Positions 1 to 64,000 of a stretch of DNA of 64,000 nucleotides are shown here, piece after piece. This stretch comes from Roseovarius sp. A-2. Its GTDB lineage: Bacteria; Pseudomonadota; Alphaproteobacteria; Rhodobacterales; Rhodobacteraceae. How positions within the stretch are numbered: the first letter of the stretch is position 1; the number at the start of each line of letters is the position of its first letter. The stretch spans positions 248,001-312,000 of the forward strand of contig NZ_BDIY01000003.1 in assembly GCF_002072155.1 (NCBI RefSeq), read 5' to 3'. The notes under the pieces were generated by a model that saw nothing but the letters and a program-made list of their open reading frames with translations, searched no databases and had not been told where the DNA came from. The position numbers and the translations under genes are program-made.

Positions 1-128
1 AGCGTGGTCTTGCCCGAGCCGTTGGGGCCTGCGATGGCGGTCAGCTGGCCTGAGCGAGCGGTGAGGCTGACATCGTGCAGGATGGGCGTGGCGCCGAGAC
101 GCAGCGAGACATGATCGGCTTGCAGCAT
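1..128 (-). CDS. hmuV: Heme ABC transporter ATP-binding protein HmuV (N-terminal part, cut by window edge)
   Basis: Only the first 42 or so codons are present. They read as the start of an ABC-transporter ATPase and end in the Walker A loop (GPNGSGKTT). The protein would sit on the cytoplasmic face and power heme import through HmuU. Its ATG (128-126) overlaps the hmuU stop by one base, so it is the last gene of the leftward hmuSTUV operon. The family and the neighbours make HmuV the natural call; the substrate is inferred from the operon and not from this fragment. Confidence 0.9.
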   Translation of the reverse strand, partial: MLQADHVSLRLGATPILHDVSLTARSGQLTAIAGPNGSGKTT

Positions 129-1195
129 CAGAAATCCACCAGGCCGCGCCGCCGCAGCAATATCCACAGGAATACCGGCGCGCCGAGCACTGCGGTGACG
201 ATTCCGATGGGCAACTCGGCTGGAGCGATGAGCAGGCGGCTGAGAATATCCGCGCCCAGAAGCAGGCTTGCGCCCAGAAGCGCGCTGTTGATCAGCAAGG
301 GCCCGTGATCCGGACCTGTGGCCAGCCGCAGGAGGTGCGGCACGACGATGCCGACAAAGCCGATGCCGCCCGAGACCGCGACCGCAGCACCTGTGGCCCC
401 TGCGACGATGAGGATGGCAAGGGTCTTGGTGCGCTGCACCGGGATGCCGAGATGCAGCGCCGTCGCCTCGCCCAAGGCCAACCCGTTGAGGCCACGCCCA
501 AGCGTGGCGGCGGCAAGGAGGGCGAGGGCGATGATCGGGGTGGTGGTGGCAAGCTTGGCCCATGTCGCCCCGGCGAGCGAGCCGAGACCCCAGAAGGTGA
601 GATCGCGCAATTGCTGGTCGTCGGCGGCATAGACCATCAGCCCCGACACCGCGCCAGAGAGCGCCCCGAGAGCGATGCCCGCCAGCAGCATCGTCGCCAC
701 CGAGGTGCGCCCGCCGCGCGTGGCCACCCCGTAGAGCAGCAGCACCGAGGCCCAACTGCCGAGAAACGCGGCCAGCGGCACGGTATAGACGCCGATGAGG
801 GACTGAAACGCTGGGGGCAGCAACCCGCCCAGCACGATGGCGGTGATCGCGCCCAGCCCCGCACCCGCGCTGACGCCGACGATGCCGGGATCGGCGAGCG
901 GGTTGCGAAAGAGCCCCTGCATCACCGCGCCCGACACGGCGAGTGCCGCACCCACGAGTGCGCCCATGGCGAGGCGCGGCAGGCGCACCTCCCACAGAAT
1001 GATGCGCGCTAGGGTCTCGTCCTGCGTGCTGCCGGTGACGAGGCCGAGAAGCGAGACGCCCGATGCGCCGCTTTCAAGGCTGATCGCGCAGACCGCAACG
1101 AGCAGCAGCCCGAGCCACAGATGCGCCTGCCGCGCGGTGGCGCGGCGGTCGCGCGGGGCGGCGTGCGCCGGGTCAGCTTGGGTCAGTGTCATCAT
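128..1195 (-). CDS. hmuU: Heme ABC transporter permease HmuU (FecCD family)
   Basis: Inner-membrane permease of the BtuC/FecCD family, about 355 residues, the usual length. It is hydrophobic throughout, with roughly ten membrane segments. The family region GALVGAALAVSGAVMQGLFR followed by NPLADPGIVGVS is clear, as is the C-terminal GFVGIVVPHLLRL stretch, which is the contact face for the ATPase. The start is uncertain: ATGs at 1213, 1195 and 1192 are all in frame and lie inside the 3' end of hmuT. None has a strong Shine-Dalgarno; 1195 is chosen because translational coupling makes a short leader likely. It forms the HmuTUV importer with its neighbours. Confidence 0.93.
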   Translation of the reverse strand: MMTLTQADPAHAAPRDRRATARQAHLWLGLLLVAVCAISLESGASGVSLLGLVTGSTQDETLARIILWEVRLPRLAMGALVGAALAVSGAVMQGLFRNPLADPGIVGVSAGAGLGAITAIVLGGLLPPAFQSLIGVYTVPLAAFLGSWASVLLLYGVATRGGRTSVATMLLAGIALGALSGAVSGLMVYAADDQQLRDLTFWGLGSLAGATWAKLATTTPIIALALLAAATLGRGLNGLALGEATALHLGIPVQRTKTLAILIVAGATGAAVAVSGGIGFVGIVVPHLLRLATGPDHGPLLINSALLGASLLLGADILSRLLIAPAELPIGIVTAVLGAPVFLWILLRRRGLVDF

Positions 1196-2057
1196 CGGCC
1201 CCGGGCGTTGCATAGACGGCGCTGTGCAGGTCGCGCGCGGCCTGCGCGGTGCGCGGGCCGAAGCCCAGAAGGTAGAGCCCCTGCATGCGGATCACCGCGC
1301 CGGTCGTGGCGGCGGGGGTGGCGCGGATCGCGGGCATGGACAAGAGCACCTCGTCCTCGATGGCGTGATCGCCGCCGCGATCCATCATCAGGATCACGTC
1401 GGGGGCGGTGCGGATGACCGCCTCGTCGGTCAGCTGTTTATAGCCCTCGAATGCGTCCACGGCGTTAACCGCGCCCGCCATCTCGATGATGCCCGCCGCC
1501 TGCGTGCCGGTGCCCCCGGCGAGGATGCGCCCGCCTTGCAGGCTAAGGATGAACAGGACGCGCCGCGCATCGCCGGGGGCGATCTGCGCGGTCCTGCGGG
1601 CGGTCGCGTCGAGCGCGGCGCGGATCTCGGCGATGAGCGTCGCGGCGCGGTCGGGCAGGCCGAGCGCGCGGCCCACTACCTCGATTTTCTCTAGGATGCC
1701 GGGGCCGTCACTGGCCTCGGGCACGGCCGTGAAGGGAAGGCCCGAGGCCTTGAGCACCTGAATCGTTTCCGGTGGGCCTGCGCCCTCGATGGCGAGGATA
1801 TGGTCGGGCGCGACCGAGAGCACGCCCTCGGGGCTGAGCGCGCGGGCATAGCCCACGTCGGGCAGCTCGGTCACCTCGGGCGGGTAGGTAGAGGTGGTGT
1901 CGCGCGCAACGAGCCGGTCGCCCGCGCCGAGCGCGTGGACGATCTCGGTCACCGACCCGCCGATGGAGAGCAGGCGATCTGCGGACTGGCCGAAGGCGGG
2001 CAGGGCGCATAGAGCGGTGGCCTGCGCGAGTAGGGTGCGACGGGTGAGACGGGTCAT
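1173..2057 (-). CDS. hmuT: Periplasmic heme-binding protein HmuT
   Basis: Helical-backbone (TroA/BtuF-type) substrate-binding protein of 294 residues. It begins with a signal sequence containing paired arginines (MTRLTRRTLL) and a cleavage site near AFGQS, so it is exported. The motif RDTTSTYP places Tyr58 at the position of the heme-ligand tyrosine of HmuT/ShuT proteins. In the periplasm it would accept heme from the receptor HmuR and deliver it to HmuU. Its ATG overlaps the hmuS stop by four bases (ATGA) and its 3' end overlaps hmuU, which indicates tight translational coupling. Confidence 0.93.
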   Translation of the reverse strand: MTRLTRRTLLAQATALCALPAFGQSADRLLSIGGSVTEIVHALGAGDRLVARDTTSTYPPEVTELPDVGYARALSPEGVLSVAPDHILAIEGAGPPETIQVLKASGLPFTAVPEASDGPGILEKIEVVGRALGLPDRAATLIAEIRAALDATARRTAQIAPGDARRVLFILSLQGGRILAGGTGTQAAGIIEMAGAVNAVDAFEGYKQLTDEAVIRTAPDVILMMDRGGDHAIEDEVLLSMPAIRATPAATTGAVIRMQGLYLLGFGPRTAQAARDLHSAVYATPGADDDTDPS

Positions 2058-3112
2058 GCGGGCACCCCTGCATCGGCGCGGTCGGGCAGGGCGGCGACCA
2101 GCGCGCCGAAGGCCGGGCGGTGGTCGCGATCCTCCTTGCGCAGGCCGAAGATTTGCAGGATCAGGCCGCCTTCGGCGTCGAACGCCTCGACCGAAATGGC
2201 GGGGCCGCGTTGTGTGGGCTTCTCGACCGCCCAGACCTCGGCGATATGGTCGCGGCGCAGGTGCAGGTTGAAGCCGGGATCAAGCACGTTCTGCCACGGT
2301 CCCATGGTCTTGAGCGTCTGGACCGGGCCGGAATGGATCTGGATGCAGCCGCGATTGCCGACGAAGATCATCGACTCGGTGCCGTCTGTGGCGAGGCGCG
2401 TCAGCAGCGTGTCTACCGCCTCGGGGGCGAGCGCACGCACGAAGGGCGCGCCCGCGATGCGGTAGGCGCCCAAGCGGTTCATCCTGAGCTTGGAGGTCAG
2501 GCGCAGGAACTGATGCGTGTCGGTCAGGCGCTGCCATTCCTCGCGCAAAATCTCGGTCTTGTCGGGGTTGGATTTGGGGGGCTCTGGGGCCTGACGCGCG
2601 GCGACATCGAGGGTCTGGCCCTGATCGGGCAGCGCCTGCGACAGGCGCAATCCGTCCCAAGCGGTGAGCGATGAGCCCTCGCGCAGGAAGATCTTGTGCA
2701 CCGCGTCGCCTGCGGCGTCGAACACCTGAAGACTGCGGCGGAGGCCGGTGTCGGCCTCGGTTTCGACCATGAAGGCGTGGCACCAATGGCTGGGAAAGAG
2801 GCGCAGGTCGATCTCGGGCGTGAGGATCATCGCTGCGTGTTTGCCGGTGTGGTAATTGTCGTATCGTCCGACCTTTTCATGCACGCAGGAGGGGTTGCGG
2901 GTGAGCGCCATCACCTCGCCGAGTTTCTGCGCGGCCGCCATCACCTGATCGGGATGCGCCGCGATGCGCGTGGCACCCGCGCCAGTGGAGGCGGCGACAA
3001 GCTGCGCCTCGGAAATGCCCAGGCTGTCGGCTTGATCGCGGCTGCGCAGTTTCGGGTTCTCGGCCTGAAAGGCGCGGATTGCGTCGGGGGTTATGGGGGC
3101 GGTCTGAGCCAT
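2054..3112 (-). CDS. hmuS: Hemin-degrading / heme-trafficking protein HmuS
   Basis: Cytoplasmic HemS/ChuS/HmuS-family protein of 352 residues, the usual size, with the two-repeat architecture of the family (repeats roughly 20-180 and 190-340). Members bind imported heme and either shuttle or degrade it to release iron. An in-frame ATG lies further upstream at 3226, but the ATG at 3112 has a good Shine-Dalgarno (GAGAGGT, 5-6 bases upstream) and gives the family's normal N-terminus, MAQTAPITPDAIRAF. It is the first gene of hmuSTUV and diverges from hmuR across a 254-base control region. Confidence 0.93.
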   Translation of the reverse strand: MAQTAPITPDAIRAFQAENPKLRSRDQADSLGISEAQLVAASTGAGATRIAAHPDQVMAAAQKLGEVMALTRNPSCVHEKVGRYDNYHTGKHAAMILTPEIDLRLFPSHWCHAFMVETEADTGLRRSLQVFDAAGDAVHKIFLREGSSLTAWDGLRLSQALPDQGQTLDVAARQAPEPPKSNPDKTEILREEWQRLTDTHQFLRLTSKLRMNRLGAYRIAGAPFVRALAPEAVDTLLTRLATDGTESMIFVGNRGCIQIHSGPVQTLKTMGPWQNVLDPGFNLHLRRDHIAEVWAVEKPTQRGPAISVEAFDAEGGLILQIFGLRKEDRDHRPAFGALVAALPDRADAGVPA

Positions 3113-3258
3113 GCCTACCTCTCGTGTCGTTCGATTGGATGGCTGCATCGCGCTGCTGCGGATGTGGCTGCGGGGCGTGGGACCTGATCCCGCGCCGTGA
3201 ATGTTGAGTCTTTTACTCGATAACATCCCGTCGGCGCAAGAGAGCGGGCAAGATAAAC

Positions 3259-3287
3259 TTGACTGTAATACTACACTATTCTATCAG
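3259..3287 (+). promoter_or_regulatory. Candidate sigma70-type promoter for hmuR
   Basis: TTGACT at 3259-3264, a 17-base spacer, and TATCAG at 3282-3287, lying 80 bases before the hmuR start. The whole hmuS-hmuR divergent region (3113-3366) is AT-richer than its surroundings, which fits a regulated double promoter. I could not find a convincing Irr (ICE), RirA or classical Fur box in it, although iron control is expected for this locus. Confidence 0.35.
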
Positions 3288-3366
3288 GCCGCATCGCCAC
3301 CTAATCGCACCGCATACCCGGTCAGGCAGCTACCGATCAAACGGTCATCTGCGGGAAGGGACTGAC

Positions 3367-5481
3367 ATGGTGTTTATCAAACATTGGCGAAACGGGTCCG
3401 GGCTGGGCCTTGGATGTGTGCTGGCGGTGCATGCCGGATTTGCGTCGGCACAGGAGGGTGAGGCGGCAGCGCAAGACACGTTCCGCCTGCCCGATATCGT
3501 GATCTTCGGGGCCGCGCGGGACGAGCGTGCGCTGCTCGACACGCCGAACGCGGCGAGTGTCGTGGGCGAAGAGGAGATCCGCCGCCGCCAGCCCTCGACC
3601 TATGCGGAGATGCTCGACGATGTGCCGGGGCTGAGCATCGAGGGCGGACCGCGCGGCGTGAGCCAGGAGATCAACATTCGCGGTTTTCAGGACGAGCAGG
3701 TGGTGCTGCGCCTTGATGGAGGGCGGCAGAATTTCAACCTCGCGCATCGCGGGCGGTTCTTCACCGATCCGATGATCCTCAAGCAGGTGGAGGTGCTGCG
3801 CGGCGGAGCCTCGACGCTCTTTGGCTCGGGCGCGCTTGGCGGGGTGGTCTTTACTGACACCAAGGACGCGCGTGACGTGATCGACCCCGGCAAGACCGTG
3901 GGCGGCGAGGTGAGCACCGGTTACAATTCCAACGGCAATGAATGGAAATACGGGGCCACGGGCGCGGTGCAGCACGGCGCGTTCGACGCGCTGATCTTTC
4001 TGTCGGGGCGCGATCGGGGCAGCGATATCGAGGATGGCAGCGGTGCCGATATCGTCGATAGCCAGATCGACAGCGAGAATTACCTTCTGAAATTCGGGGT
4101 CGAGCCCGCGGATGGCCTGCGATTCGAGACCAGCTATCAGCGCTACGAGGATGACGGCGTCACCCCGCCCAACACCAATGTGCAGGGCACGCCAACCACC
4201 AGCGTCAATCGGGAACTGACCCATGAGGCGGTGCGCGCCGGGGTCGAGTGGAACCCCGCGGGCAATCCGCTGGTCAATGCCAACGCGCTGTTCTTTTACA
4301 ACAATACTGAGGTGCGCGAGGACCGGATCTTCGACGGGCGGTTCGACACCACGGATTTCGAGACGGTGGGCTTCGAGATCACCAACATCTCGGAATTCGA
4401 TATCGGCGTGCCGGTGGCGCTGTCCTACGGGTTCGAGGTCTTTGAGGATAGGCAGACGGGCACCCGCGACGGCGCGCCGCGCGCGCAGACGCCGGATGCG
4501 AAACAGCAATTCTATGCCGCCTTCGCGCAGGCCGATTTCACTGTCACTCCGACCCTGACCCTGACAGCGGGATTGCGCTATGACGTGATTGACACGAAGC
4601 CTGAAGGCGGCTTTGCCAGCCGGTCGGACGAGGAGTTTTCGCCCAAGCTGGCGCTATCCTGGCGGCCGACTGAGAATACACAGGTCTTCGCCTCGGCCTC
4701 GCGGTCGTTCCGCGCCGCCTCATTGACCGAGATGTTTCCGCAGGGCGTGCATTTCATCGCCGGGCCGGGCTTTCCGCTTGGCGGGCCGGGATCGCCGTTC
4801 TTTACCGGCGTGAACGAGTTCCTGCCAACGCCGACCCTGCGGCCCGAGACCGCCGATCAGATCGAGATCGGCATGCGGCACCGGATCGATGGCCTGTTCT
4901 GGCGCGGCGACCGGCTCGACCTGTCGGGCAACATCTACTACGCCGAGGTGGATGATTTCATCGACACGGTGGTGACCTTCATCGACCCCGCGACCACCGG
5001 TTTCAACCCTGTGACCGGGCGGCTGGAGGTCGCCGGGTCCACCACCTCGCGCAATATCGACGCGCGGCTCTACGGGTTGGAACTGAGCGCCGATTACGAC
5101 GCGCAGTCTTGGTTCGGGGGCGCGTCGCTGTCGGTGCCGCGCGGCGAGAGGCGGGGTGGCGCGGGTGAGTTGGGTTCGATCCCGCAGGACCGGCTGGTGT
5201 TGACCGGCGGGCTGCGGCCTGCGCCGGGCTGGGAGTTGGGCGCGCGCGCCACCTTCCTGCGCAAGCTTGATGCCGGTGATCTGCCCGCCGGAACCCAGCC
5301 GGTGGCTGCGGCCGAAGTCTTCGACGTCTTTGCCAGTTGGCAGCCACAGCGCGGCATGCTGGAGGGCACCTTAATCAGTGCTGGCGTCGACAATGTGTTC
5401 GACGAGAATTACCGCATTCATCCCAACGGGCTGAACAATCCCGGCGTGACGGCGAAATTGACGATTTCCCGGCGTTTCTGA
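3367..5481 (+). CDS. hmuR: TonB-dependent heme/hemoglobin receptor
   Basis: Outer-membrane receptor of 704 residues. It has a signal peptide (cleavage near ASA-Q, residue 28), a plug domain (about 45-170) with RNINIRGF-like family sequence and a beta-barrel ending in a terminal phenylalanine (TISRRF), the usual outer-membrane insertion signal. It would import heme using TonB energy. Position beside hmuSTUV supports heme as substrate. The FRAP box of heme receptors reads SFRAASLTEMF and the NPNL-like segment reads LRPETADQIEIG, so it is a divergent member. The start at 3367 has a strong GGGAAGGGA site; an upstream in-frame ATG at 3259 lies in the promoter and lacks one. Confidence 0.92.
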   Translation: MVFIKHWRNGSGLGLGCVLAVHAGFASAQEGEAAAQDTFRLPDIVIFGAARDERALLDTPNAASVVGEEEIRRRQPSTYAEMLDDVPGLSIEGGPRGVSQEINIRGFQDEQVVLRLDGGRQNFNLAHRGRFFTDPMILKQVEVLRGGASTLFGSGALGGVVFTDTKDARDVIDPGKTVGGEVSTGYNSNGNEWKYGATGAVQHGAFDALIFLSGRDRGSDIEDGSGADIVDSQIDSENYLLKFGVEPADGLRFETSYQRYEDDGVTPPNTNVQGTPTTSVNRELTHEAVRAGVEWNPAGNPLVNANALFFYNNTEVREDRIFDGRFDTTDFETVGFEITNISEFDIGVPVALSYGFEVFEDRQTGTRDGAPRAQTPDAKQQFYAAFAQADFTVTPTLTLTAGLRYDVIDTKPEGGFASRSDEEFSPKLALSWRPTENTQVFASASRSFRAASLTEMFPQGVHFIAGPGFPLGGPGSPFFTGVNEFLPTPTLRPETADQIEIGMRHRIDGLFWRGDRLDLSGNIYYAEVDDFIDTVVTFIDPATTGFNPVTGRLEVAGSTTSRNIDARLYGLELSADYDAQSWFGGASLSVPRGERRGGAGELGSIPQDRLVLTGGLRPAPGWELGARATFLRKLDAGDLPAGTQPVAAAEVFDVFASWQPQRGMLEGTLISAGVDNVFDENYRIHPNGLNNPGVTAKLTISRRF

Positions 5482-5491
5482 CGCAGGACAG

Positions 5492-5518
5492 GGGCGCGCG
5501 GTTGCGCGCGCCCTTTTT
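5492..5518 (+). terminator. Rho-independent terminator of hmuR
   Basis: A 9-base-pair stem GGGCGCGCG / CGCGCGCCC with loop GTTG, followed by TTTTT (5514-5518). It starts 10 bases after the hmuR stop and its T-run abuts the stop of the converging yeeE gene. Confidence 0.88.
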
Positions 5519-6564
5519 CAGGCGAAGCCGGTGATAAGCTGGCGCAAGCCGATGGCCGCGCCCGCGAAGATCGCCGCGAAGGTCACCGGCGCGCTGAGCG
5601 ACAGGACGGAAAAAGCCGAGATGCCCTGACCCACCGTGCAGCCAAAGGCTAACACCGCGCCGAAGCCCATGCAGACCGCGCCGAGGATCTGGCGCTTGAG
5701 TTCGCGCGGGTCCTCGCAGGCCTCCCACCGGAAATGTCCCTTGATCAGGCTGCCGCAGAACGCGCCCGCCAGCACGCCGAAGACCGAGGCCACGCCAAAG
5801 CTGAGCCCGCCGCCGCTGGCGGTCATCAAAAACAGGATGGATTCGCCAAGCGGCGCCGAAAACGTGTGGCTCTGGACCGGTTGCAGCATGAAGCCGTGGG
5901 TCGCTACCCAGGACGTGCCGATCCAACCCGAGGTGATGGCAAGCCCCACCAGCGCCCCCCAGAGCATCGACCGGCGATCGCGCAGGAACCCGCGCGAGCC
6001 GAGCGCCAGAAGCGCGATACCGCCCGAAATGATCAACCCCGCCCCGATCATCGGCAAACCGGTCAGACGCTCGACGATCTGGGCATAGCTTTGCGTGTCG
6101 AGGGCGGGGGTGGTGGCCTCGGTTGCCATCACGCGCAGCCGGGCCAGCGGGCCCGACATCATCGCATAGGCCGCGATGCCCATCACCAGCACGATCACGA
6201 AAGACCGCAGATCACCGCCGCCGAACCGCGCCAGCGCGCCAAAGCCGCAATTGCCCGCCAGCGACATGCCATAGCCAAAGAGCAGCCCGCCGAGGATCGA
6301 GGCAAAGGGCGACCAGGGCGTGAGCCAGTAGACGTTCATCGCGATATCGAACCCGCCAAGCGCCACCGCGGCAAAGGCCGACAGCCCCGCCACGCCGATC
6401 GCCAGCCCCCACATCCGCAGGCGCGTGTCGCTGTGCTGATAGAGATAATCCTCGATCGCACCAAGGGTGCAGAATCGCCCCAGCCGCGCCGCAAGGCCAA
6501 GGATCAGCCCGCCGCCGAACCCGATGAGCACTATCAGCACAGGTTCTGGAATGCCGCCGGGCAT
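5518..6564 (-). CDS. YeeE/YedE family membrane transporter, probably sulfur compounds (copy 1)
   Basis: Integral membrane protein of 348 residues, YeeE/YedE (TsuA-like, formerly DUF395) family. Thiosulfate transporters of this family carry three conserved pore cysteines. Here Cys32 (GRFCTLG), Cys106 (AGNCGFG) and Cys309 (FGCTVGQG) occupy those contexts. A good Shine-Dalgarno (GGAGGAG) precedes the ATG. It follows soxS-soxR in the same direction, 42 bases after soxR, so it is probably expressed with them and moves thiosulfate, sulfite or a sulfane-sulfur species. Substrate and direction of transport are inferred from family and context. Confidence 0.85.
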   Translation of the reverse strand: MPGGIPEPVLIVLIGFGGGLILGLAARLGRFCTLGAIEDYLYQHSDTRLRMWGLAIGVAGLSAFAAVALGGFDIAMNVYWLTPWSPFASILGGLLFGYGMSLAGNCGFGALARFGGGDLRSFVIVLVMGIAAYAMMSGPLARLRVMATEATTPALDTQSYAQIVERLTGLPMIGAGLIISGGIALLALGSRGFLRDRRSMLWGALVGLAITSGWIGTSWVATHGFMLQPVQSHTFSAPLGESILFLMTASGGGLSFGVASVFGVLAGAFCGSLIKGHFRWEACEDPRELKRQILGAVCMGFGAVLAFGCTVGQGISAFSVLSLSAPVTFAAIFAGAAIGLRQLITGFA

Positions 6565-6606
6565 GTGTCTCCTCCATTTGTCGCTGGCAAGGCCCCGACT
6601 CCTCCG

Positions 6607-6948
6607 TCAGGGCTGCTTGCAAAAGAGATCGTGAACCACTTCGAGCATCGTGATCGCCCGTCGGTCTGTCAAACGGTAATAGATCGCCTTGCCGTCCCGT
6701 CGTGGTGTCACCAGCCGCTCTGTGCGCAGCCGCGAGAGTTGCTGAGAGACCGCCGCCTGACGCGCCGAGAGCAGGTTTTCAAGCTCGGTCACGGTCTTTT
6801 CCCCGGTGGCGAGGTGACACAGGATCATCAGCCGCCCCTCATGGCTGATCGCCTTTAGGAAATCGGCGGCGTCATGGGCGTGGCCCAGCATCGTGTCGAG
6901 GTTCTCTGGCGTGATGTCCATGCTTGGCAGAGGGGCTTTGCGCAGCAT
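6607..6948 (-). CDS. soxR: ArsR-family sulfur-responsive repressor SoxR
   Basis: Winged-helix regulator of 113 residues, ArsR/SmtB fold; the recognition helix lies around ARQAAVSQQLSRLR (62-75). Cys44 and Cys110 are the only cysteines and are 66 residues apart. This is the same separation as Cys41 and Cys107 of Rhodobacter capsulatus SqrR, which form a tetrasulfide link on exposure to sulfane sulfur. That supports persulfide sensing and derepression of sox. ATG 6948 is taken as start; ATG 6921 (MDITPENL) is an alternative. It lies 6 bases after soxS and is probably cotranscribed with it. Confidence 0.92.
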   Translation of the reverse strand: MLRKAPLPSMDITPENLDTMLGHAHDAADFLKAISHEGRLMILCHLATGEKTVTELENLLSARQAAVSQQLSRLRTERLVTPRRDGKAIYYRLTDRRAITMLEVVHDLFCKQP

Positions 6949-6954
6949 GGCCGG

Positions 6955-7323
6955 TTACCGCGGGGCCGTGGCGTCGGGATGCGCGTCAAGCAACTGCCCA
7001 AGCAGGAACCAGAAAAACTCGTCTCCGGCATAGCCCTCCATCCGGCCCAGTTCCTGCCCCTCGTGCACCAGCACGAATGTGGGGGTGAAAACCGGACGTG
7101 AGGTAAAGGCCACGTCCTCGGGCAGGTCATTGATCAGCACCCGGCGCAGCGGCGCGCGCGCGCCTTCCTCGGTCTTGGGATAGGCCGGGGCGATCTCGGC
7201 GTTCCACTGTTCGCACCAGTGACAGCCGTGTTGCTCGACCATGATCAACTCTGCCGCGCGAAGCGGCCCGGTAAGGCCAAGCGTCAGCCCAAGGCTGACC
7301 AGAACGGCGGCGCATATACGCAT
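6955..7323 (-). CDS. soxS: Periplasmic thioredoxin-like protein SoxS
   Basis: Small secreted thioredoxin-fold protein of 122 residues with a signal peptide (cleavage near RAA) and a GCHWC redox motif. SoxS of sulfur oxidisers keeps SoxY in its active reduced state. The ATG at 7323 has a GGAAG site 8 bases upstream; a longer reading frame to 7401 would run into the control region shared with soxV. First gene of the leftward soxS-soxR-yeeE unit and divergent from soxV. Confidence 0.92.
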   Translation of the reverse strand: MRICAAVLVSLGLTLGLTGPLRAAELIMVEQHGCHWCEQWNAEIAPAYPKTEEGARAPLRRVLINDLPEDVAFTSRPVFTPTFVLVHEGQELGRMEGYAGDEFFWFLLGQLLDAHPDATAPR

Positions 7324-7350
7324 TTTTTTCTTCCGATTGACGGATGGTAT

Positions 7351-7378
7351 AAAACATATGATAGTTTGAATGTGTTTT
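7351..7378. promoter_or_regulatory. Imperfect palindrome in the soxS-soxV region, candidate SoxR operator
   Basis: AAAACATAT and ATGTGTTTT match as inverted repeats at eight of nine positions across a 10-base spacer. The blocks TATGATA (7357-7363) and TGAATGTGTT (7367-7376) inside it recur in the soxW-soxX region at 8804-8810 and 8821-8830. SoxR of Pseudaminobacter is known to bind both equivalent regions. Binding here is inferred. Confidence 0.5.
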
Positions 7379-7404
7379 CGGATCAACCCATGTAAGGCCA
7401 CCTT

Positions 7405-8142
7405 ATGCTAGATGTCTCCATGCTTAGCGCGTTTGTCGGCGGGCTGATCGTATTCTTCTCACCCTGCGTACTGCCGATCGTGCCGTTTTATCTCAGCTAC
7501 ATGGCGGGGGCCTCAATGTCGGAAATCAGCGCCGAGGGGCGGCTGGCCCCGGGCGTACGCCGCCGCGCCTTTGCCGCATCGGTGATGTTCTCGGCGGGAA
7601 TCATCACCGTGTTCGTGCTGCTGGGGGCGGCAGCCTTCGGACTGAGTCAGGCGTTTCGCGGGTTTCAGACCGAGTTTCGGCTGTTTGCTGCGCTGGTGGT
7701 GCTGATCCTCGGGCTGCATTTCCTGGGCGTGTTGCGGATCGGCTTTCTCAACCGCGTTTTCCAGATGGAGGCGGGCGATACCAGGAACATGTCGGTTCTG
7801 GGGGCCTATGTGGTCGGCTTTGCCTTTGCCGCCGGGTGGACGCCCTGCGTGGGCGGGGTGCTGACCGCTGTCGTCTTTACCGCGAGCACCGAGGCCACGG
7901 CAATGGAAGGGTTGGGGTTGCTGCTGGTCTTTGGCTTAGCGATGACCACGCCGTTCATGGTGGCGTCACTCTTTATCGGGCCGTTCCTGCGGTTCGCCTC
8001 GAAATTCCGCCGCCATCTGCCCAAGGTGGAAAAGGCGATGGGGCTGTTGCTGATCGTGTTTGCCGCGCTGATTGCCACCGACAGCGTCAACTATATCGCG
8101 CAATGGATGCTGGAGACGTTTCCGGTGTTCCAGACCATCTAG
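7405..8142 (+). CDS. soxV: CcdA/DsbD-type thiol-electron transporter SoxV
   Basis: Inner-membrane protein of 245 residues, CcdA family, with about six membrane segments. The two conserved reactive cysteines are visible as Cys21 (FSPCVLP) and Cys148 (WTPCVGG). It carries reducing equivalents from cytoplasmic thioredoxin to the periplasmic SoxS/SoxW. ATG 7405 follows an AAGG site; ATG 7420 is a possible alternative. It diverges from soxS and is followed by soxW 13 bases downstream. Confidence 0.93.
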   Translation: MLDVSMLSAFVGGLIVFFSPCVLPIVPFYLSYMAGASMSEISAEGRLAPGVRRRAFAASVMFSAGIITVFVLLGAAAFGLSQAFRGFQTEFRLFAALVVLILGLHFLGVLRIGFLNRVFQMEAGDTRNMSVLGAYVVGFAFAAGWTPCVGGVLTAVVFTASTEATAMEGLGLLLVFGLAMTTPFMVASLFIGPFLRFASKFRRHLPKVEKAMGLLLIVFAALIATDSVNYIAQWMLETFPVFQTI

Positions 8143-8155
8143 AAAGGAGGAGATT

Positions 8156-8725
8156 ATGATACGACTTCTAAGTCTGCTGGCGGCCTGTCTGCTGGCGCTG
8201 CCGGTGGCCGCCGCCGAGTTGGGCGATGACGGCCTGCACAAGACCGATTGGATGCGCGACACGTTCAAGGACCTGCGCGAAGATCTGGAAGAGGCGAATG
8301 CCGAGGGCAAGCGCCTGATGATCATGGTCGAGCAGCGCGGCTGCATCTACTGCACGCGGATGCATGAGCATGTGTTTCCACGCCCCGAGATCGCCGACTA
8401 TATCCGCGAGAATTTCTTTGTCGTGCAGCTCAACCTGCATGGCGATATCGAGGTAACGGATTTCGACGGGGAATCGCTGAGCGAAAAGGCCGCGACCCGC
8501 AAATGGGGGTTGCTGTTCACGCCGTCGATTCTGTTCCTGCCCGAAGACGTGCCCGAGGGGCAGACGGCGGCGCAGGCGGCGGTGGCGCTGATGCCCGGCG
8601 CGTTCGAGGCCGGCACCACGCTCGACCTGCTGACATGGGTAAATGAAAAGCGGTATGCGCTTGATACCGATGAAGATTTCCAGCGCTACCACGCGCGGCG
8701 CATCGAGGAACGCGCAGCAGAATGA
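8156..8725 (+). CDS. soxW: Periplasmic thioredoxin SoxW
   Basis: Secreted thioredoxin-like protein of 189 residues with a signal peptide ending near PVAAA and a CIYC redox motif (EQRGCIYCTRMH). It is the partner of SoxV in the periplasmic thiol-reducing branch of the Sox system. A near-perfect Shine-Dalgarno (AAAGGAGG) precedes the ATG, and spacing from soxV suggests cotranscription. Partial redundancy with SoxS is known in other sulfur oxidisers and cannot be judged from sequence. Confidence 0.92.
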   Translation: MIRLLSLLAACLLALPVAAAELGDDGLHKTDWMRDTFKDLREDLEEANAEGKRLMIMVEQRGCIYCTRMHEHVFPRPEIADYIRENFFVVQLNLHGDIEVTDFDGESLSEKAATRKWGLLFTPSILFLPEDVPEGQTAAQAAVALMPGAFEAGTTLDLLTWVNEKRYALDTDEDFQRYHARRIEERAAE

Positions 8726-8750
8726 GGCGCGTTTGGATGAGTGTCGGATT

Positions 8751-8780
8751 ACATTAAATTCAAAGATTAGAATTTAATGT
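8751..8780. promoter_or_regulatory. Perfect 11-bp inverted repeat before soxX, candidate SoxR operator
   Basis: ACATTAAATTC (8751-8761), an 8-base spacer, and GAATTTAATGT (8770-8780) form a perfect dyad in an AT-rich island between soxW and soxX. Its size and symmetry suit an ArsR-family dimer. It probably controls the soxXYZA(BCDEF) transcript. Confidence 0.6.
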
Positions 8781-8803
8781 TGTGCGTTCACGCTATTGTG
8801 CCC

Positions 8804-8830
8804 TATGATATACAAAAATGTGAATGTGTT
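8804..8830. promoter_or_regulatory. Sequence blocks shared with the soxS-soxV region
   Basis: TATGATA (8804-8810) and TGAATGTGTT (8821-8830) are identical to 7357-7363 and 7367-7376. The gap between the blocks is 3 bases in soxS-soxV and 10 bases here. The second block ends just before the soxX ribosome-binding site (AGGGAGG). It is either a second SoxR contact or a shared promoter element. Confidence 0.4.
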
Positions 8831-8841
8831 AGGGAGGACGC

Positions 8842-9312
8842 ATGAAACGAACACTTATCACGATCGCGCTGGTCGGTGCCGCAACGGGTGCCGCAGCTGC
8901 CGAGATCGCCCCCGGCGAGGTGCCCTTCGAGGATGGTGCCGTGGCCGTTTCGCTGACCGGGGCGCCCGGTGACCCTGTCCGTGGCCGCGAGGTGGTGGGC
9001 AACAAGTCGCTTGGCAACTGCGTGGCGTGTCATGCCAATTCCGACATGAGCGACATTCCATTTCATGGTGAGATCGGCCCGATGCTTGATGGCGCGGGCG
9101 AACGCTGGAGCGAGGCTGAATTGCGCGGAATCGTGGCCAATGCCAAGATGATGTTTCCGGACTCGATGATGCCGTCCTTCTACCGGGTGGATGGGTTCAC
9201 CCGGCCCGGCAACGCCTATACGGGCGAGGCGGCGGATGACAGTTTTGGCCCGCTTCTCACCGCGCAACAGGTCGAGGACGTGGTGGCCTATCTTTCAACC
9301 CTCAAGTACTGA
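8842..9312 (+). CDS. soxX: Sulfur oxidation c-type cytochrome SoxX
   Basis: Periplasmic monoheme cytochrome c of 156 residues with a signal peptide (to about residue 20, TGAAAA) and one heme site, CVACH at 60-64. SoxX pairs with SoxA, and SoxXA attaches thiosulfate to the carrier cysteine of SoxY. The start has an AGGGAGGA site. It is the first gene of the long soxXYZABCDEF run, downstream of two candidate SoxR elements. Confidence 0.95.
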   Translation: MKRTLITIALVGAATGAAAAEIAPGEVPFEDGAVAVSLTGAPGDPVRGREVVGNKSLGNCVACHANSDMSDIPFHGEIGPMLDGAGERWSEAELRGIVANAKMMFPDSMMPSFYRVDGFTRPGNAYTGEAADDSFGPLLTAQQVEDVVAYLSTLKY

Positions 9313-9356
9313 CCGCCGCCCCCACAAGGGGCGGTCTCGAACAGGAGTTCAGCACA

Positions 9357-9773
9357 ATGACAATGACGAGACGTAGTGTGATGGTGATGGGCGCGGGGGC
9401 ATTTGTGGCCTTTGGCCTGCCTATGCGAGCGAGCGCCGCAGGCGAGGACGCCATCGCGGAGTTCACCGGTGGGGCAGACATGGGCGGCGAGGGTCTGACC
9501 CTGACCGCACCCGAGATCGCAGAGAACGGCAACACCGTGCCGATCGAGGTCGACGCCCCCGGGGCCGAGGCGATTCTCGTAGTCGCGATGGGCAACCCGA
9601 CACCCGGCGTGGCCGAGTTCAAGTTCGGTCCGCTGGCCGGTTCGAACAGCGCCTCGACCCGTATCCGCCTTGCAGGCACGCAAGACGTGGTGGCGATCGC
9701 CAAGATGAAGGATGGCTCTTTCGTCAAGGCCTCGAGCAACGTCAAGGTCACCATCGGCGGCTGCGGCGGCTGA
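9357..9773 (+). CDS. soxY: Sulfur carrier protein SoxY
   Basis: Periplasmic carrier of 138 residues with a twin-arginine leader (MTMTRRSVMV). It ends in the diagnostic flexible tail GGCGG; Cys136 is the swinging-arm cysteine that holds thiosulfate and its oxidised derivatives while SoxXA, SoxB and SoxCD act on it. SoxZ, which lacks its own export signal, is normally co-exported with SoxY through the Tat system, and soxZ follows 24 bases downstream. Confidence 0.97.
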   Translation: MTMTRRSVMVMGAGAFVAFGLPMRASAAGEDAIAEFTGGADMGGEGLTLTAPEIAENGNTVPIEVDAPGAEAILVVAMGNPTPGVAEFKFGPLAGSNSASTRIRLAGTQDVVAIAKMKDGSFVKASSNVKVTIGGCGG

Positions 9774-9797
9774 GGCAGGAATTAGGAGAATCCGACA

Positions 9798-10127
9798 ATG
9801 GCAGACAATGTGAAACCCCGCGTGAAAGCGCCGCGCAAGGCAAGTGCCGGCGAGACGGTCACGATCAAGACCCTGATCAGCCACCCGATGGAATCCGGTC
9901 AGCGCAAGGACGCCGATGGCAACACCATCCCGCGTTCGATCATCAACCGTTTCACCTGTGAGTTCGGCGGCGAGATGGTAATCGACGTGACCATGGAACC
10001 CGCGATCTCGACCAATCCGTATTTCGAGTTCCAGGCGGTCATTCCCGACGCCGGTGACATGAAGTTCACCTGGTACGACGACGATGGCTCTGTCTACGAA
10101 GAGACCAAGAGCATCGCGCTGGCCTGA
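9798..10127 (+). CDS. soxZ: SoxZ, partner subunit of the sulfur carrier SoxYZ
   Basis: Immunoglobulin-like beta protein of 109 residues with no cysteine tail and no signal peptide, typical for SoxZ (VKAPRKASAGETVTIKTLISH is close to family consensus). It binds SoxY to form the carrier complex in the periplasm. A TTAGGAGA site precedes the ATG. Lies between soxY and soxA. Confidence 0.96.
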   Translation: MADNVKPRVKAPRKASAGETVTIKTLISHPMESGQRKDADGNTIPRSIINRFTCEFGGEMVIDVTMEPAISTNPYFEFQAVIPDAGDMKFTWYDDDGSVYEETKSIALA

Positions 10128-10157
10128 GAAAGGCATCACCGTCAGGGAGGGACGATA

Positions 10158-11015
10158 ATGAAAAGAACAGCACTGATAACGGCGCTTTTCGGAGCGAGTG
10201 CGATCACGGTGGGGGCGGCATGGGCCGAACCCGTCGAGGATACGCTGATCATCAACGAAGAGACCGAACTCACCACCTGGACCGACGCCCCGGCGGCGGT
10301 CGAGGGGGCGCTGCCCGAGGTGATCTCTGGCTGGCATTTCCGCGGCACCGAGACCCGCGCCATGCAGGCCGATGATTTCGACAATCCCGGCATGATCTTT
10401 GTCGAACAGGCGATGGATGCCTGGAACACGGTCGAGGGTGAGGCGGGTAAGTCCTGTGCAAGCTGCCATGGCGATGCCGAGGACAGCATGAAGGGCGTTC
10501 GCGCGGTCTACCCCAAGTGGAACGAGGACGCGGGCGAGGTGCGCACGCTGGAGATGCAGGTCAACGCCTGCCGAACCGAGAACATGAAGGCCGAGCCGCT
10601 GAAATACACCGGCACCGATATGACCAGCATGCTGGCGTTGATCTCGTCGGTGTCGCGCGGCATGCCCGTGAACGTGGCAACGGATGGCCCGGTGGCCGAA
10701 ACATGGCAGCAGGGCAAGGAACTCTACTACACCCGCACCGGCCAGTTGGAGCTGAGCTGCGCCAATTGTCACGAGGACAATTATGGCCGCATGATCCGTG
10801 CCGACCACCTGAGCCAGGGCCAGATCAACGGCTTTCCGGTCTACCGGCTGAAGAACACCAAGCTGAACGCGGTGCATGCCCGCTTCAAGGGCTGCGTGCG
10901 CGACACCCGCGCCGAGACGTTCAGCCCCGGCAGCCCCGAATTCGTGGCGCTGGAGCTTTATGTCGCGAGCCGCGGCAACGGTCTGTCGGTCGAAGGGCCG
11001 TCGGTCCGCAACTGA
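10158..11015 (+). CDS. soxA: Diheme cytochrome SoxA
   Basis: Periplasmic protein of 285 residues with a signal peptide ending near AWA (residue 23). It has two heme sites, CASCH (100-104) and CANCH (201-205), so it is the diheme form found in Rhodovulum and Paracoccus. Cys246 in FKGCVRDTR is the active-site cysteine that becomes a persulfide and ligates the catalytic heme. With SoxX it oxidatively joins thiosulfate to SoxY Cys136. It is followed by a terminator-like hairpin before soxB. Confidence 0.96.
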   Translation: MKRTALITALFGASAITVGAAWAEPVEDTLIINEETELTTWTDAPAAVEGALPEVISGWHFRGTETRAMQADDFDNPGMIFVEQAMDAWNTVEGEAGKSCASCHGDAEDSMKGVRAVYPKWNEDAGEVRTLEMQVNACRTENMKAEPLKYTGTDMTSMLALISSVSRGMPVNVATDGPVAETWQQGKELYYTRTGQLELSCANCHEDNYGRMIRADHLSQGQINGFPVYRLKNTKLNAVHARFKGCVRDTRAETFSPGSPEFVALELYVASRGNGLSVEGPSVRN

Positions 11016-11018
11016 GTG

Positions 11019-11052
11019 CCCCCCGCCTAGCCATGGGCCGGGCGGGGTTTTT
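11019..11052 (+). terminator. Intra-operon terminator or attenuator between soxA and soxB
   Basis: CCCCGCC (11021-11027) pairs with GGCGGGG (11041-11047) and is followed directly by TTTTT. This is a canonical rho-independent terminator inside the sox run, 5 bases after soxA. soxB begins 59 bases later, so partial read-through or a separate promoter is implied. Confidence 0.8.
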
Positions 11053-11110
11053 CTTGACTAAAAACATTCAAAATCCCGCATGTGATACTGCGGGTGTGGA
11101 AAGGTCAAAC

Positions 11111-12808
11111 ATGATCTCGCGTCGCGATTTTCTTCAAACGAGCATGGCGGCTTCGGCCATCCTTGGGGCATCGTCCTTCGGCAACTGGGCGAAACTGGCC
11201 GCACAACAGGCGCTGACGCAGGATCAGCTCTTGCAGTTCGACACGTTCGGCAATGTGAGCCTGATCCACATCACCGACATTCACGCGCAACTCAAGCCGA
11301 TCTATTTCCGCGAACCGTCGATCAATATCGGCGTGGGTGACAACAAGGGCGCGGTGCCGCATGTCACCGGGGCCGATTTCCGCAAGCTTTACGGCATCGA
11401 CGATCGCAGCCCCTCGCATTACGCGCTGTCGTCGGGCGATTTCAGCGCGCTGGCGCAGGCCTATGGCAAGGTTGGCGGGCTTGACCGCGTGGCGACCGTG
11501 ATCAATGCGATCCGCGCCGACCGCCCCGATGCGATCCTGCTCGATGGTGGCGACACGTGGCATGGCTCTTACACATGTTATCACACTGAAGGGCAGGACA
11601 TGGTCAACGTGATGAACGCGTTGAAACCGGACGCGATGACCTTTCATTGGGAGTTCACGCTCGGCTCTGACCGGGTGCATGAGATTGTCGAGGGCTTGCC
11701 CTTTGCAGCCCTGGGCCAGAACATTTTTGACGCCGAATGGGACGAGCCCGCAGAGCTGTTCCCGCCCTACAAGTTCTTTGAACGCGGCGGTGCCAAGATC
11801 GCCGTGATCGGTCAGGCCTTCCCCTATATGCCGATTGCCAATCCCGGCTGGATGTTCCCCGAATACAGCTTTGGCATCCGCGACGAGAACATGCAGGCGA
11901 TGGTGGACGAGGTGCGCGGGCAGGGGGCCGAACTGGTGGTGGTGCTCAGTCATAACGGCTTTGACGTGGACAAGAAGATGGCGGGCATTGTCAGCGGCAT
12001 TGACGTGATCCTGTCGGGCCACACCCATGACGCCCTGCCCGAGCCGGTGCTGGTGGGCGAGACGATCATCGTGGCCTCTGGCTCAAACGGCAAGTTCGTC
12101 AGTCGCGTTGATCTGGATGTGCGTGACGGGCGGATGATGGGCTTTCGCCACAAGCTGATCCCGATCTTCTCGGACGTGATCGAACCAGACAAGGAGGTGG
12201 CCGCGCTCATTGATGAGCAACGTGCGCCGTTCAAATCCGAGCTGGAGGAGGTGATCGGCCAGACCGAGAGCCTGCTTTACCGGCGCGGCAATTTCAACGG
12301 CTCGTGGGATGACCTGATCTGCGAGGCGCTGATCGAGGAGCGCGAGGCCGATATCGCGATGTCGCCCGGCGTGCGGTGGGGCCCGTCCCTCATCCCCGGG
12401 CAGGACATCACCCGCGAGGATATCTTCAACGTCACCTCGATGACCTATGGCAAGGCGTACCGATCTGAGATGACCGGCGAGTTCATCAAGGTGATCCTGG
12501 AAGACGTGGCCGACAACATCTTCAACCCCGATCCTTATTACCAGCAGGGCGGCGACATGGTGCGGATCGGCGGCATGGGCTACCGCATCGACATCAACCA
12601 GCCGCAGGGCAGCCGGATCAGCGACATGACGCTGCTGAGCACCGGCGAGGTGATTGATCCGTCGAAGAATTACGTGGTCGCCGGTTGGGCCAGCGTGAAC
12701 GAGGGCACCGAAGGCCCGCAGATCTGGGACGTGGTCGAGAACCATATCGCCAGGCAGGGCACCGTGCGTGTCGCACCCAATGACAGCGTCAAGGTGATTG
12801 GCGCATGA
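11111..12808 (+). CDS. soxB: Thiosulfohydrolase SoxB
   Basis: Dimanganese hydrolase of 565 residues that removes the terminal sulfonate of SoxY-bound thiosulfate as sulfate. A twin-arginine leader (MISRRDFLQ) directs it to the periplasm. Metallophosphoesterase motifs are present in order: ITDIHAQ, GGDTWHG, SHNGFDVD and SGHTHD. The start at 11111 has a GGAAAGG site and gives the family N-terminus. The frame is open much further upstream, but that part is antisense-type filler over soxA. Its stop overlaps an ATG at 12805, 30 bases before the soxC start used here. Confidence 0.96.
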   Translation: MISRRDFLQTSMAASAILGASSFGNWAKLAAQQALTQDQLLQFDTFGNVSLIHITDIHAQLKPIYFREPSINIGVGDNKGAVPHVTGADFRKLYGIDDRSPSHYALSSGDFSALAQAYGKVGGLDRVATVINAIRADRPDAILLDGGDTWHGSYTCYHTEGQDMVNVMNALKPDAMTFHWEFTLGSDRVHEIVEGLPFAALGQNIFDAEWDEPAELFPPYKFFERGGAKIAVIGQAFPYMPIANPGWMFPEYSFGIRDENMQAMVDEVRGQGAELVVVLSHNGFDVDKKMAGIVSGIDVILSGHTHDALPEPVLVGETIIVASGSNGKFVSRVDLDVRDGRMMGFRHKLIPIFSDVIEPDKEVAALIDEQRAPFKSELEEVIGQTESLLYRRGNFNGSWDDLICEALIEEREADIAMSPGVRWGPSLIPGQDITREDIFNVTSMTYGKAYRSEMTGEFIKVILEDVADNIFNPDPYYQQGGDMVRIGGMGYRIDINQPQGSRISDMTLLSTGEVIDPSKNYVVAGWASVNEGTEGPQIWDVVENHIARQGTVRVAPNDSVKVIGA

Positions 12809-12834
12809 GAACCAGTCGAGAGGAGGCATTCGAG

Positions 12835-14118
12835 ATGTCGAAGCTTTTCAAGGGAAAACCCACCTCGCGCCGCGCCTTCCTGCGCGGCAGCGTGGCCGCT
12901 GCGGCGGGGGTCGTCACGGCGAGCGCGGCACAGGCGGGCACGCCCGATCCGTTGATCACGGATGTGCAGCCCTGGGCCACGGGCCTTGGCGATGGTGTAG
13001 ATGCCTCGCCCTACGGCTTGCCCATCGAATACGAATCGGATGTGGTGCGCCGCAACGTCGAATGGCTGACCGCCGATACGATCTCCTCGATCAACTTCAC
13101 GCCGATTCATGCGCTTGACGGCACCATCACGCCGCAGGGCTGCGCCTTTGAGCGGCACCATTCCGGCGCTATTGATCTGAGGAAAGAAGATTACCGGCTG
13201 ATGATCAACGGGCTGGTGGATCGGCCGCTGGTCTTCACCTATGCCGATCTCGAACGCTTCCCGCGTGAGAACCACGTCTATTTCTGCGAATGCGCCGCCA
13301 ACACGGGCATGGAATGGGCGGGCGCTCAATTGAATGGCGCGCAGTTCACCCATGGCATGATCCACAACATGGAATATACCGGCGTGCCGCTGCGCACCCT
13401 GCTGGAAGAGGCGGGATTGGATGTGGCGGGCGATCTCAAGGACAAGTGGGTCTATGTCGAGGGGGCCGATGCGTCATCAAACGGCCGCTCGATCCCGATG
13501 GGCAAGGCACTTGGCGATTGCCTCGTGGCGTTCAAGGCCAATGGCGAGGCCCTGCGCAAGGAGCATGGATATCCCGTGCGCCTCGTGGTTCCCGGCTGGG
13601 AAGGCAACATGTGGGTCAAGTGGATCCGCCGTATCGAGGTGACCGACGGCCCGGTGGAGAGCCGCGAGGAGACCAGCAAATACACCGATACGCTGGCTGA
13701 TGGCACAAGCCGCAAATGGACATGGGTGATGGATGCCAAATCGGTCATCACCTCGCCCAGCCCGCAAGCGCCCATAACTCACGGAAAAGGGCCGCTTGTG
13801 ATCACCGGCCTTGCCTGGTCCGGCCACGGCGCGATCACCCGTGTCGATGTCTCCAAGGATGGTGGCAAGACCTGGGAAACCGCCCGTCTGGCCAAGGAGG
13901 GCGAGGCCAAGGCGCTGACCCGCTTCTATCTCGACACCACATGGGACGGCGAGGAGATGCTGCTGCAAAGCCGCGCGATGGATGACACCGGCTATATCCA
14001 GCCCACCAAGGCGCAGTTGCGCGAGGTGCGCGGCGAAAACTCGATCTATCACAACAACTGTATTCAGACATGGTGGGTGCGGCCCAACGGGGAGGCGGAA
14101 AATGTCGAGGTTTCTTAA
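12835..14118 (+). CDS. soxC: Sulfane dehydrogenase molybdenum subunit SoxC
   Basis: Sulfite-oxidase-fold molybdoenzyme of 427 residues with a twin-arginine leader (SRRAFLRGS). The molybdenum-binding domain includes the cofactor cysteine in the FCECAANTG segment, and the C-terminal dimerisation domain follows. With SoxD it oxidises SoxY-bound sulfane sulfur, which allows complete oxidation of thiosulfate to sulfate. ATG 12835 is preferred to 12805 because AGGAGG lies 8 bases upstream. Overlaps soxD by 17 bases. Confidence 0.95.
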   Translation: MSKLFKGKPTSRRAFLRGSVAAAAGVVTASAAQAGTPDPLITDVQPWATGLGDGVDASPYGLPIEYESDVVRRNVEWLTADTISSINFTPIHALDGTITPQGCAFERHHSGAIDLRKEDYRLMINGLVDRPLVFTYADLERFPRENHVYFCECAANTGMEWAGAQLNGAQFTHGMIHNMEYTGVPLRTLLEEAGLDVAGDLKDKWVYVEGADASSNGRSIPMGKALGDCLVAFKANGEALRKEHGYPVRLVVPGWEGNMWVKWIRRIEVTDGPVESREETSKYTDTLADGTSRKWTWVMDAKSVITSPSPQAPITHGKGPLVITGLAWSGHGAITRVDVSKDGGKTWETARLAKEGEAKALTRFYLDTTWDGEEMLLQSRAMDDTGYIQPTKAQLREVRGENSIYHNNCIQTWWVRPNGEAENVEVS

Positions 14119-15151
14119 ATTCACGCTGGTCGCGGGCATCACCATCAGCGCCACCGCTACCGCCGTCTGGCCGGGCGAATACGGGCTGGGGCGCGAGGCG
14201 CTGCCCGAAGAAATCGCCGCATGGGATGTCAAGATCATGCCCGACGGGCGCGGCCTGCCGGAAGGGTCGGGCGATGTGTGGACCGGCGACGAGGTCTTTG
14301 CCGAACATTGCGCCGCCTGCCACGGCGATTTCGCCGAAGGCATCGGCAATTGGCCCAAGCTGGCGGGGGGGCAGGGCACGCTTGACCACAAGGACCCGCT
14401 CAAGACCGTGGGGTCCTACTGGCCGCATCTGTCGACGGTGTGGGATTACGTCAACCGCTCGATGCCCTTTGGCAACGCGCAGAGCCTGACACCCGACGAT
14501 GTCTATGCGATCACTGCCTATATCCTTTATTCCAACAACCTGGTGGACGATGATTTCGTCCTGAGCCACGAGAATTTTGCCGAATTCGAGATGCCCAATG
14601 CGGACGGCTTCATCGTCGATGACCGCGCGGTCACGGAATACGCGATCTGGCATGGCGAGCCCTGCATGGAGAACTGCAAGGACAGTGTCGAGATCACCAT
14701 GCGTGCCGCCGTGCTGGACGTGACGCCGGATGAGGAAGGCACTGAAACTGAGGCCGCCGCGCCCGCAGAGCCAGAGCCGGTCGAGGCGGCTGCCGTTGAG
14801 ATCGCGCCGGAGCCCGCATCAGCGCCGGACCCGGAGCTTGTCGCCGCCGGTGAAAAGGTGTTCCGCAAATGCAAGGCTTGTCATCAGGTCGGCGAGGGTG
14901 CCAAGAACCGCGTGGGGCCGCAGCTTAACGATGTGATGGGCCGTGCCGCCGGCGCGGTGGATGGCTTCAAGTACTCCTCGGCCCTCGAAGGCATGGCCGC
15001 TGACGGGCTGGTCTGGGACCAGGAAAACCTTGCCGCGTTTCTGGCTAATCCGCGCGGCTTCATGAAGGAGACGCGCATGGCCTTTGCCGGACTCAGGTCG
15101 GACGAGGATATCGCGGCGATCACCGCCTATCTCTCGACCTTCGGGGAGTAA
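14102..15151 (+). CDS. soxD: Diheme cytochrome SoxD, electron-transfer subunit of sulfane dehydrogenase
   Basis: Protein of 349 residues with an N-terminal export signal and two cytochrome c domains, CAACH (70-74) and CKACH (257-261). They are joined by an Ala/Glu/Pro-rich linker around residues 210-240. It accepts electrons from SoxC. Start ATG 14102 lies within the end of soxC and follows GGGAGGCGGAA. The presence of soxCD predicts oxidation without sulfur-globule accumulation. Confidence 0.94.
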   Translation: MSRFLKFTLVAGITISATATAVWPGEYGLGREALPEEIAAWDVKIMPDGRGLPEGSGDVWTGDEVFAEHCAACHGDFAEGIGNWPKLAGGQGTLDHKDPLKTVGSYWPHLSTVWDYVNRSMPFGNAQSLTPDDVYAITAYILYSNNLVDDDFVLSHENFAEFEMPNADGFIVDDRAVTEYAIWHGEPCMENCKDSVEITMRAAVLDVTPDEEGTETEAAAPAEPEPVEAAAVEIAPEPASAPDPELVAAGEKVFRKCKACHQVGEGAKNRVGPQLNDVMGRAAGAVDGFKYSSALEGMAADGLVWDQENLAAFLANPRGFMKETRMAFAGLRSDEDIAAITAYLSTFGE

Positions 15152-15155
15152 CCCC

Positions 15156-15857
15156 ATGCGCGCGCACCTGCCCGCGCTAACGCTCGCCGCGCTTCTGGTG
15201 GCGGGCGGCGCGCGGGCAGAGCTGATCGGCGATGCCGAGGCGGGCGCGCGGGCCTTCAACGCCTGCAAGGGCTGTCATCAGCTGGGCAACGGGGCCGAGG
15301 ACCGGATCGGCCCGCATCTTAACGGTATTTTCGGGCGGCGCGCGGCGGCGCATGAGGGCTATGCCTATTCCGCGTCGATGGAACGGGCGGGTGTCGATGG
15401 GCTGATCTGGACGCTGGAGACGCTCGATGCCTATATCGAGAACCCGCGCGCGCTCGTCTCCAAGACAAGGATGAGCTACCCGGGCATGCAGAATGAGCAG
15501 GCGCGCGCCGATCTTTTGGCCTATCTGCGGACCTTTTCGGACAATCCTGCGAACATCCCCGAGGCCGAACCGACGGCCATCGGCACCGATCATTCGGTCG
15601 CCCCGGAGATCCTCGCAATTCAGGGCGATCCGGATTACGGCGCATATCTCAGCAGCGAATGTGTAAGCTGCCATCAGGTCGATGGCTCGGCCCTTGGCAT
15701 CCCCTCGATCACCCGCTGGCCTGAGGAGGATTTCGTCGTGGCCATGCATGCCTACAAGGACAATCTGCGCCCCCATCCGGTGATGCAGATGATGGCCGGA
15801 CGCCTGTCGAACGAGGAGATCGCGGCGCTGGCGGCCTATTTCAAGGACCTCGACTAA
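15156..15857 (+). CDS. soxE: Diheme c-type cytochrome SoxE
   Basis: Periplasmic cytochrome of 233 residues with a short signal peptide (to about AGGARA) and two heme sites, CKGCH (37-41) and CVSCH (169-173). Position directly after soxD (4 bases) and before a flavocytochrome subunit matches soxE of Paracoccus. SoxEF together resemble sulfide dehydrogenase, SoxE being the cytochrome. Its N-terminal half is similar to the C-terminal half of SoxD. Confidence 0.9.
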   Translation: MRAHLPALTLAALLVAGGARAELIGDAEAGARAFNACKGCHQLGNGAEDRIGPHLNGIFGRRAAAHEGYAYSASMERAGVDGLIWTLETLDAYIENPRALVSKTRMSYPGMQNEQARADLLAYLRTFSDNPANIPEAEPTAIGTDHSVAPEILAIQGDPDYGAYLSSECVSCHQVDGSALGIPSITRWPEEDFVVAMHAYKDNLRPHPVMQMMAGRLSNEEIAALAAYFKDLD

Positions 15858-15885
15858 ACGCGGTCCGTTCAAGGGAGGAGACAGC

Positions 15886-17154
15886 ATGACTTTCGACCGA
15901 CGCAAATTCATTGCCGTGGGCACGGCGGCGGTCGCCACGCTCTCGGCGCCTATGGTGCTGGCACAAGGCGCGGGCAAACCGCGCGTTGTCGTAATCGGCG
16001 GCGGCTCGGGCGGGGCCACTGCGGCGCGCTATATCGCCAAGGACAGCAATGGCTCTATCGACGTCACGCTGGTCGAGCCCTCGCGCAGCTATTTCACCTG
16101 CTATTTCTCCAACCTCTATATCGGCGGTTTTACCGAGCTTGAGGATATCAGCCACACCTACGGCACGCTGGCCGCCAAATACGGCATCAACGTGGTGCAT
16201 GACTGGGCGGTTGACGTGGACCGCGTTGCAAAGACCGTCAGCCTCGCGGGCGGCGCGGTGCTGCCCTATGACAAGCTGATCCTCAGCCCCGGCATAGATT
16301 TCGTCGAGGATGCCGTGCCGGGCTGGTCGGTGGCCGCGCAGAACAAGATGCCGCATGCCTACAAGGCTGGATCGCAGAGCGAGCTCCTGAAGGCGCAGAT
16401 CATGGCGATGCCCGAGGGCGGGCGCTTTGCCATGGTGGCCCCGCCGAACCCCTATCGCTGCCCCCCCGGCCCCTACGAGCGGGTCTCGATGGTCGCGCAT
16501 GTACTGAGCCAGATGAACCCGACCGCCAAGATCCTCATCGCCGATCCCAAGCCGAAATTCTCCAAGCAGGCACTGTTCGAAGAAGGCTGGCAGCGCCATT
16601 ACAGCGGCATGGTCGAGCGTATCGGCCCCGATTTCGGCGGCGAGAATGTGAGCGTCGATACCGAGGCGATGACCATCGACATCGACGGCATGGTCGAGAA
16701 TGTGGATGTCTGTAACGTGATCCCGGCGCAGAAGGCGGGCCGCATCGCCGACATGGCGGGCGTGACCGGGGGGAACTGGGCCCCGGTCAATGCCGCCGAC
16801 ATGTCGTCGAAGATGGACCCGGACGTGCATGTGCTGGGCGATGCCGCCGCACAGGGCGACATGCCCAAATCCGGCTTTGCCGCCAATTCACAGGCCAAGG
16901 TCTGCGCCATGGCGGTGCGCGGCGCGCTGACCGGGTCCAAGGTGTTTCCCGCGAAGTTCACCAATACCTGCTGGTCGCTCATCGCCGAGGATGATGGCGT
17001 CAAGGTGGGGGCCACCTACGAGGCGACCGAGGAAAAGATCGCCAAGGTCGACGGCTTCATCTCGCAGACCGGCGAAGATGCGGCGACCCGCAAGGCGACC
17101 TACGAGGAATCTGTGGGTTGGTATGCGGGGATCACCACGGACATGTTCGATTGA
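15886..17154 (+). CDS. soxF: FAD-dependent sulfide dehydrogenase flavoprotein SoxF
   Basis: Flavocytochrome c sulfide dehydrogenase-type flavoprotein, 422 residues. Twin-arginine leader (DRRKFIAVG), FAD-binding GGGSGG at about 38-43, and the family cysteine motif RCPPGPYER, whose cysteine forms the catalytic disulfide near the flavin. A second cysteine candidate lies in the C-terminal FTNTCWSL. It would oxidise sulfide in the periplasm, passing electrons to SoxE. Preceded by GGGAGGAG. Last of the classical sox genes here; soxG and soxH do not follow. Confidence 0.93.
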   Translation: MTFDRRKFIAVGTAAVATLSAPMVLAQGAGKPRVVVIGGGSGGATAARYIAKDSNGSIDVTLVEPSRSYFTCYFSNLYIGGFTELEDISHTYGTLAAKYGINVVHDWAVDVDRVAKTVSLAGGAVLPYDKLILSPGIDFVEDAVPGWSVAAQNKMPHAYKAGSQSELLKAQIMAMPEGGRFAMVAPPNPYRCPPGPYERVSMVAHVLSQMNPTAKILIADPKPKFSKQALFEEGWQRHYSGMVERIGPDFGGENVSVDTEAMTIDIDGMVENVDVCNVIPAQKAGRIADMAGVTGGNWAPVNAADMSSKMDPDVHVLGDAAAQGDMPKSGFAANSQAKVCAMAVRGALTGSKVFPAKFTNTCWSLIAEDDGVKVGATYEATEEKIAKVDGFISQTGEDAATRKATYEESVGWYAGITTDMFD

Positions 17155-17193
17155 TCGGCGCGCGAACGCCTGTTTGACAAAGGAGTAAAGGCA

Positions 17194-17622
17194 ATGAAAC
17201 GGACAATCCTGGCCGGAGTTTTCGGCTTCATCGCGCTGCCGGTGGCGGCGCAGGAGGCGGTGACCTACCCGTTCAACGGCACCTTCGGCGATGCGACATT
17301 CGCGGTCGAAAGCGCCATCCTCGACCGGGGGCTGGTGATCGACCTCACCAGCCATGTGGGCGAGATGCTCAACCGCACCGGCGCGGATGTGGGCAGCGAC
17401 GTCAAGATATTCGAAGAGGCGGATATCTTCCTTTTCTGCTCTGCCACCCTGTCGCGCGAGGTGATGGAGGCCGACCCGATGAACATCGCGCATTGTCCCT
17501 ATGGCATCTTTGTCGCCGAACGCGGTGACGAGGTGATGGTGGGCTATCGCACCTACCCAGAGGGCGAGATGCAGAAGGTGCAGGCGTTTCTGGATGAGAT
17601 CGTGCAGGACGCGCTGGAATAA
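17194..17622 (+). CDS. Secreted DUF302 family protein
   Basis: Protein of 142 residues with a signal peptide (cleavage near VAA-QE) and a DUF302 domain covering most of the mature part (SAILDRGLVIDLTSHVGEML is family-like). Function is unknown; DUF302 proteins are often found beside sulfur-oxidation genes. It starts 39 bases after soxF behind an AAAGGAG site and is probably the last gene of that transcript. Confidence 0.8.
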   Translation: MKRTILAGVFGFIALPVAAQEAVTYPFNGTFGDATFAVESAILDRGLVIDLTSHVGEMLNRTGADVGSDVKIFEEADIFLFCSATLSREVMEADPMNIAHCPYGIFVAERGDEVMVGYRTYPEGEMQKVQAFLDEIVQDALE

Positions 17623-17668
17623 CGCACCGCTGCCAGGCCGCCCCCGCGCGGCCCGGTTGCCCCCAGGA

Positions 17669-17682
17669 TTGACCCAGGTCAA
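17669..17682. promoter_or_regulatory. FnrL-type site before the second yeeE gene
   Basis: TTGACCCAGGTCAA, a perfect dyad of the form TTGAC-N4-GTCAA, 57 bases before the yeeE start. It matches the FNR/FnrL half-site TTGAY and resembles the sites at 34367, 44388, 44420 and 49291. Confidence 0.65.
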
Positions 17683-17739
17683 GACATGCGCGTCCGTGAA
17701 TGTGTATGCTGCCAGCATAACGCACGATGGAACCCTGCC

Positions 17740-18804
17740 ATGCTGGAAACACTCATCGACACCTACGGCGACGGGGCCGTGCTCGCCATGGCGGGCGCGC
17801 TGGTCGGCGTGATTTTCGGCGCGGCGGCGCAGCATTCGCGGTTCTGCCTGCGGGCGGCGACCATCGAGGTGGCCGAGCGCGGACTGGGCCCGCGCCTGTC
17901 GATCTGGATCATTGCGTTTTCCGTCGGGGTTCTGTCGGTACAGGGGGCCATCGCGACAGGTGTTCTTGACGTGAGCGAGGCGCGCCCTCTCGCGGCGACC
18001 GGTAGCATGTCGGGCGCGATTATCGGCGGGCTGATCTTCGGCGCGGGCATGATCCTCGCGCGCGGCTGCGCGAGCCGTTTGCTGGTCCTTTCGGCCACCG
18101 GCAACCTGCGCGCGCTGGTGACGGGGCTGGTGCTGACGATCGTGGCGCAATCGGCGCTGCGCGGGGCGCTGTCGCCCGCGCGCGAGGGGCTTGCAACGCT
18201 CTGGCTGGTGCCGGGCGGCGAGGCGCGCAGCCTTCTGTCGCAGCTTGGTATCAGCCCTCTTGTAGCAGCGGGCATCGCCGCGCTGGTGCTGATCGCGGGC
18301 TTTGCGCTGGCTCTGGCGCGGCATGTGCGGCTGAGCCATGCGATTGCCGGCATGGGGGTCGGGCTGGCCGTCGGGCTGGGTTGGCTGGTGACCTACATGA
18401 TCGCGCAGACCTCGTTCGAGGTGATCCCGATTTCCTCGGTCACCTTCACCGGCCCCTCGACCGACACGCTGATGGGGCTGGTCAACAGCACCTCGCTGCC
18501 TCTTGGGTTCGGCGTGGGTCTGGTGCCGGGGGTGTTCGTCGGGGCCACCGTGATGGCGGTTGCCACCCGCGAATGGAAGATCGAACGCTTCGGCCCCGAC
18601 ACACCGATGGAACGCCACCTGCTGGGCGCGGCGCTGATGGGCTTCGGCTCGATGCTGGCGGGCGGTTGTGCCGTGGGCGCGGGCATGTCAGGTGGTGCGA
18701 TCTTTGCTTTGACCGCATGGGTGGCTGTCACTGCGATGTGGATCGGCGCGATGGCGACGCATCTAATGCTCAACCCGACGGCAATGCGCCCCGCGCTCGG
18801 CTAG
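17740..18804 (+). CDS. YeeE/YedE family membrane transporter, probably sulfur compounds (copy 2)
   Basis: Membrane protein of 354 residues with many hydrophobic segments. The three family cysteines are in place: Cys36 (HSRFCLRAA), Cys110 (ARGCASRL) and Cys310 (AGGCAVGAG). It is a divergent relative of the copy at 5518-6564, not a recent duplicate. Together the two bracket the sox cluster. Start 17740 lacks a strong ribosome-binding site. The gene has its own FnrL-type site upstream, so it may respond to oxygen separately from sox. Its stop shares the four bases CTAG with the cobQ stop on the other strand. Confidence 0.83.
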
Positions 18805-20267
18805 GCGGTGGAGGGCTCGTCCCACGCCGCGCTCAGTCGCCAGATGAGATCGAGATCCATATGCGCCTCCAGATGCCCGGCGAGCGCGTCGAGCGCCCGC
18901 TCGATTGTGGCGTCATAGGCGAGATCCGAGACCGCGCCCAACCCTGCCAGATACGCGGCACGGAAGGCGTCGTTGCCAAAGAGCCCGTGCAGATAGGTGC
19001 CCTGGATGCGGCCATCCTCCGACGCGGCTCCCTCTGGCCTCCCCGCCACCCGGAGCCAGGCGCGTGCGCAATCCGGTCCGCTGGTGTCGCCCAGATGAAT
19101 TTCATAACCCGAAAGTGGCGTGCCGGTTGCGATATCCTGCGCATCGCGGAGCGCGAGGCGCTTGCGCGGCTGCATGACGGTGTGAACATTGAGCAGGCCG
19201 AGGCCGTTGACCATGCCGGGCGCGCCCTCGATCCCGTCCGGGTCGGCGATGGTACGGCCCAGCATCTGGTAGCCGCCGCAAACCCCCAGCACGCGGCCCC
19301 TGCGCCGGACATGGGCGGCCAGGTCGATATCCCAGCCATTCGCGCGGAACGTGGCCAGATCGGCGATGGTCGATTTGCTGCCTGCGATCAGGATCAGGTT
19401 GGCATCGCCGGGCAGGGCGCTCCCGGCCTCGACGATCTGCACGGTGATGCCCGGTTCATTGGCCAGCGGCGTGAGATCGTCGAAATTGGCGATCCGTCCC
19501 AGATGCGGCACCGCGATCTTGCAGGCGCCACCCTTGGACGAGGCCAGTTCCAGAACATCCTCGGGAGGCAGGCGCCAGGCGTCGCGAAACCAAGGCACCA
19601 CGCCGAGCGAGGGCCAACCCGTGCGGCTGACGATCTCTTGCAGCCCGTCATCGAAAAGCCCTACATCGCCGCGAAACTTGTTGATGACAAAGCCCTTGAT
19701 GCGCGCGGCGTCCTGTGGGGCTAGCACCGCCTGCGTGCCGACGATCTGCGCGATTACACCGCCCCGGTCGATATCGCCCACCAGGATCACCGGCACACCC
19801 GCCGCCTCGGCAAAGCCCATATTTGCGATATCGCCCGCGCGCAGGTTGATTTCCGCCGGGCTGCCGGCCCCTTCGATCAGCATCAGATCGGCGGTTCGAC
19901 TGAGGCGGGTGAAACTTTCCATCACCGGGGCCAGCAGGCGCGATTTTGCGCCGGTATAGGCGCGCGCGCCAAGGTGGCCCACGCGCTGCCCCTGCACGAT
20001 CACCTGTGCGCCGGTCTCGTTCTCGGGTTTCAGGAGAACCGGATTCATGTCGCTATGCGGCGCGCGGCCTGCTGCCATTGCCTGCAAGGCCTGCGCGCGA
20101 CCGATTTCGCCGCCATCCTCGGTGACGGCGGCATTGTTGGACATGTTCTGCGCCTTGAACGGGGCAACATTCAGACTGCGCCGCATGAACGCACGCGCCA
20201 GCCCCGCCACCAGCATGGACTTGCCGACATTGGACCCGGCCCCCTGTATCATGATCGCGCGTGTCAT
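18801..20267 (-). CDS. cobQ: Cobyric acid synthase (adenosylcobyric acid a,c-diamide amidase)
   Basis: Glutamine-dependent amidotransferase of 488 residues that amidates positions b, d, e and g of the corrin ring in adenosylcobalamin synthesis. The N-terminal P-loop-type domain begins [17 protein letters not shown], and the class I glutaminase domain has its nucleophile cysteine in [10 protein letters not shown] (about residue 325) and a C-terminal YLHGLF histidine. ATG 20267 follows AGGGG; an in-frame ATG at 20315 would add residues outside the family. Stands alone from other cob genes in this window. Confidence 0.95.
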
Positions 20268-20323
20268 GGTCGGCCCCTGCTGCGGTCTGCCCGGATCGTG
20301 ATAACGATAGGCCATCGCAAAGC

Positions 20324-20354
20324 AAAGGCCCCGCCGCGATGCGGCAGGGCCTTT
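20324..20354 (-). terminator. Terminator after the gene at 20378-20701
   Basis: AAAGGCCCCGCCGC and GCGGCAGGGCCTTT form a 14-position stem with one mismatch and a 3-base loop. Read on the minus strand it is followed by GCTTTGC. It separates the small gene at 20378-20701 from cobQ. Confidence 0.65.
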
Positions 20355-20377
20355 GAGTCTTGCGACCTCGTTAGGTC

Positions 20378-20701
20378 TTAGGCAGCTTCGGCCAGTGCGG
20401 CTGCATTGCGCCGCTCGCTCTCTTCGCGCGACAGCGCGACGGAGGTGCGAACGCCCTTGGACACGAACTCCATCAGACCCGAGACGACGCGCTCGTTCGG
20501 GTCAATGCCCGCGCAGCTGAGAACCTCGCGGCCATCACGGGACCGCGCCCAACGAGCGATTTGCTCGGGGCCGTTGCCATACTTCTTGTCGTCGGATATG
20601 GCGTCATCCAAAGCAGCCAGTACAACGGCTGCGAAAAGTTTGCGTGCACGGTTGCCCTGTTCGGCATTGAAAGCCGTGCCGTCAACGAAATCCTTCATCA
20701 T
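20378..20701 (-). CDS. Small conserved protein, DUF6280-like
   Basis: Soluble protein of 107 residues starting [20 protein letters not shown], mostly helical, without signal peptide or cysteine motif. I recognise it as a protein conserved across Rhodobacterales, probably the family called DUF6280. Function unknown. Either of two adjacent ATGs (20701, 20698) follows CAGGAC. It diverges from efp across 212 bases and has its own terminator. It has high charge and no membrane segment. Confidence 0.75.
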
Positions 20702-20913
20702 TCGTCCTGTTCTTATTGCTCTTGCGTTTTGGGCGTGCTGGTGGTTATGGCGAAGTTTGAGCGATTCGGATAGAGCGAAAACGCATAACAAACTTGCAAA
20801 ATTTGCATAGCTACGGACGCCATCACACGAAATCTGGTTGTCTTGCCACGGGTCATAACGCGAGATATAGGTGCCGCCGAGCCCTTATCAACCTTTTGTC
20901 ATGGTTTGAACAC

Positions 20914-21477
20914 ATGCCCAAGATCAACGGAAACGAGATTCGCCCCGGCAACGTGCTGGAGCATAACGGCGGCCTGTGGGCCGCGGTCAAGGTCGATCAC
21001 GTCAAGCCCGGCAAGGGCGGGGCCTTTGCCCAGGTCGAAATGCGCAACCTGCGCAACGGATCGAAGTTGAACGAACGCTTCCGCAGCGCCGACAAGGTCG
21101 AGCGCGTGCGGCTGGAGCAGAAGGATCAGCAGTTCCTCTATCAGGAGGGCGAGAACCTCGTGTTCATGGATACCGAGACCTATGAGCAGATCGAACTGCC
21201 CGCAGAGATCCTTGGCGAGCGCCGCCCGTTCCTGCAGGACGGCATGACGATCACAGTGGAATTCCACGAAAGCGAGGCGCTGAACGCGACCCTGCCGCAG
21301 AAAGTCATCTGCAAGGTCGTCGAGACCGAACCGGTGGTGAAGGGGCAGACCGCGGCCAACAGCTTCAAGCCCGCTGTGCTCGACAATGGCGTCAAGGTGA
21401 TGGTGCCGCCCTTCGTGGGGCAGGACGAGGATATCGTCGTGAACACCGAAACCATGGACTATTCCGAACGCGCCTGA
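20914..21477 (+). CDS. efp: Translation elongation factor P
   Basis: EF-P of 187 residues, the standard length, with three beta-barrel domains. Lys34 in the tip loop (VKPGKGGAF) is the residue that is modified in many bacteria. The protein relieves ribosome stalling at polyproline runs. The start [12 protein letters not shown] is the family start; the frame is open further upstream only as non-coding sequence. Confidence 0.95.
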
Positions 21478-21513
21478 CGGGCGCGCCCTCTCTCTCGAGA
21501 TACTGCGATCCGC

Positions 21514-21741
21514 ATGACCCTCCGGGGTGGCAAGCGGGCGGCCGCTGCACATCCGGGCCGTTCTGGTCCTGTCTGCGCTGGCCTGTCCGGGTGCGGCGCA
21601 ATTCCTCGGCGCTCGCTATGCGCCGATCAGTTGGTCGATCTGGTCTTTGGGCGACCCTTGGCGCAGGCCGAGATCGTCGGGATTGCCCTCGATCCGACCG
21701 CGATCGCCTGTCTCGGCCCTCTGCCACCCGCGCGCGACTGA
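21514..21741 (+). pseudogene. Possible decayed or frameshifted secreted protein in the efp-accA gap
   Basis: The 350 bases between efp and accA hold no intact gene that I recognise. Two overlapping frames each look partly coding. One, opening with GTG at 21527, reads like a signal peptide (IRAVLVLSALACPGAAQ). The other, from ATG 21514, ends with LCADQLVDLVFGRPLAQAE, loosely like the first strand of cobalamin/metal-binding receptors. A single frameshift would join them. This may be a remnant or chance; no ribosome-binding site is convincing. Confidence 0.2.
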
Positions 21742-21827
21742 TGCAGTTACGGGCCCGGTTGTTCCGATTGCAAATCCGGCTCAGGCCAGCCATATAACGC
21801 CACGGCAATCACGGAGACGGCGCAGCG

Positions 21828-22790
21828 ATGACCCATTACCTCGACTTTGAAAAGCCTCTGGCGGAAATCGAAGGCAAGGCCGAAGAATTGCGCGCGCTGG
21901 CGCGCACGAGCGAGGAAAAGGATGTCGAGGACGAGGCGGGCGCGCTCGACCGCAAGGCTGCCGAGCTGCTGCGCGATCTTTACAAGACGCTTAGCCCGTG
22001 GCGCAAATGCCAGGTGGCGCGCCATCCCGACCGACCGCATTGCCGCGATTATATCGACGCGCTTTTCAGCGAATACACGCCATTGGCGGGCGACCGCGCC
22101 TTTGGCGAGGACGAGGCGGTGATGGGCGGGCTTGCGCGCCTCAATGATCGCCCGGTGATGGTGATCGGGCATGAGAAGGGCAACGACACCAAGAGCCGTC
22201 TGGCGCGCAATTTCGGCATGGCGCGGCCCGAGGGCTATCGCAAGGCGGTGCGCCTGATGGAGATGGCCGACAAGTTTGGCCTGCCGGTGATCACGCTGGT
22301 GGACACGCCCGGCGCCTATCCCGGCAAGGGCGCTGAGGAGCGCGGCCAAAGCGAGGCCATCGCGCGCGCCACCGAGACCTGTCTCGGGATCGGTGTGCCG
22401 CTTGTGTCGGTTATTATCGGCGAGGGCGGTTCGGGCGGGGCGGTTGCCTTTGCCAGCGCCAATCGCGTGGCGATGCTGGAACATTCCGTCTATTCGGTGA
22501 TCAGCCCCGAGGGTTGTGCCTCGATCCTGTGGAAGGATGCCGAGAAGATGCGCGAGGCCGCCGAGGCGCTGCGCCTGACCGCGCAGGACCTGATCAGGCT
22601 GGGTGTCGCGGACCGGATCATCGACGAGCCTTTGGGCGGTGCGCATCGCGACACTGCGGCGACGATCAAATCGGTGGGCAAGACCATTCAGGCGATGCTG
22701 AGCGAATTGTCCAAGAAGGACCGCAAGGCTTTGATCAAGGATCGCCGACAGAAGTTTCTCGATCTGGGCAAGCAAGGGTTGGCGGCCTGA
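21828..22790 (+). CDS. accA: Acetyl-CoA carboxylase carboxyltransferase subunit alpha
   Basis: Protein of 320 residues, the same size as E. coli AccA, with the crotonase-type carboxyltransferase domain ([51 protein letters not shown]). With AccD it transfers carboxyl from biotin-BCCP to acetyl-CoA, the first step of fatty-acid synthesis. ATG 21828 follows a GGAGAC-type site. No adjacent acc genes, as is usual for alphaproteobacterial accA. Confidence 0.97.
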
Positions 22791-22796
22791 GCGCGT

Positions 22797-23963
22797 TCAA
22801 CGCCGCGCCCCCTGCACCCGGCGAATGGCGATCAGGGTCATGACCGGGCCGATCAGTTCGAACACCACCGTGGAGCCGATGGTGAGGGTGAGGATCATTT
22901 CGCCATGCTGTGGAAACTCACGCGCCGCGATCAGCGCCATGCCCACGGCGACCCCCGCCTGCGGCAGGAGTGCTGCCCCACACCAATTGCGGTCCAATGC
23001 CGAAACCCCTGAAAGCCGTCCACCGATCCATCCGCCTGCGATGCGCGCGGTGCTTCGCAGCAGGATGAAAAGCCCACCAATGAGGCCAATCCCGGCCAAC
23101 AGCGACAGGTCGAGCCGTGCGCCTGCCAGCAGGAAGAAGAGCACCATGAATGGCCATTGCAGGTGTTCGATCTCGTGAAAGGCGCGCTCGTGATGACGGG
23201 CGAGGTTGGCGATCAGCATGCCCGTCACCATGGCCGTGATCAGGAACGAGACGTCGAGCCAGATCGCCAGACCGGCGGTGAGACAGACCAGGCCGATCGC
23301 CTCGGTCTCCAGTGGTTCGCCCTGGCTGAGCCGCCCGGTGAGATAAGCGGCGGGCCAGCCGATGAGGCCGCCAAGCGCCACCGCGCCGCCGATCTCCCAC
23401 AACGCGCCGGTGAGCAGCCCCGTGCCCGCGCCCCCCGAGAGCATATGCGCGCCGACGGCGGCCAGTGAAAAGGCAAGCAGCCCCCAGGCGTCGTCGATGG
23501 CCACGATCCCGAGGATGAGATCGACAAACGGCCCCTCGGCCCCCGCCTGCCGGATCGCGTCCTGTGTCGCGGCGGGCGCGGTTGCCGTGGCAATCGCCCC
23601 CAAAAGCAGCGCCACCGGGGCAGGCAGACCGGCGAGCCAAAGCCCGAGGCTGACCACCGCCATGGTGATCAGAACGATGCAGACCGAGATCAGCAGGATC
23701 GCCCGCCCGTGCTGTGCCAGCCGGTCGAGGGTCAGGGAACTGCCCAGAAGAAACGCCACCATGGTGAGCGCCATGACCGACAGAAAATCGTAGAGCGAGC
23801 GCATTTCCGGCGGGATGAGGTCAAGGCCAGAGCCACCAACCGCGATCCCGCAGGCCAACAGCAGTGTGACCCGAGGCAGGCGGGTGCGCCGCCCGACCGT
23901 GTCGGCGACGAGCCCCGCCAGAAAAAGCGCGCCAAGCGTGATCAGAAGCGGTGCCAACTCCAC
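22797..23963 (-). CDS. CPA2-type cation/proton antiporter (Kef-like membrane domain)
   Basis: Membrane protein of 388 residues, about 12 hydrophobic segments, Na+/H+ exchanger (CPA2) family. The conserved core with paired acidic residues is seen in VAIDDAWGLLAF. It lacks the C-terminal TrkA-N/RCK domain of full KefB/KefC, so it is the membrane module alone. The ion (K+ or Na+) cannot be told. Begins 3 bases after the GntR gene stop, so both are one transcript, and converges with accA. Confidence 0.85.
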   Translation of the reverse strand: MELAPLLITLGALFLAGLVADTVGRRTRLPRVTLLLACGIAVGGSGLDLIPPEMRSLYDFLSVMALTMVAFLLGSSLTLDRLAQHGRAILLISVCIVLITMAVVSLGLWLAGLPAPVALLLGAIATATAPAATQDAIRQAGAEGPFVDLILGIVAIDDAWGLLAFSLAAVGAHMLSGGAGTGLLTGALWEIGGAVALGGLIGWPAAYLTGRLSQGEPLETEAIGLVCLTAGLAIWLDVSFLITAMVTGMLIANLARHHERAFHEIEHLQWPFMVLFFLLAGARLDLSLLAGIGLIGGLFILLRSTARIAGGWIGGRLSGVSALDRNWCGAALLPQAGVAVGMALIAAREFPQHGEMILTLTIGSTVVFELIGPVMTLIAIRRVQGARR

Positions 23964-23966
23964 CGC

Positions 23967-24614
23967 TCAGCCCACCAGCATGCGCAGGCCCTGCGTCACG
24001 TCCGAGCGTACCGCGAGGCGCAGGCTCGGTTCGTCCCCCGCCTTGAGCGCGGCGATCATCAGACGGTGACAATGCGGTGGATCCTTGCGCCGCAGCCGCC
24101 CGTAGAGTGCGCGCATGGTTGGGCCAAGCTGGAGCCAGACGGTTTCGGCCATGGCCAGCATCGCCGGGGCCTGCGCCCGCAGATAGAGCGTGCGGTGAAA
24201 TTCGAGGTTGCGGCGGATATAGGCGACGGCATCCTGACGGGCGATATCCTCGGTGATCCGGGCGTTGATGGTCTGAAGCCGGTCGATCAGCGCGATATGC
24301 GCGCGTGGCAACGCGCGGCTCGCCAGTTCCACCTCCAGCAGCGAGCGCAGGGCGGCCAGTTCCTCGATCCGTTCATTGCTGAGTTCCGGGGTCGAAACGC
24401 GGCCCGAGTTCGACATGGTGAGCGCGCCTTCGGCGGAGAGACGGCGCAGCGCCTCGCGCGCGGGGGTCATCGAGACCTCGAATTCGGCGGCGATGCCGCG
24501 TAGGGTCAGCGCCTGGCCTGGGCCGATCTCGCCATGCATGACGCGCGAGCGCAAGCCGCGATAGACGCGGTCATGGGCCGCCGGGGCCGGATCGGGGCGG
24601 GGCGAAATGAGCAT
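23967..24614 (-). CDS. GntR-family (FadR/FCD subfamily) transcription regulator
   Basis: Protein of 215 residues. Winged helix at about 15-75 with the recognition segment MTPAREALRRLSAEGAL, then an all-helical FCD ligand domain with likely metal ligands in NLEFHRTLY and HCHRLMIAALKAGD. FCD regulators usually sense carboxylates. The perfect decamer TGTGATCACA lies 8 bases upstream of the ATG, and the same decamer occurs twice before sucC. This suggests autoregulation and control of the TCA operon. A GntR-type TCA regulator, AkgR, is described in Rhodobacter sphaeroides; orthology is not verified here. No Shine-Dalgarno precedes the ATG, so the start or a short leader needs checking. Confidence 0.85.
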   Translation of the reverse strand: MLISPRPDPAPAAHDRVYRGLRSRVMHGEIGPGQALTLRGIAAEFEVSMTPAREALRRLSAEGALTMSNSGRVSTPELSNERIEELAALRSLLEVELASRALPRAHIALIDRLQTINARITEDIARQDAVAYIRRNLEFHRTLYLRAQAPAMLAMAETVWLQLGPTMRALYGRLRRKDPPHCHRLMIAALKAGDEPSLRLAVRSDVTQGLRMLVG

Positions 24615-24621
24615 GCGTCTA

Positions 24622-24631
24622 TGTGATCACA
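24622..24631. promoter_or_regulatory. Candidate operator TGTGATCACA before the GntR gene
   Basis: Perfect 10-base palindrome in the 30-base gap between the metalloprotein gene (stop 24645) and the GntR gene (ATG 24614). Identical decamers are at 63507-63516 and 63528-63537. FadR-type GntR proteins commonly bind short palindromes of this kind and repress themselves. Confidence 0.65.
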
Positions 24632-24644
24632 AAATGCGCGCCGG

Positions 24645-25337
24645 TCAATCGCTGAAACGATAGCGGTGCAGCGCGGCCCCCTCGCGGCGCAGCCATTTGC
24701 GCGGGGCCTCGTAGTCGGGCGAGAGCCGCGCCACCACCGCCCAGAACGCTGGGGAATGGTTCATCTCGGCGAGATGTGCCACCTCATGCGCGGCGACATA
24801 ATCCAGCACCTCGGGCGGGGCCATGATCAGCCTCCAGGAATAGCTGAGCGCGCCGCGAGACGAGCATGACCCCCACCGCGAGCGGGTGTCCCGCAGGGTG
24901 ATGCGGGAATAGCCCTGACCGAGCCGTGCCGCATAGCTATCCGACGCGGCTGCAAGTCGGTCGCGCGCACGCGCCTTGAGCCAACCTTCGAGCCGGGCGG
25001 GCAGCTGCGCGTCAGGCCCGGGCACCTCGATTGCATCGGCGGTCAGGCGCACGCCCCGTCCCGCCCCAGACCCGATTCGCAAAAGCCGCCCCTCGACCGG
25101 CACCTCGATCCCCGGTCCCACGCGCAGGCAGTCCGGTCGCTCGGCCAGCTGCGTGCGCAGCCAGTCACCTTTGGAGGCCGCGAATTTCAGTGCCTCGGCC
25201 TCGCTCACCCCGCGCGGGACAGTCAGCGTCACGCGCCCGTCAAGCCCCGAGACCCGCAGCGAAATTCGCCGCGCGCGAGCGCTGTGCCGCAGGCTGACCG
25301 CGACAGGGGGGTTGCCTGACAGGAGATGTTGGCCCAT
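24645..25337 (-). CDS. YgjP/DUF45-type zinc metalloprotein (M48-like)
   Basis: Protein of 230 residues. The zinc motif is HEVAHLAEMNHS (about residues 180-190), the HExxH signature with the downstream N-H-S typical of YgjP-like metallopeptidases. RWGSCSSRGALSYSWRLIMAP just before it is also diagnostic of the family. No signal peptide, so cytoplasmic. Its physiological substrate is unknown. It reads into the GntR and antiporter genes on the same strand, though a candidate operator lies between. Confidence 0.87.
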   Translation of the reverse strand: MGQHLLSGNPPVAVSLRHSARARRISLRVSGLDGRVTLTVPRGVSEAEALKFAASKGDWLRTQLAERPDCLRVGPGIEVPVEGRLLRIGSGAGRGVRLTADAIEVPGPDAQLPARLEGWLKARARDRLAAASDSYAARLGQGYSRITLRDTRSRWGSCSSRGALSYSWRLIMAPPEVLDYVAAHEVAHLAEMNHSPAFWAVVARLSPDYEAPRKWLRREGAALHRYRFSD

Positions 25338-25449
25338 ATGCCCTCCGAACCGGGTGTCGCATGCCGCCGCAAAGCCTTTGACAGCGCAAGGGCGTTATGG
25401 CAGGGGACGCGGATCACCTGCAAGAGATGTCAGTGAAAGAGGATCACCC

Positions 25450-25776
25450 ATGGCCAAGGAAGAATGGGGCGTGAAGCGTCTGTGCCCAACCACCGGCAAG
25501 CGCTTCTACGACCTGAACAAGACCCCGATCGTCAGCCCCTATACCGGCGAGGTGGTGGAACTGGCCACCGGCAAGACCCGCTCCATGCGGCCCGATGCCG
25601 AGGACGCGGAAACCAAGAAGCTCAAGGGGACTGCTAAAGAGGAAAGCAGCGACCTGATCGACGATGATGACGATGTCGATGTGGAGATCGACGACGATCT
25701 TCTGGAGGATGACGAGGACGAGGATGTCTCGCTCGACGATATCGCCGACGTCGCCTCGGACGACAACGAGATGTAA
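25450..25776 (+). CDS. TIGR02300 family acidic protein
   Basis: Protein of 108 residues. The N-terminal half is the conserved region (EEWGVKRLCPTTGKRFYDLN, then TPIVSPYTGE), which has the feel of a zinc-ribbon remnant. The C-terminal half is an extreme Asp/Glu tract. Widespread in alphaproteobacteria with unknown function. ATG 25450 follows an AGAGGA site. It is followed by a hairpin and the tRNA-Ala gene. Confidence 0.88.
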   Translation: MAKEEWGVKRLCPTTGKRFYDLNKTPIVSPYTGEVVELATGKTRSMRPDAEDAETKKLKGTAKEESSDLIDDDDDVDVEIDDDLLEDDEDEDVSLDDIADVASDDNEM

Positions 25777-25784
25777 AGAAGTTG

Positions 25785-25812
25785 GGGCGGGATTTTCCTC
25801 TTGATCCCGCCC
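25785..25812 (+). terminator. Hairpin after the TIGR02300 gene
   Basis: GGGCGGGAT (25785-25793) pairs perfectly with ATCCCGCCC (25804-25812). Only a short T-run (CTTT) follows at some distance, so termination strength is uncertain. Confidence 0.55.
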
Positions 25813-25860
25813 GCCGCTTTGCCTAGATAGCGGCGCACGGCCCTATGCGGGCTTGGTTTC

Positions 25861-25936
<76 letters not shown>

Positions 25937-26017
25937 TCCACCACTAGACCCATTGAAATCAGTAAGTTGGTGTTCTTTTGTGGTAACTATCGGGAACTGT
26001 TACGCTGAGGTGTTACA

Positions 26018-26131
26018 GTGAGGCGTCTCGAAAACATGCCCGGACACACCCGTTTGTCCCGCCGTGGCGCAGTCTACTATCACCGCGCCGCCATCCCCAA
26101 AGACATCGCTGACATCTACTCCAACCCGCGT
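26018..26131 (+). pseudogene. Truncated tyrosine-integrase N-terminus at tRNA-Ala
   Basis: From GTG 26018 or ATG 26036, the codons up to about 26131 read RLSRRGAVYYHRAAIPKDIA and a little more. This is the N-terminal (DUF6538-type) segment of site-specific recombinases that insert into tRNA genes. Similarity stops near 26131, where the sequence becomes the antisense of exbD. The catalytic domain is absent, so this is a scar of a lost or rearranged integrative element. GTAAC/GTTAC half-sites at 25983-26002 may be old arm sites. Confidence 0.8.
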
Positions 26132-26505
26132 TGCGTCACGATCACCACGCTGGAGGCCCCTGCGGCGCGCAACTCTCGCGCCAGATCGACCAAGGTTGTC
26201 GCGGGCAACGCCCTGTCGGGCACGATGCGTACCTCGTCGGGCGCGTCTTCGGGACGGGTGGCATAGAAAGCCTGCGCCGAGGCGACAGCCTCGCCCCGGT
26301 ATGTCAGCCTGCCGTCCGGATGCGCGACAAGCGTATCGGGTGGTGCGCGACCGTCGAGATCGGAGGTACGCACGAGGCTCAGATCCCGGTCCATCGGCGG
26401 TGCGATGGTGCTGGCGACCATGAAAAAGACGAGCATCAGGAAGACAACATTGATCAGGGCGATCGTCGGCTCGATTCGCGCGCTATGTCTCTGCTTGCGC
26501 ATCAC
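26116..26505 (-). CDS. exbD: ExbD/TolR-type biopolymer transport protein (second copy)
   Basis: Protein of 129 residues with a short cytoplasmic N-terminus, one membrane segment (ALINVVFLMLVFFMVAST) and a periplasmic domain. The conserved aspartate of the ExbD membrane helix (normally L-x-D-V) reads INVVF here, so an essential proton-path residue appears to be replaced by Asn. This contrasts with the neighbouring copy, which has LIDVIF. The last five or so codons and the stop come from the antisense of the integrase remnant. It may be a structural partner or a decaying copy. Overlaps its neighbour by four bases. Confidence 0.85.
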   Translation of the reverse strand: MMRKQRHSARIEPTIALINVVFLMLVFFMVASTIAPPMDRDLSLVRTSDLDGRAPPDTLVAHPDGRLTYRGEAVASAQAFYATRPEDAPDEVRIVPDRALPATTLVDLARELRAAGASSVVIVTQRGLE

Positions 26506-26882
26506 GACCCCAACACGCTGATACTGAGCCGGTCAATTCCGCGAAGAACCACGAGAAGGTCGGTCAACCGCTGTGCCGTCACATCGTCCGCCATGCTGAC
26601 GATCACCTGCAATCGGTCCGCCTCGGGCGACATGTCGGCAAATCGCTCCGGTAAACCCGTCAATCCGACATCCTGTCCGTTCACGCGAAGCGTTTCTTCA
26701 CCCAATTGCAAAAAGCTTCTTTCGACGTCGCTGCTGCCCGCGCTGCCCGCACTGGCGGTGGAGAGTTCCACCTCGCCAAAGCGCGAGAAGGTCGAGGAGA
26801 GCATGAAGAAAAGCAGCAAAAGGAAGATGACGTCGATCAGCGATGTCATCGACAGGCGCCGCCGCCGGACCTGCCTACGCAT
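26502..26882 (-). CDS. exbD: ExbD/TolR-type biopolymer transport protein (first copy)
   Basis: Protein of 126 residues starting MRRQVRRRRLSMTSLIDVIF. Its single membrane helix contains the conserved aspartate of the proton channel (LIDVIFLLLLFFML), followed by a periplasmic domain. With ExbB it turns the proton gradient into motion of TonB. The start is placed at 26882, overlapping exbB by 8 bases; the open frame extends to 26954 inside exbB without a plausible signal. Confidence 0.9.
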   Translation of the reverse strand: MRRQVRRRRLSMTSLIDVIFLLLLFFMLSSTFSRFGEVELSTASAGSAGSSDVERSFLQLGEETLRVNGQDVGLTGLPERFADMSPEADRLQVIVSMADDVTAQRLTDLLVVLRGIDRLSISVLGS

Positions 26883-27528
26883 GGGCGGGCTCCGCCGCGA
26901 TGCTTGCGGCGGATTTGCGACCACCCTGGGGGTGCAGAACCGAGGCGATCGCACGCCCGGCGGTCACGCGCTCGGCATCCATCCGCCCTTCGAACCAGCT
27001 GAGCACCATCGCCGTGGGCATCGCCACGGCAAGACCCGCAGCGGTGGTCAGCAGCGCCACCCAGATGCCCCCCGCCAGCAACGATGGATCGACCTGCGTG
27101 CCGGCAGATTGCAGCGACTGGAAGGCGTCGATCATTCCCAGCACCGTGCCGAACAGACCCAGGAGAGGGGCAAGCTGCGCAACGCTGTCAAGCAGACGAA
27201 ACCCGCCTTCCAGCCGGGCAAACCGTACCTCGGCCTCGGCCTCCAGCCGCGTGGCGTCTTCCGGTCCTGCCGCAAAAGCCATTTCGATCACCGGCGCGAG
27301 ATAGCTTCTGGACTTCTGCAACGCGCTCGCCGCGGTGCTGCGATCGCCCCGGTCCCAGGCGGCAACCGCCTCTTTCAAGGCCCGGTGTCGGCCCACGCCG
27401 ACCGCGAAAAACTGCCAGAGCTTGTATAGAATGGTCGCCAGCGTGATCACCGAGACAGCCAGAAGGATCATCACGACTGGCCCGCCGAGATCGGCGATCT
27501 GCCGCAGCCCCTCAAGAACCTGTGTCAT
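26875..27528 (-). CDS. exbB: ExbB/TolQ/MotA-type proton channel protein
   Basis: Protein of 217 residues with three membrane segments: near residues 15-40, then LAPLLGLFGTVLGMIDAFQS (about 120-145) and VALLTTAAGLAVAMPTAM (about 165-185). The GLFGTVLGMI and TTAAGLAVAMP segments are the core ExbB signatures. It forms the motor with the two ExbD proteins. Its ATG overlaps the stop of the upstream small periplasmic protein (ATGA), so the four genes are translationally coupled. Confidence 0.93.
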   Translation of the reverse strand: MTQVLEGLRQIADLGGPVVMILLAVSVITLATILYKLWQFFAVGVGRHRALKEAVAAWDRGDRSTAASALQKSRSYLAPVIEMAFAAGPEDATRLEAEAEVRFARLEGGFRLLDSVAQLAPLLGLFGTVLGMIDAFQSLQSAGTQVDPSLLAGGIWVALLTTAAGLAVAMPTAMVLSWFEGRMDAERVTAGRAIASVLHPQGGRKSAASIAAEPAHA

Positions 27529-27959
27529 CCGATCACCCCGATGCTGGTGCGGGTTTGCAGGATCAGACCAGCCTCGCAGGCGGTGTCGGCGAGATCCGGG
27601 GCCTCGCAGGTGCGGGCGCCGTTGATCAGGACCTGGCTGATCTCATCGCAGGCAATGCCCGGGATGGAAAACTGACGCACCCGGGGTCTGCCTGGCGGCA
27701 GGGTGCCGAAATCAAAGAGGGTCAGCCGCTCGACCTGTCCCGCGCTGTCGAACAGGACGGTTTCGTAGACTACCTTCTCAATCTGGCTGGCGTGCCCGTT
27801 GGTCACCATGAATGTCAGGGTGCAGCTCCCCTCGTTGTGGGTCATCGCGTTCAGTTCAATCGCCACGGCCTCACCCATGTCCGTGTCCTGCGCCACGGCT
27901 GCGGAGGCAAAGCCGAGGCTGGCGATGGTCGTCGCAACCACAAGTCGCATTATTTTCAT
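27525..27959 (-). CDS. Secreted small protein with four cysteines, ahead of exbB
   Basis: Protein of 144 residues with a signal peptide (cleavage near AVA-QD, residue 24). The mature part has four cysteines (46, 104, 118, 128), enough for two disulfides. It has an immunoglobulin-like beta pattern (TLTFMVTNGHA, KVVYETVLFDSAGQVERL) that may be a protein-binding fold. I do not recognise a named family. Its position between tonB and exbB, coupled to exbB, suggests it works with the TonB motor in the periplasm. ATG 27959 is preferred (AAGGAAG 6-8 bases upstream); ATG 27965 is also possible. Confidence 0.75.
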   Translation of the reverse strand: MKIMRLVVATTIASLGFASAAVAQDTDMGEAVAIELNAMTHNEGSCTLTFMVTNGHASQIEKVVYETVLFDSAGQVERLTLFDFGTLPPGRPRVRQFSIPGIACDEISQVLINGARTCEAPDLADTACEAGLILQTRTSIGVIG

Positions 27960-28119
27960 CTGCATCTTCCTTTTATGGAGGCACCGCGCCTGCCGAGTTG
28001 AGATACGGTGCGTTGACATGTCAAGTTCGGGCCCGCGCCGCGCCGTCTCCGCGAAGGGCATCGCCACCGGGGAGGCGGTTTCGTTCGAGAGCGGAAGGCA
28101 TGTGCATAAGCTCATGTGG

Positions 28120-29280
28120 TCACCTGTTCCGATAGAGAAAGACCAGCCGTTGACTGGTGCCTTGCGGTGGTGGCGGAAAGGGGGCCGCGCTTCTGACCTG
28201 TGCCGAGGCAGCGCGTCCGATATCCCCGGAGCCGGAGCTGGAGAGGATGCTGACCCAGGCCACTGACCCGTCGGGATTGATCGCGAACGACACCTGCGCC
28301 GTCCCGTGGGCGGCAGGGTAGACAACCGGGGACCGGTTGAGCTGCATCAGCACGCGACCGACGTAATTGGTCGTGCTCGCGTTCCCGGGATTGCGAGACC
28401 CGCTGAAGCCTGACGTTCCGGTCTGCGTACCGCTGCTGCCAGAGGCAAACGGGTCGATGCCGGTGCGTTTGTAAGCGGTAAGGGGGGACTCGATCGTGCC
28501 GCTCGAACGCCCTGCCGGAGTGCCTGCGCGCGCCCTTGCGGTGGGCACCGATGGCCGCTCTTTCGGAGGGCGCAGCGATGTTGTGACGGCCGAGCTAGTT
28601 GCCTCCTCGCTGTCCTGCGCGGTCAGTGTCTCTGGGTCATCGGGTGCGGGTGCCACCGTGATCTCCGGCAGCACGGGCTGTTGCACTTCGGGGGCCGGGC
28701 CGGTCGCGGCGCTTGGCGAAGGCACGGGCGCGACGGTCTCTGCGGGTGGAACGGTGGCCGCCTCGACGGTCTCCGGTTCGATCTGTTCGGGGTGTTCGTC
28801 CCCTGTCCCGTCCGGAGTTTCGGCCACCATGTCGGGTTCGAGCGGCGTCAAGACCGGCAAATTTTCGATTCTGTCATCTTCGCCCCCCGGTGGCTCTGAG
28901 GTTTCGGGAGCGGCGGCCTCGCTCACGGACGGCTCGACGGCGTCAGGCGCCACCACATCGACCGTTCCGGTATCGGGTGCCGTGACGTCCTGAGGATTGT
29001 CGGAGGCCACTAGCGCCTGCGTCATCGGGGTTTCCTCTGTCACCTGTTCAGGGGATGTCACGCTTGGCGTCTCGGGGGGCGAGGCCGGTTCGGGGTCCGC
29101 AGTCTCGACCGTGGTTTCGGCGAAATCCTCGAACGCGCGCCCGACATCGGTCACATCAGCGGTCCTGTCCTCGGACACGGGGGGCTGATCGTCGCTTGAC
29201 GTGACCCTCAGCCCCAGTGCGTGCAGGAGCAGGGACAGCACAACGGCGGCGATTGCGGCATAGATCCTCCCCCTGGTCAT
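28120..29280 (-). CDS. tonB: TonB-family energy transducer
   Basis: Protein of 386 residues: one N-terminal membrane anchor (IYAAIAAVVLSLLLHALGL, with the conserved membrane histidine), a long Pro/Glu/Thr-rich periplasmic spacer (about 35-290), and a C-terminal TonB domain (about 305-386, HGTAQVSFAINPDGSVAWVS). It contacts TonB boxes of outer-membrane receptors such as HmuR. It is separated from the next gene by 160 bases, so it may have its own promoter, but all five genes run the same way as a TonB system. Confidence 0.9.
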   Translation of the reverse strand: MTRGRIYAAIAAVVLSLLLHALGLRVTSSDDQPPVSEDRTADVTDVGRAFEDFAETTVETADPEPASPPETPSVTSPEQVTEETPMTQALVASDNPQDVTAPDTGTVDVVAPDAVEPSVSEAAAPETSEPPGGEDDRIENLPVLTPLEPDMVAETPDGTGDEHPEQIEPETVEAATVPPAETVAPVPSPSAATGPAPEVQQPVLPEITVAPAPDDPETLTAQDSEEATSSAVTTSLRPPKERPSVPTARARAGTPAGRSSGTIESPLTAYKRTGIDPFASGSSGTQTGTSGFSGSRNPGNASTTNYVGRVLMQLNRSPVVYPAAHGTAQVSFAINPDGSVAWVSILSSSGSGDIGRAASAQVRSAAPFPPPPQGTSQRLVFLYRNR

Positions 29281-29620
29281 TCAGGGATGCGGGCGCGGCA
29301 CAGTACGACGGGCAGAACCATCAGGCACCAACGCGTGCCTGCGAGATCTGGTAAAGGCAAGATGATGACACGACATGGTCGCGCTCCTTATCTGTCCGAC
29401 ATGGCGCGCCGAGTACCGTCCGCGCAGGCCAGGTCCTCCGGCCAATACCTTTCGCTTTTATCGCAAAGATTATCCCCAAGGTAGGGCATCCGTCATCATT
29501 GTGAATAGAGGTCATCTGCCAGCAATGCCCCGTCCCGGGAATCAGATGTCGGTTACGGGGCAGCCCTGCCCGGCCGGTTGTTTCCAGCCGGGCCTGCCCG
29601 AGATGCAACTGTGGGCCGTG
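29281..29620. other. Non-coding gap between the zinc-ribbon gene and tonB
   Basis: No gene recognised in these 340 bases. A GCCCGGC/GCCGGGC inverted repeat (29568-29574 and 29587-29593) is close after the zinc-ribbon gene stop and may end its transcript. An AT-rich patch around 29450-29510 may hold the tonB promoter. No iron box was convincing. Confidence 0.4.
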
Positions 29621-30460
29621 TCAGCCGCCCATTCCGGCCAGCACGCGCGCCACGAGCTCGTTCAACTGTACCCGTGCTGCGTCCACCGCCTCGACATATT
29701 GCGCGAGCGGGGCCTCGGCGGCTGGGATCATCTGCGCCAGGCTCGGGGCGGTAAGATAGACAATGGTGGCCAAAACGAAGGTGATCAGGGCCAACCGGAA
29801 GCCAGACCGGAACCCGCCGGAACGGGCCTGCAGCGGAATCTCGTCGGGAAGTGCGGCGGGCACCGGATCGTTGCGCTCGCCGACCGAACTCAGGGAGGAG
29901 TTGATCTCTTCGATGTCGGGCAGGAGGTTGCGCCGCGACGATGGGTCGATATCGTCCTGAGCCGGAGCGTCTGTGTCCTGAGTGCTGTCTGCTTCCATCC
30001 CGGACGGTTCGACCGGGTCGGCACCGCGCAGTCGTTCCATGCGAGCACGGGCTTGACGGCTGCGCTCGTCCTCGGTGGGTTCGGGATCCGCAAGGCCGAG
30101 ATCGGGTTGCGTCTCGACGGCACCGGCGGTCTCGGCGGCACGGGCAGCGCGCTCGCGCTCGGCTTCTTCGCGCAGGATGCCTGCGACATTCGGATCGAGG
30201 CTACGTTGTGCGGACGGCTGCTGCGGAGCGGGCGGCGGCTCGGGAACGACGGCTTGCTCAGCCGGGGCATCTTGCGCGACGGGGTCCGGCGAAATGCCCG
30301 GCTCATCGACCTGCTCATCGGGTTCGGCGGGCGCGTGATCGGGGTGGTTCTGAAACCAGGTATCGCCGCAATTGGAGCATTGCACGTCACGTCCAGTGGT
30401 CGGGATCACCGCCTCTGGCACCTCGTATTGCGCCCCGCAATTCGGGCAAGTCAGCCTCAT
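29621..30460 (-). CDS. Zinc-ribbon (MJ0042-type) membrane protein beside ftsEX
   Basis: Protein of 279 residues. The N-terminus is an MJ0042/zinc-ribbon finger with cysteine pairs CPNCG (about 5-9) and CSNCG (about 29-33). A long acidic, Pro/Ala-rich, probably disordered middle follows. One membrane segment sits near residue 225 (LALITFVLATIVYLTAPSLA), with a short C-terminal tail. Similar proteins occur divergently from ftsE in Rhodobacterales. Role unknown; a membrane-tethered regulator or cell-envelope factor is possible. ATG 30460 is preceded in frame by GTG 30463. Confidence 0.8.
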   Translation of the reverse strand: MRLTCPNCGAQYEVPEAVIPTTGRDVQCSNCGDTWFQNHPDHAPAEPDEQVDEPGISPDPVAQDAPAEQAVVPEPPPAPQQPSAQRSLDPNVAGILREEAERERAARAAETAGAVETQPDLGLADPEPTEDERSRQARARMERLRGADPVEPSGMEADSTQDTDAPAQDDIDPSSRRNLLPDIEEINSSLSSVGERNDPVPAALPDEIPLQARSGGFRSGFRLALITFVLATIVYLTAPSLAQMIPAAEAPLAQYVEAVDAARVQLNELVARVLAGMGG

Positions 30461-30631
30461 CACGCCACCTGTCGCCTGTTTCCTGCTACCGTTACCCGGG
30501 CCTTAGTCTCTGAGGGAAGCATAAGCGGTTCCTTGCTGTGGGAAAAGAGCAAAGCGAATCACGCGCTCGATCATTGCACATGTGTGGCCTCTGGGGCATT
30601 TAGGGAGGATACGCGTTACGAGGGGTGGCCG

Positions 30632-31309
30632 GTGATCGAGCTAGAGGACGTGGCCTATAACTATGGCGGGGGCGAGTTGCTCAGCGAGGTGTCGCTGTCG
30701 CTCAGTCCCGGGTCATTCCATTTCCTGACCGGGCCATCGGGGGCAGGCAAGACCACGCTCTTGAAGCTGTGTTACGGCGCGTTGGTGCCAACATCCGGGC
30801 AGTTGCGCCTGTTCGGGCAGGACCGGCGCGAAATGGCGCGCGACGATATCGCCACGGTGCGGCGGCGTGTCGGCGTGGTGCATCAGGATTGCCAGTTTCT
30901 CGATCACCTCAGCGTGGAGGACAACATCGCCCTGCCGCTCAGCGTGTCGGGGCGCGATTTGCTGGCCGAAGGGGCCAATCTCAAGGAATTGATCGGCTGG
31001 GTCGGCCTGCGCGAGCGCGCCAAGGCGCGGCCGCCAGAATTGTCGGGCGGCGAGCGGCAGCGCGCGGCGCTGGCGCGCGCGGTGATCATGTCGCCTGACG
31101 TGATCCTTGCCGATGAGCCCACAGGCAATGTCGACTGGGAGATGTCGCAGCGCCTGCTGCGCCTGCTGATCGAGCTTAACCTCATGGGCAAGACGATCCT
31201 GATCGCTACGCATGATTTGGCGCTGATCCGGGCCGCCAAGGCGCATGTGCAGGCGCGGGTCCTGCGGATCGCGGCGCGGCGGTTGCAACTGGCGGGGGCG
31301 GATCTGTGA
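30632..31309 (+). CDS. ftsE: Cell division ABC transporter ATP-binding protein FtsE
   Basis: ABC ATPase of 225 residues: Walker A GPSGAGKTT, signature LSGGERQR, Walker B VILADEPTG and the switch histidine in IATHD. FtsE with FtsX regulates peptidoglycan hydrolases at the divisome. The start is GTG at 30632 behind GAGGGG; the frame is open far upstream, but that is antisense to the zinc-ribbon gene. Coupled to ftsX by a GTGA overlap. Confidence 0.93.
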   Translation: MIELEDVAYNYGGGELLSEVSLSLSPGSFHFLTGPSGAGKTTLLKLCYGALVPTSGQLRLFGQDRREMARDDIATVRRRVGVVHQDCQFLDHLSVEDNIALPLSVSGRDLLAEGANLKELIGWVGLRERAKARPPELSGGERQRAALARAVIMSPDVILADEPTGNVDWEMSQRLLRLLIELNLMGKTILIATHDLALIRAAKAHVQARVLRIAARRLQLAGADL

Positions 31310-32214
31310 AACTGGATATCCGTGCCTTGGGCGATCTGCTGATCGGGGATGTGCAGGCCGACCGTGTGGTGCCGCCCACCGGGTTCACCGCCTGGCTGAC
31401 GCTGTTCAGCGCGGGGGCGATGGCGTTTCTGGCGGTGTTCGCACTGGCGCTGTCACTGGCGACGGGCCGTCTGGCCGAGCGTTGGGGGGATGAGCTGGCG
31501 CGCACCGCAACGGTGCGCATTTCGGCCCCCGAGGCGCAGATGGCGGCGCAAACGACCGCAGCGCTGCGGGTTTTGGAGACGACGACCGGCGTGGCGCGCG
31601 CCCGCGCGCTCGACGATGCCGAACAGGCGGCCCTTTTGGAGCCGTGGTTCGGCCCGGACCTGCCGCTGGACCAATTGCCCATTCCCCGCCTGATCGAGGT
31701 GATCGAGACGGGTGATGGTTTCGACGCCGAGGGGCTGCGCCTGCGCCTTCAGGCCGAGGTGCCGGGCGCGGTGCTCGACGATCACACACGTTGGCGCGCG
31801 CCATTGGTGCAGGCCGCTGACCGGCTGCGCCTCCTGGGCTGGCTGTCGCTGTTGCTGATCGGTGGGGCGACCGCGGCGATGATCACGCTGGCGGCCAACG
31901 CCGCCCTTGCCGCCAACGCGCAGGTCATACAGGTGCTGCGCCTCGTGGGCGCGCGCGACAGCTATATCGCGCGCGCCTTCGTGCGGCGCTTCACGCTGCG
32001 CGCCCTGGGTGGGGCCGCCATCGGCACGGCACTGGCCTGTCTTGCCATTCTCGCCCTGCCAAGCACCGATGCGGTGGCGGGCGGTTTTCTCACCGGGCTC
32101 GGGTTTCAGGGCTGGCATCGGCTCTGGCCGCCGGTGGTGCCACTTTTGGCGGCCGTGGTTGCGTTTGCCGCGACCCGGACTGCGGCGCACAAGACGCTGG
32201 AGGAGATGCCCTGA
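31306..32214 (+). CDS. ftsX: Cell division protein FtsX
   Basis: Membrane protein of 302 residues with the FtsX layout: an N-terminal segment near 30-50, a periplasmic loop of about 110 residues, and three C-terminal segments (about 165-290). It starts with GTG overlapping the ftsE stop. FtsX transmits ATP hydrolysis by FtsE to periplasmic cell-wall hydrolase activators. Its stop overlaps the plsC start by one base. Confidence 0.9.
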   Translation: MKLDIRALGDLLIGDVQADRVVPPTGFTAWLTLFSAGAMAFLAVFALALSLATGRLAERWGDELARTATVRISAPEAQMAAQTTAALRVLETTTGVARARALDDAEQAALLEPWFGPDLPLDQLPIPRLIEVIETGDGFDAEGLRLRLQAEVPGAVLDDHTRWRAPLVQAADRLRLLGWLSLLLIGGATAAMITLAANAALAANAQVIQVLRLVGARDSYIARAFVRRFTLRALGGAAIGTALACLAILALPSTDAVAGGFLTGLGFQGWHRLWPPVVPLLAAVVAFAATRTAAHKTLEEMP

Positions 32215-32951
32215 TGCAGGTGGTTCAATGGCTGCGGTCACTGGTCTTCGTGGTATTCATCTATGCAATGATGCCGGTCGTGGGGCTGCTCTACCTGCCC
32301 TGGGCGCTGCTCAGCCGCAAGGGTGCGCTGGCGGCCTGTCATGCGTGGTGCCGGGTCGTGCGCTGGTCGGCGCGTTGGATGGTCGGGCTGCACACCGAAG
32401 TGCGCGGCACGCCGCCCTCCGACGAGGTGCTGATCGTCGCCAAGCATCAGAGTTTCCTCGACATCATCCTGATTTACGGCGCGGTCCCGGCCGGCAAGTT
32501 CATCATGAAGCGCGAATTGATGTATGCGCCGGTGATCGGGCAATACGCGCTGCGCATCGGCTGCGTGCCGGTGGACCGGGGCAAGCGCAGCGCCGCCATC
32601 AAGCAGATGGTGGCCGATGTCGGCAAGGGACGGTTGGAACCCGGGCAGTTGATCATCTACCCGCAGGGCACCCGCATCGCGCCGGGTGTCAAGGCCCCCT
32701 ACAAGGTGGGCTCCGGTGTGCTCTATCAGGAATTGGGACAGGATTGCGTGCCGGTGGCTACCAATGTGGGTGTGTTCTGGCCGCGCAAGGGCATCTTGCG
32801 TAAACCGGGCCTTGCGGTGGTGGAATTCCTGCCGCGCATCGAGGCGGGGCTGGGTAAGGAGGTGTTCATGGCGCGGCTCGAAGAGGAGGTCGAGACCGCC
32901 TCGAACAGGCTGATGCGCGAGGCGGGCTTCGACCCGGAGCGCGGCGGCTGA
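32214..32951 (+). CDS. plsC: 1-acyl-sn-glycerol-3-phosphate acyltransferase
   Basis: Membrane-associated acyltransferase of 245 residues that makes phosphatidic acid. The catalytic HX4D motif is KHQSFLD, followed by the FIMKREL and VPVDRGKRSA segments and the YPQGTR motif (in place of the usual EGTR). An N-terminal hydrophobic stretch (residues 5-30) anchors it. Coupled to ftsX, and converging with hemN across 24 bases. Confidence 0.92.
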   Translation: MQVVQWLRSLVFVVFIYAMMPVVGLLYLPWALLSRKGALAACHAWCRVVRWSARWMVGLHTEVRGTPPSDEVLIVAKHQSFLDIILIYGAVPAGKFIMKRELMYAPVIGQYALRIGCVPVDRGKRSAAIKQMVADVGKGRLEPGQLIIYPQGTRIAPGVKAPYKVGSGVLYQELGQDCVPVATNVGVFWPRKGILRKPGLAVVEFLPRIEAGLGKEVFMARLEEEVETASNRLMREAGFDPERGG

Positions 32952-32975
32952 TCCGCAACAGCGTCGGACCGGATG

Positions 32976-34331
32976 TCAGATCGCCGAACTGTGCCCGTCG
33001 GCATTCATCTCGTATGCGTCGAACTGCCGGGCGATCATCCGCGTCAGCGGGCGCGCCTCCGGCGGGATGAAAAGCCCGCTGTCACCGAGTTTCAGATGCC
33101 CCTCATAGGCGTGCGCGACCTTTGAGAGCATGTCGTGCAGGGCCGCGCTTGAGATGTCGAACTCACGGGTGATTTCGTCGGCGTCGATGCAGAACTCGCA
33201 CATCAACTGTTCGATCAGCCGCGAGCGCAGCCGGTCCTCGTCGGAGAATACATGCCCTCGCGTGGTCGAGAAGCACCCCTCGCGGATGGCCCCGGTATGG
33301 GTTCCGGTGGCGGGGGCGTTCTGCGCATAACCCTGTGGGAAGCGCGAGATCGACGATGCCCCGAGGCCGATCAGCGCCGCCGCTGTGTCATCGGTGTAAC
33401 CCTGGAAGTTGCGGCGCAGGCGCCCGGCCCTCTGCGCCACGCTCAGCCCGTCCTCCCTGGTTGCGAAATGGTCAATTCCGATCTCGTCATAGCCGTCCCA
33501 GAGAAACAGGCGCCGCGCCGTCTCGAAAAGCGCGAGCCGTTCCTGCGGGGTGGGCAGGGCGTCCGAGGGGATCATCTGCTGGCGCTTGGCCATCCACGGC
33601 ACATGCGCATAGCCATAGAGCGCCACGCGGTCGGGGTTGAGCGACAGGAGTTTTTGCACACTCTCGGTGATCCGCGCCTTGGTCTGGTGCGGCAGTCCGT
33701 AGAGGATATCGGCATTGAGGCTGGATACACCGCGCGCGCGGATTTCCTCGGCGGCCCAACGGGTGATGTCATAGCCTTGCAGGCGACCGATGCTTTTCTG
33801 GATCTCGTCATCGAAATCCTGCACCCCGATAGAGGCACGGTTCATGCCCGCCGCAGCAAGCGCATCGAGACGCGCGCCGTCGATCTCGTTGGGGTCGATC
33901 TCGACCGAGAACTCGGTACTTTCGGTGAACGGCGCGATGTCACGGATGGCCCCGGCCAACTCGCTTATCATGCCGGGCGAGAGGAGCGTCGGTGTGCCGC
34001 CACCCCAATGCAGGCGGGATAGGCGCACCCCCTCGGGCAGATGCGCGCCCAGCATCGCGATCTCGGCTTTCAGGGTTTCGAGATAGGCCTGGACCGGCTT
34101 GTCGCTTTGCGTGCCCTGGGTGCGGCAGGCGCAGAACCAGCAGAGCCGTCGGCAGAACGGCACATGCACATAGAGAGAGACCTCTGCGCCCTCCGGTATG
34201 GCCTTGATCCAACTGCTGAAATGATCGGGCCCCACAGCGCTGTTGAAATGGGGCGCTGTCGGGTAGCTGGTGTAGCGTGGCACTTTGGCGTCAAAAAGAC
34301 CAAGTTTGCCCAGTTGAGTTTGCGTATCCAT
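32976..34331 (-). CDS. hemN: Oxygen-independent coproporphyrinogen III dehydrogenase
   Basis: Radical SAM enzyme of 451 residues. The iron-sulfur cysteines Cys60, Cys64 and Cys67, followed by Cys69, form PFCRRLCWFCACR, the true HemN pattern rather than HemW. GGGTPT follows, for S-adenosylmethionine binding. It converts coproporphyrinogen III to protoporphyrinogen IX without oxygen. It diverges from fnrL and shares one FnrL-type site 36 bases before its ATG, which is the standard arrangement in Rhodobacterales. Confidence 0.95.
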   Translation of the reverse strand: MDTQTQLGKLGLFDAKVPRYTSYPTAPHFNSAVGPDHFSSWIKAIPEGAEVSLYVHVPFCRRLCWFCACRTQGTQSDKPVQAYLETLKAEIAMLGAHLPEGVRLSRLHWGGGTPTLLSPGMISELAGAIRDIAPFTESTEFSVEIDPNEIDGARLDALAAAGMNRASIGVQDFDDEIQKSIGRLQGYDITRWAAEEIRARGVSSLNADILYGLPHQTKARITESVQKLLSLNPDRVALYGYAHVPWMAKRQQMIPSDALPTPQERLALFETARRLFLWDGYDEIGIDHFATREDGLSVAQRAGRLRRNFQGYTDDTAAALIGLGASSISRFPQGYAQNAPATGTHTGAIREGCFSTTRGHVFSDEDRLRSRLIEQLMCEFCIDADEITREFDISSAALHDMLSKVAHAYEGHLKLGDSGLFIPPEARPLTRMIARQFDAYEMNADGHSSAI

Positions 34332-34366
34332 GCGCCTAGGGCTATGTTACAATCAGAACGAGAGCC

Positions 34367-34380
34367 TTGACTCAGATCAA
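34367..34380. promoter_or_regulatory. FnrL site between hemN and fnrL
   Basis: TTGACTCAGATCAA, matching TTGAY-N4-RTCAA. It lies 36 bases before hemN (minus) and 23 bases before fnrL (plus). At fnrL its closeness to the start would favour autorepression, while it can activate hemN. Confidence 0.85.
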
Positions 34381-34402
34381 AACGCGGGAAAAGTGACCCT
34401 TG

Positions 34403-35146
34403 ATGTTGAAAGAACCCACCGCCGCACCGCGTGACTGCGCGGAGTGCCCGATCCGACATCGGGCGGTCTGCGCACGCTGCGAGTCGGACGAGTTGGAGCT
34501 ACTCGATCAGATCAAGTATTACCGCAGTTTCGAGGCTGGGCAGACGCTGATCTGGTCCGGTGATCCGATGGATTTTGTAGGGTCGGTCGTGACGGGAATC
34601 GCAACCCTGACCCAGACCATGGAGGATGGGCGCACGCAGATGGTGGGCTTGCTTCTGCCCAGTGATTTCGTGGGCCGCCCGGGCCGCGACAGTGCGGCCT
34701 ATGACGTGGTTGCGACGACCAATATCGTGATGTGCTGTTTCCGCAAGAAACCCTTTGAAGAGATGATGGCGCGCACCCCGCATATCGCGCAGCGCCTGTT
34801 GGAAATGACCCTCGATGAACTTGATGCCGCGCGCGAATGGATGTTGGTTCTGGGCCGCAAGACGGCGCGCGAAAAGATCGCATCGCTGATCGCGATCATC
34901 GCGCGGCGGGATGCCGCGCTGAGTATCGCGGGCAAGCGCGGCCCTCTGGTGATCGACCTGCCGCTGACCCGCGAAGCGATGGCGGATTACCTCGGGCTGA
35001 CGCTTGAAACGGTGAGCCGTCAGGTCTCGGCGCTCAAGAAGGACGGAGTGATCGCGCTCGAAGGCAAGCGCCGGGTGACCATCCCGGATTTCAATCGCCT
35101 GCTCGACGAAGCGGGTGATGACAGCGATGGCGGGATGCTTGCCTGA
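34403..35146 (+). CDS. fnrL: Oxygen-sensing Crp/Fnr regulator FnrL
   Basis: Protein of 247 residues: N-terminal cluster cysteines Cys12, Cys15 and Cys23 (with an extra Cys26), a further cysteine pair at 111-112, a cAMP-type sensor barrel, the dimerisation helix, and an HTH with the FNR recognition sequence LTLETVSRQVSALK. The [4Fe-4S] form activates genes under low oxygen through TTGAT-type sites. Five such sites are seen in this window. TTG at 34400 is also in frame; ATG 34403 is preferred. Confidence 0.95.
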   Translation: MLKEPTAAPRDCAECPIRHRAVCARCESDELELLDQIKYYRSFEAGQTLIWSGDPMDFVGSVVTGIATLTQTMEDGRTQMVGLLLPSDFVGRPGRDSAAYDVVATTNIVMCCFRKKPFEEMMARTPHIAQRLLEMTLDELDAAREWMLVLGRKTAREKIASLIAIIARRDAALSIAGKRGPLVIDLPLTREAMADYLGLTLETVSRQVSALKKDGVIALEGKRRVTIPDFNRLLDEAGDDSDGGMLA

Positions 35147-36059
35147 TCCGTTGCGCTTCGCCACCTACGACGTTTTCACCGAGCAGCGTTTTTCCGGCAA
35201 CCCGTTGGCGATTGTCGAGAACGCTGACGGTTTGAGCACGGCGCAGATGCAGACCATCGCGCGCGAGTTCAACCTGTCGGAGACGATCTTTGTCCAATCA
35301 CCCGACGATCCCGCGCATGATGCGAAAGTGCGCATCTTCTTTCCGACAGCCGAGATACCATTTGCCGGGCACCCGACCATAGGTTGCGCCATTCACCTCG
35401 CGCTGAAATCGGCGCCGAAGGTGGATTTCGAGACCGCCATCACGCTGGAGGAGGTCGCCGGGCTCGTGCCGGTCAGGGTCTCGCGCATCGGCGAAAGATT
35501 GCAGGCGGAGTTTCGGGCCCCGGTTCTGCCGCACCCGCCCGAGCACGGGGCCCTTCCCGATGTCGGGGAATTGGCGGCTGCGGTGGGGCTTGACCCGGCA
35601 ACGATTGGAACCGGCGCGCATGGGCCGGGCCTGTGGCAGGGTGGTCCAAGCTACCTCTACCTGCCCGTGCGCGACCTTGCGTCCTTGGCCACGGCGCGCC
35701 CAAGCGAGCCTGCATGGAGCCGCGCAATGGAGATTGCCGAAGCCGACAGTATCTATCTCTATGCGCCGCTGCCCCAGGGCGAGGGGGCTGATTTCCGCGC
35801 GCGCATGTTTTCCCCGACGGCTGGAATCCCGGAGGACCCTGCCACCGGCTCTGCGGCCGCCATCATGGCGGCCCAACTGCACGCCGCCGGTGGTCTGAGC
35901 GAGGGCGAAACGCGCCTCACACTGCATCAAGGGGTCGAGATGGGGCGTGCATCGACGATTTGTCTTCGGATCGCCATTCGGGACGGCACGCTGTCCGAGG
36001 TCCATGTCTCCGGGAGCGCGGTACCGGTCAGTCATGGGTGGATCGACTGCCCGGACTGA
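35118..36059 (+). CDS. PhzF family isomerase-like protein
   Basis: Protein of 313 residues with the two-lobed diaminopimelate-epimerase fold of the PhzF family. The catalytic glutamate is in FNLSETIFV, and GHPTIG and ATGSAAA are the conserved glycine-rich turns. Family members isomerise or epimerise small metabolites; the substrate here is unknown. It overlaps the end of fnrL, so it is likely cotranscribed. Several starts are possible (GTG 35115, ATG 35118, ATG 35127); the conserved region begins LRFATYDVF. Confidence 0.85.
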   Translation: MTAMAGCLPDPLRFATYDVFTEQRFSGNPLAIVENADGLSTAQMQTIAREFNLSETIFVQSPDDPAHDAKVRIFFPTAEIPFAGHPTIGCAIHLALKSAPKVDFETAITLEEVAGLVPVRVSRIGERLQAEFRAPVLPHPPEHGALPDVGELAAAVGLDPATIGTGAHGPGLWQGGPSYLYLPVRDLASLATARPSEPAWSRAMEIAEADSIYLYAPLPQGEGADFRARMFSPTAGIPEDPATGSAAAIMAAQLHAAGGLSEGETRLTLHQGVEMGRASTICLRIAIRDGTLSEVHVSGSAVPVSHGWIDCPD

Positions 36060-36117
36060 CGTCCGCGATCTTCAAGAGCGCTTGGCGTGGTGGTCGTTGC
36101 TCCCGATCTGCACAGAG

Positions 36118-37068
36118 TCAGGAAAGACGCCCGTGCTGCTGCATCGGGGCAATGCCATAGGCGGCGCGATAGACGCGGGAAAAATGGCCCGAGCTTTCGA
36201 AGCCGCAGGCGAGCGCGATCTCGATCACCGAGGCTTCGGTCTGGATCAGCAGGTGGCGCGCGCGGTCAAGGCGTAGCTCCATGAAGTACTTCTTGGGCGA
36301 GGTGTTGAGGAACTTGCCGAAGAGCCGCTCCAGCTGACGTGTAGAAATGCCGATCTCGGCGGCGATCTGCGCGGGGCTGAGCGGCTCCTCAATGGTCTCG
36401 CGCATGCGTTGGATGGCGCGGGTCAGGTGGATGTTGCGAATTCCGTTGCGCGATTGAAGCGACACGCGCTGTGCCGCCGTCGCCTCGCGCGCAGCACTAT
36501 AGACCATCTGGTCTGCCACCGCCATCGACAGGTCTGCGCCGTGATCTCGCTCTATCAGATGCAGCATCAGATCAGCCGTTGCAGTGCCGCCCGAGGCGGT
36601 GAGGTGCCGCTCGTCGGCCACGAACACGTTGCGCACCAGATTTACCTCGGGAAAGCGCTCCATGAAACTGTCGTGGAATTCCCAGTGGATCGCAGCCGTC
36701 ATGCCGTTGAGGAACCCGTCCTCGGCCAGGATCCACGCGCCCGAACACAGCGCGCCGATGGGCGTGCCGTGTCTTGCCTCGCGGCGCAGCATGGCCAGGA
36801 GCGGCGTGGTCAGATGGGTGCGCATGTTGATGCCCGATAGGATGAACAATCGGTCGCATTTGGGCAGGGTGTCCAGGCCGTGATGCACGAGCGTGACCGA
36901 GCCGTTGGAACAGGTGGCGCTCTGCCCGTCCTCGGACGCGAAGGACCAGCGATAGAGCGCCTCGCCGCTCAGGAGGTTGGCTATGCGCAACGGTTCCACC
37001 GCGCAGGAAAACGCGAGATGCGAGAACTCCTCGACCAGAACAAAGGTGAAATGCTGGGGCTTGGTCAT
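36118..37068 (-). CDS. GlxA-type AraC-family regulator with DJ-1/PfpI domain
   Basis: Protein of 316 residues. An N-terminal class I amidotransferase-like (DJ-1/PfpI) domain (about 5-180) has the nucleophile elbow GALCSGAW, and two AraC-type helix-turn-helix motifs lie at about 220-310 (EISTRQLERLFGKFL-like and GFESSGHFSRVYRAAYG). Proteins of this class, such as GbdR and CdhR, respond to betaines and carnitine. It diverges from the GntR catabolic operon and is 4.7 kb from an MttB-type gene, which fits a role in methylated-amine use. ATG 37068 gives the usual N-terminus; an upstream ATG at 37134 is less likely. Confidence 0.88.
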   Translation of the reverse strand: MTKPQHFTFVLVEEFSHLAFSCAVEPLRIANLLSGEALYRWSFASEDGQSATCSNGSVTLVHHGLDTLPKCDRLFILSGINMRTHLTTPLLAMLRREARHGTPIGALCSGAWILAEDGFLNGMTAAIHWEFHDSFMERFPEVNLVRNVFVADERHLTASGGTATADLMLHLIERDHGADLSMAVADQMVYSAAREATAAQRVSLQSRNGIRNIHLTRAIQRMRETIEEPLSPAQIAAEIGISTRQLERLFGKFLNTSPKKYFMELRLDRARHLLIQTEASVIEIALACGFESSGHFSRVYRAAYGIAPMQQHGRLS

Positions 37069-37138
37069 GGCAGGTCCATCGGCGGGCTGTGATCTGTCTG
37101 ACGGTGATTTCGCCGAGAGACAAGAATTATTCATTGCG

Positions 37139-37153
37139 TATACAATCTGTATA
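37139..37153. promoter_or_regulatory. Palindrome TATACA-ATC-TGTATA, candidate operator
   Basis: Perfect 6-base inverted repeat with a 3-base spacer, 43 bases before the GntR gene. GntR/FadR-type repressors typically bind such AT-rich dyads next to their own gene, so autoregulation of the 37197-41664 operon is the likely meaning. Confidence 0.6.
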
Positions 37154-37196
37154 TTATAGGAGGCAAGATAATTCTCACGCCAGAGGAGGCCCGGAC

Positions 37197-37901
37197 ATGG
37201 CCGCCAAAAATCGCAAGAGCACGCTCACGACGCATCTCAGACACGCGATTCTTACCGCTGCGCTCCGGCCCGGTGACGATCTTGACGAGGCGGCGCTTTG
37301 CGCCGAGTTCGACCTGTCGCGCACTCCGGTCCGCGAGGTGTTCCGCGAATTGGCGGGCCTTGGCTATATCGACCTGCGCGACAATCGTGGGCCGCGTGTC
37401 GCGGATCTCACGCATACCACGCTGCGCGATTTCTTCCTTGCCGCCCCGATGATCTATGGTGCGATCCTGCGGCTTGCCGCGCGCAATGCCACCGACGTCC
37501 AGATCGCCGCCTTGCGCGCCGCGCAAGCGACGTTCCGCGCCGCGCTGCGGACCGGTGCCACAGCCGACCGCACGCTCGCGAATAACCGCTTTCACGAGAT
37601 CACCGGCGAGATGGCGGGCAATATCTATCTGCTGCCCTCGTTCCATCGCCTGCTGATCGACCATGCGCGAATTTCAATGACCTTTTACCGTCCGGAAAAC
37701 ACCACCATGGCCGATAACGTGGCCGAGGCCAGCCGCCAGCACGATGCGATCATCGAGGCCATCGCCGCGCGTGACGACGCGCAGGCCGCGCAATTGGCCG
37801 AGGATCACTGGAACCTTTCGCGCCACGAGATCGAACGTTTCGTGATGCCCACGGCTCTTGATGTGCCGATGGGCCGCATTACCCGCCCCAGCCCCGCATG
37901 A
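37197..37901 (+). CDS. GntR-family (FCD) regulator of the adjacent catabolic operon
   Basis: Protein of 234 residues. Winged helix near 5-75 with LSRTPVREVFRELAGLGYI, then a helical FCD domain with histidines in NNRFHEITGEM, SRQHDAIIEAI and EDHWNLSRHE. Probable local regulator responding to a substrate or product of the next three enzymes. The start has AGAGGAGG 6 bases upstream; the open frame to 37089 overlaps the glxA-type promoter. Its stop overlaps an ATG of the next gene. Confidence 0.88.
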   Translation: MAAKNRKSTLTTHLRHAILTAALRPGDDLDEAALCAEFDLSRTPVREVFRELAGLGYIDLRDNRGPRVADLTHTTLRDFFLAAPMIYGAILRLAARNATDVQIAALRAAQATFRAALRTGATADRTLANNRFHEITGEMAGNIYLLPSFHRLLIDHARISMTFYRPENTTMADNVAEASRQHDAIIEAIAARDDAQAAQLAEDHWNLSRHEIERFVMPTALDVPMGRITRPSPA

Positions 37902-37909
37902 GGACCGCC

Positions 37910-38827
37910 ATGACGCCACTCTTTCGCTTTGACGGGATTTATACCCCGGTCATTACCCCGTATCACCCCGATGGCGCGGTGAACCGTGACGCCTTGGGCG
38001 AGGTGATCGAGCACCTGATCGCCAGCGGCGTGCATGGGATCATCACCGGCGGCTCGACCGGCGAGAACTATGCGCAGACCGTCACCGAGCGGGTGGAGCT
38101 TGCGCGGTTGACGCATGACATGATCCGGGGTCGCGTGCCGATGGTCGTAGGCACCGGCGCGATGCTGACCGACGATTCCATCGCCCTGGCACGGGCCGCG
38201 CGCGAGATCGGGGCCGATGCGATCCTGCTCGCCTCGCCCCCCTATGCCGTGCCCACGGATCGCGAGAATGCGCTCAACGCCCTCGCCATCGACCGCGCGG
38301 CGGACCTTCCTGTGATGCTCTACAACTACCCTGGCCGCACCGGCACGATGATGGGCGAGGAATTCCTCGACCGCGTGGGCCGCAGCCGCAATTTCTGCGG
38401 CATCAAGGAAAGCTCGGGCGATATCAACCGCGTGCACCTGCTGGCTCGCGATTACCCGCATATCCAGATGGGCTGCGGCATGGACGATCAGGCGCTGGAG
38501 TTTTTCGCCTGGGGCGCGCCGTTCTGGGTCTGCGGCGGCTCCAATTTCCTGCCCGCCGAGCATGTGGCGCTCTATAACGCCTGCGTCACCCAAGGCGATT
38601 TTGCCAAAGGGCGACGCATCATGTCGGCCATGCTGCCGCTGATGCATGTGCTGGAGCAGGGCGGCAAGTTCATCCAGACGATCAAGCACGGCGTGACAAT
38701 GACAGGGATCGACGCGGGCGAGGTGCGCGCGCCCCTCAAGGGCCTCAACAAGGACGACAAGCGCGCATTGGAACAGGTGGTGCGCGTGCTGAAAACCACC
38801 ATCGCAACTATCACGGCGGAGGGCTGA
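37910..38827 (+). CDS. DapA/NAL-superfamily lyase or dehydratase
   Basis: Class I (Schiff-base) aldolase-like TIM barrel of 305 residues. Conserved features: GGSTGE phosphate/carboxylate loop, LYNYPGRTG (catalytic tyrosine) and GIKESSGD (Schiff-base lysine, about residue 165). This superfamily includes dihydrodipicolinate synthase, keto-acid aldolases and hydroxyproline-pathway deaminases. The catabolic neighbours argue against lysine biosynthesis. The substrate is probably a 2-keto acid. ATG 37910 has GAGGA upstream; ATG 37898 overlapping the gntR stop is possible. Confidence 0.85.
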   Translation: MTPLFRFDGIYTPVITPYHPDGAVNRDALGEVIEHLIASGVHGIITGGSTGENYAQTVTERVELARLTHDMIRGRVPMVVGTGAMLTDDSIALARAAREIGADAILLASPPYAVPTDRENALNALAIDRAADLPVMLYNYPGRTGTMMGEEFLDRVGRSRNFCGIKESSGDINRVHLLARDYPHIQMGCGMDDQALEFFAWGAPFWVCGGSNFLPAEHVALYNACVTQGDFAKGRRIMSAMLPLMHVLEQGGKFIQTIKHGVTMTGIDAGEVRAPLKGLNKDDKRALEQVVRVLKTTIATITAEG

Positions 38828-38830
38828 AAC

Positions 38831-40327
38831 ATGAGCTTGCTGACACGCGACGAATATGCGGCCATTGCCGCCACGCTCAACCTGCCGACGGGGGCGTTCA
38901 TCGACGGCGGCTATCGCCCGGCGATCTCGGGTAAGACGTTTGCCAGTTTGAACCCGGCTACGGGTGAGACGCTGGCAGAGGTGGCCGCCTGCGCTGCCGA
39001 GGACGTGAATTTCGCGGTGACCAAGGCGCGCGCGGCGTTTGACGATGGCCGCTGGTCGCGCCTGCACCCCTCCGCGCGCAAGGAGGTGCTGATCCGGCTG
39101 GCCAGGCTGATGTCGCGCAACGCGCGCGAACTGGCGGTGCTGGAAAGCCTCGATTCGGGCAAGACGATCTATGATTGCGAGACGGTGGACGTGCCCGAGA
39201 CGATCCATTGCCTCAAATGGCACGCCGAGGCGATTGACAAGATCTACGATCAGGTTGCCCCCGCCTCGGACGATCATATCGCCATGGTCCTGCGCGAACC
39301 CATCGGCGTGGTGGGCCTTGTGCTGCCTTGGAACTTTCCCCTCTTGATGTTGGCGTGGAAGATCGGCCCGGCGCTGGCGGCGGGCTGTTCGGTCGTCGTG
39401 AAACCGGCGGAGGAAACCAGCCTCACTGCGCTGCGGGTGGCGGAACTGGCGCATGAGGCCGGTTTGCCGCGGGGCGTGCTCAATGTGCTGCCCGGCAGCG
39501 GGCCGGAGGTGGGCGAACCTCTGGGCCGTCACATGGATGTGGATATGGTGAGCTTCACAGGCTCCACCGTGACCGGCAAGCGTTTCCTGGCCTATTCGGC
39601 CGAGTCGAACGCCAAGGAAATCGTGCTCGAGATGGGTGGCAAGAACCCTGCCATCGTCATGGATGATGCCGAGACCCTCGACCGCGTCGCGGCGCATATC
39701 GTGCAGGGCGCGTTCTGGAACATGGGCGAAAATTGCTCGGCCACCTCGCGGCTGATCGTGCATCGCGACGTCAGGGACGCGCTTCTGCGGCGGATCGAGT
39801 CGCATGCCCGCGAATGGGTGGTGGGCGATCCGCTCGACCCCGAAACGCGCGTTGGCGCTCTGGTGAGCGAGGGGCATTTTATCAAGGTCTGCGGCTATCT
39901 CGAGCAGGCGGACAACATTGTCTTCGGCGGCACGGCGGAAAACGGCTTTGTCGCGCCGACGGTGGTGATGCTGCCCGACAACGACCACCCTCTCGCGCGC
40001 GAGGAAATCTTTGGCCCCGTGCTGAGCGTGATCGAGGTGGGCAGCTTCGACGAAGCCATCGCGGTGGCCAATGACACCGATTACGGCCTCTGCGCGGCGC
40101 TTTTCACCGCCAACGCCAAGCGCGCGCTGCGCGGCGCGCGGATGCTGCGGGCAGGGACGGTGACGGTCAACAGCTTCGGCGAGGGCGATATCTCCACACC
40201 CTTTGGCGGCTACAGGCAATCGGGCTTTGGAGGGCGCGACAACGGACTGCATGCGCATGATCAGTATACCCAAGTGAAAACTATCTGGCTTGATCTGGCC
40301 GACGATGCGGATGAGGCGGTGGATTGA
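38831..40327 (+). CDS. Aldehyde dehydrogenase, PuuC-like
   Basis: NAD(P)-dependent aldehyde dehydrogenase of 498 residues. Cofactor loop segment VLPWNFPLLMLAWKIGPALA, FTGSTVTGK, catalytic glutamate in LEMGGKNP, and nucleophile cysteine in GENCSATSR. It is closest in character to gamma-glutamyl-gamma-aminobutyraldehyde dehydrogenase and similar omega-amino aldehyde enzymes. It would oxidise the aldehyde released by the following FAD oxidase. Starts 3 bases after the DapA-like gene. Confidence 0.92.
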   Translation: MSLLTRDEYAAIAATLNLPTGAFIDGGYRPAISGKTFASLNPATGETLAEVAACAAEDVNFAVTKARAAFDDGRWSRLHPSARKEVLIRLARLMSRNARELAVLESLDSGKTIYDCETVDVPETIHCLKWHAEAIDKIYDQVAPASDDHIAMVLREPIGVVGLVLPWNFPLLMLAWKIGPALAAGCSVVVKPAEETSLTALRVAELAHEAGLPRGVLNVLPGSGPEVGEPLGRHMDVDMVSFTGSTVTGKRFLAYSAESNAKEIVLEMGGKNPAIVMDDAETLDRVAAHIVQGAFWNMGENCSATSRLIVHRDVRDALLRRIESHAREWVVGDPLDPETRVGALVSEGHFIKVCGYLEQADNIVFGGTAENGFVAPTVVMLPDNDHPLAREEIFGPVLSVIEVGSFDEAIAVANDTDYGLCAALFTANAKRALRGARMLRAGTVTVNSFGEGDISTPFGGYRQSGFGGRDNGLHAHDQYTQVKTIWLDLADDADEAVD

Positions 40328-41664
40328 TCGGTTACCGCGCGCGCTTCACCCCACGCCATCTCGGCCCTGCCGCGTGGAACGCGATTCTGCCCGCGCAAGG
40401 TGCCGCGACCCCGCTCGAAGGCGACGCCACCGCCGATTTCGCGGTGATCGGCGCGGGCTTTGCCGGGTTGTCGGCGGCGCGGCGGCTGACGCAGCTTGCC
40501 CCCAATGCGCGCATCGCCGTGCTCGACGCGGGGCGCGTGGCCGAGGGCGCGGCGGGGCGCAACTCGGGCTTCATGATCGACCTGCCGCATGAATTGACCA
40601 GTGAGGATTACGCCGGGGCGGGTGACGACCGGGCGATGATTGCGCTTAACCGTTTGGCTCAGGATTTCGGGCGCGACGCGGTGGCGGATTACGGCATCGA
40701 CCCGGCCTTTTTCGACCCCGTGGGCAAGGTCAACGGCGCGGTGAGCGAGACGGCGCACGCGCATAACAAGAGCTACGCGCGCCACCTCGCCAGTCTCGGT
40801 GAGACCTCCGAGATTCTCGACGCGCAGGCGATGCAGGAGTTGACCGGCAGTACGCATTACCGCTCGGGCCTCTACACCCCCGGCACGGTGATGTTGCAGC
40901 CTGCGGGCTACGTGCGCGGGCTGGCCGAGGGGCTACGGCGCGCCGGCGTGGCGATCCATGAGCAGAGTCCCGTCACCGCCATTGCCCGACAGGACGACGC
41001 GTGGCAGGTGGAGGCGCCAAACGGGCGGCTGAGCGCGGGCAAGGTGATATTGACGGTGAATGGCCATCTGGAAAGCTTCGGGATCGCGCGCGGGCGGCTG
41101 ATGCAGGTCTTTCTCTTTGCAACGATGACGCCAGAGCTTGATGTGGATATGCTTGGCCGCCTTGGTGGTCAGCCTCGCTGGGGTGTCACGCCGTCGGATC
41201 CGATGGGCACCACCATGCGCCGCATCGACCGCGCGCAGGGTGGCAACCGGATTATCACGCGGACCTGCGCGGTGCTGCGCCCCGGAATGGCGGCGCGGCA
41301 GGGGGACATGACCCGAGCCGCCCGCGTGATGCAGCGCAAGTTTGACCGGCGCTTTCCGCAGCTTGCGGGGATGCGGATGGAACACGCCTGGGCCGGGCAC
41401 CTGTGCCTGAGCCTCAACGGTGTGTCGGTGATGCGCGAGGTTGAGCCGGGGCTATACGCGGGTTGCGTGCAGAATGGCCTCGGTACCGCGCGCGGCACGC
41501 TGACGGGAATGGCTGCTGCGGAGCTGGCCTGTGGTGAGACCAGCGCCATCACCCGGCATTTCGCCGCAGAGGCAGAACCCAAGCGCCTGCCGCCGCAGTC
41601 GTTCGCCGAGATCGGGGCCAATGCGGTGCTGCGCTGGAAGGAATGGCGCGCGGGCGCGGAGTGA
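40324..41664 (+). CDS. FAD-dependent amine/amino-acid oxidoreductase (PuuB/DAO family)
   Basis: Protein of 446 residues. The FAD-binding Rossmann motif is FAVIGAGFAGLSAARRL at about 39-55, followed by the DAO-family segments GAAGRNSGFM and EHAWAGHLCLS. Similar to gamma-glutamylputrescine oxidase and to sarcosine- or betaine-type demethylases. It would release an aldehyde plus an amine from its substrate. The start is TTG at 40324, overlapping the preceding stop as TTGA, with GAGGCGG upstream. Last gene of the operon. Confidence 0.87.
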   Translation: MIGYRARFTPRHLGPAAWNAILPAQGAATPLEGDATADFAVIGAGFAGLSAARRLTQLAPNARIAVLDAGRVAEGAAGRNSGFMIDLPHELTSEDYAGAGDDRAMIALNRLAQDFGRDAVADYGIDPAFFDPVGKVNGAVSETAHAHNKSYARHLASLGETSEILDAQAMQELTGSTHYRSGLYTPGTVMLQPAGYVRGLAEGLRRAGVAIHEQSPVTAIARQDDAWQVEAPNGRLSAGKVILTVNGHLESFGIARGRLMQVFLFATMTPELDVDMLGRLGGQPRWGVTPSDPMGTTMRRIDRAQGGNRIITRTCAVLRPGMAARQGDMTRAARVMQRKFDRRFPQLAGMRMEHAWAGHLCLSLNGVSVMREVEPGLYAGCVQNGLGTARGTLTGMAAAELACGETSAITRHFAAEAEPKRLPPQSFAEIGANAVLRWKEWRAGAE

Positions 41665-41666
41665 GC

Positions 41667-41720
41667 GGGGGCGCTGCCCCCGTCGCCCGTGCGGGCGACT
41701 CCCCCGGAGTATTTTTGCCA
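41667..41720. repeat. Intergenic repeat (REP-like), copy 1
   Basis: GGGGGCGCTGCCCCCGTCGC, then a short variable arm, then CGACTCCCCCGGAGTATTT. A very similar sequence is at 55104-55160. Both contain nested inverted repeats and both are in intergenic space, which marks a dispersed element. Confidence 0.75.
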
Positions 41721-41737
41721 AAAAGAAGCCCTGCACC

Positions 41738-41766
41738 AAAAAAGGACCCGCCACGAGGGGCGGGTC
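41738..41766 (-). terminator. Terminator of the MttB-family gene
   Basis: GACCCGCC (41745-41752) and GGCGGGTC (41759-41766) form an 8-bp stem with a 6-base loop. On the minus strand it is followed by CTTTTTT (A-run at 41738-41743). It ends the leftward gene whose stop is at 41785. Confidence 0.88.
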
Positions 41767-41784
41767 AGTTCAGGGAGGGACTTC

Positions 41785-43338
41785 TCAATACTCCTGGTTA
41801 AGCGCGTCGGCTGCTGGAATGTCGCGTTCGCGCCGCGCAATGTAGTCCAAGAGTGCCTCGTCAACGCCTGGATCGAGATTTGGTTCCACATAGGCGTCAA
41901 GCAAGCGGCGCGCATGGGCGAGAGCCCGCTCGGTGACCTCTTTCGATCCATCCGCCACCCATTGTTCGATCGAGTTGTTGTCGAACAGGTCGGGCATGAA
42001 GAAGGCGGTCTGGAAATTCTCCTGCGTGTGCGGATGGCCGAGGTAATGGCCCCCCGGGCCCACGTCGGGCACCGCCGCGAGCGCCTGATCGAAATCGCCC
42101 CATTGCGGGCCTTCGGCCATGCGATGCGCCATGGCGCATTGCTCGGCATCGACCACGAACTTGGCAACCGAGCAATGCATCCCCGCCTCGTTCCAGCCTG
42201 CCGAATGCCAGATGTAATTGGCCCCGGCATGGATCACCGCCGACAGGGTCGTTGCACTCTCGTAGCCCGCCTGCGCGTCGAATGTCTTGGCCCCGCCGAG
42301 CGTGTTCGAGGTGCGCCACGGCACGCCGTAGAACCGTGCCATCTGGCCGATCATGAAATTCATGAGGGAGATCTCCGGCGTGCCCGCCATCGGCGCGCCG
42401 GATCTCATGCTGACGGTCGACAGGTAATGCCCGTAGATCGCCGGGCAGCCGCGCCGGATCACCTGCGTATAGGCCAGCGCCGACAGCGCTTCGGCATTCA
42501 GTTGTGCCACGGTGGCGGGCACGGAGGCGGGCGTGTTGGCCCCGCCGAGCACGAAGGGCGAGCAGAGCACCGGCTGGTTGCGGCGGCAGAAGGCGCGCAT
42601 CGCGCCCAGCATCGTCTCGTCCCAGACAAGCGGCGAGTTGCCGTTGCAATTGCCGGTGGTGACCGGATGCTCCTCCATGAACGCTTCGCCGAAGAGGATG
42701 GCGCACATCTCCATCACGTCCTCGGCGTTCCTGGGGCTGGTCGTCATCCCCATGAAGGTCTTGTCCGAGTGTTTCATCGAGGAATAGGTGATGCGCAGGT
42801 GCCGCTGGCTGATCGGGTGATCGTAGGGCTCGACGATGTGATGCGCGCTGGAATGCAGGGCGGGCATCATGTGGCTGAGTTTGTGGAACATCGCAAGATC
42901 GGCCAGCGTCGGGTTGCGCCGCACGTCGTCGAGGTCGCGCAGATAGGGCGCGCCGGTCATCGGCACGAAGATCGAATGCGGCCCGCCGAGGCGCACGTTC
43001 TTTTGCGGGTCGCGCGCGTGATAGGTGAAATCCGATGGGATCGTGGCAATGAGCTCGCGCACAAGGCCACGGTCGAGATAGACGCGCTCGCCCTCCACAT
43101 TTGCCCCCGCGCGTTTCCAATCCGCAAGTGCGATCTCGTCGCGAAACACCACGCCGACGTTTTCGAGGATGTCCATGGAGGCCACATCAATGCGCGCGAC
43201 CTGGTCGGGATCCATCACCTCACATGTGGGCAGCGTGCGGGTCAGACCGGGGAGCATCTCGAATTTCGGCGTGCTGCGGATGCAGCGTCGCGCGGCGCGG
43301 CCACCGGCGCGGGCACGGGGTTTGGTCAGGGCTGTCAT
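41785..43338 (-). CDS. Trimethylamine methyltransferase (MttB) superfamily protein without pyrrolysine
   Basis: Protein of 517 residues with the MttB TIM-barrel fold (conserved stretches TTGNCNGNSPLVWDE, SPFVLGGANTPASVP and MNFMIGQMARFYGVPWR). No in-frame amber codon interrupts it, so it belongs to the non-pyrrolysine branch (MtgB-like), whose studied members demethylate quaternary amines such as glycine betaine onto a corrinoid protein. No corrinoid-binding protein is encoded next to it. It has an AAGGAGA site before ATG 43338 and its own terminator. Its substrate is unknown, and neighbouring oxidase and regulator genes suggest methylated-amine catabolism. Confidence 0.88.
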   Translation of the reverse strand: MTALTKPRARAGGRAARRCIRSTPKFEMLPGLTRTLPTCEVMDPDQVARIDVASMDILENVGVVFRDEIALADWKRAGANVEGERVYLDRGLVRELIATIPSDFTYHARDPQKNVRLGGPHSIFVPMTGAPYLRDLDDVRRNPTLADLAMFHKLSHMMPALHSSAHHIVEPYDHPISQRHLRITYSSMKHSDKTFMGMTTSPRNAEDVMEMCAILFGEAFMEEHPVTTGNCNGNSPLVWDETMLGAMRAFCRRNQPVLCSPFVLGGANTPASVPATVAQLNAEALSALAYTQVIRRGCPAIYGHYLSTVSMRSGAPMAGTPEISLMNFMIGQMARFYGVPWRTSNTLGGAKTFDAQAGYESATTLSAVIHAGANYIWHSAGWNEAGMHCSVAKFVVDAEQCAMAHRMAEGPQWGDFDQALAAVPDVGPGGHYLGHPHTQENFQTAFFMPDLFDNNSIEQWVADGSKEVTERALAHARRLLDAYVEPNLDPGVDEALLDYIARRERDIPAADALNQEY

Positions 43339-43417
43339 GGCGGGTCTCCTTCTGCCTGCCATGATGCGGAGGCCCCGCGCGCCCCGCGTGCAGCTTTGCG
43401 AAAGCCTTTTGCAGAAA

Positions 43418-43429
43418 GCGACATGTCGC
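43418..43429. promoter_or_regulatory. Perfect palindrome GCGACATGTCGC upstream of the MttB-family gene
   Basis: A 12-base perfect palindrome 80 bases before the ATG of the MttB-family gene, in a 147-base gap. It is a candidate operator, possibly for the GlxA-type regulator; no second copy was noticed. Confidence 0.35.
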
Positions 43430-43440
43430 AGGAAACATGA

Positions 43441-43463
43441 AGGGCACCCTTTGCGGGTGCCCT
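43441..43463 (-). terminator. Terminator-like hairpin after uspA
   Basis: AGGGCACCC and GGGTGCCCT form a perfect 9-bp stem around a 5-base loop. Read leftward after the uspA stop, it is followed by TCATGTTT, a weak T-rich tail. Confidence 0.7.
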
Positions 43464-43485
43464 GTTCAGGAAAGGCCCAAGTCGG

Positions 43486-44325
43486 TCAATGCGCCATGAA
43501 AACCGGCAGGGTCGTTTGCTCCAGCATGTAGCGGGTCGCGCCGCCGAAGACCGCCTCGCGGAAGCGCGAGTGGCCGTAGGCCCCCATCACCACCATGTCG
43601 GCATCCATGTCACCCGCGTGACGCAACAGCACGTCCGAGACGCGCGGCAGGGTCTTAGAGAGCACGTCGATCTCGACCTTGACGCCGTGGCGGGCGAGGT
43701 ATTGTGACAGAAGACCGCCGGGGTCGGAACGATTGGGGCCGTGGCTGGGCGGGTCGATGACCACGACATGTACCACATCCGCGCGCTTCAGCAGGGGCAG
43801 GGCGGCGCGAACGGCGCCAAGCGCCTCGCTGCTTTCGTTCCAGCCCAGCATGATGCGCGCCGGGCGCGGAACGGGCGTACCGCCCTTGGGGGCCACGAGG
43901 ACCGGGGTGCGGCCTTCAAAGAGCGCCGATTCGGTCACTGGCTCAAGTTCGGCCCCGCGCCCTTTGGCGTAGGGTTGCGGCAGAATGACCATGTCGGAAA
44001 AGCGTGCGCGGGCCGCGACATGGCGTCCCAGATCGGCGAGTTGGCTGACGCCGACCTCAGCGCCCCAGCGGAGGGCGGACCCGTCCAGAACCTTGCGGGC
44101 TCTGGCCTCGATCGCTTCGGACTCTTCCTGAGCGCGGGCGATGGTTTCCTGCAAGACGATGGCGCTCGCACCTGCGTAGTAATAGCCGGACTGGCTGCGA
44201 TCCACGCCGAGACAGAGTACGTCAAGATGCGCGTCGTGCTCAGTGGCGGCGGCCATGGCGTGGTCAAGGATTTCGTCGACAAGCGACTCGTCGGACAATA
44301 CTGTGAAAAGGCTGTTATAGGTCAT
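43486..44325 (-). CDS. uspA: Universal stress protein family protein
   Basis: Protein of 279 residues with two tandem Usp-like alpha/beta halves; the C-terminal half ends with the nucleotide-binding signature GAYGHSRFREAVFGGAT. Cytoplasmic. In Rhodobacterales this gene regularly sits divergent from ccoN and is low-oxygen induced. Here an FnrL-type site is 63 bases upstream. The start ATG 44325 follows AAAGGAA. Its exact role is unknown. Confidence 0.88.
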   Translation of the reverse strand: MTYNSLFTVLSDESLVDEILDHAMAAATEHDAHLDVLCLGVDRSQSGYYYAGASAIVLQETIARAQEESEAIEARARKVLDGSALRWGAEVGVSQLADLGRHVAARARFSDMVILPQPYAKGRGAELEPVTESALFEGRTPVLVAPKGGTPVPRPARIMLGWNESSEALGAVRAALPLLKRADVVHVVVIDPPSHGPNRSDPGGLLSQYLARHGVKVEIDVLSKTLPRVSDVLLRHAGDMDADMVVMGAYGHSRFREAVFGGATRYMLEQTTLPVFMAH

Positions 44326-44387
44326 GTCGCATTCCTTTGACTGTGTTGCATTTGAATGCAGCATATGAAGCGATATGGGGTGGCGCC

Positions 44388-44401
44388 TTGACGCGGATCA
44401 A
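44388..44401. promoter_or_regulatory. FnrL site, proximal to uspA
   Basis: TTGACGCGGATCAA, form TTGAC-N4-ATCAA, 63 bases before the uspA ATG and 127 before ccoN. One of two sites in the uspA-ccoN divergent region. Confidence 0.75.
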
Positions 44402-44419
44402 GAGATAGCCGTTCAGGTT

Positions 44420-44433
44420 TTGACACAGATCAA
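44420..44433. promoter_or_regulatory. FnrL site, proximal to ccoN
   Basis: TTGACACAGATCAA, form TTGAC-N4-ATCAA, 95 bases before the ccoN ATG. Its position suits activation of the cbb3 oxidase operon under low oxygen. Confidence 0.85.
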
Positions 44434-44527
44434 GGATAGTTGACTCCGATCCTATCAATACGGGGCACAGTCTAAACGCGCCCGTGCGGGGCAGCGACTC
44501 GTGCGGAAAGAGACGAAGGGACGCAAC

Positions 44528-46132
44528 ATGACGAACTATATCAAGCTGATCGTGCTTGGTCTGATCACGCTATTCGCGCTGATCGCGGCCAATTACGCGC
44601 GCGATCTGGCCTATCTGGTCAACGCGCTGACAGTGGCACTTGTGGCCGCAGGCCTTTTTCTGTGGACGCTGCGCCAAACCGATGAACCGACACGAGAGGT
44701 CGATCTGTCGGGGGAATACATGGATGGCGTCGTCAGGGCCGGGGTTGTTGCCACCGCCCTTTGGGGCGTTGTCGGCTTTCTGGCGGGGACATTTATCGCT
44801 TTTCAGCTGGCCTTTCCGGGGCTCAACTTCGAGTGGGCCCAGGGATTTGCCAATTTCGGGCGCTTGCGGCCGCTGCACACAAGTGCCGTGATTTTCGCCT
44901 TTGGCGGGAACGCGTTGATTGCCACCTCTTTTTATGTCGTCCAACGCACCAGTGCAGCGCGGCTCTGGGGCGGCAATCTGGCGTGGTTCGTGTTCTGGGG
45001 ATATCAATTATTCATCGTTTTGGCGGCTACCGGATACCTGTTGGGTGCCAGTCAGTCGCGTGAATATGCCGAGCCCGAATGGTACACCGATTGGTGGCTG
45101 ACCGTTGTCTGGCTTGCCTATCTTGCGGTTTTTCTGGGCACTATCGTCAAGCGCAAAGAGCCGCACATCTATGTGGCCAACTGGTTCTATCTATCTTTCA
45201 TTATCACGGTCGCGATGCTCCATGTGGTTAACAACCTGAGCATCCCAGTGTCGGTTTTCGGCTCCAAATCGGTCTCGCTTTTTTCGGGGGTGCAGGATGC
45301 GATGACCCAATGGTGGTACGGCCACAACGCCGTGGGCTTTTTCCTGACCGCAGGTTTCCTCGGGATGATGTACTATTTTGTGCCGAAACAGGCCGAACGC
45401 CCGGTCTATTCCTACAAGCTGTCGATCATCCACTTCTGGGCGCTGATCTTCATCTATATCTGGGCCGGTCCGCACCACCTGCATTACACCGCGCTGCCGG
45501 ATTGGGCCTCGACCCTTGGCATGGCGTTCTCGATCGTGCTGTGGATGCCGTCCTGGGGCGGGATGATCAACGGTCTGATGACGCTCTCTGGCGCTTGGGA
45601 CAAGCTGCGCACCGATCCGATCATCCGGATGATGGTGATCTCGGTCGGGTTCTACGGCATGTCGACCTTTGAAGGGCCGATGATGTCGATCCGCGCGGTG
45701 AACTCGCTGTCGCATTATACCGACTGGACCATCGGGCACGTGCACTCGGGTGCACTTGGCTGGAACGGGATGATCACATTCGGCGCGCTCTACTTTCTGG
45801 TGCCGAAACTGTGGAACCGTGAACGGCTTTATTCGCTCAGCCTTGTCAGCTGGCATTTCTGGCTCGCGACGATCGGCATCATTCTCTACGCCGCCTCGAT
45901 GTGGGTGACGGGGATTATGGAAGGCCTGATGTGGCGCGAAGTCGATGCCAACGGTTTCCTTGTGAACTCGTTCGCGGACACTGTGGCGGCCAAGCTACCG
46001 ATGTATGTGGTGCGCGGTCTGGGTGGGGTCATGTTCCTCTCTGGTGCGATTATCATGTGCTATAATCTCTGGATGACTGTGAAACGTTCGCCGGCCGTTG
46101 AGGCCACGAACTCCACAGTTCCGGCTGAATAA
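44528..46132 (+). CDS. ccoN: cbb3-type cytochrome c oxidase subunit I (CcoN)
   Basis: Catalytic heme-copper oxidase subunit of 534 residues with about 12 membrane helices. Heme and copper ligand histidines are in [45 protein letters not shown] and the paired-histidine helix [12 protein letters not shown]. It reduces oxygen with high affinity. Start ATG 44528 follows AAGGGA. First gene of ccoNOQP under an FnrL-type site. Confidence 0.97.
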
Positions 46133-46146
46133 GGAGGGCCGGAAAG

Positions 46147-46872
46147 ATGGGAATTCTTGATAAACACGCAGTCCTGGAAAAGAACATCACGCTTTTGGCG
46201 GTGTTTGCCTTCCTCGTGGTCAGCATCGGGGGGATTGTTCAGATCGCCCCGCTGTTCTGGCTTGAAAACACCATCGAGGATGTCGAGGGCATGCGCCCCT
46301 ATTCCCCGCTGGAACTGACCGGGCGCGACATCTATGTGCGCGAGGGCTGCTATGTCTGCCATAGCCAGATGATCCGCCCGATGCGCGACGAGGTGGAGCG
46401 GTACGGGCATTACTCCTTGGCGGCGGAGTCGAAATACGACCACCCATTCCAGTGGGGGTCAAAACGCACCGGGCCGGACCTGGCCCGCGTGGGGGGGCGT
46501 TATTCGGACGAATGGCACGTCGATCACCTGCGCAACCCGCAATCCGTGGTGCCTGAATCGGTGATGCCGAAATACGGCTTCCTTGAAAACCGCATGATCG
46601 ACTCCGAGCATATCGAGGACCTGCTGGGCACGCATCGCCTCGTCGGGGTGCCTTACACTGACGAGATGATCGAGAACGCCAAGGCCGATTTCAACGTGCA
46701 GGTCGATCCGTTCGGCGACATCGACGGTCTGCTCGCCCGCTATCCTAACGCGCAGGTGCGCAATTTCGACGGCCAGCCGGGGATTTCCGAGGCCGATGCG
46801 CTGATCGCCTATCTGCAGATGCTGGGCACGCTGGTTGATTTCTCGACCTTCACGCCCGTGGCAAGCCGGTAA
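46147..46872 (+). CDS. ccoO: cbb3-type oxidase monoheme subunit II (CcoO)
   Basis: Membrane-anchored cytochrome c of 241 residues: one N-terminal helix (about 15-38) and one heme site, CYVCH at 68-72, in the characteristic [18 protein letters not shown] context. It passes electrons from CcoP to CcoN. Fourteen bases after ccoN. Confidence 0.97.
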
Positions 46873-46884
46873 GGAGGACAGGAG

Positions 46885-47079
46885 ATGGAAACCTATTCGC
46901 TGCTGCGTCAATTCGCCGATAGCTGGATGTTGCTGCTGCTCTTCGCGTTCTTCATCGGGGTGGTGATCTGGGTCTTTCGACCCGGAGCCAGCAAGACCTA
47001 TGAAAACCCGTCGACCATCCCCTTCCGGCACGAAGACAAACCGGCACGCGACGATGATGCCGACGCCAAGGAGGCGTAA
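46885..47079 (+). CDS. ccoQ: cbb3-type oxidase small subunit CcoQ
   Basis: A 64-residue protein with one membrane helix (LLLLFAFFIGVVIWVFRPG) and a short charged C-terminus. Its size and its place between ccoO and ccoP identify it. CcoQ protects or stabilises the complex, particularly in oxygen. AAGGAGGA precedes the ATG. Confidence 0.93.
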   Translation: METYSLLRQFADSWMLLLLFAFFIGVVIWVFRPGASKTYENPSTIPFRHEDKPARDDDADAKEA

Positions 47080-47082
47080 GAC

Positions 47083-47946
47083 ATGGCCAAGAAACCAATC
47101 AAGAAACAGGACCCGGATACCACCGGCCACGAGTGGGACGGTATCCAGGAATACAACAACCCGTTGCCGCGCTGGTGGCTGTGGACTTTCTACGCCTGTA
47201 TCGTCTGGGCGCTATGGTACGTGATCGCCTATCCGGCCTGGCCGCTGATCAACGAGGCGACAGCGGGCTACAAGGGTTGGTCGACACGCGCCAATATCGC
47301 CGTAGAACTGGCCGAGGCTGAGGCCGCCAATGCCGAGATCAACGCGCGGCTGGCCTCTGCTGACCTGACCGCGATCGCCGATGATGCCGAGTTGCAGGGC
47401 TATGCGACCTCTGCCGGGGCGGCGGTCTACAAGACCTGGTGCGCGCAGTGCCACGGGTCGGGGGCTGCGGGGGCCAAAGGTTATCCCAACCTGCAGGACG
47501 ACGCCTGGCTCTGGGGCGGGACGATCGAGGATATCCACTACACCGTGGCGCATGGTATCCGAAACGAGGAAGACGCCGATGCGCGCTATTCCGAGATGCC
47601 TGCCTTTGGCGATATCCTCGAGCCCGCGCAGATCGAGGAAGTCGTCAACTACGTGATGTCGCTCTCGGGCGACCCGCAGGATGCCAGCCTCGTGGCGGCA
47701 GGCGAGACGGTGTTCATGGATAACTGCGCTGCCTGTCACGGCGAGCAGGCGCAGGGCGATATCTATCAGGGCGCGCCTAACCTTTCGGATGCGATCTGGC
47801 TCTATGGCGGGGATTACGAGACGGTGAAACACACTGTCGTCAACGCGCGCTACGGCGTCATGCCACCCATGGGCGGGGCCGAACTGAGCGAGGCCGAAAT
47901 TCGCGCCGTCGCGCTCTATGTCCACCAGTTGGGCGGGGGCGAGTAA
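47083..47946 (+). CDS. ccoP: cbb3-type oxidase diheme subunit III (CcoP)
   Basis: Protein of 287 residues: an N-terminal region with one helix (about 32-52), then two cytochrome c domains with hemes at CAQCH (120-124) and CAACH (215-219). It receives electrons from soluble cytochromes or the bc1 complex. It follows ccoQ by 3 bases and ends the operon, followed by two hairpins. Confidence 0.96.
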   Translation: MAKKPIKKQDPDTTGHEWDGIQEYNNPLPRWWLWTFYACIVWALWYVIAYPAWPLINEATAGYKGWSTRANIAVELAEAEAANAEINARLASADLTAIADDAELQGYATSAGAAVYKTWCAQCHGSGAAGAKGYPNLQDDAWLWGGTIEDIHYTVAHGIRNEEDADARYSEMPAFGDILEPAQIEEVVNYVMSLSGDPQDASLVAAGETVFMDNCAACHGEQAQGDIYQGAPNLSDAIWLYGGDYETVKHTVVNARYGVMPPMGGAELSEAEIRAVALYVHQLGGGE

Positions 47947-47959
47947 CCCGAAAAGAATA

Positions 47960-47981
47960 CCCCGGGCCGCAAGGCCCGGGG
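47960..47981 (+). terminator. Strong hairpin after ccoP
   Basis: CCCCGGGCC-GCAA-GGCCCGGGG, a perfect 9-bp stem, 13 bases after the ccoP stop. No T-run follows, so it may protect the 3' end of the mRNA rather than terminate. Confidence 0.55.
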
Positions 47982-48070
47982 GATGGCACCGGTCTTTCCG
48001 TCCTGTTCGCGCGTTTCCAGGAAGGGCCGGTGCCGATTACATTGATGAACATGACGATTTGTCAAGCTTG

Positions 48071-48093
48071 GGCCCCTGACGGGGCCTTTGTTG
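48071..48093 (+). terminator. Rho-independent terminator downstream of ccoNOQP
   Basis: GGCCCC-TGAC-GGGGCC stem (48071-48086) followed by TTTGTTG. With the hairpin at 47960 it lies in the 436-base gap 47947-48382. Apart from these and the palindrome at 48364, that gap holds no gene I can support. Confidence 0.7.
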
Positions 48094-48363
48094 TGTCGGG
48101 GTCGTGTCGGGTTCAATACCGCCGCCGTGCCACAAGATGCGCCTCAAGATCTGCGCCGCTGCGTGCGTCGAAACGTTCTGCGGGGGGCCAGTGGGCGCGG
48201 CCGTGATGACGCTGACGGGTCTCGGGGCCATGCTCGAGGCGGGTTGCGGTTCTGAAAGTATTGGCGAATATTCCAAGCATTGCGTGAGCCTTTCCTGTGC
48301 TGTCGTTCTGCGCTTAATATGGTGCAAAAGGTCGTTTCACGCGACTCTGGAAATATTTCGACT

Positions 48364-48380
48364 TGTTAGATATACTAACA
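48364..48380. promoter_or_regulatory. Palindrome TGTTAG-ATATA-CTAACA at the lysR start
   Basis: Perfect 6-base inverted repeat around a 5-base spacer, ending two bases before the ATG of the LysR gene. LysR proteins bind T-N11-A type dyads, which this satisfies. Its position suggests autorepression. Confidence 0.5.
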
Positions 48381-48382
48381 TC

Positions 48383-49270
48383 ATGGATTGGCAAACTCTT
48401 CCTCCTCTGACCGCGCTGCGCGCCTTCGCGGCCTTGGCCGAGACCGGCGGCACGGCGGCAGCGGGCGCACGGCTGAATGTCAGTCACGCTGCCGTCAGCC
48501 AACAGGTCAAGCAGCTCGAATCGCATCTGGGCGTGGCGCTGGTGGACCGGACGGGGCGGCAATTGCGGCTGACCGCCGAGGGGCGCGATTTGGCGGACGC
48601 GCTTTCGCTGGGATTTGGGGCCATTGCGCGGGCTGTCGATACGCTGACCGGGGCGGATGCCGACCGCCCCTTGCAGGTCTCGACGACGCCGGGCTTTGCT
48701 GCGCAATGGCTGATGCCCTGCCTGAGCGCCTTTCGCGAGGCACATCCGCAGATCGACATCATGATTGACGCCACACCCAAGGTGGTCACGCTGGAGCCGG
48801 GCGGAATTGACGTTGCCCTGCGCTATGGCGCGGGGCATTGGCCGGGACTAGAGGCCGAGCTGTTGTTTTGCTCACCGCTAGTGGCTGTCGCAGCCCCCAA
48901 ACTGGTAGCGGGCATGCAGATCACCAGCCCGGCCGATCTTGTGCGTCTGCCGTGGCTCCAGGAAACCGGAACCACTGAATCAAGCGATTGGTTGCGCCAA
49001 CGCGGGGTGACCGAGGCGCGCGCCGCGGGGCTTGTCCAGGTGCCCGTCAATCTTTTGCTGGATGGGCTTCGCAATGGTCAGGGGGTGGCCCTGACGGTCC
49101 GCGAATGGGTCAAGCATGATATCGCGGCGGGGCGGTTGGTGCTTTTGTTTGAGGACCCGGACGAAACCGGATACTATATCGTCACACGCCCCGGTGTCTT
49201 GCGCGCCCCGGCCAAAGCCTTCGTGACGTGGTTACGGCGGCAGGCGCGGCAGACGGTCTCATGTGAATAG
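48383..49270 (+). CDS. LysR-family regulator, GcvA-like
   Basis: Protein of 295 residues: N-terminal HTH (LTALRAFAALAETGGTAAAG, then NVSHAAVSQQVKQLESHLG) and a periplasmic-binding-type effector domain (about 90-290). It belongs to the GcvA/AmpR-like group. The target is unknown; it stands between ccoNOQP and ccoGHIS, both of which read the same way. The operator-like palindrome directly before its start leaves no space for a Shine-Dalgarno. The ATG overlaps the region most LysR starts occupy, so the message may be leaderless or nearly so. Confidence 0.87.
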   Translation: MDWQTLPPLTALRAFAALAETGGTAAAGARLNVSHAAVSQQVKQLESHLGVALVDRTGRQLRLTAEGRDLADALSLGFGAIARAVDTLTGADADRPLQVSTTPGFAAQWLMPCLSAFREAHPQIDIMIDATPKVVTLEPGGIDVALRYGAGHWPGLEAELLFCSPLVAVAAPKLVAGMQITSPADLVRLPWLQETGTTESSDWLRQRGVTEARAAGLVQVPVNLLLDGLRNGQGVALTVREWVKHDIAAGRLVLLFEDPDETGYYIVTRPGVLRAPAKAFVTWLRRQARQTVSCE

Positions 49271-49290
49271 GTCGATTCTGGAGTCAGAAT

Positions 49291-49304
49291 TTGATGCAGG
49301 TCAA
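49291..49304. promoter_or_regulatory. FnrL site before ccoG
   Basis: TTGATGCAGGTCAA, form TTGAT-N4-GTCAA, 62 bases before the ccoG GTG start. Consistent with low-oxygen induction of the cbb3 assembly operon. Confidence 0.82.
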
Positions 49305-49366
49305 AGCTCTTGATCCTGAGCCCTGTCAAAAGACGATCAACAAATGCAAGATATCGGAGTACCTTC

Positions 49367-50803
49367 GTGGCCGATTCCCAGCCAGACACCCCCCAATCCC
49401 TCTATGCCGCGCGCGAGCCGGTCTTTCCCAAGAAGGTTTACGGCAAGTTTCGTAACCTGAAATGGGTGATCATGATTGTCGCCCTTGGCATTTACTATGT
49501 AACGCCCTGGATTCGCTGGGATCGCGGGCCAAGCCTGCCGGACCAGGCGGTGTTGCTCGATCTGGCGGAGCGGCGGTTCTTCTTTTTCTGGATCGAAATC
49601 TGGCCACATGAATTCTATTTCGTGGCCGGCCTTTTGGTGATGGCCGGGCTGGGGCTGTTTCTCTTCACCTCGGCGCTTGGCCGGGTGTGGTGCGGCTATG
49701 CCTGCCCGCAAACCGTCTGGACCGATCTTTTCATCCTCGTGGAACGTTGGATCGAGGGTGACCGCAACGCCCGGCTGCGCCTGCATCGGCAGAAGAAACT
49801 GGATGTGCGCAAGGTGCGGCTGCGGCTGACCAAGTGGATCACGTGGCTGTTGATCGCGGCGGCCACCGGCGGGGCGTGGGTATTCTACTTTACCGATGCA
49901 CCGACGCTGCTGGTCGATCTCTTCACCCTGAACGCGCATCCGATCGCCTATACGACGATTGCCGTCCTGACTGGCACCACGTTCTTCTTTGGCGGTTTCG
50001 CGCGTGAACAGATCTGCATCTATGCCTGCCCCTGGCCGCGCATTCAGGCCGCGATGATGGATGAGGACACGCTGACTGTGGGCTACCGCGAATGGCGGGG
50101 CGAGCCGCGCAAGAATTCCGAGGCGGTCAAGCAGGGGGCCGAGCAAGGCGATTGCATCGACTGCATGGCCTGCGTCAATGTCTGCCCGGTGGGGATCGAC
50201 ATCCGCGACGGGCAACAGCTGGAATGCATCACCTGTGCGCTCTGCATCGACGCCTGCGACGACATCATGGAAAAGATCGGCAAGCCGCGCGGGCTGATCG
50301 ACTACATGGCCTTTACCGACGAGGTGAACGAACGTGGGGGCAAGGCACCCAAGCCGATCTGGAAGCACATTTTCCGTCCGCGCACGATATTGTATACTGC
50401 GTTGTGGTCGCTGGTGGGGGTCGGCCTTGTGGTCGCGCTGTTCATCCGCTCGGATATCGACATGACCGTCGCGCCCGTGCGCAATCCGACCTTTGTCACC
50501 CTGTCCGACGGCTCGATCCGTAACACCTATGAGGTGCGCCTTCGCAACAAGCATCATGAGGCGCGACGCTTCAACCTTGCGGTGACAGGCGATCCGGCGG
50601 TCCGGTTGCAACTCGAAGGCACGCCCTACAGCTCCATCACCGTGCCCGCCGACGAGATGCGCCTGCAACGGGTTTACCTGATCGCGCCCCCCGGGGCGGA
50701 GGCGGCGCGGGATGAGCGCACCGATGTGCGGCTCTGGATCGAGGACACGCTGAACGGCGAGCGCGCCTACAAAGACACGGTCTTCAACGGGAAGGACAAC
50801 TGA
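49367..50803 (+). CDS. ccoG: cbb3 oxidase assembly iron-sulfur protein CcoG (RdxB/FixG)
   Basis: Membrane protein of 478 residues with about five helices and a polyferredoxin segment (CIDCMACVNVCPVG ... CITCALCIDACD) giving two [4Fe-4S] sites. A C-terminal immunoglobulin-like domain (about 370-478) follows. CcoG reduces copper for insertion into the oxidase. GTG 49367 is the start (GGAG upstream, N-terminus VADSQPDTPQ as in relatives). Overlaps ccoH by one base. Confidence 0.94.
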   Translation: MADSQPDTPQSLYAAREPVFPKKVYGKFRNLKWVIMIVALGIYYVTPWIRWDRGPSLPDQAVLLDLAERRFFFFWIEIWPHEFYFVAGLLVMAGLGLFLFTSALGRVWCGYACPQTVWTDLFILVERWIEGDRNARLRLHRQKKLDVRKVRLRLTKWITWLLIAAATGGAWVFYFTDAPTLLVDLFTLNAHPIAYTTIAVLTGTTFFFGGFAREQICIYACPWPRIQAAMMDEDTLTVGYREWRGEPRKNSEAVKQGAEQGDCIDCMACVNVCPVGIDIRDGQQLECITCALCIDACDDIMEKIGKPRGLIDYMAFTDEVNERGGKAPKPIWKHIFRPRTILYTALWSLVGVGLVVALFIRSDIDMTVAPVRNPTFVTLSDGSIRNTYEVRLRNKHHEARRFNLAVTGDPAVRLQLEGTPYSSITVPADEMRLQRVYLIAPPGAEAARDERTDVRLWIEDTLNGERAYKDTVFNGKDN

Positions 50804-51258
50804 TGACCGAGCGTCAGATCACCGGCAAGCATGTGTTCATCGGCTTTGCCACTGCCTTTGCGATCATCATCGGGGTCAATCTGGTACTGGCCTTTTCGGC
50901 GGTGCGCACCTTTCCGGGTCTGGAGGTCAAGAATTCCTATGTCGCCAGTCAGGAGTTCAACGATCGCAAGGCCGCGCAGGAGGGGCTGGGCTGGGACGTG
51001 ACGGCGGATCATCAGGGCGGCGTTCTGACCCTGGGGATCACCGATGCTGAGGGCGCGCCCGTCGAGGTCGCCCGGCTGGAGGCGACGGTGGGCCGCGCCA
51101 CGCATGTTCAGGACGACCAGACCCCCGAATTCCGCTTTGACGGCAGCGCCTATGTCGCCCCCGTGACGCTCGGTGATGGCAACTGGAATATCCGCATGAA
51201 GGCGTGGGACGAGGCTGGCACGCTCTTTCAGCAGCGGGTCGTTCTGCACAAGGACTAG
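50803..51258 (+). CDS. ccoH: cbb3 oxidase assembly protein CcoH (FixH)
   Basis: Protein of 151 residues with one N-terminal membrane helix (FIGFATAFAIIIGVNLVLAF) and a periplasmic beta domain, FixH family. It helps assemble or stabilise the cbb3 complex. Its ATG overlaps the ccoG stop (TGATG). Confidence 0.9.
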   Translation: MTERQITGKHVFIGFATAFAIIIGVNLVLAFSAVRTFPGLEVKNSYVASQEFNDRKAAQEGLGWDVTADHQGGVLTLGITDAEGAPVEVARLEATVGRATHVQDDQTPEFRFDGSAYVAPVTLGDGNWNIRMKAWDEAGTLFQQRVVLHKD

Positions 51259-51261
51259 GGT

Positions 51262-53445
51262 ATGACCGTTACAATGCGCCCCACGCCGTCGGCCTGTCCG
51301 GCCTGCTCCGCCGCGCCGGCGGCAGAGGCATTGGCGGTGCGCGAGTTACCCAATGCGCAGATCGCCCTGTCGCTGCCGACGATCCATTGCTCGGCCTGCA
51401 TTTCCAAGATCGAGCGGGCGCTGAACGATCATCCGCAGGTTAATTCGGCGCGGGTCAACCTCACGCTCAAGCGTGCCAGCATCGACGCCGCCCCCGAGGT
51501 GACGGCAGCCGAGATGCGCGCCCTTGTCGAGGGGTTGGGATACGAGGCGCATGAGCTTGATGCGGGCACGCTCAATGCCACCGCGACCGACCGCGCGGGG
51601 CGCGACCTGTTGATGCGGCTGGCGGTGGCGGGCTTTGCCAGCATGAATGTCATGCTCTTGTCGGTCTCGGTCTGGTCTGGGGCCGAGGACGCGACGCGCG
51701 ACATGTTCCACTGGATTTCGGCGGCGATCACGCTGCCCGCGATTGCCTTTTCCGGCGTGCCGTTCTTTCGCAACGCCTGGGCCGCGCTGCGCAACGCGCG
51801 GCTAAACATGGATGTGCCGATCGTTCTGGCCATCGTTCTGGCTATCGTTACCTCGCTGTGGGAGACGATGCTGTCGGGCGAGCATGCCTATTTCGACGCG
51901 GCGCTTGCGCTGACGTTCTTCCTGCTCGCCGGGCGCTATCTGGATCATCGCACCCGTGCCATTGCGCGCTCCGCCGCCGAGGAATTGACCGCGCTGGAAG
52001 TGCCGCGCGCGACGCGTGTCAGGGACGGCGTCGAACAGGTGGTGAACGTGGCCGACCTGGCGGTGGGCGATCTGATCCTCGTGCGGCCCGGCGGGCGGAT
52101 GCCCGTGGATGGCGAGATCGTCAGCGGCACGTCGGAGATCGACCGCTCGCTGCTGACCGGCGAGACGCTGCCGGTCTTTGCAGGTGAGGGGCAGGCGGTC
52201 AGCGCGGGTGAGGTCAATCTCACCGGTCCGCTGATCATCCGCGCCAGTGCCGTGGGGGCGGAAACCTCGCTGCATCGGATGGCTGATCTGGTGGCCATCG
52301 CGGAATCGGGGCGCTCGCGCTACACATCTCTTGCCGACCGCGCGGCCAAGCTCTATGCGCCGGGGGTGCATATCCTGTCGGCGCTCGCCTTCGCCGGTTG
52401 GTATCTCTACACATGGGATATGCGCACGGCGCTCAATATCGCTGCCGCCGTGCTGATCATCACCTGCCCCTGTGCGCTCGGCCTCGCGGTACCTGCTGTG
52501 ACCACGGCGGCCTCGGGGCGGCTATTCAGGCGGGGGATGCTGATCAAGCATGAAACCGCGCTGGAGCGGCTGGCGCAGGTCGATACTGTCGTCTTCGATA
52601 AGACCGGCACGCTCACCACCGGCACGCCGCACCTGACCAATCTCGACGCCTTGCCACGCGCGGCGGTGGAGACGGCGCTTGCGCTGGCACAGGGTTCCTC
52701 GCATCCGCTGGCGCAGGCGATCACCAAATCGGCGCGCGACGCGGGCTATGCGGCAGGGGAGGTGGCAGAGGTGACCGAGGTGCCGGGCTATGGCACCAAG
52801 GGGATGATTGCAGGCGAGCAGGTGCGGCTTGGCCGCGCAAGCTGGACCGGGGCCGAAGGGCTGGCGCAAACCGCGACCTATCTGAAAATCGGCGCGGCGG
52901 ACCCGCTGGCGCTCACCTTCACCGACGCCCTGCGCCCCGGCGCGGAAGAGGCGGTACAGGCGCTCGTCGATCAGGGTAAGCGGGTAATCCTGATGTCGGG
53001 CGACACCACCCCGGCGGTGGAGGCGCTGGCGCAACGTCTGGGTATTCCGCAGTGGGTGGCCGAGGCGCTCCCGGCGGATAAATCCGCCCGTATCGAGGCG
53101 CTGCGCGCCAAGGGGGCGCATGTGCTGATGGTGGGCGACGGGCTCAACGACACGGCGGCATTGGCCGCTGCCCATGTGTCTATCTCGCCCGCCTCGGCGC
53201 TCGATGCTGCGCGGGTGGCATCGGATATCGTGCTTCTGGGCAATGATCTCTCGCCAATCGGGGCGGCCTGCGAGACGGCAAAATCCGCCACTCGCCGCAT
53301 TGCCGAGAATTTCCGCATCGCCACGGTCTACAACATCGTCGCGGTGCCGTTGGCGATGGCGGGGCTGGCGACGCCGCTGATCGCGGCCTTGGCCATGTCG
53401 CTCAGTTCGATTACGGTGTCCCTGAACGCCCTGCGACTGAGGTAA
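51262..53445 (+). CDS. ccoI: Copper-exporting P1B-type ATPase CcoI (FixI)
   Basis: P-type ATPase of 727 residues: an N-terminal CPAC pair, a heavy-metal-associated domain (HCSACISKIE), membrane core with the CPC motif in ITCPCALGLAVP, phosphorylation site DKTGTLTTG, SSHP in the nucleotide domain and hinge GDGLNDTAAL. It delivers copper needed for cbb3 oxidase biogenesis. Part of ccoGHIS. Confidence 0.95.
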   Translation: MTVTMRPTPSACPACSAAPAAEALAVRELPNAQIALSLPTIHCSACISKIERALNDHPQVNSARVNLTLKRASIDAAPEVTAAEMRALVEGLGYEAHELDAGTLNATATDRAGRDLLMRLAVAGFASMNVMLLSVSVWSGAEDATRDMFHWISAAITLPAIAFSGVPFFRNAWAALRNARLNMDVPIVLAIVLAIVTSLWETMLSGEHAYFDAALALTFFLLAGRYLDHRTRAIARSAAEELTALEVPRATRVRDGVEQVVNVADLAVGDLILVRPGGRMPVDGEIVSGTSEIDRSLLTGETLPVFAGEGQAVSAGEVNLTGPLIIRASAVGAETSLHRMADLVAIAESGRSRYTSLADRAAKLYAPGVHILSALAFAGWYLYTWDMRTALNIAAAVLIITCPCALGLAVPAVTTAASGRLFRRGMLIKHETALERLAQVDTVVFDKTGTLTTGTPHLTNLDALPRAAVETALALAQGSSHPLAQAITKSARDAGYAAGEVAEVTEVPGYGTKGMIAGEQVRLGRASWTGAEGLAQTATYLKIGAADPLALTFTDALRPGAEEAVQALVDQGKRVILMSGDTTPAVEALAQRLGIPQWVAEALPADKSARIEALRAKGAHVLMVGDGLNDTAALAAAHVSISPASALDAARVASDIVLLGNDLSPIGAACETAKSATRRIAENFRIATVYNIVAVPLAMAGLATPLIAALAMSLSSITVSLNALRLR

Positions 53446-53448
53446 GCG

Positions 53449-53607
53449 ATGAATATCCTCACCTACCTGATCCCGATCTCGCTCATTCTGGGGGGCATTG
53501 GCCTTGTGGCCTTTGTCTACACGGTGCGCAGTAACCAGTATGACGATCCCGAGGGCGACGCGCGGCGCATCCTGAGCGACGATTACGACGACAGGCCAAA
53601 GCCCTGA
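53449..53607 (+). CDS. ccoS: cbb3 oxidase maturation protein CcoS (FixS)
   Basis: A 52-residue protein beginning MNILTYLIPISLILGGIG, with one membrane helix and a charged tail containing RSNQYDDPEGDARRIL, the CcoS/FixS signature. It starts 3 bases after ccoI. CcoS is required for cofactor insertion into the oxidase. It is short and easily missed. Confidence 0.93.
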   Translation: MNILTYLIPISLILGGIGLVAFVYTVRSNQYDDPEGDARRILSDDYDDRPKP

Positions 53608-53613
53608 CGGGTA

Positions 53614-53636
53614 GCGGCGGGGGAGGGCCCCGCCGC
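53614..53636. terminator. Hairpin between converging ccoS and lpdA
   Basis: GCGGCGGGG and CCCCGCCGC pair perfectly around a 5-base loop, in the 35-base gap between the two stops. No T-run on either strand. Probably a shared bidirectional transcript end. Confidence 0.55.
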
Positions 53637-53642
53637 GCCGTG

Positions 53643-55031
53643 TCAGCTGTGGATCGGCCCGTCACCGCAGGCAAGTGCGGCCTCGCGCACGGCCTCGGAA
53701 TAGGTCGGGTGCGCGTGGCAGGTCAGGGCCAGATCCTCGGCGCTTGCGCCGAACTCCATCGCGACGCAGATCTCGTGGATCAGATCGCCGGCCATCGGCC
53801 CGATGATATGCGCGCCGAGGATGCGGTCGGTTTCCTTGTCGGCAAGGATCTTGACGAAACCGTCGCCTGCGAAATTCGCCTTGGCGCGGCCATTGCCCAT
53901 GAAGGAGAACTTCCCGACCTTGTAGGCACGCCCTTGATCTTTCAGGTTTTCTTCGGTCTGGCCCACATTGGCGACCTCGGGGTGGGTGTAGATCACACCG
54001 GGAATGACGTTGTAGTTCACATGGCCATGCTGGCCCGCCAGCACGCAGGCGACGGCCATGCCTTCATCCTCGGCCTTGTGGGCCAACATTGGCCCTTCGA
54101 TGGCGTCGCCGATGGCGTAGACGCCCTTGATATTGGTCTGCCAGTGATCGTCGGTCTTGATCTGACCGCGCTCTGTCATTTCGACGCCCAGGCTGTCGAG
54201 GCCGAGGCCATCGACATAGGGTTTGCGGCCGGTGGCGACGAGGACCACATCGGCGTCAAGCTGGTGTTCGCTATCGTCCTTGCGCAGTTTGTAGTTAACC
54301 TTGGCCTTGGTCTTGAGCGCCTCGACCGATTGGACTGCGGCGCCCATGACGAATTTAATGCCCTGTTTTTTCAGGGTTCTCTGGAAGCTCTTTTGCACCT
54401 CGCCATCCATGCCGGGGGTGATCGCGTCGAGATACTCGACCACCGTCACCTCCGAGCCCAGACGGGCATAGACCGAGCCCATTTCAAGCCCGATGACGCC
54501 TGCGCCGATCACCACCATGGTCTTGGGGACCTTGGGCAATTCCAGCGCGCCGGTGGAGGTGACGACCACCTTTTCGTCGATCTCGACACCCGGGAGGCTG
54601 GAGGATTCGGAGCCCGAGGCGATGATGATATTCTTGGCCTCATGGGTTTCGTCGCCGACCTTGACCTTGCCCACTTCGGGGATTGAGCCCCAGCCCTTGA
54701 GCCAGTCTATCTTGTTCTTCTTGAACAGAAATTCGATGCCCTTGGTGTTTTGGCCGATGACGTCATCCTTGTAGGCGAGCATCTGTTTCCAGTCGACCGA
54801 AGGCGACTTGCCCTTGAGACCCATCTTGGCAAAGTTATGTTCGGCCTCGTGCAGCATGTGGCTCGCATGCAGCAGCGCCTTGGAGGGGATGCAGCCGACA
54901 TTGAGGCAGGTGCCGCCCAAGGTTTCGCGGCCCTCGACCACGGCGGTTTTCAGGCCCAGCTGGGCGCAGCGGATGGCGCAGACATAGCCGCCGGGGCCGG
55001 AGCCGATGATGATCACGTCATAGGATGCCAT
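53643..55031 (-). CDS. lpdA: Dihydrolipoyl dehydrogenase (E3)
   Basis: Flavoprotein of 462 residues: FAD motif [10 protein letters not shown], redox-active disulfide in [13 protein letters not shown] (about 40-52), NAD-binding [11 protein letters not shown], and the C-terminal active-site histidine and glutamate in HAHPTYSEA. It reoxidises lipoyl groups of the 2-oxoglutarate dehydrogenase complex, whose E1 and E2 genes lie upstream on the same strand, separated by two unrelated genes. Confidence 0.96.
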
Positions 55032-55060
55032 GGGTCAGAGTCCTTTCGGTTTTGCGCGCA

Positions 55061-55096
55061 GGTATCGCGTCGGTATTCTGTCGGTATCGCGTCGGT
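55061..55096. repeat. Tandem direct repeat in the lpdA leader
   Basis: GGTATCGCGTCGGT occurs at 55061-55074 and again at 55083-55096, a 22-base period, 30-65 bases before the lpdA start. It could be a regulator site pair or a slippage product. Confidence 0.6.
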
Positions 55097-55103
55097 GGGG
55101 TTT

Positions 55104-55160
55104 GGGGGCGCTGCCCCCGTCGCGCGCGGCGCGACTCCCCCGGAATATTTTGGGCAAGAT
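55104..55160. repeat. Intergenic repeat (REP-like), copy 2
   Basis: GGGGGCGCTGCCCCCGTCGC, a variable arm, CGACTCCCCCGGAATATTTT, then GGGCAAGATGAAG. Same element as 41667-41720, here between the MAPEG gene stop and lpdA. Confidence 0.75.
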
Positions 55161-55166
55161 GAAGCA

Positions 55167-55562
55167 TCAGAGGAGCGCCGCCAAGAGCATGAGCAGGGTG
55201 GCGAGGAAGCCCACGGCCCAGATCAGCGAGCGCCACGGGCGCAGGCCGAGGTAATAGGCCGGGATATAGGCCACGCGGGCTGCAAGGTAGGTATACGCGC
55301 AGGCGGCGGTGAATGGGGTGGACTGATCGGAGAGCGTGACGGTGACGCAGGCGATGGTGAAGAGGATCAGCCCCTCGAAATGATTGCTCAGCGCCCGGCC
55401 CAGACGGGCGGTGCCGTCGGACATCTGTTTCGATGGCTCGCGGTCGCGGGCGGACATGGTGTAGCCGGGGCCAAGCTCGAGATTGGCCGGGACCGCGTAG
55501 AGCAGGAATTGGATGGCCTGCAGGAGCGCGGCGAGGGTGAGGGCGGTGAGTTCGGGGGTCAT
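55167..55562 (-). CDS. MAPEG family membrane protein
   Basis: Protein of 131 residues with four hydrophobic segments, MAPEG (eicosanoid/glutathione metabolism-type) family; NHFEGLILFTIA and AARVAYIPAYYLGLRPWRS are the family signature regions. The bacterial function is unknown. Its ATG overlaps the stop of the AT-rich orphan, so the orphan reads into it. Confidence 0.88.
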   Translation of the reverse strand: MTPELTALTLAALLQAIQFLLYAVPANLELGPGYTMSARDREPSKQMSDGTARLGRALSNHFEGLILFTIACVTVTLSDQSTPFTAACAYTYLAARVAYIPAYYLGLRPWRSLIWAVGFLATLLMLLAALL

Positions 55563-56131
55563 TTTGATGCTCTAGCGATTTGATCAATTGTGTCGTCGAA
55601 GTCCAACCGTGCGATCTTGGACAAATGGAAAAAGAAATAGCAGATGCCAAAGCCGGAACAAACTAAAGCAATTGTAGCAATCCATTCGCCATGAGCTAAA
55701 AAAGAAATGCCGTTGCCAACCAAGAACGCAAAGAGCCCCATGCCCAAGCCATCACATATTGACGATAAACTCTTTACTTCAAAATAAAGCCTTTCCACGA
55801 AAGCATTCTCCATCAGCACTAAAACTTTTGCTCTGTTTGGATTTTGGCCTCCAACCGTTGCTTTCCTCATGGCGTCACCGATCAGAACCGCCATCAGGCC
55901 CAACGCGTAAACAAGAAATAGGGCCGTGAAACCCACAAATAGCGAATGAATTGCATGCCTTTCAGGCGCCACGTTTTCGAGCATGAATTTGGAAAAACTG
56001 TAAGAGCCGCCGTATTCTGTTCTAAACAAAATTGACAATGGGTAGATACCTGCGGATGACAAAGTACCAACTGCTAACGCCGCAAACGCATTGGGTAGCG
56101 AGCTAGCTATTTGGGCGGCACTTTGTAGCAA
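55559..56131 (-). CDS. AT-rich orphan membrane protein, unrecognised
   Basis: A 190-residue protein with a hydrophobic N-terminus (to about 35), a membrane segment near 65-85 (FVGFTALFLVYALGLMAVLIG) and two more near 128-170, with a short charged C-terminus. No family recognised. Its base composition is strikingly AT-richer than every neighbour and its codons include many A/T-ending ones, so it is probably an imported gene. It starts with TTG at 56131, the first possible start after an in-frame stop; a later internal start is possible. It overlaps the MAPEG gene by four bases. Confidence 0.6.
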   Translation of the reverse strand: MLQSAAQIASSLPNAFAALAVGTLSSAGIYPLSILFRTEYGGSYSFSKFMLENVAPERHAIHSLFVGFTALFLVYALGLMAVLIGDAMRKATVGGQNPNRAKVLVLMENAFVERLYFEVKSLSSICDGLGMGLFAFLVGNGISFLAHGEWIATIALVCSGFGICYFFFHLSKIARLDFDDTIDQIARASK

Positions 56132-56174
56132 TTCACAATTCCATTAATATTGAGCGCCTTGGGCGATGGAGCTA

Positions 56175-56226
56175 GTGGGTTGGCACCCACCCTACGTGCG
56201 GTGGCGTAGGGTGGGTGAAACCCACC
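56175..56226. repeat. Hairpin repeat upstream of the AT-rich orphan
   Basis: GTGGGTTGGCACCCACCCTACG (first 20 bases GTGGGTTGGCACCCACCCTA), 8-base loop, then CGTAGGGTGGGTG and AACCCAC. The arms CACCCACCCTACG and CGTAGGGTGGGTG are a perfect 13-bp stem. The left half recurs exactly at 62183-62204. It lies between the sucB stop and the orphan start. Confidence 0.8.
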
Positions 56227-56233
56227 ATTCCCG

Positions 56234-57769
56234 TTACAGATCCATCAGCAACCGCCGGGGATCTTCGAGCGCCTCTTTGACGCGCACCAAGAACGTCACC
56301 GCGCCCTTGCCGTCGACGATGCGGTGATCGTAGCTCAATGCCAGATACATCATCGGGCGGGCCTTGATCTCGCCGTTCACGACCATGGGCCGCTGCTGGA
56401 TCTTGTGCATGCCGAGGATGCCCGATTGCGGCGGGTTGAGGATGGGCGAGGACATCAGCGAGCCGTAGACGCCACCGTTGGAGATGGTGAAGGTGCCGCC
56501 CTGCATTTCGGCCATCGACAACTTGCCGTCGCGGGCGCGGGCCCCTTTCTCGGCGATGGCCTTTTCGATGGCGGCAAAGCCCATCTGGTCAGCGTCGCGA
56601 ATGACCGGCACGACGAGGCCGGTCGGGGTGCCCGCCGCGATGCCCATATGGACGAAGTTCTTGTAGACGATGTCGGTGCCGTCGATCTCGGCATTGACCT
56701 CGGGCACTTCTTTCAGGGCGTGGCAGCAGGCCTTGGTGAAGAAGGACATGAAGCCGAGTTTCACGCCGTGCTTTTTGTTGAACTCGTCCTTGTATTCATT
56801 GCGCAGGGCCATCACCTCGGTCATGTCCACCTCGTTATAGGTGGTGAGCATGGCCGCCGTGTTCTGGCTGTCCTTGAGGCGGCGGGCGATGGTCTGGCGC
56901 AGCCGGGTCATCTTGACCCGTTCCTCGCGGCTCGCATCCTCGGCCGGGCTGGCCGCGCGCGGTGCCTGTGCCGGGGTCGAGGACGCTGCGGGGGCCTGCG
57001 TGGCGGCGGCGGCGGCGCGTGCCACGTCTTCCTTCATCACGCGGCCATCGCGGCCCGAGCCCTGCACCTGATCGCGGCTGACACCCTTTTCGGCCATCGC
57101 CTTTTTCGCCGAGGGGGCATCTTCGACATCCTTGCCGGAGGCGGCGGGTTTGTCGTCGCTGGCCTCATCCGACGGCTCGGGGCGCGTCTGCGGCTCGACC
57201 GTGCCGTCGGCGGAGCCGGTAAGGATGGCAAGCTTGCCACCGGCCTGCACGGTGTCGCCCTCTTGTGCGAGAATTTCGCAGAGCGTGCCGGCGGCCGGGG
57301 CGGGCACCTCGACCGAGACCTTGTCGGTTTCCAACTCGCACAGCATCTCGTCCTGCGAGACGCTGTCGCCGACCTTCTTGAACCAGGTCGAGACGGTGGC
57401 CTCGGAGACCGATTCGCCGAGCGTGGGGACCATCACGTCGGTATTGCCCTTGTCGCCATTGCTGTCCGAGGACGCCTGCGCGGTCTTGGCCTTGTCGTCC
57501 TTGGTCTCTTTCGCCGGGGCGGATTTGGCGTCGCCCACGGTGATGGTAGCGAGGAGCGCATCGACGCCCACGGTCTCGCCTTCGGCGGCGACGATCTCGC
57601 CCATGGTGCCGGCGGCGGGGCTGGGCACCTCGACGGTCACCTTGTCGGTTTCCAGCTCGCACAGCATTTCATCCGCGGCGACGGGATCGCCGGGCTTCTT
57701 GAACCATGTGGCCACGGTTGCCTCGGAGACGGATTCGCCAAGGGTGGGGACACGAACTTCGGTGCTCAT
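56234..57769 (-). CDS. sucB: 2-oxoglutarate dehydrogenase E2 (dihydrolipoyl succinyltransferase) with two lipoyl domains
   Basis: Protein of 511 residues. Two lipoyl domains are present, each with ELETDKV (lipoyl lysines near residues 43 and 146), where many E2o proteins have one. A subunit-binding domain follows ([20 protein letters not shown], about 225-260). The C-terminal catalytic domain (280-511) ends with [13 protein letters not shown], containing the active-site HxxxDG. ATG 57769 is the start, GTG 57772 adjoining. Follows sucA by 3 bases. Confidence 0.96.
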
Positions 57770-57772
57770 CAC

Positions 57773-60733
57773 TTATTTCCCTTCGATGGTCAGCGCGGCA
57801 TCCACCAGCGCCTCTTGTTGGTCTTTGTGCTGCTTAGCCAGGCCCGTGGCGGGCGAGGCGGCGGCGGCGCGGCCGGCATATTGCGGCCGCTTGTGCTTGG
57901 CCTTGATACGCGTGAGCACCCATTCGATATTCGGCTCGATGAAGGACCACGCGCCCTGGTTCTTGGGCTCTTCCTGACACCATACCATTTCGGCCTGCTT
58001 GAAGCGCTCCAGCTCCTTGACCATGGACATGGCGGGGAACGGGTAGAACTGTTCGATCCGCATCAGGTAGACATCGGTGATGCCGCGCTTGTCGCGTTCC
58101 TCGAGCAGGTCGTAATAGACCTTGCCGGAGCACATCACGACGCGCTTGATCTGCTTGTCGGGGGCAAGCTCGGTGTCGGAATTGCCATATTGCGCATCGT
58201 CCCACAGTACCCGGTGGAAGGAGGAGCCGGTGGTAAATTCCTCGGTCTTCGATACCGCCATCTTGTGCCGCAAGAGCGATTTCGGCGTCATCAGGATGAG
58301 TGGCTTGCGGAAGGTGCGGTGCAGCTGGCGGCGCAGGATGTGGAAATAGTTGGCGGGCGTGGTGCAATTGGCCACGATCCAGTTGTCGCCGCCGCACATC
58401 GTGAGGAACCGTTCCAGACGCGCGGAGGAGTGTTCCGGGCCCTGCCCCTCGTAGCCATGCGGCAGAAGGCAGACGAGGCCGGACATGCGCAGCCATTTCG
58501 ACTCACCAGAGGAGATGAACTGATCAAACATGATCTGCGCGCCGTTGGCGAAATCGCCGAACTGCGCCTCCCACAGGGTGAGGGCGTTGGGCTCTGCGAG
58601 GCTGAAGCCATACTCAAAGCCCAGCACGGCGTATTCCGAGAGCATCGAGTCGATGGCCTCGTATTGCGCCTGCCCCTCGCGGATATGGTTGAGCGGGTAG
58701 TAGCGCCCCTCGTCATCCTGATTGATCAGGGCGGAATGGCGTTGGCTGAAGGTGCCGCGCGTGCTGTCCTGCCCCGAGAGACGCACCGGGTAGCCTTCGG
58801 TGAGCAGCGAGCCGAAGGCAATGGCCTCGGCGGTGGCCCAGTCGAAGCCGGTCCCGGATTTGAACATCTCGGCCTTGGTGTCGAGCAGGCGCGAGACGGT
58901 CTTGTGCAGGGTGAAGTTTTCGGGGGCGGTGGTCAGCGCCCGGCCAATGTCATCGAAGGTTTCGGGTTTGATCGCGGTTTCGCCGCGCTGGTAATCCTCG
59001 TCCTTGCGATCGAGATGGGACCATTTGCCATCCAGCCAGTCGGCCTTGTTGGGGCGGTAGTCCTTGCCTGCCTCGAACTCGTCGGCGAGATGCGACTGGA
59101 ACGCCGCCTTCATGTCCTCGATCTCGCCCTCGGGGATGAGACCGTCCTTGACCAGCCGTTCGGTATAGAGGGCGAGGGTGGTCTTCTGCTGCTTGATCTT
59201 CTTGTACATCAGGGGGTTGGTGAACATCGGCTCGTCCCCCTCGTTATGGCCGAAGCGGCGGTAGCAGATGATGTCGATCACCACGTCCTTGTGGAACTTC
59301 TGGCGGAACTCGGTGGCGACCTTGGCGGCATGCACCACGGCCTCGGGGTCGTCGCCGTTGACGTGGAAAATGGGCGCCTCGACCATCAGCGCGATGTCGG
59401 TCGGATAGGGTGAGGAGCGGCTGAAATGCGGCGCGGTGGTAAACCCGATCTGGTTGTTGACCACGATATGCATGGTGCCGCCGGTCTTGTGCCCCTTGAG
59501 GCCCGAGAGGCCAAAGCCCTCGGCCACCACGCCCTGCCCGGCAAAGGCCGCGTCGCCATGCAGAAGGATGCCCATGACCTTCATGCGCTCGGTATCGCCC
59601 AACTGATCCTGCTTGGCGCGGACCTTGCCCAGAACGACGGGGTTCACGGCCTCGAGGTGGCTGGGGTTCGCGGTGAGCGACAGGTGCACCTTGTTGCCGT
59701 CAAACTCGCGGTCGTGGCTGGCGCCGAGGTGGTATTTCACGTCGCCAGAGCCGTCGACCTCGTCGGGCTTGAAGCTGCCGCCCTGAAACTCGTTGAAAAT
59801 GGCGCGGTAGGGCTTGCCCATCACGTTGGCCAGCACCGACAGGCGGCCCCGGTGGGGCATGCCGATCACGATCTCCTCGATCCCGAGATTGCCGCCGCGC
59901 TTGATGATCTGCTCCATCGCCGGAATGAGGCTTTCGCCGCCATCCAGGCCAAAGCGCTTGGTGCCCATGTATTTCACATGCAGGTATTTCTCGAAACCCT
60001 CGGCCTCGACCAGCTTGTTCAGGATCGCCTTGCGCCCGTTGCGGGTAAAGCTGATTTCCTTGTCATAACCCTCGATCCGCTCCTTGAGCCACGACGATTG
60101 CTCGGGGTCGGAGATATGCATGTATTGCAGCGCGAAAGTGCCGCAATAGGTACGTTTGACGATGGCGAGGATCTCGCGCAGGCTCGCGACCTGAAGACCC
60201 AGCACATTGTCGATGAAAATGGGCCGGTCCATGTCGGACTCGGTGAAGCCATAGGATTTCGGGTCAAGCTCGGGGCGGTGGCCGTGATCGCGCAGGCCGA
60301 GCGGGTCAAGCTCTGCGATCAGGTGGCCCCGGATGCGGTAGGCGCGAATGAGCATCAGCGCGCGCACGGAATCGAGCACGGCACGCTGGATCGCCTCGTC
60401 GGTGACCTCGACGCCCTTCTCAGATGCCTTGGCGGCGATCTTCTTGCCTGCGTCCTTGAGCTCCGCCTCGGCGGGCCATTCGCCGGTCAGCGCGGCAGTG
60501 AGGTCATCCGAGGGCATCGGCGGCCAGTCGGCGCGCGCCCAGGAGGGGCCGGCGGCCTCGGCCTTCACGTTGTCATCGCCATCGCCAAGCGCGTCGAAAA
60601 AGCCGCGCCATGCGTCGTCCACGGCATTCGGATCGCTGGCATAGCGGGCGTAAAGCTGCTCGAGATACTCGGCATTGTGCCCCTGCATGAAGGAGGAGGC
60701 ATGGAACTGGTCGTTGGGGGATTGGTCGGTCAT
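57773..60733 (-). CDS. sucA: 2-oxoglutarate dehydrogenase E1
   Basis: Thiamine-diphosphate enzyme of 986 residues. The N-terminal SFMQGHNAEYLEQLYARY segment binds the complex; IGMPHRGRL, GDAAFAGQGVVAE and HNEGDEP mark the ThDP-binding core; and RGTFSQRHSAL is the typical E1o segment. It decarboxylates 2-oxoglutarate and passes the succinyl group to the E2 lipoyl arm. Its ATG overlaps the stop of the DUF805 gene by four bases. Confidence 0.97.
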   Translation of the reverse strand: MTDQSPNDQFHASSFMQGHNAEYLEQLYARYASDPNAVDDAWRGFFDALGDGDDNVKAEAAGPSWARADWPPMPSDDLTAALTGEWPAEAELKDAGKKIAAKASEKGVEVTDEAIQRAVLDSVRALMLIRAYRIRGHLIAELDPLGLRDHGHRPELDPKSYGFTESDMDRPIFIDNVLGLQVASLREILAIVKRTYCGTFALQYMHISDPEQSSWLKERIEGYDKEISFTRNGRKAILNKLVEAEGFEKYLHVKYMGTKRFGLDGGESLIPAMEQIIKRGGNLGIEEIVIGMPHRGRLSVLANVMGKPYRAIFNEFQGGSFKPDEVDGSGDVKYHLGASHDREFDGNKVHLSLTANPSHLEAVNPVVLGKVRAKQDQLGDTERMKVMGILLHGDAAFAGQGVVAEGFGLSGLKGHKTGGTMHIVVNNQIGFTTAPHFSRSSPYPTDIALMVEAPIFHVNGDDPEAVVHAAKVATEFRQKFHKDVVIDIICYRRFGHNEGDEPMFTNPLMYKKIKQQKTTLALYTERLVKDGLIPEGEIEDMKAAFQSHLADEFEAGKDYRPNKADWLDGKWSHLDRKDEDYQRGETAIKPETFDDIGRALTTAPENFTLHKTVSRLLDTKAEMFKSGTGFDWATAEAIAFGSLLTEGYPVRLSGQDSTRGTFSQRHSALINQDDEGRYYPLNHIREGQAQYEAIDSMLSEYAVLGFEYGFSLAEPNALTLWEAQFGDFANGAQIMFDQFISSGESKWLRMSGLVCLLPHGYEGQGPEHSSARLERFLTMCGGDNWIVANCTTPANYFHILRRQLHRTFRKPLILMTPKSLLRHKMAVSKTEEFTTGSSFHRVLWDDAQYGNSDTELAPDKQIKRVVMCSGKVYYDLLEERDKRGITDVYLMRIEQFYPFPAMSMVKELERFKQAEMVWCQEEPKNQGAWSFIEPNIEWVLTRIKAKHKRPQYAGRAAAASPATGLAKQHKDQQEALVDAALTIEGK

Positions 60734-61146
60734 GTTGGGACCTCGTTAGGGTTGGGATCGGGTTTTGAGGGGGATATCAGAACCAATAGGCTGGCCAGCA
60801 GGCCGATGGTCAAAATGCACATTCCGGTCACCATAGGCCACACCGTCGGGTTGCCACCCGAGGGGGCGATGCCAACAATCACGATACCCAAGCCGATCAA
60901 GACTGCGGCGATGCCAGATCCAATCCATATGGGATCATAACCGCCATCACGAGATTGTCGCGCGCTGGCGTTCAGAAGGGGGATAAGAAACACAAGGAAG
61001 ACAAGGAAAGACCCTGCCCATTGCCCTGCTTTCAAGGCGACCACGCCGTTCAACGGTGCCCACCACCAGAATTCGGAGCGCGACGCACGCCCACGAAAAG
61101 TGAATGCCTGTTTAAGACTTGCTCGGACTGCTTGCGTCGCCCCCAT
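60730..61146 (-). CDS. DUF805-type membrane protein inside the suc operon
   Basis: Protein of 138 residues. The opening FTFRGRASRSEFWWW is the DUF805 signature, followed by a membrane segment, the NASARQSRDGGYDP loop (a variant of the family's R-R-x-H-D-x-G motif), and two more hydrophobic segments. Function unknown. It lies between sucD and sucA, coupled to sucA by ATGA. ATG 61146 has a GGGAGG site; GTG 61149 is in frame. Confidence 0.85.
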   Translation of the reverse strand: MGATQAVRASLKQAFTFRGRASRSEFWWWAPLNGVVALKAGQWAGSFLVFLVFLIPLLNASARQSRDGGYDPIWIGSGIAAVLIGLGIVIVGIAPSGGNPTVWPMVTGMCILTIGLLASLLVLISPSKPDPNPNEVPT

Positions 61147-61177
61147 CACAGGCCTCCCGCCCGGCGCTCATGCCGGA

Positions 61178-61234
61178 CAGCCCCCGACCGCCCCCACGGG
61201 CGGGGGCTGCTCCCCCACCCGCGGTCGGGGGCTG
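61178..61234. repeat. Large inverted repeat between sucD and the DUF805 gene
   Basis: CAGCCCCCGACCGC (61178-61191) and GCGGTCGGGGGCTG (61221-61234) are a perfect 14-bp stem enclosing a second C-rich/G-rich pair. It may be a processing or partial termination point separating sucCD from DUF805-sucAB levels. No T-run follows. Confidence 0.65.
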
Positions 61235-61267
61235 CCCTCAGCGCTTGTGGACAAGGGTTCGGCATTG

Positions 61268-62149
61268 TCAGCCGATTGCCTTGAGCACGGCCTCGCCAAG
61301 GCCCGCGGGGCTGTCGGCGACGGTGATGCCGGCGGATTTCATTGCCTCGATCTTGTCGTCGGCGCCGCCCTTGCCGCCTGCCACGATGGCGCCCGCGTGG
61401 CCCATGCGGCGGCCCGGGGGGGCGGTGCGTCCGGCGATGAAGCCTGCCGTGGGCTTCCAGCGGCCGCGCTTTTTCTCGTCGGCGAGGAACTGTGCGGCGT
61501 CTTCTTCCGCCGAGCCGCCGATCTCGCCGATCATGATGATGCTCTCGGTTTCGTCATCGGCGAGGAACCATTCCAGCACGTCGATATGCTCGGTGCCCTT
61601 GATCGGGTCGCCGCCGATGCCGACGCAGGTCGATTGGCCCAGGCCCACATCCGAGGTCTGTTTCACCGCCTCGTAGGTCAGCGTGCCCGAGCGCGAGACG
61701 ACGCCGCAGGAGCCGCGCTTGTGGATATGGCCGGGCATGATGCCGATCTTGCAGGCATCCGGCGTGATGATGCCGGGGCAGTTCGGGCCGATCAGCTTGG
61801 AGGTGGAGCCCTCGAGCGCACGCTTGACGCGCATCATGTCAAGCACCGGGATGCCTTCGGTGATGCAGATGATGAGCTCCATCCCGGCGTCGATCGCCTC
61901 GAGGATGCTGTCGGCGGCGAAGGGCGGCGGCACATAGATGACGCTCGCGTTGGCCTCGGTCACATGTTTCGCCTCATGCACCGAGTTGAAGACCGGCAGG
62001 TCGAGATGTGTGGTGCCGCCCTTGCCCGGCGTCACGCCGCCGACCATCTTGGTGCCATAGGCGATGGCCTGTTCAGAGTGGAATGTGCCCTGCGAGCCGG
62101 TGAGGCCCTGACAGATCACTTTTGTATTTTCGTCTACGAGGACTGCCAT
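61268..62149 (-). CDS. sucD: Succinate-CoA ligase subunit alpha
   Basis: Protein of 293 residues. CoA-binding Rossmann domain ([20 protein letters not shown]) and ligase domain with the phosphohistidine in MGHAGAI. With SucC it makes succinate and ATP/GTP from succinyl-CoA. ATG 62149 gives [11 protein letters not shown], preceded by AAGGAG; the frame extends further upstream without support. Fifty-six bases after sucC, with a repeat in between. Confidence 0.97.
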
Positions 62150-62182
62150 CTTGGCGTTCTCCTTACTGAATTCGTGGGGAAG

Positions 62183-62204
62183 GTGGGTTGGCACCCACCC
62201 TACG
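62183..62204. repeat. Half copy of the GTGGGTTGGCACCCACCC repeat
   Basis: Twenty-two bases identical to 56175-56196, lying between the sucC stop and the sucD start. It lacks the right arm, so it has only a small hairpin of its own (GTGGGT/ACCCAC). Confidence 0.75.
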
Positions 62205-62205
62205 A

Positions 62206-63399
62206 TTAGCCCTTGACCGCCTTGACGATCTTCTCGGCCCCGTCCTTGAGGTCGTCGGCGGCGATCACGTCGAGGCCGGAGGTGTTGATGATCTCCTTGC
62301 CCTTCTCGACGTTGGTGCCTTCCAGACGGACCACCAGCGGCACCTTGAGGCCGACCTCCTTGACCGCGGCCACCACGCCCTCGGCGATCACATCGCAGCG
62401 CATGATGCCGCCGAAGATGTTGACCAGGATGCCTTTGACCTGCGGGTCGGAGGTGATGATCTTGAACGCCTCGGTGACCTTTTCCTTGGTCGCGCCACCG
62501 CCCACATCGAGGAAGTTGGCAGGCTCGGCGCCGTAAAGCTTGATGATGTCCATGGTCGCCATCGCCAGACCCGCGCCATTGACCATGCAGCCGATTTCGC
62601 CATCCAGCGCGATATAGTTGAGGTCGTATTTCGACGCCTCGAGCTCCTTGGGGTCTTCTTCGGTGGTGTCGCGCAGCTCGGCGATATCCGAGTGGCGATA
62701 GATCGCGTTGCCGTCAAAGCTCACCTTGGCATCAAGCACCTTGAGATCGCCCTTGTCGGTCACGATCAGCGGGTTGATTTCCAGCATCTCCATGTCTTTT
62801 TCGACAAAGGCCTTGTAAAGCGTGCCCATCAGGGCGACGCATTGCTTGACCTGCGCGCCGCTCAGGCCAAGGTTAAAGGCGATGCGACGGCCGTGAAACG
62901 CCTGATAGCCGGTGGCGGGGTCGACGCTGAAGCTGAGGATCTTTTCCGGCGTCGCCTCAGCGACATCCTCGATATCCATGCCGCCCTCGGTGGAGGCGAC
63001 GAAGCTGACGCGGGAGGTGACCCGGTCCACCAGCAACGCGAGATACATCTCGGTCTCAATCCCCGAGCCGTCCTCAATATATATCCGGTTGACCTGCTTG
63101 CCGGCCGCGCCGGTCTGCTTGGTCACCAGTGTGCGGCCCAGCATGCGCTTGGCTTCTTCGGCGGCTTCTTCGACGGATTTGGCAAGGCGTACACCGCCCG
63201 CTTCGCCGGCGCCGGCCTCTTTGAATTTACCCTTGCCGCGCCCGCCCGCGTGGATCTGGGCTTTGACCACCCAAAGCGGGCCGTCAAGGGCGCTGGCGGC
63301 GGTTTTGGCTTCTTCGGCGCGCAGAACCACGCGCCCGTCCGACACCGGGGCGCCGTAAGAGCGAAGCAAAGCCTTCGCCTGATACTCATGGATATTCAT
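62206..63399 (-). CDS. sucC: Succinate-CoA ligase subunit beta
   Basis: Protein of 397 residues with an ATP-grasp N-terminal domain ([14 protein letters not shown]) and a C-terminal ligase domain ([27 protein letters not shown]). First gene of the sucC-sucD-DUF805-sucA-sucB series. ATG 63399 ([12 protein letters not shown]) is the family start. The 223-base upstream region carries two identical palindromic decamers and the mdh terminator. Confidence 0.97.
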
Positions 63400-63504
63400 G
63401 AAACTGTCCCGTTTTGCTGCGATCAGGACAGGTATAGACATAGAATCACGGCAGCCTTAAACGCTTTTTTGCGGTTTAGGGCCAATTCGGGGAAAATTCG
63501 GTGA

Positions 63505-63539
63505 TTTGTGATCACACGGGTAAATCGTGTGATCACAAA
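63505..63539. promoter_or_regulatory. Double operator before sucC: two TGTGATCACA palindromes 21 bp apart
   Basis: TTTGTGATCACACG (63505-63518), GGTAAAT, CGTGTGATCACAAA (63526-63539). Each arm contains TGTGATCACA (63507-63516 and 63528-63537), and the whole is itself a perfect inverted repeat. The repeat distance is two helical turns, so two dimers would bind the same DNA face. The same decamer precedes the GntR gene at 23967-24614. Confidence 0.75.
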
Positions 63540-63567
63540 CGGGATTGCATAATAAATTATCGGTCTG

Positions 63568-63601
63568 AAAAGAATCGGGGCTGGATCTTGTCCAGCCCCG
63601 A
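63568..63601 (-). terminator. Rho-independent terminator of mdh
   Basis: TCGGGGCTGGA and TCCAGCCCCGA form a perfect 11-bp stem around a 5-base loop. On the minus strand it is followed by TTCTTTT. It starts 21 bases after the mdh stop, so the suc genes need their own promoter. Confidence 0.9.
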
Positions 63602-63622
63602 ACCATTTATTTACGCTGGCAA

Positions 63623-64000
<378 letters not shown>

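Follow-up and report, generated by a model that had tools for sequence, protein, structure and literature searches.

Paired palindromes before suc and sdh and a single palindrome at its own promoter: predicted sites of a probable AkgR ortholog in Roseovarius sp. A-2

We take AkgR of Rhodobacter sphaeroides, reportedly named in a 2015 mBio paper, to be the protein RSP_0981, and CceR of the same organism is presumably RSP_1663. In the consulted sections of PMC4344238, the GntR regulator RSP_0981 is predicted to control succinyl-CoA synthetase, succinate dehydrogenase and 2-oxoglutarate dehydrogenase, and thus shares its predicted suc and sdh targets with the regulator described here. The same sections present CceR as a predicted central carbon regulator with sdh among its targets; unlike the regulator described here, it belongs to the LacI family and has the motif GTT N6-8 AAC. 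In the consulted sections of PMC6365646, AkgR is called an activator and GTGATCAC is given among the AkgR sites. The sections also describe PS417_07240 of Pseudomonas simiae, a GntR-like protein which, like the present regulator, is proposed to bind GTGATCAC before its own gene; it governs a deoxyribonate cluster, a catabolic rather than a TCA function, and is 32% identical to AkgR. The control of suc and sdh is therefore already in print as a prediction, and the novelty of the present locus is modest, lying mostly in a conserved site grammar and an own-promoter site. An earlier note on this DNA had presented the precise double site as new. In that regard, the suc and sdh targets and the GTGATCAC site are already published in the consulted sections of PMC4344238 and PMC6365646, and the double-site grammar and the own-promoter site were not met there. 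The literature search returned no paper pairing TGTGATCACA with a GntR protein, and the consulted sections of PMC5343134 contained nothing on this regulator.

The window, that is, the whole 64-kb stretch of DNA that was analysed, contains a 215-residue regulator in which the GntR winged helix (54 bits) and the FCD domain (58.9 bits) are both recognized by Pfam. Its genes and sites are collected in the table below. An exact match search located the decamer TGTGATCACA at three places in the window, one before the regulator gene and two before sucC, with no fourth exact copy within the 64 kb; two further matches, at 11576 and 13797, carry one mismatch each. The two sucC copies stand exactly 21 bp apart, as the earlier note had read them. 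It had also placed the single decamer 8 bases before the GntR gene: the site is there, and the gap is 7 bases, 8 being the offset to the start codon, which begins at 24614 on the minus strand. From the protein, its sites and their conservation, we conclude that this regulator probably switches on suc and sdh through paired sites and checks itself through the single site.

Table. Features of the sucC region and of the regulator locus, in window coordinates.
Feature	Position	Strand	Basis or remark
sucA, 2-oxoglutarate dehydrogenase E1	57773..60733	-	986-aa ORF, named by eye
sucD, succinyl-CoA synthetase alpha subunit	61268..62194	-	CoA_binding and Ligase_CoA
sucC, succinyl-CoA synthetase beta subunit	62206..63399	-	ATP-grasp_2 and Ligase_CoA
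Candidate sucC -10, TATACC	63431..63436	-	TATA-type element in most genus sucC regions
TGTGATCACA, sucC-proximal copy	63507..63516	.	exact match
TGTGATCACA, sucC-distal copy	63528..63537	.	exact match; 21 bp from the proximal copy (start to start)
Terminator-like hairpin between mdh and the pair	63575..63601	.	scored on both strands; 2 found against a shuffle mean of 0.4
mdh (malate dehydrogenase), 3' part, cut by the window end	63623..64000	-	named by eye
CPA2-like cation:proton antiporter	22797..23963	-	Na_H_Exchanger; 3 bp after the regulator
GntR/FCD regulator, probable AkgR	23967..24614	-	Pfam GntR and FCD above cut-off
Single TGTGATCACA in the GntR gene's own promoter	24622..24631	.	exact match
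Candidate -35 of the GntR gene, TTGACC	24643..24648	-	conserved TTGAC; overlaps the ygjP stop codon
ygjP-like metallopeptidase gene, just upstream of the regulator	24645..25337	-	YgjP-like

The identity of the regulator was approached through its best match, an ortholog of Cereibacter johrii that is 77% identical to it. In C. johrii the genes follow the order ygjP, gntR, sdhBADC, mdh, sucCD, which corresponds to the numbers RSP_0981, 0974-6, 0968 and 0967-6 in the consulted sections of PMC4344238, so that the ortholog stands where RSP_0981 would be expected. By this gene order the C. johrii protein is very probably AkgR, and the window protein is a probable ortholog of AkgR/RSP_0981; the kinship that the earlier note had suspected is thereby made probable. 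The octamer GTGATCAC is present before suc and sdh in both genomes, and C. johrii has pairs before sdhC and sucC just as the genome of the window does. The two differ in that C. johrii lacks the own-promoter palindrome. The window regulator also lies 39 kb from suc, has sdh on another contig and is followed by the CPA2 antiporter.

In the sucC region, the start codon as used by relatives lies at 63399, 107 bp from the nearer palindrome, and the pair-to-sucC distance is usually 107-116 bp in the fetched relatives. The pair lies in the mdh-sucC interval, and the terminator-like hairpin separates it from mdh. The mdh frame runs on past the window end, and mdh matches adjoin sucC in many fetched relatives. 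No tandem repeats were detected in the sucC region by a tandem repeat scan, and a mechanical scan for sigma-70 consensus promoters returned none in either the sucC region or that of the GntR gene; the candidate promoter elements at sucC, sdhC and the GntR gene rest on conservation. The half sites of the palindrome also called for comparison with other regulators. TGTGA and TCACA are the CRP consensus half sites, separated by a 6-bp spacer, and their presence counts for a CRP/FNR-type site of the form TGTGA..TCACA. In the TGTGATCACA copies examined, however, the half sites abut without that spacer, and we rejected such a site as very improbable. The CceR motif reported in the consulted sections of PMC4344238 is likewise different.

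The earlier note had proposed counting the decamer genome-wide, and had held that copies common at random positions would refute its proposal. In the 4.58-Mb genome (126 contigs) there are 8 copies of TGTGATCACA at five places, and a reversed control word has 0 copies. Three copies precede sdhC, the two nearer ones 20 bp apart; the remaining five comprise the two before sucC, the one before the GntR gene, one before a gene for a Rieske ring-hydroxylase and one inside a frame that resembles an RNA helicase gene. Markov models of first or second order, built on the window, give an expectation of 3.1 or 4.7 copies for 4.58 Mb, and the bare count of 8 is therefore weak evidence. The placement is non-random even though the count is near chance: 6 of the 8 copies stand before sdhC, sucC or the GntR gene and include two pairs with a spacing of two helical turns, and this placement together with its conservation is far beyond chance. 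The sdhCDAB operon would be the other main target besides suc.

Two of these copies have surroundings of their own. The third TGTGATCACA before sdhC lies about 100 bp upstream of the pair (locus L001, 4135-4144). On contig 13, the decamer 23 bp before the likely ATG of the Rieske gene lies inside a perfect 20-bp palindrome, CAATCTGTGATCACAGATTG (1862-1881). Another FCD GntR gene is found near it at 312-989, and CAATCTGTGATCACAGATTG is probably the operator of this local regulator.

Conservation of the paired arrangement was followed through the genus, the family and the class. The TGTGATCACA pair was found in 30 of 36 genus genomes versus 1 of 24 other genomes of the class. Among the six that lack it in the genus, five carry the octamer GTGATCAC as an exact pair at 21 bp; in the sixth, G005, the regulator is present, and a search tolerating one mismatch revealed no 21-bp pair. 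In the family, a search for two copies of GTGATCAC with spacers of 10-16 bp recovered a pair in 266 of 295 genomes, most of them with exactly two pairs, and no match to the reversed control was seen in these 295 genomes. A draw from the class (n = 289) gave the pair in all 4 members of the family and in 5 of the 285 remaining genomes, with the reversed control at 6 places, all in one genome (G406). The 74 fetched pair loci represent 73 distinct places, 70 of which lie directly before sucC (49), sdhC (20) or sucA (1). Of the 69 sucC and sdhC pairs, 65 have a spacing of 21 bp and the other 4 one of 20 bp, where 18-24 was allowed. The spacer letters vary between unchanged palindromes. A random decamer with coincidental placement could draw on the genome count, which exceeds the 3.1-4.7 copies expected from the Markov models by a factor of only about two; the pair in 266 of 295 family genomes, the unmatched control and the diverged spacers refute it, and we give this explanation practically no weight.

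A few pairs occur in other settings. In one genome (G101; locus L304, 4294-4322), a 21-bp pair lies about 125 bp before fumC, and fumarase seems to have joined the regulon there. In G103 the two copies are spaced 18 bp apart, and no neighbouring gene was matched. In a genome of another family (G049; locus L303, about 6309), a GTGATCAC pair neighbours a putative TonB receptor gene, and the gene of a distantly related FCD GntR protein is located some 2.4 kb from the pair; perhaps the same operator word is used there by another FCD regulator for other targets. A second genome with the same genus code, G479, also has a GTGATCAC pair.

The regulator is distributed much as the pair is. A match was obtained in 278 of the 295 family genomes (E <= 1e-20) and a strong ortholog in 265 (E <= 1e-70), with identities of 74-86% among the matches listed. 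In the genus, the regulator was found in 38 of 40 genomes (E <= 1e-60); it is absent from G018 and G033, which are 86% and 72% complete and both have pairs. A pair is present in 259 of the 265 family genomes with a strong ortholog, compared with 6 of the 27 without one, the latter comprising genomes with no ortholog, a broken one or distant relatives only (best E > 1e-50). Three intermediate genomes, G092 with the pair and G181 and G339 without it, were left out of this count. Fisher's exact test gives p = 1.4e-21, uncorrected for relatedness. Across a SucC tree of 47 rows, at least 7 changes of the site and 10 of the regulator were counted; only 2 independent pairs of changes fall on well-supported branches, a number too small for a test of shared loss.

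The exceptions on both sides were inspected individually. Among the six genomes with a strong ortholog and no exact pair, two (G099, G349) have the pair with one changed base, three (G206, G214, G225) yielded no true full-length sucC, and one (G260) has no 21-bp pair even with one mismatch. The six family genomes with a pair and no detectable ortholog (G078, G155, G173, G315, G323, G332) include three that are at least 90% complete. A ygjP match is also absent in all six, in a search that had no positive control of its own, although the same ygjP protein was found by tblastn beside most orthologs; its absence fits an assembly gap or a deletion of the regulator locus.

In two further genomes the regulator gene appears broken, and neither has a pair. 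The G168 ortholog is split into three pieces in different frames, its own promoter has lost the site, and sucC is preceded by a single imperfect octamer; the G216 match contains four stops, and its own-promoter site and sucC site are both imperfect. A sequencing error might make an intact gene look broken, but would hardly account for the simultaneous decay of the sites. Furthermore, no TGATCA was found within 300 bp upstream of sucC in the 17 other regulator-less genomes with a true sucC, G080 and G231 being excluded because no true sucC was retrieved from them. Genomes in which the regulator and its sites decay together serve as natural experiments. The claim of the earlier note that the regulator controls itself and the TCA operon is supported by this shared conservation and shared decay, as far as comparative evidence of this kind can indicate.

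These comparisons also bear on whether the sites, functional as they may be, are bound mainly by another FCD GntR protein, the window regulator sharing the motif only by family likeness. The genome of the window has 25 FCD matches, one of which is the contig-13 regulator near a gene with the same decamer in a longer palindrome. A distant FCD regulator likewise stands near the pair in G049, and eight genomes, the six family genomes and G018 and G033, have the pair and no ortholog that was found. Against this, 55 of the 57 regulator loci have a site in the regulator's own promoter, the presence of the regulator tracks the pair, and its broken copies accompany decayed sites. We therefore regard binding mainly by another FCD protein as quite improbable, and retain the AkgR ortholog as the protein predicted to act at these palindromes.

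All 28 genus loci other than that of the window have the octamer GTGATCAC in the promoter of the regulator gene, as do 27 of the 29 loci taken from the family, a set that includes L062 of the same genus. The octamer begins 14-27 bp before the start, as set by alignment. The two exceptions among the family loci are L063, where the octamer lies farther upstream, and L086, which has none. A TTGAC precedes the palindrome in each of the 28 genus loci and in 26 of the 27 family loci that have one. The palindrome lies over the presumed -10 with almost no leader, which fits autorepression.

Turning to the targets, 20 of the 26 sucC regions from the genus share a TATA-type element at 73-76 bp, measured from the centre of the nearer palindrome, and the other 6 have no candidate -10 at the usual place. 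No recognisable -35 box accompanies the element; the usual distance would put its start about 51-52 bp from the palindrome. Of the 20 sdhC regions, 13 have a GTGAC box 62-64 bp from the nearer palindrome, three others have one at 52, 73 or 74 bp, and the remaining 4 have none. The steps between these distances amount to roughly one turn of the helix, which would suit an activator bound to a single face of the DNA, the numbers for this phasing being small and the boxes guessed. In general, the position of the sites fits activation of TCA-cycle genes.

The geometry also bears on the alternative that the regulator acts as a repressor throughout, at sdh and suc as well as at its own promoter. Repression is common among FCD regulators, and the own-promoter site is placed as for a repressor, which lends this possibility some substance. 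At the target operons, however, the pairs do not overlap the candidate promoter elements and stand upstream of them, by about 75 bp at sucC (20 of 26) and 62-64 bp at sdhC (13 of 20), and AkgR is called an activator in the consulted sections of PMC6365646. Uniform repression is accordingly rated as unlikely, somewhat less so than binding by another FCD protein.

We consider it very likely, on these lines of comparison, that the AkgR ortholog binds TGTGATCACA as a dimer, activates at the suc and sdh pairs and represses itself at the single site. A GntR dimer is predicted to bind each palindrome. Before sucCDAB and sdhCDAB, two palindromes 20-21 bp apart, or two helix turns, would let two dimers bind next to each other along the same face of the DNA, ahead of a promoter whose -35 box is poor, and their position suggests that the regulator most likely activates both operons from there. 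At its own gene, the single palindrome follows the -35 element, covers the presumed -10 and precedes the start codon; bound protein would block RNA polymerase there, so that autorepression is the most likely outcome by position. A carboxylate is the putative ligand; a response to alpha-ketoglutarate or a related carboxylate is suggested only by the name and the targets.

The recognition-helix region of the regulator, VSMTP.RE, is invariant across 59 aligned orthologs, which comprise the best-scoring fetched loci and C. johrii. D128, H140, H183 and D205 are also invariant in this alignment, D205 standing where a third histidine is expected, with all of these positions assigned by eye. The metal or ligand site of FCD domains consists of one Asp and three His, and the four residues may form such a site with an Asp replacing the usual third His. 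McbR of Escherichia coli, the targets of which are biofilm and mucoidy genes, is a distant relative whose targets are unrelated to those discussed here. By sequence, it is the closest protein of solved structure to the window regulator (PDB 4p9f; E 1.5e-17, residues 18-210).

A wider reading of the site grammar would extend it to most of the family. Pairs two turns apart at a whole-turn distance from the promoter would stand for cooperative activation, at sdh, suc and once fumC, and a single palindrome over the -10 for autorepression, in a self-limiting loop that seems to have been lost in Cereibacter; we give this reading an even chance. If true, Cereibacter, the lineage in which AkgR was studied, would not be typical. 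The distribution suggests that a described but little-studied regulator may set TCA-cycle expression across most of the sampled genera of the family. The exact sites to mutate are now given, and a self-limiting loop is predicted that the model lineage may lack.

The neighbours of the regulator gene are conserved to different degrees. The conserved neighbour is the ygjP gene, which adjoins the regulator in all 28 loci of the genus and in 26 of the 29 from the family. The antiporter, which the earlier note had linked to the system, is probably cotranscribed with the regulator in this genome; among relatives it adjoins the regulator only here and there (11 of the 28 loci of the genus, 3 of the 29 from the family), and the link did not hold, the antiporter being rejected as a core partner. 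Elsewhere in the window, the region 25861-26180 begins with a tRNA-Ala gene (25861-25936), followed by an apparent integrase start, recognized by eye, which breaks off.
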